DNA of 25,991 nt from a virus, in the IMG/VR virus record IMGVR_UViG_3300044695_002030, positions 1 through 25,991 of that record, one strand, 5' to 3'. Each line of letters starts with the position of its first letter. Position 1 is the stretch's first letter. Made by a program: the position numbers and the translations under genes. Under the pieces are notes generated by a model that worked only from the letters and a program-made list of their open reading frames with translations, was not told the origin of the DNA and did not search any database. This document shows, in pieces, positions 1 to 25,991 of this stretch.

Positions 1-6251: not shown

Positions 6252-6344
6252 ATGAACAAACTGTATGACATCCTCACCGCCATCGCCATTGGCTTACTTT
6301 TAACAGTGGGCGCGCTCGCCTATTTCGACATTCTTTGGAGTTAA
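6252..6344 (+). CDS. 30-residue single-pass membrane peptide
   Basis: ATG 6252 follows AAGGGGCAAACC, the same leader motif as two upstream genes, and the frame closes with TAA at 6342. The peptide starts MNKLYDILTA and has one hydrophobic helix (IAIGLLLTVGALAYFDIL, about residues 11-28), with a short polar N-terminus. It is below usual gene-caller length limits, but the shared leader and exact fit between neighbours (3 bases before the next ATG) support it. The role is unknown; small phage membrane peptides can act on host envelope processes. Confidence 0.65.
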   Translation: MNKLYDILTAIAIGLLLTVGALAYFDILWS

Positions 6345-6346
6345 TC

Positions 6347-6679
6347 ATGTACCAAACCATTAACACTGCATCTAGTTTTCGTGACGAATTCCGCGCCTGT
6401 GGGCGTGCTGATCAATTTTCTTATGAAGCCCTCGGGCTTCTGTTTGACTACCTCGAAGCCTATGAGATGGACACAGGCGAGGAGATCGAACTGGACGTTG
6501 TCTCGCTGTGCTGTGATTACAGCGAAGACAGCCCCGAGAATATCCGCGACCAGTATGCCATCGACACCGAGGGCATGGACGAGGACGAGGCCATCGCTGA
6601 GGTCATCGCCACGCTTGAAGAAAACGCTGCTTTTGTAGGCAAAACATCAACCGGCACCATCATCTATAGGAATTATTGA
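6347..6679 (+). CDS. Acidic conserved phage protein, unknown function
   Basis: A 110-residue protein starting MYQTINTASSFRDEFRACGR. About 26 Asp/Glu against 6 Lys/Arg make it strongly acidic. I have seen very similar proteins in early regions of other phages (motif FSYEALGLLFDYLEAYE, then ELDVVSLCCDY) but know no assigned function. Two adjacent cysteines (CC) sit near residue 55. The C-terminal part (DEDEAIAEVIATLEENAAFV followed by GTIIYRNY) looks like a helix and a strand. High negative charge could reflect DNA mimicry or binding to a basic host protein, which is speculative. GGAG lies upstream of the ATG. Confidence 0.8.
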   Translation: MYQTINTASSFRDEFRACGRADQFSYEALGLLFDYLEAYEMDTGEEIELDVVSLCCDYSEDSPENIRDQYAIDTEGMDEDEAIAEVIATLEENAAFVGKTSTGTIIYRNY

Positions 6680-6680
6680 A

Positions 6681-6932
6681 ATGAAAACTTATACCATCCG
6701 CATGCGAGACGACCTTGCACAAGACGGCATGTCTGTCCCCGCCTCCCGTACGTTCAGCGATTACGACACGTTAGACGATGATCTATATATCACCGCCCAA
6801 GAGTTAGAAGGCGCGACCCAAGGCGACGACCCCGCAGACCCTGACGACCATCCATTCTGCTATGTGCAGTTGAAAGATGGGCGAAGCCTTTATTTCATCA
6901 GCGTGGACTTGGATTTTGAGGTGGAAGTATGA
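6681..6932 (+). CDS. Asp-rich small protein, unknown function
   Basis: Eighty-three residues beginning MKTYTIRMRDDLAQDG. Sixteen Asp and four Glu against six basic residues give a net charge near -14. The ends look like beta strands (KTYTIRM; YFISVDLDFEVEV), and the middle has the acidic loop GDDPADPDDHPF. No family is recognised. The stop overlaps the next ATG as ATGA (6929-6932). A DNA-mimic or anti-host role is a possibility shared with the gene before it. Confidence 0.75.
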   Translation: MKTYTIRMRDDLAQDGMSVPASRTFSDYDTLDDDLYITAQELEGATQGDDPADPDDHPFCYVQLKDGRSLYFISVDLDFEVEV

Positions 6933-7150
6933 ACAACGAACAAAAAGCCTTTATGCACTTCTATGGCAAGTGCATGGCGACCGCGCCTGACGAAGAAGTT
7001 AAGTACTTTTTTGCAAACAAAGACAAGACGCAAGAGGGCACCTTTAAAGACCAACAGGCCGTCAGAGACGCCATTGTTTACTGGGGGCACATTGAGGATG
7101 CTTGGCTTTTATGGCTTGAGGCCGTCAACTACGCAAAGGGAACAAAATGA
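6929..7150 (+). CDS. Small protein, unknown function
   Basis: Seventy-three residues, MNNEQKAFMHFYGKCMATAP at the N-terminus, with aromatic-rich helices (DAIVYWGHIEDAWLLWLEAV, about residues 48-67). Overlap with the upstream gene is ATGA, and with the downstream gene also ATGA (7147-7150). It is soluble, mildly acidic and of no recognised family. Confidence 0.7.
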   Translation: MNNEQKAFMHFYGKCMATAPDEEVKYFFANKDKTQEGTFKDQQAVRDAIVYWGHIEDAWLLWLEAVNYAKGTK

Positions 7151-7320
7151 AAAAATTCATTGTAAGAGCATCTTATTTAGCCATGTGCCAGACTGAAATT
7201 GAGGCTGAGAACATAGACGAAGCCTATGAAATAGCCAAACAGTTGGACGGCAGTGTGTACGACACAGTATGTGACCCAGACGACTGGCACATTGAGGACA
7301 TCTGGGAGGCCACAAAATGA
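7147..7320 (+). CDS. Small protein, member 1 of a tandem paralogue pair
   Basis: Fifty-seven residues starting MKKFIVRASYLAMCQTEIEA. It aligns with the next gene along its whole length: K-[FY]-x-V-x-A-x-Y, then IEAE, D-[EQ]-A-[YW]-EIA, DG, and a final W-x-I-x-x-I. The beta-beta-helix look and the EAE..DEA.EIA core recall the DpnD/PcfM-like small-protein family, but I am not sure of membership. Too short for ordinary gene finding, but ATGA overlaps on both sides and conservation with the neighbour support it. Confidence 0.7.
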   Translation: MKKFIVRASYLAMCQTEIEAENIDEAYEIAKQLDGSVYDTVCDPDDWHIEDIWEATK

Positions 7321-7496
7321 AAACTTACCGAGTAGAAGCCCAATACATAACTTATGTCTATGTCGACATAGAGGCCGAGGACGACGACCAAGCGTGGGAA
7401 ATTGCCCGCGACATGGACGGGGGCGACTTTAAAGATTCAGGTTTTGGTGACTGGGACATAACCAACATAGAGGAGGTCAAGCCATGCACGACATAG
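7317..7496 (+). CDS. Small acidic protein, member 2 of a tandem paralogue pair
   Basis: Fifty-nine residues starting MKTYRVEAQYITYVYVDIEA and ending VKPCTT. It is a diverged duplicate of the gene directly upstream, keeping the IEAE, A-W-EIA, DG and DWDITNIEE positions, and is much more acidic (DDD at 22-24). Its tail overlaps the next gene start by 13 bases. No function is known. Confidence 0.7.
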   Translation: MKTYRVEAQYITYVYVDIEAEDDDQAWEIARDMDGGDFKDSGFGDWDITNIEEVKPCTT

Positions 7497-7636
7497 ACGA
7501 ACAACTAGCGGTTGTGTGGGCAGCTTTGGAGGCTTACCGCGCTGACCTTATCCCCGAAGGTGACGAGCAATTTGACGAAATTTGGAACGACATTTGCACC
7601 GCGATGGCGGTCATTGAAGAGGACTTACAAAAATGA
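7484..7636 (+). CDS. Small acidic helical protein, copy A of a second paralogue pair
   Basis: Fifty residues starting MHDIDEQLAVVWAALEAYRA. It shares with the gene at 7850 the pattern L-x-x-Y-R, IPEG, W-x-DIC-T-x-MA and EED near the end, so the two are duplicates separated by one gene. It reads as two helices linked by the IPEGDEQFDEIW turn, with a net negative charge. The start follows GGAGG (7471-7475) within the previous gene, and the stop overlaps the next ATG as ATGA. Confidence 0.7.
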   Translation: MHDIDEQLAVVWAALEAYRADLIPEGDEQFDEIWNDICTAMAVIEEDLQK

Positions 7637-7848
7637 CACACTACGACCGCACGAAAATAACTTTTCACAGGGGCAATGCCTTTACGCCCGAGGGCATCGA
7701 GGCCGAGCCGTTCGCTACGCTCACAGTCAACGACCTAGTTGAGCGCGACTTGATCGACGCCATTTGTGGCCTCATACGCGACCATGTGAATAAAACACAC
7801 ATGGACTTCTGCAACATCAAATTAACGACTGAAGACTGGGATGTATAA
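7633..7848 (+). CDS. Small protein, unknown function
   Basis: Seventy-one residues, MTHYDRTKITFHRGNAFTPE at the start and TTEDWDV at the end. An N-terminal strand-rich part (KITFHRG, EPFATLTV) precedes a helix (DLVERDLIDAICGLIRDHVN). No family is recognised. It sits between the two members of the second paralogue pair and is coupled to the first by ATGA. Confidence 0.7.
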   Translation: MTHYDRTKITFHRGNAFTPEGIEAEPFATLTVNDLVERDLIDAICGLIRDHVNKTHMDFCNIKLTTEDWDV

Positions 7849-7849
7849 C

Positions 7850-8014
7850 ATGGACGAACAGAACATTATCGACTTTTTGCGGGAAGTCTTGGACGAATAC
7901 CGCGACAAGTGCATCCCTGAAGGCATTAAAGCCAATGATGACAAGTGGGACGACATTTGCACAGTTATGGCTTGGCTTGAGGAAGACTACAAAAACCCAA
8001 CACACTTTGATTAA
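7850..8014 (+). CDS. Small acidic helical protein, copy B of the second paralogue pair
   Basis: Fifty-four residues, MDEQNIIDFLREVLDEYRDK at the start. It keeps the IPEG turn, W-DDICT-MAW and LEEDYKN seen in the gene at 7484. The start is one base after the previous stop. Two short helices and a very acidic surface are predicted by eye. Function is unknown. Confidence 0.7.
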   Translation: MDEQNIIDFLREVLDEYRDKCIPEGIKANDDKWDDICTVMAWLEEDYKNPTHFD

Positions 8015-8024
8015 GGACTAAAAA

Positions 8025-8222
8025 ATGATTGATCTAACCAAACTTAAACCCGAGGATGCCGAGCGCATCGCCTACGCTGAGGGCTTTACAGGCACCGCCA
8101 CGTTGTTCTCCCGCATTAGCGACCTAGAGCACGCCCTGTATGTGTTGATTGACGCTATTGAGGAAGGCGACCCCCAAAAGATCGCCACAGTGACGCTAGA
8201 AGTGAGGGAGTTACTGCCATGA
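8025..8222 (+). CDS. Small helical protein, unknown function
   Basis: Sixty-five residues starting MIDLTKLKPEDAERIAYAEG. The body is helical (SRISDLEHALYVLIDAIEEG, about residues 29-48) and ends in EVRELLP. AAGGAC lies about 7 bases upstream of the ATG. The stop overlaps the next ATG as ATGA. No recognised family. Confidence 0.7.
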   Translation: MIDLTKLKPEDAERIAYAEGFTGTATLFSRISDLEHALYVLIDAIEEGDPQKIATVTLEVRELLP

Positions 8223-8422
8223 CACATCCCGTAATAGCCGAGGCACTGGCACCATTTCGCCCCCTCACCTATACCGAGCATTACTATATTGAATTAGGCT
8301 ACCAACACGAACTAGGCAAGGCCGAGGAATACGAATACAAACGCGCTCAGGCCGAGGGGCAAGAGGCGCGCAGATTGCTCAACAGAGGGGCAATGGAGGC
8401 CATGTCACGATGGTGCTACTAA
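8219..8422 (+). CDS. Small helical protein, unknown function
   Basis: Sixty-seven residues, MTHPVIAEALAPFRPLTYTE at the N-terminus, followed by a charged helix (ELGKAEEYEYKRAQAEGQEA) and the tail MEAMSRWCY. It is soluble and of no recognised family. It ends inside the following membrane peptide, overlapping by 13 bases. Confidence 0.65.
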   Translation: MTHPVIAEALAPFRPLTYTEHYYIELGYQHELGKAEEYEYKRAQAEGQEARRLLNRGAMEAMSRWCY

Positions 8423-8469
8423 TTGCGCTTATACTGGCAGGGCTACTCGCCATTCTCCTTGACTTGTAG
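8410..8469 (+). CDS. 19-residue hydrophobic membrane peptide (possible)
   Basis: ATG 8410 to TAG 8469 encodes MVLLIALILAGLLAILLDL, essentially one membrane helix with a terminal Asp. GGAGG is at 8395-8399, ten bases before the ATG, slightly long. It is the last frame before the operon terminator. The complete absence of polar residues before the end makes chance less likely, but at this size the call is tentative. Confidence 0.45.
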   Translation: MVLLIALILAGLLAILLDL

Positions 8470-8486
8470 CAGTTGCCACACCTCAC

Positions 8487-8513
8487 AGCCCCCTTAATTG
8501 GGGGCTTTTTTTT
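8487..8513 (+). terminator. Rho-independent terminator of the early operon
   Basis: Stem AGCCCCC (8487-8493), loop TTAATT, stem GGGGGCT (8500-8506), then a run of T to 8513. The T-run lies only on the plus-strand side, so it serves the rightward early operon. It directly abuts the end of the convergent minus-strand gene (8512). Confidence 0.93.
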
Positions 8514-8742
8514 ATCCCACAAACACAGGCGTGCGCTCGCCCATGTACGCGCCCAAGATGTTGAATTCAAAGTACTCAACGGCCTCGTCCTCGGTCATCT
8601 CACGCGACAAAATCTCAATGATCTTGTTGGTGTCATATGCCACGACTGGCTCCATGCCAATGCGCTCGGCTACGCCAATGATGGCCTCATCAAAGCCGTC
8701 TGCAAACAGCAGACCCTCATAATCTAAGTCTTCACGATTCAT
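8512..8742 (-). CDS. Small conserved phage protein at the end of the replication operon
   Basis: Seventy-six residues starting MNREDLDYEGLLFADGFDEA. The pattern GFDEAIIGVAERIG, then V-AYD-x-x-KIIEIL, MTEDEAVEYFEFNI-GAY-GE-TP is one I recognise from many phage genomes as a small conserved hypothetical protein with no known role. It is acidic and probably a compact alpha/beta fold. The start overlaps the stop of the primase-helicase as ATGA, so it is the last gene of the replication operon. Confidence 0.85.
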   Translation of the reverse strand: MNREDLDYEGLLFADGFDEAIIGVAERIGMEPVVAYDTNKIIEILSREMTEDEAVEYFEFNILGAYMGERTPVFVG

Positions 8743-11033
8743 TTGACTAACCTCACAGACAGGGGGGCGGGGACATCTTCGACAAGGCGTCGAAGTTCGG
8801 ACTTGCTCACGTCACGCATCTCAGGCGCGCAGAAAATGTGTTTCTTGGTGTCGAATTCGCGGGACTTCAATCGACCCATGTCCACCCACCCCGCCTCTTT
8901 GAGCGCGTGCAAGAGCGCAGGTTGTGGCACCTTCACGCCACTAGGAGCTGCCCCTGCAAGGCGATCACAGAGCGCATGGAAGGGAGACGCCACAACGCCC
9001 TTGGAAAACTCGCCCATACGAGCGCGCATGAGTTCGACAAGGTAACTTTCTGCCATGCTCATGCCATGCTCGACCAAATTCATCTTGAACTCAGTCATCA
9101 TTGGAGGCGCGCCAGCATTAAACGCAGTCACATCACGCGATGCAAGCCAGCCACCAATGGCCTCAAATCCGCCCGACTTATACCATTTCCACATCTTCTC
9201 AGCAGACGCAGAAGTCATGCGCGGGGCGTGCGACCATACGCAAAACCACCTGCGATCCTGCGAGTCAAGCGAAATAGGCACGGGGTCATTAGAAAACGCA
9301 AGGACAAAAACCCGATTGGCCATCTGATAAGGGTGCAGACCCTTGCGATTCACTGTCAGCATCTCAGGCGGGGCAGCGATGATTGGTTTTAACTTATTGG
9401 CCAAGGCTCGGCGTTCTTTTGCGTCTGGCTCCTTCAATTCGTTCAAGATCAAGATTTCGGATTCAAGGGCGTAGCCAAACTGCGACGACATGGTGTCGTT
9501 ATCAAGCAAGCCACGATTCTTGAGGTGTTCACCACAGACTGCCCAAATGAAGGGCGCCCACATGGTGTCCTTGCCTGAGCCTTGATCGCCACCATGCAGG
9601 ACTGCGTGGTTGATCTTAATTTCAGGGTGTTGCACTTTAAAGGCCATCACATCAAAGATGTGGTCTAACTCAGCCTCGTCAGGCACGAGCGACTTGCAAT
9701 GCTCAAGCCATGGGGTCACATCACCAGTGCCCACTTGAGGGCGGGCGTCACGCCAACGATTGCCAAACAGGTCGCCATCACGGGCGACAATGACCGACTC
9801 GCCTGCGGCATAGGTAATGCCCACAAGTGCTTTCGCGCCATGCTTTTGTCGGTTCTCATCGAAGCAGATAGACGCCTCAATCTTGGGGTTCTTGCCGTGG
9901 ATGGACTTGCAGGCGATGTGACGGAACAGGGCGTTGAATGTACTGCGCGACACCTCACGGCGGTCTTGCATATCAAAGTAAGACTCATCGTCTTGGATGT
10001 ACGCGAAACGCTCATACCACTGCGACTTCTCAATGCGTCCAAGTTCTTTGCGCTCAACCTCAGCAATCACGCTGTTAGCGTCATCAGTGAACATGTCAGA
10101 GGGCGTGAGTTTTGACAGCGCAGATTCCATCGCCATCGTCAGCAGTTCATCACGAAGACCTGGGGCGTGCTTGGGGCCACCATTGTCAGCCACCCACTTG
10201 AGGAACACACTAGAGTCGATCTCAAGGCAATGGCTATGCAGACAGCAGTACGCACGATTGGCGGGCATGTAGCGGCCTTCGGGATTGCCGTCAGTATGCT
10301 CGGCTGAGTTGGGGCAGATCACGCCAGCCCAGCCCTCAGCGTTGGGTTTAGACAAGAGCAGACCCTGACCTGACAGCCACGCCATCACATCATCCGCGCC
10401 ATCGTCTGAAATGCGAATGGGACGCACGCCAACAGAGTCAGCAGGCGCGGGCACCACGTCAAGGGCTTTGCAGATTTGCTCGAGTGTGAAGTCGCGTTCA
10501 GGGTGGAATTCGACGAGCTTAGCTGCAAAGTTATTGCGGTCGGGCTTCAGGTTGATCGAGTCAGGCAGGCGGAAGTTACGCACCGCATTGATCGCGCCCT
10601 TGTCGGTGTAGCCTGCATCTGCGATGGCTTTGATGGCGGCTGCAAAATCGGCCTTTGTAGGCTGTTCTGAGAAGGCGTAGCCCCATTGGAACGAACCCTC
10701 TGAGGTTTCCATCTTCCACGTTGGCTCAAGTGGTGGGATGTCTGCTTTGGTGCCCACATCGTCCAAGACCATCACCAACACATACTCGCAGTTGGCGGCA
10801 GACGCAGACACATGCCCGTCTTTGAAGCGGTCGATGATGAAGCTGGCGGTGTTGCCGTAGATCGCCCAGTCTTTTTTGATGTTGGCCGTTGGCAGCATTG
10901 CAGGCCATGTGCATTTGATTGCGCCGTCTGCATGGAACTGCATTTCGCCGTCTTTAAGTTGGGGCTTTTGACGCACGATTAGCGCCGTCTCACCCTCGGG
11001 TGCTAAAGAAATTAAAAATTCAAGAAAGTTCAT
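8739..11033 (-). CDS. Primase-polymerase/helicase, NrS-1/D5-like
   Basis: A 764-residue replication protein. The N-terminal part looks like an archaeo-eukaryotic-type primase-polymerase: an acidic pair in YVLVMVLDDVG (D91, D92) and the segment VRNFRLPDSINLKPDRNNFA (151-170) typical of RepB/NrS-1-like primases. A zinc-binding pattern follows at about 240-269 (CPNSAEH ... YCCLHSHC). The C-terminal half is a superfamily 3-type helicase related to the D5/DUF5906 group, with Walker A GGDQGSGKDT (481-490), Walker B EILILNELKE (526-535) and a sensor-like region ending FVLAFSNDPVPISLDSQDRR. It would unwind the origin and prime synthesis for the adjacent DNA polymerase. Its start overlaps the polymerase stop as ATGA. 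Family assignment is from motif recall; prim-pol activity is inferred. Confidence 0.88.
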   Translation of the reverse strand: MNFLEFLISLAPEGETALIVRQKPQLKDGEMQFHADGAIKCTWPAMLPTANIKKDWAIYGNTASFIIDRFKDGHVSASAANCEYVLVMVLDDVGTKADIPPLEPTWKMETSEGSFQWGYAFSEQPTKADFAAAIKAIADAGYTDKGAINAVRNFRLPDSINLKPDRNNFAAKLVEFHPERDFTLEQICKALDVVPAPADSVGVRPIRISDDGADDVMAWLSGQGLLLSKPNAEGWAGVICPNSAEHTDGNPEGRYMPANRAYCCLHSHCLEIDSSVFLKWVADNGGPKHAPGLRDELLTMAMESALSKLTPSDMFTDDANSVIAEVERKELGRIEKSQWYERFAYIQDDESYFDMQDRREVSRSTFNALFRHIACKSIHGKNPKIEASICFDENRQKHGAKALVGITYAAGESVIVARDGDLFGNRWRDARPQVGTGDVTPWLEHCKSLVPDEAELDHIFDVMAFKVQHPEIKINHAVLHGGDQGSGKDTMWAPFIWAVCGEHLKNRGLLDNDTMSSQFGYALESEILILNELKEPDAKERRALANKLKPIIAAPPEMLTVNRKGLHPYQMANRVFVLAFSNDPVPISLDSQDRRWFCVWSHAPRMTSASAEKMWKWYKSGGFEAIGGWLASRDVTAFNAGAPPMMTEFKMNLVEHGMSMAESYLVELMRARMGEFSKGVVASPFHALCDRLAGAAPSGVKVPQPALLHALKEAGWVDMGRLKSREFDTKKHIFCAPEMRDVSKSELRRLVEDVPAPLSVRLVK

Positions 11034-12931
11034 TTGCCATACCTTTTCATAGTTTCAACTTCAGCGTTCAAGGGCAGGCCGTCTGCCCATGCTGGCGCTG
11101 TACACATCACACGTTTTAAATTTTCTTCTGCATCGGGGTCGGAAGTCTCGACAACGATTTCGTCATGCACATGAAGCACGACGTCATCGAGTTGTCTAAG
11201 AGAGTGTCGGAGTAGATCATTGGCGACCGCCTGAGTCACATTTTCACATGCCAAGCCTTTCCAGAGTCTTGCTCTAGGCCATTCTTTTGCATCTTGTGCG
11301 GGCTTCCATGCCGCTTTGGCATAACTGACACCCTCGGGTTCTAATTTTGCATAGGGGTAGCACAGAATCCGGCCAGATGGTAGGGCATACCATAAGTGCA
11401 GGCCATCGTACAAATATGTTATACGGCCAGCCTTAAATTCACGCCCCTTGTTTCTCATTGCTCTGATGTAGGATTCCTCAAGCGCCGACCAATAAGGTAC
11501 GCTCCAAGAATTAGCACGCCGCCAGCCATCCACCATGCGTTTGGCAACTGGCTCAGGAAGACTGATCCCATAAGCCCGACCCATAGCAGCAAAAGCGCCC
11601 ACGCCGCCAGCAAATCCGCAGGCAAGTTCTTGAACCTTTCCAATCTGGCGTTGGTCTTTGGTGACATCTGCCACGCGAACACCAAATGTTGCGGCCGCGT
11701 TGACTTTGTAAACGTCTTCGCCCGTTCTGAAAAGCTCAAGTTTGTTGTCCCCACGGCCAGACAGCCACGGGTTAACGCGCGCTTCGATGGCCGCCCAGTC
11801 TGCGACGACGAAATGCTTTCCTTTGGCGGGGATGAGCGCAGGCCGGAGCATTCCTTTGAGTACATCGGTAACGCGCTTTCCATACCGAGGCACGATTGCG
11901 TGTCCTCTGACCATGGCGTTGCGGGTTTCTTCTGGCGCGTCGGCGCACTTGCGTGTGAAGTTGTGAACTTGGGCGCCGTATGAACTGGCTCGACCCGTCG
12001 CGGAACCTCCAGCAAATACGAACGCTCCGCGTACCCTCTGATCCTCCTCATCTGCCAGACAGCTAAGTCGGTTGAACTTTGCCACCGAGGACGCCCAGAG
12101 GTCGTCGGCGCATTGGATAACTTCTTGGACATCGGCAGGGACTTCATCGGGGTTCTCCATTGCTAAAAGGTTAGATCGAACTGTCTTGTCAATGGAGTAC
12201 TTGCCATCTTTTTCCATCAACTTCTTTGCTTCGTCACCCACGCGCTCAAGCACCCACTCACGCATGCGGGGGCTACGGACGCTGGTGATTACGCCGCCGG
12301 TAACTTCTTTGACGATCTGCTCGATCTCAATAAGTTCATCGGAGGCAAACTTCACGGCTGCTTGGCACAGCGGCACATCGACCAACACGCCGCGATCATT
12401 GATGCGCTCGTTGACGTGGTAGTCTTCTAGCTCGGTGTCTGACAAGTCACGCATGCCTTTGCTGATTGCACGCATGGCCCTGACGTCTTGCTCACAGTAC
12501 TGGATCATCTCTTGCCTAAGTTCAAGCGAGTCTTTGAATGGCGGCACGCACATCAAGCGAATCAGTTGCGCGCCTCTGTGGTCTTTCTTCATGGATGCGC
12601 CAGCAAAGCGGCCAACGTCCTCTAAGCTGCCAGGCGCACAGTTGGCACGGGCTTGTGTTGCAGTGCAATAAAACTGCTCCAACTTAAAATCTATTTGTAA
12701 GACGTACCAAAAGATCAAGCGCTCGAACGCCGCGTTGTGCGCCCTGATCTGGCCGGTGTAGTTGCGCACGTTGTCGGGAAATGGCTGGGTCGGCACCCAC
12801 GTCACCACATCCTCATCGTCAAAAGCGTAGGACATACACAACACATCGGTGCTGGCATCCTGCGCGTAGTTGTACACGCCCTTGGCGCGTAGGTCGCACA
12901 TACTGCGCGTTTCAAAATCTAACCAAAGCAT
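11030..12931 (-). CDS. Phage family A DNA polymerase with 3'-5' exonuclease
   Basis: A 633-residue replicative polymerase. The exonuclease domain shows LDFET (D5, E7), HNAAFE (65-70, ExoII-like) and YCEQDV (Y145, D149, ExoIII), so proofreading looks intact. The polymerase domain shows motif A VVADWAAIEARV (D378, E383), a phage-type motif B around DQRQIGKVQELACGFAGG (426-443) and motif C HVHDEIVVE (D590, E591). It is shorter than bacterial Pol I and lacks the 5' nuclease, as is usual for this phage group. It lies between the putative ssDNA-binding protein and the primase-helicase. An inverted repeat and the Shine-Dalgarno AAAGGAG lie just before its ATG. Confidence 0.95.
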   Translation of the reverse strand: MLWLDFETRSMCDLRAKGVYNYAQDASTDVLCMSYAFDDEDVVTWVPTQPFPDNVRNYTGQIRAHNAAFERLIFWYVLQIDFKLEQFYCTATQARANCAPGSLEDVGRFAGASMKKDHRGAQLIRLMCVPPFKDSLELRQEMIQYCEQDVRAMRAISKGMRDLSDTELEDYHVNERINDRGVLVDVPLCQAAVKFASDELIEIEQIVKEVTGGVITSVRSPRMREWVLERVGDEAKKLMEKDGKYSIDKTVRSNLLAMENPDEVPADVQEVIQCADDLWASSVAKFNRLSCLADEEDQRVRGAFVFAGGSATGRASSYGAQVHNFTRKCADAPEETRNAMVRGHAIVPRYGKRVTDVLKGMLRPALIPAKGKHFVVADWAAIEARVNPWLSGRGDNKLELFRTGEDVYKVNAAATFGVRVADVTKDQRQIGKVQELACGFAGGVGAFAAMGRAYGISLPEPVAKRMVDGWRRANSWSVPYWSALEESYIRAMRNKGREFKAGRITYLYDGLHLWYALPSGRILCYPYAKLEPEGVSYAKAAWKPAQDAKEWPRARLWKGLACENVTQAVANDLLRHSLRQLDDVVLHVHDEIVVETSDPDAEENLKRVMCTAPAWADGLPLNAEVETMKRYGK

Positions 12932-12947
12932 TGGCGTCTCCTTTCCA

Positions 12948-12968
12948 ATGGGCGCTCATAACGCCCAT
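12948..12968 (-). other. Intercistronic hairpin before the polymerase gene
   Basis: ATGGGCG (12948-12954) and CGCCCAT (12962-12968) form a 7-bp stem with a 7-base loop in the 44-base gap between the putative ssDNA-binding gene and the polymerase. No T-run follows on the minus strand, so it is not an ordinary terminator. AAAGGAG for the polymerase follows within a few bases, so it may set relative expression or RNA stability. Confidence 0.5.
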
Positions 12969-12975
12969 CAGAAAG

Positions 12976-13632
12976 TTAAGCGCTACGGCGACGGCGTGCA
13001 GGCGCTTTAGCAGCTTCCTGTTCGGCAGTTGGCCATGCTGGCTCGTCTGCTTTGGGCGCCTCACCATCCATGCTCACCCACTCGACAACTTCAAACACTG
13101 GGGTGTAGATTTTGCCGTAGGACTTGTGGGCGTAGTGGTCTTTCTTCAGACGCACGACCGGCACTGGCTTAGTTTGGTCTTTCTCGACCTGCTCGGCCAA
13201 AGCCACAGCCAAGGTCTGAACCGCACGCTTGCCGCCCACTGACGTGGTGGTAAAGCGTGCTTCCATTCCCTTGTCTTCGCCGCTGATGCACTTCAGAGAC
13301 ATACCGACTTGAGTTTCCCAACCCTTTTTGGCTGAAGGCGGTGCCTCATCCAATTCAGGCAGTGGGTTGCTGACGCTGGTCATTTTCTCGCCCAACACTT
13401 CGCCATCGCCCCAAGCAATAAAGCCATGGACAAAGGAGAAAGGGTTGACAGCCCAAACAGCGCCGTCTTCGACTTCAGTTTGATCTGCACCAAAGACCCA
13501 GTGGCCAGTCTTGTCCATCTTGAGGATGACAACGCCGGAGGGGCCAACTTCGGCTTGGATCGAACGCAAAGCGCTAGACAAGGTTGAAACGGCGGGGAGA
13601 TTTGCTTGAGAGAAGGTTACTAGACTAGACAT
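12976..13632 (-). CDS. Putative ssDNA-binding / replication accessory protein
   Basis: A 218-residue protein placed between a Cas4-like nuclease and a DNA polymerase, the position where related phages have their ssDNA-binding protein (DUF2815-type or similar). The sequence is strand-rich (PSGVVILKMDKTGHWVFGAD; AVWAVNPFSFVHGFIAWGDG), with a cluster of basic and aromatic residues near 165-185 (RLKKDHYAHKSYGKIYTPVF). That fits an OB-like nucleic-acid binder. It ends in a basic tail (KAPARRRRSA), unlike the acidic tail of most SSBs. I cannot assign a named family. The role is inferred mainly from position. Confidence 0.6.
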   Translation of the reverse strand: MSSLVTFSQANLPAVSTLSSALRSIQAEVGPSGVVILKMDKTGHWVFGADQTEVEDGAVWAVNPFSFVHGFIAWGDGEVLGEKMTSVSNPLPELDEAPPSAKKGWETQVGMSLKCISGEDKGMEARFTTTSVGGKRAVQTLAVALAEQVEKDQTKPVPVVRLKKDHYAHKSYGKIYTPVFEVVEWVSMDGEAPKADEPAWPTAEQEAAKAPARRRRSA

Positions 13633-13641
13633 GATTTTCCT

Positions 13642-14769
13642 TTACTGGAGTTTAGAAAGGGCAGCAGATAACTGTTTGCCCAAGAGCATCACTTCGGGGC
13701 GCGGATCATTTACGCTTGCCAAAGTGTTACCTGACGAGATGGCGACCACGAGGTCTTCTGGTAGGCCGAGCTTGCGTTTCTTCAACGCCTTCTCGGCCTT
13801 CGCAGGGGAGACGACAGCAGTCTCCATCACTTCAGATTCTGTAAGACCGACAGCAAACAAAGCCACCTTGGCTTTTTCGTCGTCAGTCCATGACCTGATG
13901 GCACGCTTGGCCACCAGTTTGTATTCGGGTAACTTGGCGCCAGACTCAAGCATCTGCAATGCCAAGGCGCGCAAGTCTTTGATCCATTCCTCAAGCATGT
14001 CAGCGTTCTTGAGGTAATTGCTAATTTGGGGGGCGTCTAAATTATCTAATTGCACCTTAAGCGCGCGGTCAACAGCGCCCGTCATCTTGGGGCAGATTGG
14101 CTTGGCGGCGCACCAACGGCAGTGGTCACCCACGGCCAACTTGGCGTCAGGTTTCTCGGCTTGTTTAACAGCCTGCACCAACTCTTGCTCAAAGCGGGCA
14201 ATACGCATGGGCGTTGTCACCCAGCGACGCACTTCAGGGGGCTGGACAATGACCATTTCGATTTCAGTCACGCCCTCAAACGCCCACTGCGCTTCGGGTG
14301 TACGCATAGCGGCGGCGGCGTAGAACATCAATTGTGGGTTTTCTTCCACCTCAACCATGACACCATCACCGAATTTCCAATCCAGAACGACGGCGCGATT
14401 ACCAAGGCGGCCAATAAGATCAGTGGAACCAAACACGCCAGGAAGCAGATCACCAAAGCCAACTCTAGTCTCTGCTTCAATTTCCATCTTTTGCTCTGGG
14501 TCAATGATGTCAAGGGCGCGCAGGGCTGGCCAGATTTTTTCTTCCACCAGTTCAGGCGTGAGAATTTGATCTTCATAGCGTGTGCCAAGGTAGTAGTCTG
14601 GTGGCTCCTCACTCATGATAAGTTCGGCCATGACGTTGTGTAGGAGTGTGCCTTCGTCAGCGTATTTGCTTGAAGGCTTAGGCGGCATCTTCTGCACCAG
14701 CGCCACACTGCCGGGGCAGTTGATCACGCGCTTTGCTGTTGAGCCGCCGACGATATTTGAATGTTGCAC
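13642..14769 (-). CDS. Cas4/RecB-like nuclease, DUF2800 type
   Basis: A 375-residue PD-(D/E)XK-type nuclease. INCPGS near the N-terminus (C18) together with HCRWCAAKPICP (C217, C220, C226) gives the four cysteines expected for an iron-sulfur cluster. Nuclease-core residues are visible as YADEGTLLHNVMAEL (H44), FGSTDLIG (D117) and VVLDWKFGDG (D130, K132). Proteins of this type sit at the head of phage replication operons and are thought to act as recombination or end-processing exonucleases. The start is GTG at 14769, supported by AAAGGA seven bases upstream and by a good promoter; there is no nearby in-frame ATG. The next gene starts 10 bases after the stop. Confidence 0.9.
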   Translation of the reverse strand: MQHSNIVGGSTAKRVINCPGSVALVQKMPPKPSSKYADEGTLLHNVMAELIMSEEPPDYYLGTRYEDQILTPELVEEKIWPALRALDIIDPEQKMEIEAETRVGFGDLLPGVFGSTDLIGRLGNRAVVLDWKFGDGVMVEVEENPQLMFYAAAAMRTPEAQWAFEGVTEIEMVIVQPPEVRRWVTTPMRIARFEQELVQAVKQAEKPDAKLAVGDHCRWCAAKPICPKMTGAVDRALKVQLDNLDAPQISNYLKNADMLEEWIKDLRALALQMLESGAKLPEYKLVAKRAIRSWTDDEKAKVALFAVGLTESEVMETAVVSPAKAEKALKKRKLGLPEDLVVAISSGNTLASVNDPRPEVMLLGKQLSAALSKLQ

Positions 14770-14797
14770 TTTACTGTCCTTTAGTTAATGAGCTTTT

Positions 14798-14826
14798 AAT
14801 GTAGCACAAAAATAATTGTTGTGCAA
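14798..14826 (-). promoter_or_regulatory. Promoter for the leftward replication operon
   Basis: On the minus strand, TTGCAC (14826-14821) is separated by 17 bp from TACATT (14803-14798), five and four of six matches to sigma70 hexamers. The predicted RNA start is near 14791, giving a leader of about 20 bases with AAAGGA before the GTG start. The -35 overlaps that of the divergent promoter. Confidence 0.7.
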
Positions 14827-14846
14827 ATCTTTTTTACATGTATACT
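14819..14846 (+). promoter_or_regulatory. Promoter for the rightward nuclease-helicase operon
   Basis: TTGTGC (14819-14824) is followed after 16 bp by TATACT (14841-14846). The predicted RNA start is about 14853, directly at the ATG at 14854, so the first message may be nearly leaderless. The -35 shares bases 14821-14824 with the opposite promoter. Confidence 0.6.
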
Positions 14847-14853
14847 TTGCGGC

Positions 14854-15141
14854 ATGCGTGAAAAAGAAATTGAAATTTATTTTGACTGGGCGGTGCAGAG
14901 CATCGGCGGCAGGACTTGGAAGTTTACTTCGCCTGGACGCAAAGGTGTAGCAGATCGCATTGCGTGTTTACCCGATGGCCAGACATGGTTTGTGGAACTT
15001 AAAACCAAAGGCGGTCGTTTGTCAGAACTACAAAAATTATTTCAGACAGAGATGGCGTTGTTGCGTCAAAACTACGCATGTTTATGGACTAAGGAGCAAG
15101 TTGATGGTTTCGTTACGACCGTATCAAGAGACAGCCGCTGA
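14854..15141 (+). CDS. VRR-NUC domain nuclease
   Basis: A 95-residue single-domain nuclease. Conserved VRR-NUC features are E4 near the start (MREKEIEIYF), GRKGVADRI (D34), FVELKTKGGRLSELQ (E48, K50, Q60) and the final strand ACLWTKEQ. Related phage proteins are structure-specific endonucleases acting in recombination or replication. ATG 14854 is chosen because family members begin about here; an upstream GTG would add 11 unlikely residues. No Shine-Dalgarno is visible before it and the promoter -10 ends only 7 bases upstream. Its 3' end overlaps the helicase start by 38 bases, so nuclease and helicase are coupled, as is common in related phages. Confidence 0.9.
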   Translation: MREKEIEIYFDWAVQSIGGRTWKFTSPGRKGVADRIACLPDGQTWFVELKTKGGRLSELQKLFQTEMALLRQNYACLWTKEQVDGFVTTVSRDSR

Positions 15142-16426
15142 CTTTCTCTACGAGCATGACCGCGCCATGATCTTGGCGCCGGTCGGTGCGGGTAAAACCG
15201 CCATCACGCTGACGGCCATGTGGGAGATGTTGCGTGATAACCACGTCAAGCGCTGGCTGGTGCTGGCGCCCAAGCGCGTCTGCACCGACGTGTGGCCAGT
15301 CGAGCGTCCCAAGTGGGCAGACCGCATCAGCATGGCTCTGTGCGTTGGCACACCTAAGCAGCGTCTAGACGCCCTCAAAACCAACGCCCAAGTGGTTGTG
15401 ACCAACTACGACAACTTGCAGTGGCTGGCTGAGCAAAAACTGAACTTTGACGGCGTGGTGTTTGACGAACTTACGCGCCTCAAGAACCCGTCCGGCACAC
15501 GCTTCAAAGCGTTCTTAAAAGTAGTTGACCCCATGACAACGCGTTGGGGCTTGACTGGCTCATTCACCAGCAACGGTTTGGAAGACGTCTTCGGTCAGTG
15601 CAAAATCGTTGACCAGTCTTTGCTTGGCCGTTCTAAGGGCGCGTTCATGCAGCAATACTTTGTGCTGATCAACAAGGAGTTTGGCGAATGGGCGCCCAGA
15701 GTAGGGTCGCTTGAGAAGGTAATGAACGTGATCAAGCCTGCCACATTTGTCTTGGAGGCAGGTGAGTATAAGGACAAGTTGCCGCCTTTGAACACTGTTG
15801 AGCTGGCTTGCACGATGGATCTGGCGCCCTACAACACGATGAAAAAGGACTTTGTGCTGGAAGGCATCACGGCGGTCAACGCGGCTGTTGTCACGGGCAA
15901 ATTACAACAACTGGCGTCAGGCTTTGTGTACGACACAACGACAGCGCCGTCTGACATGCCAGGCAAGTTTACGTCTACTCAGCGTCCAATCTGGTACAGC
16001 TTGCACAAGTTTGAAAGGCTAGAGGAGTTATTAGATGAAAACCAACGCGCAAATACCATCGTTGTTTACAACTACCAAGAAGAACTCGCCGAACTCAAGC
16101 GACGCTTCGGACACCTGCAAACTCTTGATGATACGAAAGCCATCGAGCGATGGAATGCAGGCAAGATTCAATTATTGGCCGTGCATCCGAAATCAGCCGG
16201 TCACGGGCTTAACTTGCAACATGGGGGGTGTCACATGGTCTTTCTGTCCTTGCCGTGGAGTCTCGAACTTTACGAGCAAACCATCGGACGTCTGCACCGA
16301 AGCGGCCAGTCGCACCCTGTCTGGTGCTACGTAATGCTGACCAACAAAACGATTGACGAGCGTATCTGGGCGGCGCTTCACGACAAGCGCGCTATATCTG
16401 ACATTGCCATGGAGGAACTTAAATGA
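15104..16426 (+). CDS. SNF2-like superfamily 2 helicase
   Basis: A 440-residue DNA-dependent ATPase. The Q-like start LRPYQETAADFL is followed by Walker A APVGAGKT (residues 25-32), motif Ia WLVLAPKRV, the DEAD-type box VVFDELTRLKNP (DELT at 121-124), motif III-like WGLTGSFTSNG (148-158), and a C-terminal motif VI QTIGRLHRSGQ (392-402). It probably remodels or unwinds DNA for the phage recombination and replication system with the VRR-NUC nuclease. The start ATG 15104 has a strong AAGGAG at 15091-15096; the frame is open upstream but that region is the VRR-NUC gene. The stop overlaps the next ATG as ATGA. Confidence 0.93.
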   Translation: MVSLRPYQETAADFLYEHDRAMILAPVGAGKTAITLTAMWEMLRDNHVKRWLVLAPKRVCTDVWPVERPKWADRISMALCVGTPKQRLDALKTNAQVVVTNYDNLQWLAEQKLNFDGVVFDELTRLKNPSGTRFKAFLKVVDPMTTRWGLTGSFTSNGLEDVFGQCKIVDQSLLGRSKGAFMQQYFVLINKEFGEWAPRVGSLEKVMNVIKPATFVLEAGEYKDKLPPLNTVELACTMDLAPYNTMKKDFVLEGITAVNAAVVTGKLQQLASGFVYDTTTAPSDMPGKFTSTQRPIWYSLHKFERLEELLDENQRANTIVVYNYQEELAELKRRFGHLQTLDDTKAIERWNAGKIQLLAVHPKSAGHGLNLQHGGCHMVFLSLPWSLELYEQTIGRLHRSGQSHPVWCYVMLTNKTIDERIWAALHDKRAISDIAMEELK

Positions 16427-16689
16427 TTCACACCGACGAAGACGACGAGTTTGACCGCATAGCGCGTGAGAACACCATGAAGGGCCAGCCTTACTATTGG
16501 AAAGCCATGGAAGTGGTCATCCACACCAAGCGCCTATGCCCTAAATGCACAGAAGTCAAACAGTTTTTAAGGGCTAAGAACATTAACTACGTCGAGATGG
16601 ACATGGAGTCCAGCCCTGACCTACCCCATATTTTTATTGATGGCAAGCGCGTTGATGGCTTGGCCGAACTACAGGAAGCACTTAAATGA
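16423..16689 (+). CDS. Glutaredoxin-like thiol-disulfide protein
   Basis: Eighty-eight residues with a glutaredoxin fold: strand VVIHTKRLCPKCTEVKQFL with active-site CPKC (39-42), strand INYVEMDM, then LPHIFIDGKRVDGLAELQEA (67-86) holding the cis-Pro and the C-terminal helix. The usual GG after the last strand is replaced by VDGL. An acidic N-terminal extension of about 28 residues (MIHTDEDDEF...) precedes the fold. It would reduce a disulfide in an enzyme or act as hydrogen donor. No ribonucleotide reductase is present in the window, so the partner is unknown. It is coupled to the helicase and to the next gene by ATGA overlaps. Confidence 0.88.
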   Translation: MIHTDEDDEFDRIARENTMKGQPYYWKAMEVVIHTKRLCPKCTEVKQFLRAKNINYVEMDMESSPDLPHIFIDGKRVDGLAELQEALK

Positions 16690-16847
16690 AACGCCTAGAT
16701 TTATGGAAGGCCAAACTCAAAACGGCCAAGGCTGAACTGCGTATCAGAAAGCGCAACCTTAACGCCGCCGCCCGTGCGTACAGTAATTGCAAACGAGAAA
16801 TTATTGAATTGGAGAACAAAATTGAACGACACCTGGCGAAGCCTTAA
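16686..16847 (+). CDS. Small basic coiled-coil protein
   Basis: Fifty-three residues starting MKRLDLWKAKLKTAKAELRI, with heptad-like repeats through EIIELENKIERHL. It is very basic. The ATG overlaps the glutaredoxin stop (ATGA), and its own 3' end overlaps the next gene by 26 bases. No family is recognised; a small nucleic-acid- or partner-binding coiled coil is the simplest reading. Confidence 0.7.
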   Translation: MKRLDLWKAKLKTAKAELRIRKRNLNAAARAYSNCKREIIELENKIERHLAKP

Positions 16848-17013
16848 CAGCAAATTAAGCCGTCTGAGCGAAGAAGAAGTGCTCAGGCTGCTGTCCGAAG
16901 AACGTGAGGGCGCTAAACGCGTCAGCATGCTTGAGCGCCTTCACCAGCGCTACAACACCCTGCGCGTTGCGCGGGAGAGACTAGAACTACTCAAAGGAGC
17001 AATACAACCATGA
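16822..17013 (+). CDS. Small helical protein with TTG start
   Basis: Sixty-three residues, read from TTG 16822 as MNDTWRSLNSKLSRLSEEEV and ending RERLELLKGAIQP. GGAGA at 16811-16815 is well spaced for this TTG; the alternative GTG at 16774 lacks a site and would extend the overlap. The body (EEREGAKRVSMLERLHQRYN) is helical and similar to small proteins I have seen in other phages, with no known function. The stop overlaps the next ATG as ATGA. Confidence 0.7.
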   Translation: MNDTWRSLNSKLSRLSEEEVLRLLSEEREGAKRVSMLERLHQRYNTLRVARERLELLKGAIQP

Positions 17014-17192
17014 TTGAAAAACCACCATATTCAAAGATCAGTTATCCCTCTGTGGCAAACAAAGATTTTAAATGGTCTTCTGGCTCTGACGTTCAAGCCA
17101 TTTGGCGTAAGCATGGATGGACTCCACCCTCAGAAAAGATGCTGCCACCGCCGCCAGAGAAGTATCAAGAGCCTTTAAGGAGAGTCAGATAA
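17010..17192 (+). CDS. Small proline-rich protein
   Basis: Sixty residues starting MIEKPPYSKISYPSVANKDF, with a Trp-containing centre (DVQAIWRKHGWTPPSEKM) and a run of prolines (PPPPEKYQEP). It is not recognised. AAAGGAG lies upstream. The next gene begins immediately after its TAA. Confidence 0.7.
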   Translation: MIEKPPYSKISYPSVANKDFKWSSGSDVQAIWRKHGWTPPSEKMLPPPPEKYQEPLRRVR

Positions 17193-17384
17193 ATGCCACG
17201 CCCAAAACCACCTGAACCCCTACTAGGAAGACAAGTCCGAATGTCTGACAGGCATTGGATGATCTTGCAAGAACTCGGCGGGGCTGAATGGCTACGCAAA
17301 CAGTTAGACAAAAACGCCAAGATGCCAGCCAAGTACTACCGACTTGAGTTAGACGCCCCATCAAAGAAGGAAACAAATGACTAA
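17193..17384 (+). CDS. Small basic protein, unknown function
   Basis: Sixty-three residues starting MPRPKPPEPLLGRQVRMSDR, then HWMILQELGGAEWLRKQLDK. The strand-helix-helix look after a basic Pro-rich tail is reminiscent of short phage proteins related to ribbon-helix-helix regulators, but I cannot confirm that. AAGGAGAG (17177-17184) precedes the ATG. Confidence 0.7.
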   Translation: MPRPKPPEPLLGRQVRMSDRHWMILQELGGAEWLRKQLDKNAKMPAKYYRLELDAPSKKETND

Positions 17385-17393
17385 GGATAAAAA

Positions 17394-18026
17394 ATGAGCT
17401 ACATCGTGGCGTCACTGCCGCCCATGAAATGTTTTGTTAAGAAAGAATTTCTATACAACGATCTCAAGGGTCACGGCGAACTTGAGCCTGCGATTTGGGT
17501 CAGTCTTAAAGCTCTGCGCGGCCAAGTATTCCGCATTGAGTCGCTGTTGCCCGCGTATGGCGCCCTGTACGACAAGCTGCCTATCCATGCCTATGTTTGG
17601 CACAAAGACGCTGGCAATCTGCCAATTGACACGCTTCAGTTGTGGGACTGCATGGGCTACCGCTTTACGGTCATTGAGAAGATCGGCCTGCGTAACCTAG
17701 GCGTCAAGTTTCTTGGCAAAGACAAAGAGTGGCACTTTGGGCGCTACTTGTTCACAGTAGACTTCTGCGCCGAGGGCATGGACTTAGACACGGGGTTTAC
17801 CGAGCAGGCTGAGGAACACAAGTCATTTAATTGGATTGCGTTAGACAATGGCCAGTTTGCCTGCCAGCCAAACAACCGATGCCTGTGGTATGACCAGAGC
17901 CTGATACCAAACGAGACAAAGTTTCCTGACTTCCAAGCCGCCCAGCGCTTATGGACGGTAGATGGCACACGTAAGTGGTCTGCTGGCGATGATTGGTTTT
18001 ACAGCATTAAGGCAAAAAATGACTAA
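17394..18026 (+). CDS. Conserved phage protein of about 210 residues, unknown function
   Basis: A 210-residue soluble protein starting MSYIVASLPPMKCFVKKEFL. It is rich in aromatic residues and strands (VFRIESLLPAYGALYDKLPI; AYVWHKDAGNLP; CLWYDQSLIP). I recall very similar proteins in other phage genomes annotated only as hypothetical. The order of segments suggests a compact mixed fold with a conserved GHGE-PA-WVS segment near residue 27-37. It is the largest gene of this operon without a role. Neighbours are replication accessory genes, but late-type function cannot be excluded. Confidence 0.85.
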   Translation: MSYIVASLPPMKCFVKKEFLYNDLKGHGELEPAIWVSLKALRGQVFRIESLLPAYGALYDKLPIHAYVWHKDAGNLPIDTLQLWDCMGYRFTVIEKIGLRNLGVKFLGKDKEWHFGRYLFTVDFCAEGMDLDTGFTEQAEEHKSFNWIALDNGQFACQPNNRCLWYDQSLIPNETKFPDFQAAQRLWTVDGTRKWSAGDDWFYSIKAKND

Positions 18027-18204
18027 CAGACCAGACTTTGCAACATGGAACCAAGCTAACTTGGCCAAGTTTGCCGATGAGGCGTATGCCAAGCTGTGCG
18101 AACAGGACGACTACATTCAGCAGTTGCAGTGCGACCTAAAGACTGCGATTGAAGCGTACCGCAATCTATCTAAGCAAACGCCCGAGTCCCAGCCTTGTCA
18201 ATAA
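18019..18204 (+). CDS. Small helical protein at the end of the rightward operon
   Basis: Sixty-one residues read from ATG 18019 (MTNRPDFATWNQANLAKFAD). One long helix pair (EDDYIQQLQCDLKTAIEAYR-like) is visible and two cysteines are present. The frame is open further upstream, but that would overlap the previous gene by 65 bases. The start sits 8 bases inside the previous gene. The end overlaps the convergent endolysin gene tail to tail by 35 bases. Confidence 0.75.
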   Translation: MTNRPDFATWNQANLAKFADEAYAKLCEQDDYIQQLQCDLKTAIEAYRNLSKQTPESQPCQ

Positions 18205-18601
18205 TCAGCGCTTGTTTGCGTGGTGTGGCCTCTGGCGTGTTGGGCACGCTCAAATGCGTCCAGCGGTCGAACTCGCGGATCACTTGGTCATAGGGTAAAC
18301 CCGAAGCAATGATTGCCCTGACCACTTGATCTGGCGTCAGTCCAGGAACCCTGATGTCCACAGCACAACCAACGCGATGCTGGCTGCTATCTTTAGAACC
18401 AACAGCGTCATTGACTTGCTTGTTTCTAAAAGCCGAGTTAACCATAATGGGTTTTCCGCCCAAGGCTTCTTTGACGTCTTCAAGGAACTCAGCCAAACGC
18501 TGAAGGTTTGCCAGTTCTTGTTCATTTGGCGTGTTGTCCCAACCGTTGCGTTCTGCGGTTTCTGAGGCTGTCAATTCATCAAGTGTAAAGTGCGGTGTCA
18601 T
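18170..18601 (-). CDS. Endolysin, peptidase M15 type
   Basis: A 143-residue peptidoglycan peptidase. The zinc site is visible as SSQHRVGCAVDI (H75, D82) and WTHLSVP (H116), with the upstream NSAFRNKQVND containing the conserved Arg (R59). This is the D-Ala-D-Ala carboxypeptidase/L-Ala-D-Glu endopeptidase fold used by many phage lysins. It has no signal peptide, so it should need the holin encoded directly upstream. The start ATG at 18601 overlaps the holin stop as ATGA. Length is normal for a single-domain M15 lysin. Confidence 0.93.
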   Translation of the reverse strand: MTPHFTLDELTASETAERNGWDNTPNEQELANLQRLAEFLEDVKEALGGKPIMVNSAFRNKQVNDAVGSKDSSQHRVGCAVDIRVPGLTPDQVVRAIIASGLPYDQVIREFDRWTHLSVPNTPEATPRKQALIIDKAGTRAFA

Positions 18602-19005
18602 TTTTTAACCCTGTCTGCGATCTTTTCCATTGTCCGGCCGCCAAAGTAGAACGACATGACAAGCATGCCCCACTGGCCAAGCAACTCAACATAAGCGCCG
18701 CGTGTTTCAAGGTCAAAAATTGATGCAATGGCAAAGCCAGAATAGGCCGCCAGAAGGAATATAAGCGTCATAGGGCGTATATTTTTGGACAGCCAAGAGT
18801 CAGACCCCATGTCGGCTTGCATGCGCTGTGTGAGGTTGTTTTGCTCAGTCTCGTACAGTTTGGTTTCGTTGGCCATCTTGGCCAGTTCACCGTCCTGCGC
18901 CATCTTTTGCAATTCAAGTTGCGCCCGAGCCTTGGCTTCAGGATCAGGAATTAGTTTGTCAATGAGCTTACTGCCTACGTTTAGGATTGCGTCTAGTCCG
19001 ATCAT
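18598..19005 (-). CDS. Holin, GTA/3-TM type
   Basis: A 135-residue membrane protein. The N-terminal segment MIGLDAILNVGSKLIDKLIP followed by DPEAKARAQLELQKM matches the 3-TM holin family (PF11351, by recall). Hydrophobic helices lie at about 75-97 (RPMTLIFLLAAYSGFAIASI) and 105-122 (LLGQWGMLVMSFYFGG), after a charged central helix. It would permeabilise the inner membrane for the endolysin encoded next. The start overlaps the upstream stop as ATGA. Confidence 0.88.
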   Translation of the reverse strand: MIGLDAILNVGSKLIDKLIPDPEAKARAQLELQKMAQDGELAKMANETKLYETEQNNLTQRMQADMGSDSWLSKNIRPMTLIFLLAAYSGFAIASIFDLETRGAYVELLGQWGMLVMSFYFGGRTMEKIADRVKK

Positions 19006-19274
19006 GGTTTGTCCTTTGGTTTAGTGTCTTCATTCTGCATGAGTTTGATACCAGACAGGAACCCAATCATGCCGCCAATAAGAGTAGAAAAAGCGGGTGA
19101 AATCATTTTGAAAATCTCGGCGTTGTCCACCTCCTTGGCCCAAAGACCCAACATAAAGGCGGTTACCATGGCCAATACGGAGATGCACAGGGTGAAGCTG
19201 ACCATCAATGTGACCCACAGCGTCAACTTTTCTTTTGTTTCCATCTGAGGTTTCCTGACTGGTCTTTTGGTCAT
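19002..19274 (-). CDS. Small two-helix membrane protein of the lysis cassette
   Basis: Ninety residues with two membrane helices, LTLWVTLMVSFTLCISVLAM and on to about residue 45, then FSTLIGGMIGFLSGIKLM (about 62-79). The N-terminus is basic and the tail is charged (NEDTKPKDKP). It could be a second holin or an antiholin paired with the gene downstream. The start ATG 19274 is coupled to the upstream stop (ATGA); a second in-frame Met at residue 11 could give a shorter form, reminiscent of dual-start holins. Confidence 0.8.
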   Translation of the reverse strand: MTKRPVRKPQMETKEKLTLWVTLMVSFTLCISVLAMVTAFMLGLWAKEVDNAEIFKMISPAFSTLIGGMIGFLSGIKLMQNEDTKPKDKP

Positions 19275-19510
19275 ACGTATTTGTCAAAATATCTTGTGCT
19301 GTTAAATATTTCCAACTCAATTGTGCGTTGCCGCGACCGTTTGTTGTACAACTCAATCTCAAGCGCGTCAACTGCTTTTTCTATTTTGGCGGCTTCTAAC
19401 GCCAGCTTGTATTCATACTCAAGTTTCTCGGCTCTTTTCTCATGGGCTATGGCTCGTACGTCGTAGGGGCTGGGATGCACAAACGGAAACCACTTGTGCA
19501 ACTGAATCAT
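19271..19510 (-). CDS. Coiled-coil small protein in the lysis cassette
   Basis: Seventy-nine residues starting MIQLHKWFPFVHPSPYDVRA and then a long charged coiled coil (EKRAEKLEYEYKLALEAAKI and on). No membrane segment or signal peptide. It lies between a secreted protein and a membrane protein, where some phages keep an inner-membrane spanin, but it lacks the transmembrane anchor. Function is unknown. Confidence 0.75.
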   Translation of the reverse strand: MIQLHKWFPFVHPSPYDVRAIAHEKRAEKLEYEYKLALEAAKIEKAVDALEIELYNKRSRQRTIELEIFNSTRYFDKYV

Positions 19511-19791
19511 TTCCTTTCCCTCTCCGCCGCCCTTGCATAGTAGTAAAGCACTTTGCTTCTTAACTCTGCACTATCCGCAACTCCTGCCCATGCAGCAAGG
19601 TTATTCCAAATACCTACCAGTTGTTCCGAACTACATGCGTTGCCGTTGGTAGTTAGCCACTCAGACAGCCGCTGATGGCGCTCACTCGGGTTTCCGAGCC
19701 AGCTTAGCCCATAGAAGTCGGAGACGAGACATGACTCTTTGGCCGTAGCCCCTGACAGTAGCAACAGCAGTAGAAAAAATAGCGGACGCAT
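19507..19791 (-). CDS. Secreted small protein with signal peptide
   Basis: Ninety-four residues. MRPLFFLLLLLLSGATAKES is a classical signal peptide with cleavage likely after ATA (residue 17). No lipobox is present, since the nearest Cys (C21) follows KES. Two cysteines (C21 and C53) could form a disulfide in the periplasm. The mature part is helical (EQLVGIWNNLAAWAGVADSA). It has no recognised family. By position it might support lysis. Confidence 0.78.
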   Translation of the reverse strand: MRPLFFLLLLLLSGATAKESCLVSDFYGLSWLGNPSERHQRLSEWLTTNGNACSSEQLVGIWNNLAAWAGVADSAELRSKVLYYYARAAERERK

Positions 19792-20013
19792 TCATTTGTC
19801 AACCTTACTATCGAGTTTATCGAATATTTTGCCGAGCATGTCTTTAACGTCGCGCATGTCGGCTCGGTAATCATCGCGGCCAACGTAGTTCAAAGGCATT
19901 GCCCGAACGTCTGTGTCTAAGCGTTCTAGTGATCGGTAGATGTTGTTTAATATCCACCCGCCTAAGAACCCTGCCAGACTCACCGCAATGTTGAAAAGAA
20001 CTTGGGTATCCAT
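19792..20013 (-). CDS. Membrane-anchored coiled-coil small protein
   Basis: Seventy-three residues with an N-terminal membrane helix (LFNIAVSLAGFLGGWILNNI, about residues 6-25) followed by a charged helix ending DVKDMLGKIFDKLDSKVDK. Similar short proteins are common just upstream of phage lysis genes. The topology (N-terminal anchor, coiled-coil tail) resembles an inner-membrane spanin but is short. The start is coupled to the upstream stop as TAATG. Confidence 0.82.
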   Translation of the reverse strand: MDTQVLFNIAVSLAGFLGGWILNNIYRSLERLDTDVRAMPLNYVGRDDYRADMRDVKDMLGKIFDKLDSKVDK

Positions 20014-21815
20014 TATTGAGCCAATGCGTTTTGATTTTCTTGCGTGGGCGCAAGAGCGTTTTGTGTTTGCGTAATGACGTTTAGTTTGGTTGGGCTTAAG
20101 TTAGCTTGGCCAAGGGCTCTAAGCACATCAATGCGTTGCGACGCAGGAACTTTTTTCAAAAGCGTTTCAAAGTCTTGGGCAGACGCAAAACCTTTTTCAA
20201 GTTCCTTCAGCACGTTTGCGCTCATCTTGTCTTTTAAGATGTCAAGCATTTGGTTTGTCACCGTTACTTTGACATCTAAAAAGCTAGGCAAACGAAACTT
20301 GGATTGGTTAGCTTCCAAGATTATTTTCATGGCGTCTGCGCCAGCTTGCGTTTGGCGCACAACTTCAGCGTTGCGTTTTAATTCAGACTCAATGCCTTTG
20401 ACCACACCCATTTGTTGTGGTGACAATACTTGACTTAGGTCGTCGTACCGTGCCGCACCAGTTGCTTTTTTAAGCAGCGCAGTTTCACCGCGCCCTAATG
20501 CGGTCATAAATGGCCCAGCGCGCTCGCCAGCGCCAAGAGGTTGCGTAAGGACGTCTTGCATTGCACCCAAAACTTTAGCTTGGTTAACTGGAGGTGATGC
20601 GGCAGCAAAAACTTGCTGGGCGCGCTCATACCCTGGCAACGATTGTTCAATTGTTTTCTTAACGTCAACCAAGTTGCTAACAATAAATTTGTTGTCTTTA
20701 CTAGAAATCAAATCTTTAAGGTTATCCAACACCGAAGAAACTTGTTGCGCGGTAGTACTGGCATCTAAACCTGTTTTTACTTGCTCTAACGCAGACACAA
20801 GTTTGGCATTACCTGGGTTTGCGGCCAAAATTGCGTCCACTTGTTGCGTCAACGGCGCAGTGTTAACTGGCGTTAATGGCAGTGTGGCTGCGTTATAAAG
20901 CGGCTTAGATAAATTTCGCCGCGCTGTTTCGGCGGCTTGCAAATCAGGCGTAACCCCTTGCAACCTTGCCATGCGGTTTGTTTCTTGTGCTTGCGCTACG
21001 GACAACGCGTTACCGGGGGCGGTTTTAGCTTGAACGGTTTCGCCAAGATATTGAACTTGCGGTGAAGTCACATCTGCCAAAGCCTGACGCACTGTCATGC
21101 CTGGTGGCGCGTTGGCCAGCGCATTTTGCGCGGCGACTAAGTTTTGAGGCGCTCTGCCTTCTTCAGTCAACGCGTTACGCACAATATTACCCGCGCGGTT
21201 TGCTGCACGTTCACCTTTAATTGCGTCAACAACATTGCCTGCACCTTTGGCCCCCAACGCCAATCCATAGTTAGCGGCGGTAGTAACGGGTAACAATGGG
21301 TTGGTGTATTTAGCAGCAACACCCAGCACTTTAGACGCTGTGGGTGCTATGCGGGCTGTTGCTGATGCACCGCCGGTAAACAATGTAGATAGGTCAGCCG
21401 CTGCGCCAACAGGGTCAGTTGCCAAAGTGTTTTTTAATGCTTCAACGCTACCGTATCGGTCTTTGTACAGACCACCAACGGCGTTGGCTGCATCAACAGC
21501 ACGTTTGGCTGCTTCAGGTTTGTTGTCAATTTGGTTGACCAAATCAACAAGATCTTTAGGCAACAAATTTTGCAACGCGCCTGCGCCCACATCTATAACG
21601 CCCGACACAGTCTGCACGGGGTTTGTAATGGCGGTTATCAAACCTTTGTAAAAATTTGCCGCGCTTGTCCCTACGTTAGCTAACGCTTCGCCAGGCACAT
21701 CTGAAAACGATCTTCGTTGTGCAGGAATCCCGCTATCACTTGGTGTTGGCTTTGCAGTACTAAGATCAAATCCACCAGATGCAACTGGTGCGGCGGTGTT
21801 AAGATCAAAACCCAT
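20013..21815 (-). CDS. Ejection / internal virion protein, about 600 residues
   Basis: A 600-residue Ala-rich helical protein lying after two other ejection-type genes. It begins with two imperfect copies of a short motif (GFDLNTAAP and GGFDLSTAKP, residues 2-24), which I recall at the N-termini of internal virion proteins in several podophages. A hydrophobic, Gly/Ala-rich stretch at about 130-190 could insert into membranes; the rest is amphipathic helix. By position it corresponds to P22 gp16/gp20, proteins ejected with the DNA to make a channel through the cell envelope. No enzymatic domain is visible. Assignment is by gene order and composition rather than a specific match. Confidence 0.7.
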   Translation of the reverse strand: MGFDLNTAAPVASGGFDLSTAKPTPSDSGIPAQRRSFSDVPGEALANVGTSAANFYKGLITAITNPVQTVSGVIDVGAGALQNLLPKDLVDLVNQIDNKPEAAKRAVDAANAVGGLYKDRYGSVEALKNTLATDPVGAAADLSTLFTGGASATARIAPTASKVLGVAAKYTNPLLPVTTAANYGLALGAKGAGNVVDAIKGERAANRAGNIVRNALTEEGRAPQNLVAAQNALANAPPGMTVRQALADVTSPQVQYLGETVQAKTAPGNALSVAQAQETNRMARLQGVTPDLQAAETARRNLSKPLYNAATLPLTPVNTAPLTQQVDAILAANPGNAKLVSALEQVKTGLDASTTAQQVSSVLDNLKDLISSKDNKFIVSNLVDVKKTIEQSLPGYERAQQVFAAASPPVNQAKVLGAMQDVLTQPLGAGERAGPFMTALGRGETALLKKATGAARYDDLSQVLSPQQMGVVKGIESELKRNAEVVRQTQAGADAMKIILEANQSKFRLPSFLDVKVTVTNQMLDILKDKMSANVLKELEKGFASAQDFETLLKKVPASQRIDVLRALGQANLSPTKLNVITQTQNALAPTQENQNALAQ

Positions 21816-23167
21816 TATTTGACCTCTTTAAACGATTTACGATCTGGACTTACCCACGCTTTGTTGCCTGCGGCGTCACTTTCAAATGTCCAATTAGCGC
21901 CGACGCCTGCTGGACGCGCCGCACCTTTTGTAATTGATGACAACGGCGGCACGTCGGGGGCAGTACGAAGCCCCATACCTTCAATTGACGATTTAGGTAT
22001 ATCTTTAAACCGGGTGTTCCAGGCTTGTACGCTACGAGTAGCAGCTAGATGTTGAAGTCTAGCCAACTCCGTAAGTGTTTCTGGTTTAAAGTCAATTTTG
22101 CCGCCTGCAATCCCGCGCAAAAAGTTAAGGTCTTTATCTGTAAAGCCCTGCCCAGTACCCAAACCAGCGCTTTTAATTGCATCCAAAGTGCTTTGACCTG
22201 TAGCGGCGATAAGCAATTCAGTGTTGGCAATTTTTGCATTGTTGTCTGCGCCTAGTACGTTTAACCCTCGCGCAACATTTAATTTAATATCTGCAATTGG
22301 CCCTGTAAATAAATCGCCTTGTTTTACCAAGTCAATAATTCGATTAGCGCTTTCGGCCAACTGAGGTGCTTTTTCTGCCGCGCCTAACTTAGCATCATCG
22401 CGGTCTGCTATTTTTCCGGCTAAGCTCTCGCCATATTTTTTCTCAGTACTAAGGCTAATGTTTGACGCACTAGCACGAGCGATGTCTTTCTTTTGCGCCA
22501 AAACAGCAGGCGGCAAAGGCACATCCGCGTAAGTCCCCACAGTCTTAGGCACTCCACCAAGACCGGGTGTTTGAACAATATCTGTTTGACCACTACGGTT
22601 AATTGCTTGCGTAGACGGCTTATTCTCACTAATGTATTTGGTTGCACCAAGGGCAAACTGTTTTTTCCAGTCATCCAAACCAACAGGATCTTCTGGAATT
22701 CTTGCAACTTGTTCCATTAATGGAATTTTTGCAAGCGGCGAATTTTTTAGCGCAGGGTCGTTAACTACCCTTTGCAAAAACGTAGCTGCGTCTGCTTTGT
22801 TAGAAATTATGCCGGATATGTCACGATACATGGCCTGTGTATCTTGCATAAGTTTGGCGCGGCGTGCAGCTTCTTCTGTTTGTGATTTTTCAGCTTCACT
22901 AAGTTTGCCGTATATTTCGCGGCCAGGCTTGCCATATCCAGTCAACAATTGAGCGCGTACATTTGGATCAGTTAAATCAGCTTTTCTAAGAAAATTGCGC
23001 GTGCCTTCTTCTTCAGCACGCGCACGTTCATATTCGGCCATTTGCATTCGATTTAACTGGTTGGCTTGTTGCGCGTTTTGAATTTGCGACAACTGAGCGT
23101 ACTGCGCCAACTGATTAGGAAGTTCAAGTGGCCTAACGCCAAGAGCGATGTTTGGATTGAGTGCCAT
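21815..23167 (-). CDS. Ejection / internal virion protein, about 450 residues
   Basis: A 450-residue protein with a Gln/Asn-rich helical N-terminus (QLAQYAQLSQIQNAQQANQL), a charged coiled-coil segment to about 110, and a helical C-terminal domain. Toward the end it has GQGFTDKDLNFLRGIAGGKI, a segment that I have seen in phage ejection proteins, and a C-terminal tail resembling a small beta module (NWTFESDAAGNKAWVSPDRK). By position it is one of the three P22-like ejection proteins. The stop overlaps the next gene as TAATG. Confidence 0.7.
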   Translation of the reverse strand: MALNPNIALGVRPLELPNQLAQYAQLSQIQNAQQANQLNRMQMAEYERARAEEEGTRNFLRKADLTDPNVRAQLLTGYGKPGREIYGKLSEAEKSQTEEAARRAKLMQDTQAMYRDISGIISNKADAATFLQRVVNDPALKNSPLAKIPLMEQVARIPEDPVGLDDWKKQFALGATKYISENKPSTQAINRSGQTDIVQTPGLGGVPKTVGTYADVPLPPAVLAQKKDIARASASNISLSTEKKYGESLAGKIADRDDAKLGAAEKAPQLAESANRIIDLVKQGDLFTGPIADIKLNVARGLNVLGADNNAKIANTELLIAATGQSTLDAIKSAGLGTGQGFTDKDLNFLRGIAGGKIDFKPETLTELARLQHLAATRSVQAWNTRFKDIPKSSIEGMGLRTAPDVPPLSSITKGAARPAGVGANWTFESDAAGNKAWVSPDRKSFKEVK

Positions 23168-23176
23168 GTTTAATCC

Positions 23177-23884
23177 TTATCGTCCTAAACCAACGGAAGC
23201 GTTGTAGCCTGGATATGGTTCGCTCATCATAGAACCGCTACCTGTGCTACCACGCAATGCGTTAAGCAAAGCATTATTTTGAGAGTAATTTAAGTAAGTA
23301 CCCAAACCGCCAGTAATTGCATTGGCCGCGCCCACTTGGCCCGCCGCTTGAGCCGCCGCACCGCCAGTCATTAGATTGCCAACATTGGATGCATAGTTTT
23401 GGCCAGCTTGACCTAGTTGATTTACAGAAGTTTGACCAAAACCCGCCAAAGATTGCAACGGGTTAAGCCGCGCCTGACGCTCAGTTTGGTAACGATTAAA
23501 AGCGTTTGTGTATTCTTGAGTACCCATTTCTTGGCCGTAACGCTGCGCGGCTTTTAAAGCACCGCCAGAAATCAAACCACCACGAGCCGCAGCGTTGCGT
23601 TCAAGTGCTTTTTGGCCTTCAGCCAAACGGAATGCGTAGCCTGGGTCTTGCTGAAACTGGCTCATGCCAAACGGCGTATATCTAGATGCGGCTTCTAGTT
23701 CTGGCAATGCGCGAACGCCTGCCTCGCGAAACGGAGCTTGTAACTCTACTTGCCTCTCAAACTGTTCTCTTTGAAGTTCAGCAGCGCGGTCAGCCGCAGC
23801 GGCTTGCGTGCTTGCCGCGCTTTTAGACGCTTTTGCACCTACTAAACTACTAACAACCGTGGCCCCTGCTACCCATCCAGACAT
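23177..23884 (-). CDS. DNA transfer protein, P22 gp7-like
   Basis: A 235-residue protein. MSGWVAGATVVSSLVGAKAS is a small hydrophobic N-terminus, then a helical AAADRAAELQREQFERQVEL. The segment FREAGVRALPELEAASRYTP followed by QQDPGYAFRLAEGQKALERN and AARGGLISGGALKAAQRYGQ is a hallmark of phage 'DNA transfer' ejection proteins in several podophage groups. The C-terminal half is Gln/Asn/Gly-rich and low complexity. It would be packed in the virion and leave with the DNA. The start overlaps the upstream SET gene by 16 bases. Confidence 0.88.
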   Translation of the reverse strand: MSGWVAGATVVSSLVGAKASKSAASTQAAAADRAAELQREQFERQVELQAPFREAGVRALPELEAASRYTPFGMSQFQQDPGYAFRLAEGQKALERNAAARGGLISGGALKAAQRYGQEMGTQEYTNAFNRYQTERQARLNPLQSLAGFGQTSVNQLGQAGQNYASNVGNLMTGGAAAQAAGQVGAANAITGGLGTYLNYSQNNALLNALRGSTGSGSMMSEPYPGYNASVGLGR

Positions 23885-24723
23885 GGCAATTCTCCTTGTA
23901 ACGTGAGTCCAAAATTGACTCTCATTGATGCTCTGTAATCTACCAGTAATTCATCGCCTGCATGTATTTTACGCGCAGCGACTGCATAAATGTCATCCCC
24001 TACCTTTTCGGGTCTGATATTGCAGTTAAACGAATGGTTAATAAACCGCCCGCCGGGGGTTCTTTTACCATCCACTCGACCAGGGCACACAGTTTCCCCA
24101 GCTTCAAAATCTTGGGTTGCAAACAGCCCTTTGCCGTGAATCGGCGAATCGCGCAATTCCACAGCCACGCCTTCAGGCATCTCCATCAAATCAGACTCGT
24201 TATGGACAATCGTGTCCATTTCATTCTGAGTCATACCGATCTGATAAAGAAACGCCCCATAATCAATCTGCGCTCTTTGTATGTCAGTCCGGCTGTCGGC
24301 AAGGCCGCAGTCAGGCACAACATACAAACGGTCTTCTAGCACCGCCAAATCATTGCAGTCGTCTGGGTTGTCGTACACGTCCACCCAAACCACTTCGTCT
24401 TCAAACACTCGGCCTGCGCGTTGCATTCCAGCTTTTGCTGGAAAGTCGCATGGGCCAGTAAAGACTTTAATGCCGTCATCCGTATTGACCGCAATCGTAC
24501 CGCTTTCCACTCGAACGTGATACGGCGTCTTATGTTCTGCTCCAGTCAAGATTGTCCATGCGGGGATCGTAATCTTGCGCTCGTAAACGCCTGGCTTAAA
24601 AATATGCTCAGTCACAATGTTGGCCTGCGGCATTTTTAAGAGTTCATTTTGCAACGCCAAAACCTTGCCCGACATGGACAAGGTTGGTGCAAAATTAAAC
24701 CCCTTGCCGTAGGTTACACGCAT
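23869..24723 (-). CDS. Cupin-SET domain fusion, putative lysine methyltransferase
   Basis: A 284-residue two-domain protein. Residues about 35-125 look like a small phage-type cupin (HIFKPGVYERKITIPAWTIL, EHKTPYHVRVESGTIAVNTD, then VFEDEVVWVDVYDNPDD). Residues about 188-264 are a SET domain. SPIHGKGLFATQDFEAGE (193-210) holds the cofactor-binding GKG. GRFINHSFNCN (225-235) is the NHS motif. IHAGDELLVDYR (253-264) ends with the catalytic-type Tyr (Y263). No pre-SET or clear post-SET cysteine cluster is seen. It would transfer methyl from S-adenosylmethionine to a lysine, perhaps of a virion or host protein; the substrate is unknown. It lies within virion genes, coupled to the upstream gene by TAATG and overlapping the DNA-transfer gene. 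Confidence 0.88.
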   Translation of the reverse strand: MRVTYGKGFNFAPTLSMSGKVLALQNELLKMPQANIVTEHIFKPGVYERKITIPAWTILTGAEHKTPYHVRVESGTIAVNTDDGIKVFTGPCDFPAKAGMQRAGRVFEDEVVWVDVYDNPDDCNDLAVLEDRLYVVPDCGLADSRTDIQRAQIDYGAFLYQIGMTQNEMDTIVHNESDLMEMPEGVAVELRDSPIHGKGLFATQDFEAGETVCPGRVDGKRTPGGRFINHSFNCNIRPEKVGDDIYAVAARKIHAGDELLVDYRASMRVNFGLTLQGELPCLDG

Positions 24724-25058
24724 TAGGTCACCTCACGCCCAGAAACGCGGATATTGATTGCGCTGGCTGTGCCTGCAATTGTACTGATAAAGTCGCCAAT
24801 GCCAAGCACTTGGCCAACCAGTTCAGGAAACGTGTAGACCTCAGATGCCTGCAAAGTTTTGGTCTTGGTAATCAAGTTGGTGTTGCCGGCAGATCCAGAC
24901 ACTGTGACTAAGTTCACGCTGATCGTAGCGGCAGATGCGCTAATGTTAGTTGCGGTGAACTTGTCAATGATGGCCGTAACGCCAGTCGCTGTGTATTGCG
25001 TGACTTGGGTTGCTTCGGCAAATTTAGCCGGTACGAGGACTTTTACTGTGACAGTCAT
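24723..25058 (-). CDS. Beta-rich virion-type protein
   Basis: A 111-residue protein starting MTVTVKVLVPAKFAEATQVT. It is almost all short strands with Thr/Ser/Val-rich turns (FTATNISASAATISVNLVTV, then ASEVYTFPELVGQVL and INIRVSGREVT). This is the look of a jelly-roll or Ig-like decoration protein, and similar small proteins are found among phage structural genes. No cysteines. Its place between the fibre-like gene and the SET gene suggests a virion component. Exact role is unknown. Confidence 0.75.
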   Translation of the reverse strand: MTVTVKVLVPAKFAEATQVTQYTATGVTAIIDKFTATNISASAATISVNLVTVSGSAGNTNLITKTKTLQASEVYTFPELVGQVLGIGDFISTIAGTASAINIRVSGREVT

Positions 25059-25061
25059 GGT

Positions 25062-25757
25062 TTACTCCAATAATAGGCAATTGTTAGCGGCCTGTTGCAT
25101 GATGATCCAATTTGTGCCGTCAGACACCATTGTCGCCCAATTTCCTACAACTGCCAAGAGGATTGCTGTGCCAGCGACTGTACTGTCGATAGGCACAACA
25201 TTGCTAGACGCAGACACCAAGGTCTGCGCCTGCATGTTCTTAAACGTCAGATACCTTCCAACGTACAAAGACGCTGAAGGTAAGGTCACGGTGCAAGTCG
25301 AGCCTGACTTGTTATTGATAAACCAAGTCTCGTTAGCGGCAACGGTAAAGTCTGCCGTCTTGGTGACTGGCGCACTAAACAGCGCGGCAATGCTTGCGGT
25401 GATTAAACCAACGTCAACAATTGGTTGAACTTGCAACCCTTCAATCTGCTTTTGCATCTCAACCATCTGGGACTCTAAGGCAGAGCAGCAGTCGCCCAAT
25501 ACGTCAGGAATTGGTAAGGCAACTACTGGTGGCAGGGTTTCAACTTCTTGCGCCAGCGCTTGCAAGGCCGCATCGTAAGACGCAAGCAAGGACATAACGT
25601 CAGGGCCAAGGCCGCCATCATCCACCACATCAGTTGCAATGTTATTGAGCGACAAGAAAAACAAATACCACGCACGGTCAATCATACCCGTGCGAGGGTC
25701 AACCAGCGGCACTCGCGGCGGCGTGATCGGCGTTGGCGTAGCGTTAGGGCTAGGCAT
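25062..25757 (-). CDS. Fibre-like structural protein
   Basis: A 231-residue protein. The N-terminus is Pro-rich and contains PRVPLVDPRTGMIDRAWYLF, followed by FLSLNNIA, a segment typical of phage structural proteins near tail accessory genes. A short coiled coil follows (ALESQMVEMQKQIEGLQ, about 93-109). The C-terminal 95 residues are strands in a pattern common in head- or tail-fibre tips (GRYLTFKNMQ, TMVSDGTNWIIMQQ). It may trimerise through the coiled coil. The start overlaps the upstream gp10-like gene by 8 bases. Confidence 0.8.
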   Translation of the reverse strand: MPSPNATPTPITPPRVPLVDPRTGMIDRAWYLFFLSLNNIATDVVDDGGLGPDVMSLLASYDAALQALAQEVETLPPVVALPIPDVLGDCCSALESQMVEMQKQIEGLQVQPIVDVGLITASIAALFSAPVTKTADFTVAANETWFINNKSGSTCTVTLPSASLYVGRYLTFKNMQAQTLVSASSNVVPIDSTVAGTAILLAVVGNWATMVSDGTNWIIMQQAANNCLLLE

Positions 25758-25991
25758 TTGTTGGACTCAGAATAAGTTCTGCGCCCATGATTGCAATTTT
25801 CACAGGGTCAGTGGCAGACACCTCATACACTCGGTCACGCAACTTAGTGGTCATGCCCAGACGGCGCCAGATTACACGTTTGTAATATTGACCAATCTTG
25901 CCCATGGATGTCCAATGCTCGTTTGACCATGTGTGGCCACCATCGTCTGAAAAGCGAAGCATGACTTGAGGATCGTATCCTGGTGTGGCAA
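25750..25991 (-). CDS. Tail accessory / packaged-DNA stabilisation protein, P22 gp10-like (5' end cut by window)
   Basis: The reading frame is open to the right edge and ends at 25750, leaving the C-terminal 79 residues. The segment VMLRFSDDGGHTWSNEHWTS, then MGKIGQYYKRVIWRRLGMTT and RDRVYEVSATDPVKIAIMGA, is the conserved C-terminus of P22 gp10-type proteins and relatives, which close the portal vertex after packaging. Most of the gene lies outside the window. The downstream fibre-like gene starts 8 bases before its stop. Confidence 0.85.
   Translation of the reverse strand, partial: ATPGYDPQVMLRFSDDGGHTWSNEHWTSMGKIGQYYKRVIWRRLGMTTKLRDRVYEVSATDPVKIAIMGAELILSPTNA

Follow-up and report, generated by a model that had tools for sequence, protein, structure and literature searches.

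A conserved cupin–SET fusion protein encoded beside a DNA-ejection gene in a P22-type podophage and related phages

The closest described counterparts of the protein analysed here belong to PHROG 34170, which groups such proteins without a function. Its members gp30 of phage P26218, gp49 of phage PH1 and UOF81456 of podovirus ct1fd225 have the same cupin–linker–SET architecture over their full length, and their genes are located upstream of an ejection gene. Single members have already been annotated as SET proteins, and the annotation of UOF81456 reads 'pbcV-1 histone H3-lys 27 methyltransferase structure'. The N-terminal domain is homologous to a stand-alone phage cupin (PHA00672; phrog_12032/24280), represented by Bbp23 of BPP-1, gp04 of VvAW1, BA3_0007 and gp38 of X14. 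The SET domains of PBCV-1 vSET (A612L) and MLL1/SETD8 have histone substrates. In studied SET enzymes, the SET-I region contributes to the lysine channel and the peptide groove. A mini-SET protein of 99 aa, PSSM7_204 (phrog_28741), is encoded in a metabolic gene cluster of the T4-like cyanophage P-SSM7.

The fusion gene and its operon

The DNA analysed (the window) was a 25,991-base virus record. It encoded a family-A DNA polymerase and a portal of the P22 type (PF16510, 3e-176), and the virus is a P22-type, short-tailed phage. The features around the fusion gene were as follows.

20013..21815, minus strand: 600-aa ORF at the P22 gp16 position (by position only; no family match)
21815..23167, minus strand: 450-aa ORF at the P22 gp20 position (by position only; no family match)
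23177..23884, minus strand: gp7-like DNA ejection protein (phrog_598, 3.4e-45; P22_gp7 PF25688, 2.5e-4, under its cut-off)
23869..24723, minus strand: cupin–SET fusion gene P0001, 284 aa, ATG start (ORF and full-length phrog_34170 match)
23914..24171, minus strand: mini-SET domain, residues 185–270, with GKGLF (SAM site), PGRVDGKRTPGGRFINHS and ELLVDY (catalytic Tyr263) (Pfam, phmmer, AlphaFold2/Foldseek)
24172..24318, minus strand: helical linker, residues 136–184 (DYxxFLxxxGxTxxEM...D...MP), which accompanies SET, also in stand-alone SET ORFs
24319..24666, minus strand: cupin-like domain, about residues 20–135 (AlphaFold2 and Foldseek; phrog_12032, 1.7e-22)
24723..25058, minus strand: 111-aa upstream ORF, counterpart of VvAW1 gp05 by position
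25062..25757, minus strand: 231-aa ORF where relatives have the collar fibre/tail needle gene (by position only)
25750..25989, minus strand: C-terminal part of a gp10-like head closure protein, Hc3, truncated where the window ends (phrog_578, 7.4e-17)

An earlier note on this DNA had placed a cupin–SET ORF at 23869–24723; the ORF was real at these coordinates and lay on the minus strand, which the note had not given. Its translational coupling to virion and ejection genes was also confirmed. A TAATG start/stop overlap joined the fusion gene to the upstream 111-aa ORF with one shared nucleotide, and the downstream ejection ORF overlapped the fusion gene by 16 nt. The phrog_34170 profile matched the protein with an E value of 8.1e-40, aligning residues 20–269 of 284 with profile positions 19–283 of 296 and covering both domains. 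The IHGKGLF, RFINHS, and ELLVDY sequences were all present in the 284-aa protein.

Two plus-strand ORFs elsewhere in the window were recorded separately. A 210-aa ORF (17394–18026) matched phrog_3704, 'ferredoxin', with no Pfam match, and the name looks doubtful. A small glutaredoxin-like protein (16423–16689; PF00462, 4e-8) adjoined an SNF2-type helicase.

A reduced SET domain joined to a cupin

Pfam SET (PF00856) matched the fusion protein with 43.3 bits and an E value of 5.2e-11, above the cut-off of 22.4. MLL1 SET chains were found by phmmer at 8e-6 with the single sequence and at 3e-10 with a profile of 64 relatives. An AlphaFold2 model built from 60 related sequences had a mean pLDDT of 88; in the SET region, averages over ten-residue blocks were 90–98 as far as residue 270. 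When the C-terminal half of the model was compared by Foldseek, it matched the SET domains of MLL1 (9.2e-6, 28% identity) and SETD8 (2.6e-5). The SET fold proposed from the sequence was thus recovered by structure prediction, and the fold and its cofactor site are almost certainly real.

The domain was nevertheless reduced. In the phmmer alignment, residues 214–216 occupied the place of 41 residues in MLL1, about 38 fewer, and the missing segment corresponds to the SET-I region. A conserved sequence, PxRxxGxRTxxGRxxNHS, filled the SET-I place. In four control genomes, canonical host SETs matched profile positions 1–105; with the same model, phage-type members in these genomes matched positions 60–104, 61–104, and 62–104, and one matched 36–105. 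The description of the domain as 'apparently intact' holds for the GxG, NHS, and DY motif set, but the domain is a reduced form without SET-I. Methyltransferase activity is accordingly less certain than that wording implies, and the protein is somewhat more probably than not an active methyltransferase. If the domain works without SET-I, it would reveal the minimal needs of a methyltransferase.

The N-terminal half was assigned to the cupins because its AlphaFold2 model matched solved cupin structures; the best PDB match in Foldseek was 4e2g (E 3.4e-6), and tm1459 was found at 7e-6. This modelled fold supports the earlier description of a cupin-like domain fused to SET. In the Pfam search that found SET, by contrast, no cupin model matched the protein. 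Residues Gln33, His40, Arg49, Gly61, Gly75, Gly99, and Trp113 were invariant in 72 fusions with less than 90% identity, and the usual ligand set of metal-binding cupin motifs 1 and 2 was not among the invariant residues of these fusions. The half corresponds to phrog_12032/24280, labelled 'short tail fiber' and 'tail fiber adhesin', labels that are PHROG and record names only.

The cofactor and catalytic residues were not lost across homologues. Among the same 72 fusions, collected with an IMG/VR search pattern that itself included part of the conserved SET motif, residues Gly199, Arg221, Thr222, Gly225, Asn229, His230, and Glu258 were kept in all, and Gly197 and Tyr263 in 71. Four fusions (L166, L193, L202, and L230) were found by the cupin pattern alone and thus provided a check free of motif selection; GxG, NH, and the tyrosine were kept in each. 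Across 36 distinct sequences of the clade to which the window belongs, SET had a dN/dS of 0.078 and the cupin one of 0.047; these values are approximate because a simple counting method was used and dS was near 1. Both domains are under purifying selection.

Distribution, modularity, and gene context

Relatives of the fusion were found in at least 506 IMG/VR contigs. The full-length fusion was present in five annotated phages, zth2-2, Rhodoferax P26218, Pseudoalteromonas PH1, ct1fd225, and ctfPj964, and 57 annotated phage records matched at least one half. Ten contigs of bacterial assemblies carried the fusion, including a 224-kb and a 369-kb contig of Paraburkholderia. The family is thus not rare, with hundreds of IMG/VR contigs, and it is already on record as PHROG 34170. 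The remark in the earlier note that such a cupin is mostly a stand-alone phage protein was correct for many podophages.

The SET domain is an optional module, gained or lost among close relatives. In VvAW1, X14, and BA3, which share a common gene order with P26218, the cupin stood alone in the operon place of the fusion, between the Hc3/collar genes and the ejection gene. Within the window's clade, L054 and L055 had no SET, and L053 lacked SET and kept an apparent remnant of the C-terminus, VDNRALLSVNFG. The cupin DNA of L145 (with SET) and L146 (without SET) was 87% identical, and the sequences were unrelated beyond it, which marks a sharp module boundary. On the cupin tree, from which L051 was excluded because it lies at a contig end and is not countable as SET-less, SET presence switched nine times; at least five switches were forced by supported branches, and with 110 columns few forks were resolved. 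At the SET-less loci, the C-terminus of the cupin carried no other domain, only short tails.

The linker travels with SET. The two domains were 60–69 residues apart in 134 of 146 fusions. In Paraburkholderia ferrariae (L251, 5686–7133), the cupin and SET were two ORFs with a 4-nt overlap, near a terminase-like ORF, and a Rhodocyclales contig carried linker and SET alone; both of these stand-alone SET ORFs contained the linker. The SET ORF of L251 had an extra C-terminal region that resembled that of L249. Both stand-alone SET copies, L249 and L251, were outside the ejection operon, and L249 was in a replication region.

The survey for fusions beside DNA-transfer genes agreed with the proposed context. 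Among loci with enough flank, 124 of the 135 fusions were followed directly by a gp7-like ejection gene, as were 64 of the 83 cupins without SET. The gp7-like proteins were lysine-poor (2.3% in phages with SET, 2.7% in phages without), and neither their lysine content nor their conserved lysines gave a signature that tracked SET, a result that lends no support to the gp7-like protein as the methylated substrate. In P22, the cupin place is occupied by gene 14 (L252, 8911–9366), directly upstream of gene 7. The gp14 protein was considered as a cupin homologue and rejected (hhalign probability 0.1, sequences unrelated). Small proteins ending in TMLTGxxGVxxxxLxLGKxTLLG followed the cupin in BPP-1-like phages (zth2-2, L001 9825–10942; BPP-1, L005 9403–9810), and their start resembled the gp7-like N-terminus.

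Candidate functions and comparison with known systems

The conserved fusion suggests that phages may methylate either a host protein or one belonging to their own particle; the earlier note had named a capsid, ejection or host protein as a possible substrate. In the preferred reading, to which a probability of about 0.45 is given, a morphogenesis cupin docks a predicted lysine methyltransferase on the ejection/tail assembly, where its lysines would be methylated. The fusion would be a protein of the late morphogenesis operon of a P22-like podophage. The cupin is conserved with or without SET and is coupled to the ejection gene, which suggests that it helps to assemble the ejection/tail apparatus; it would be the conserved part, acting together with the neighbouring ejection or tail proteins. 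The linker and mini-SET would together be a lysine methyltransferase module, optional and exchanged, with SAM bound through GxG, N-H, and DY. Positioned by the cupin, this module may act as the particle matures and methylate one or more lysines of an assembly protein, of which an ejection or neck/tail protein is the likeliest. Provided that the enzyme is active, its target is fairly probably part of the virion or the ejection assembly. Because stand-alone copies occur outside the ejection operon, some members of the family may have a target other than an ejection protein. The main doubt about the mechanism is the missing SET-I; the next is that no substrate is visible or can be proposed from sequence.

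The absence of SET-I throughout the family is also what would be expected if the mini-SET were a SAM-binding or purely structural β-clip module without methyltransferase activity, serving as a decoration or stability domain on the cupin. SET and the phage head-decoration protein gpD belong to the same β-clip fold class (PMC5344890), and close relatives do without SET. The invariance of the Asn, His, Tyr, and GxG residues at about 30% identity is, however, not readily explained by structure alone, and such a module is considered unlikely. Somewhat less likely still is a host-takeover factor with a host protein as its methylation target, either ejected together with the ejection proteins or expressed alongside them. 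Its gene would be expected among the ejection genes, where the fusion is found, and the stand-alone copies in the replication region of L249 and in the P-SSM7 metabolic cluster need no virion role; the coupling within the late structural operon and the conserved overlap with the ejection gene nevertheless fit assembly better.

A further reading assumes a slot beside the ejection genes for protein-modifying enzymes that act on the same class of target, namely SET, the GNAT of BPP-1 and zth2-2, and perhaps gp14 of P22. The GNAT gene bbp24 of BPP-1 adjoins the cupin, that of zth2-2 is close to the cupin–SET gene, and gene 14 of P22 has the equivalent place upstream of gene 7. A GNAT was present in only 7 of 62 records, however, and could be placed near the cupin only in BPP-1 and zth2-2, so that GNAT was rejected as a general cupin partner or SET alternative. 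P22 gp14 appeared GNAT-like by eye, yet its hhalign probability against GNAT was 0.15, its shallow-alignment AlphaFold2 model had a pLDDT of 41, and Foldseek gave no match. This reading is improbable. Assembly-directed methylation by the cupin–SET protein is kept as the preferred reading. Its extension to podophages in general, with dedicated protein-lysine methylation in assembly or ejection by an exchangeable, cupin-delivered SET that lacks SET-I, is put forward tentatively.

In the open-access literature searched, no paper linked a phage SET domain with a cupin or with a tail fibre, and nothing relevant was found on Bbp23, on SET in phages, or on cupins in podoviruses. No phage-encoded SET enzyme that methylates lysines of virion or ejection proteins was described there, nor was there proteomic evidence for virion association. 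These papers likewise contained no description of the domain arrangement, the shortened SET, the gain and loss of the module, or the coupling of the fusion to ejection genes. The role of SET is directly testable, because many podophage contigs have the module and both cultivated carriers (Rhodoferax P26218 and Pseudoalteromonas PH1) and natural pairs with and without SET exist.

Compared with the known systems, the window protein shared about 30% identity with the PHROG 34170 members. The stand-alone cupins of VvAW1, BA3, and X14, which have the operon place of the fusion, differ from it in having no SET and ending in a short tail 10–60 aa past the cupin. The phage SET has the GxG, NHS, and DY motifs in common with PBCV-1 vSET and MLL1/SETD8 and resembles MLL1 and SETD8 in fold, whereas the stretch between GxG and NHS is longer in those enzymes. 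The phage domain differs from them in having no SET-I and in being joined to a cupin. PSSM7_204 of P-SSM7 (L158, 2977–3276), located between nrdB and talC, is a mini-SET of like size in which RTPLGGFVNHS replaces SET-I, but unlike the fusion it stands alone.
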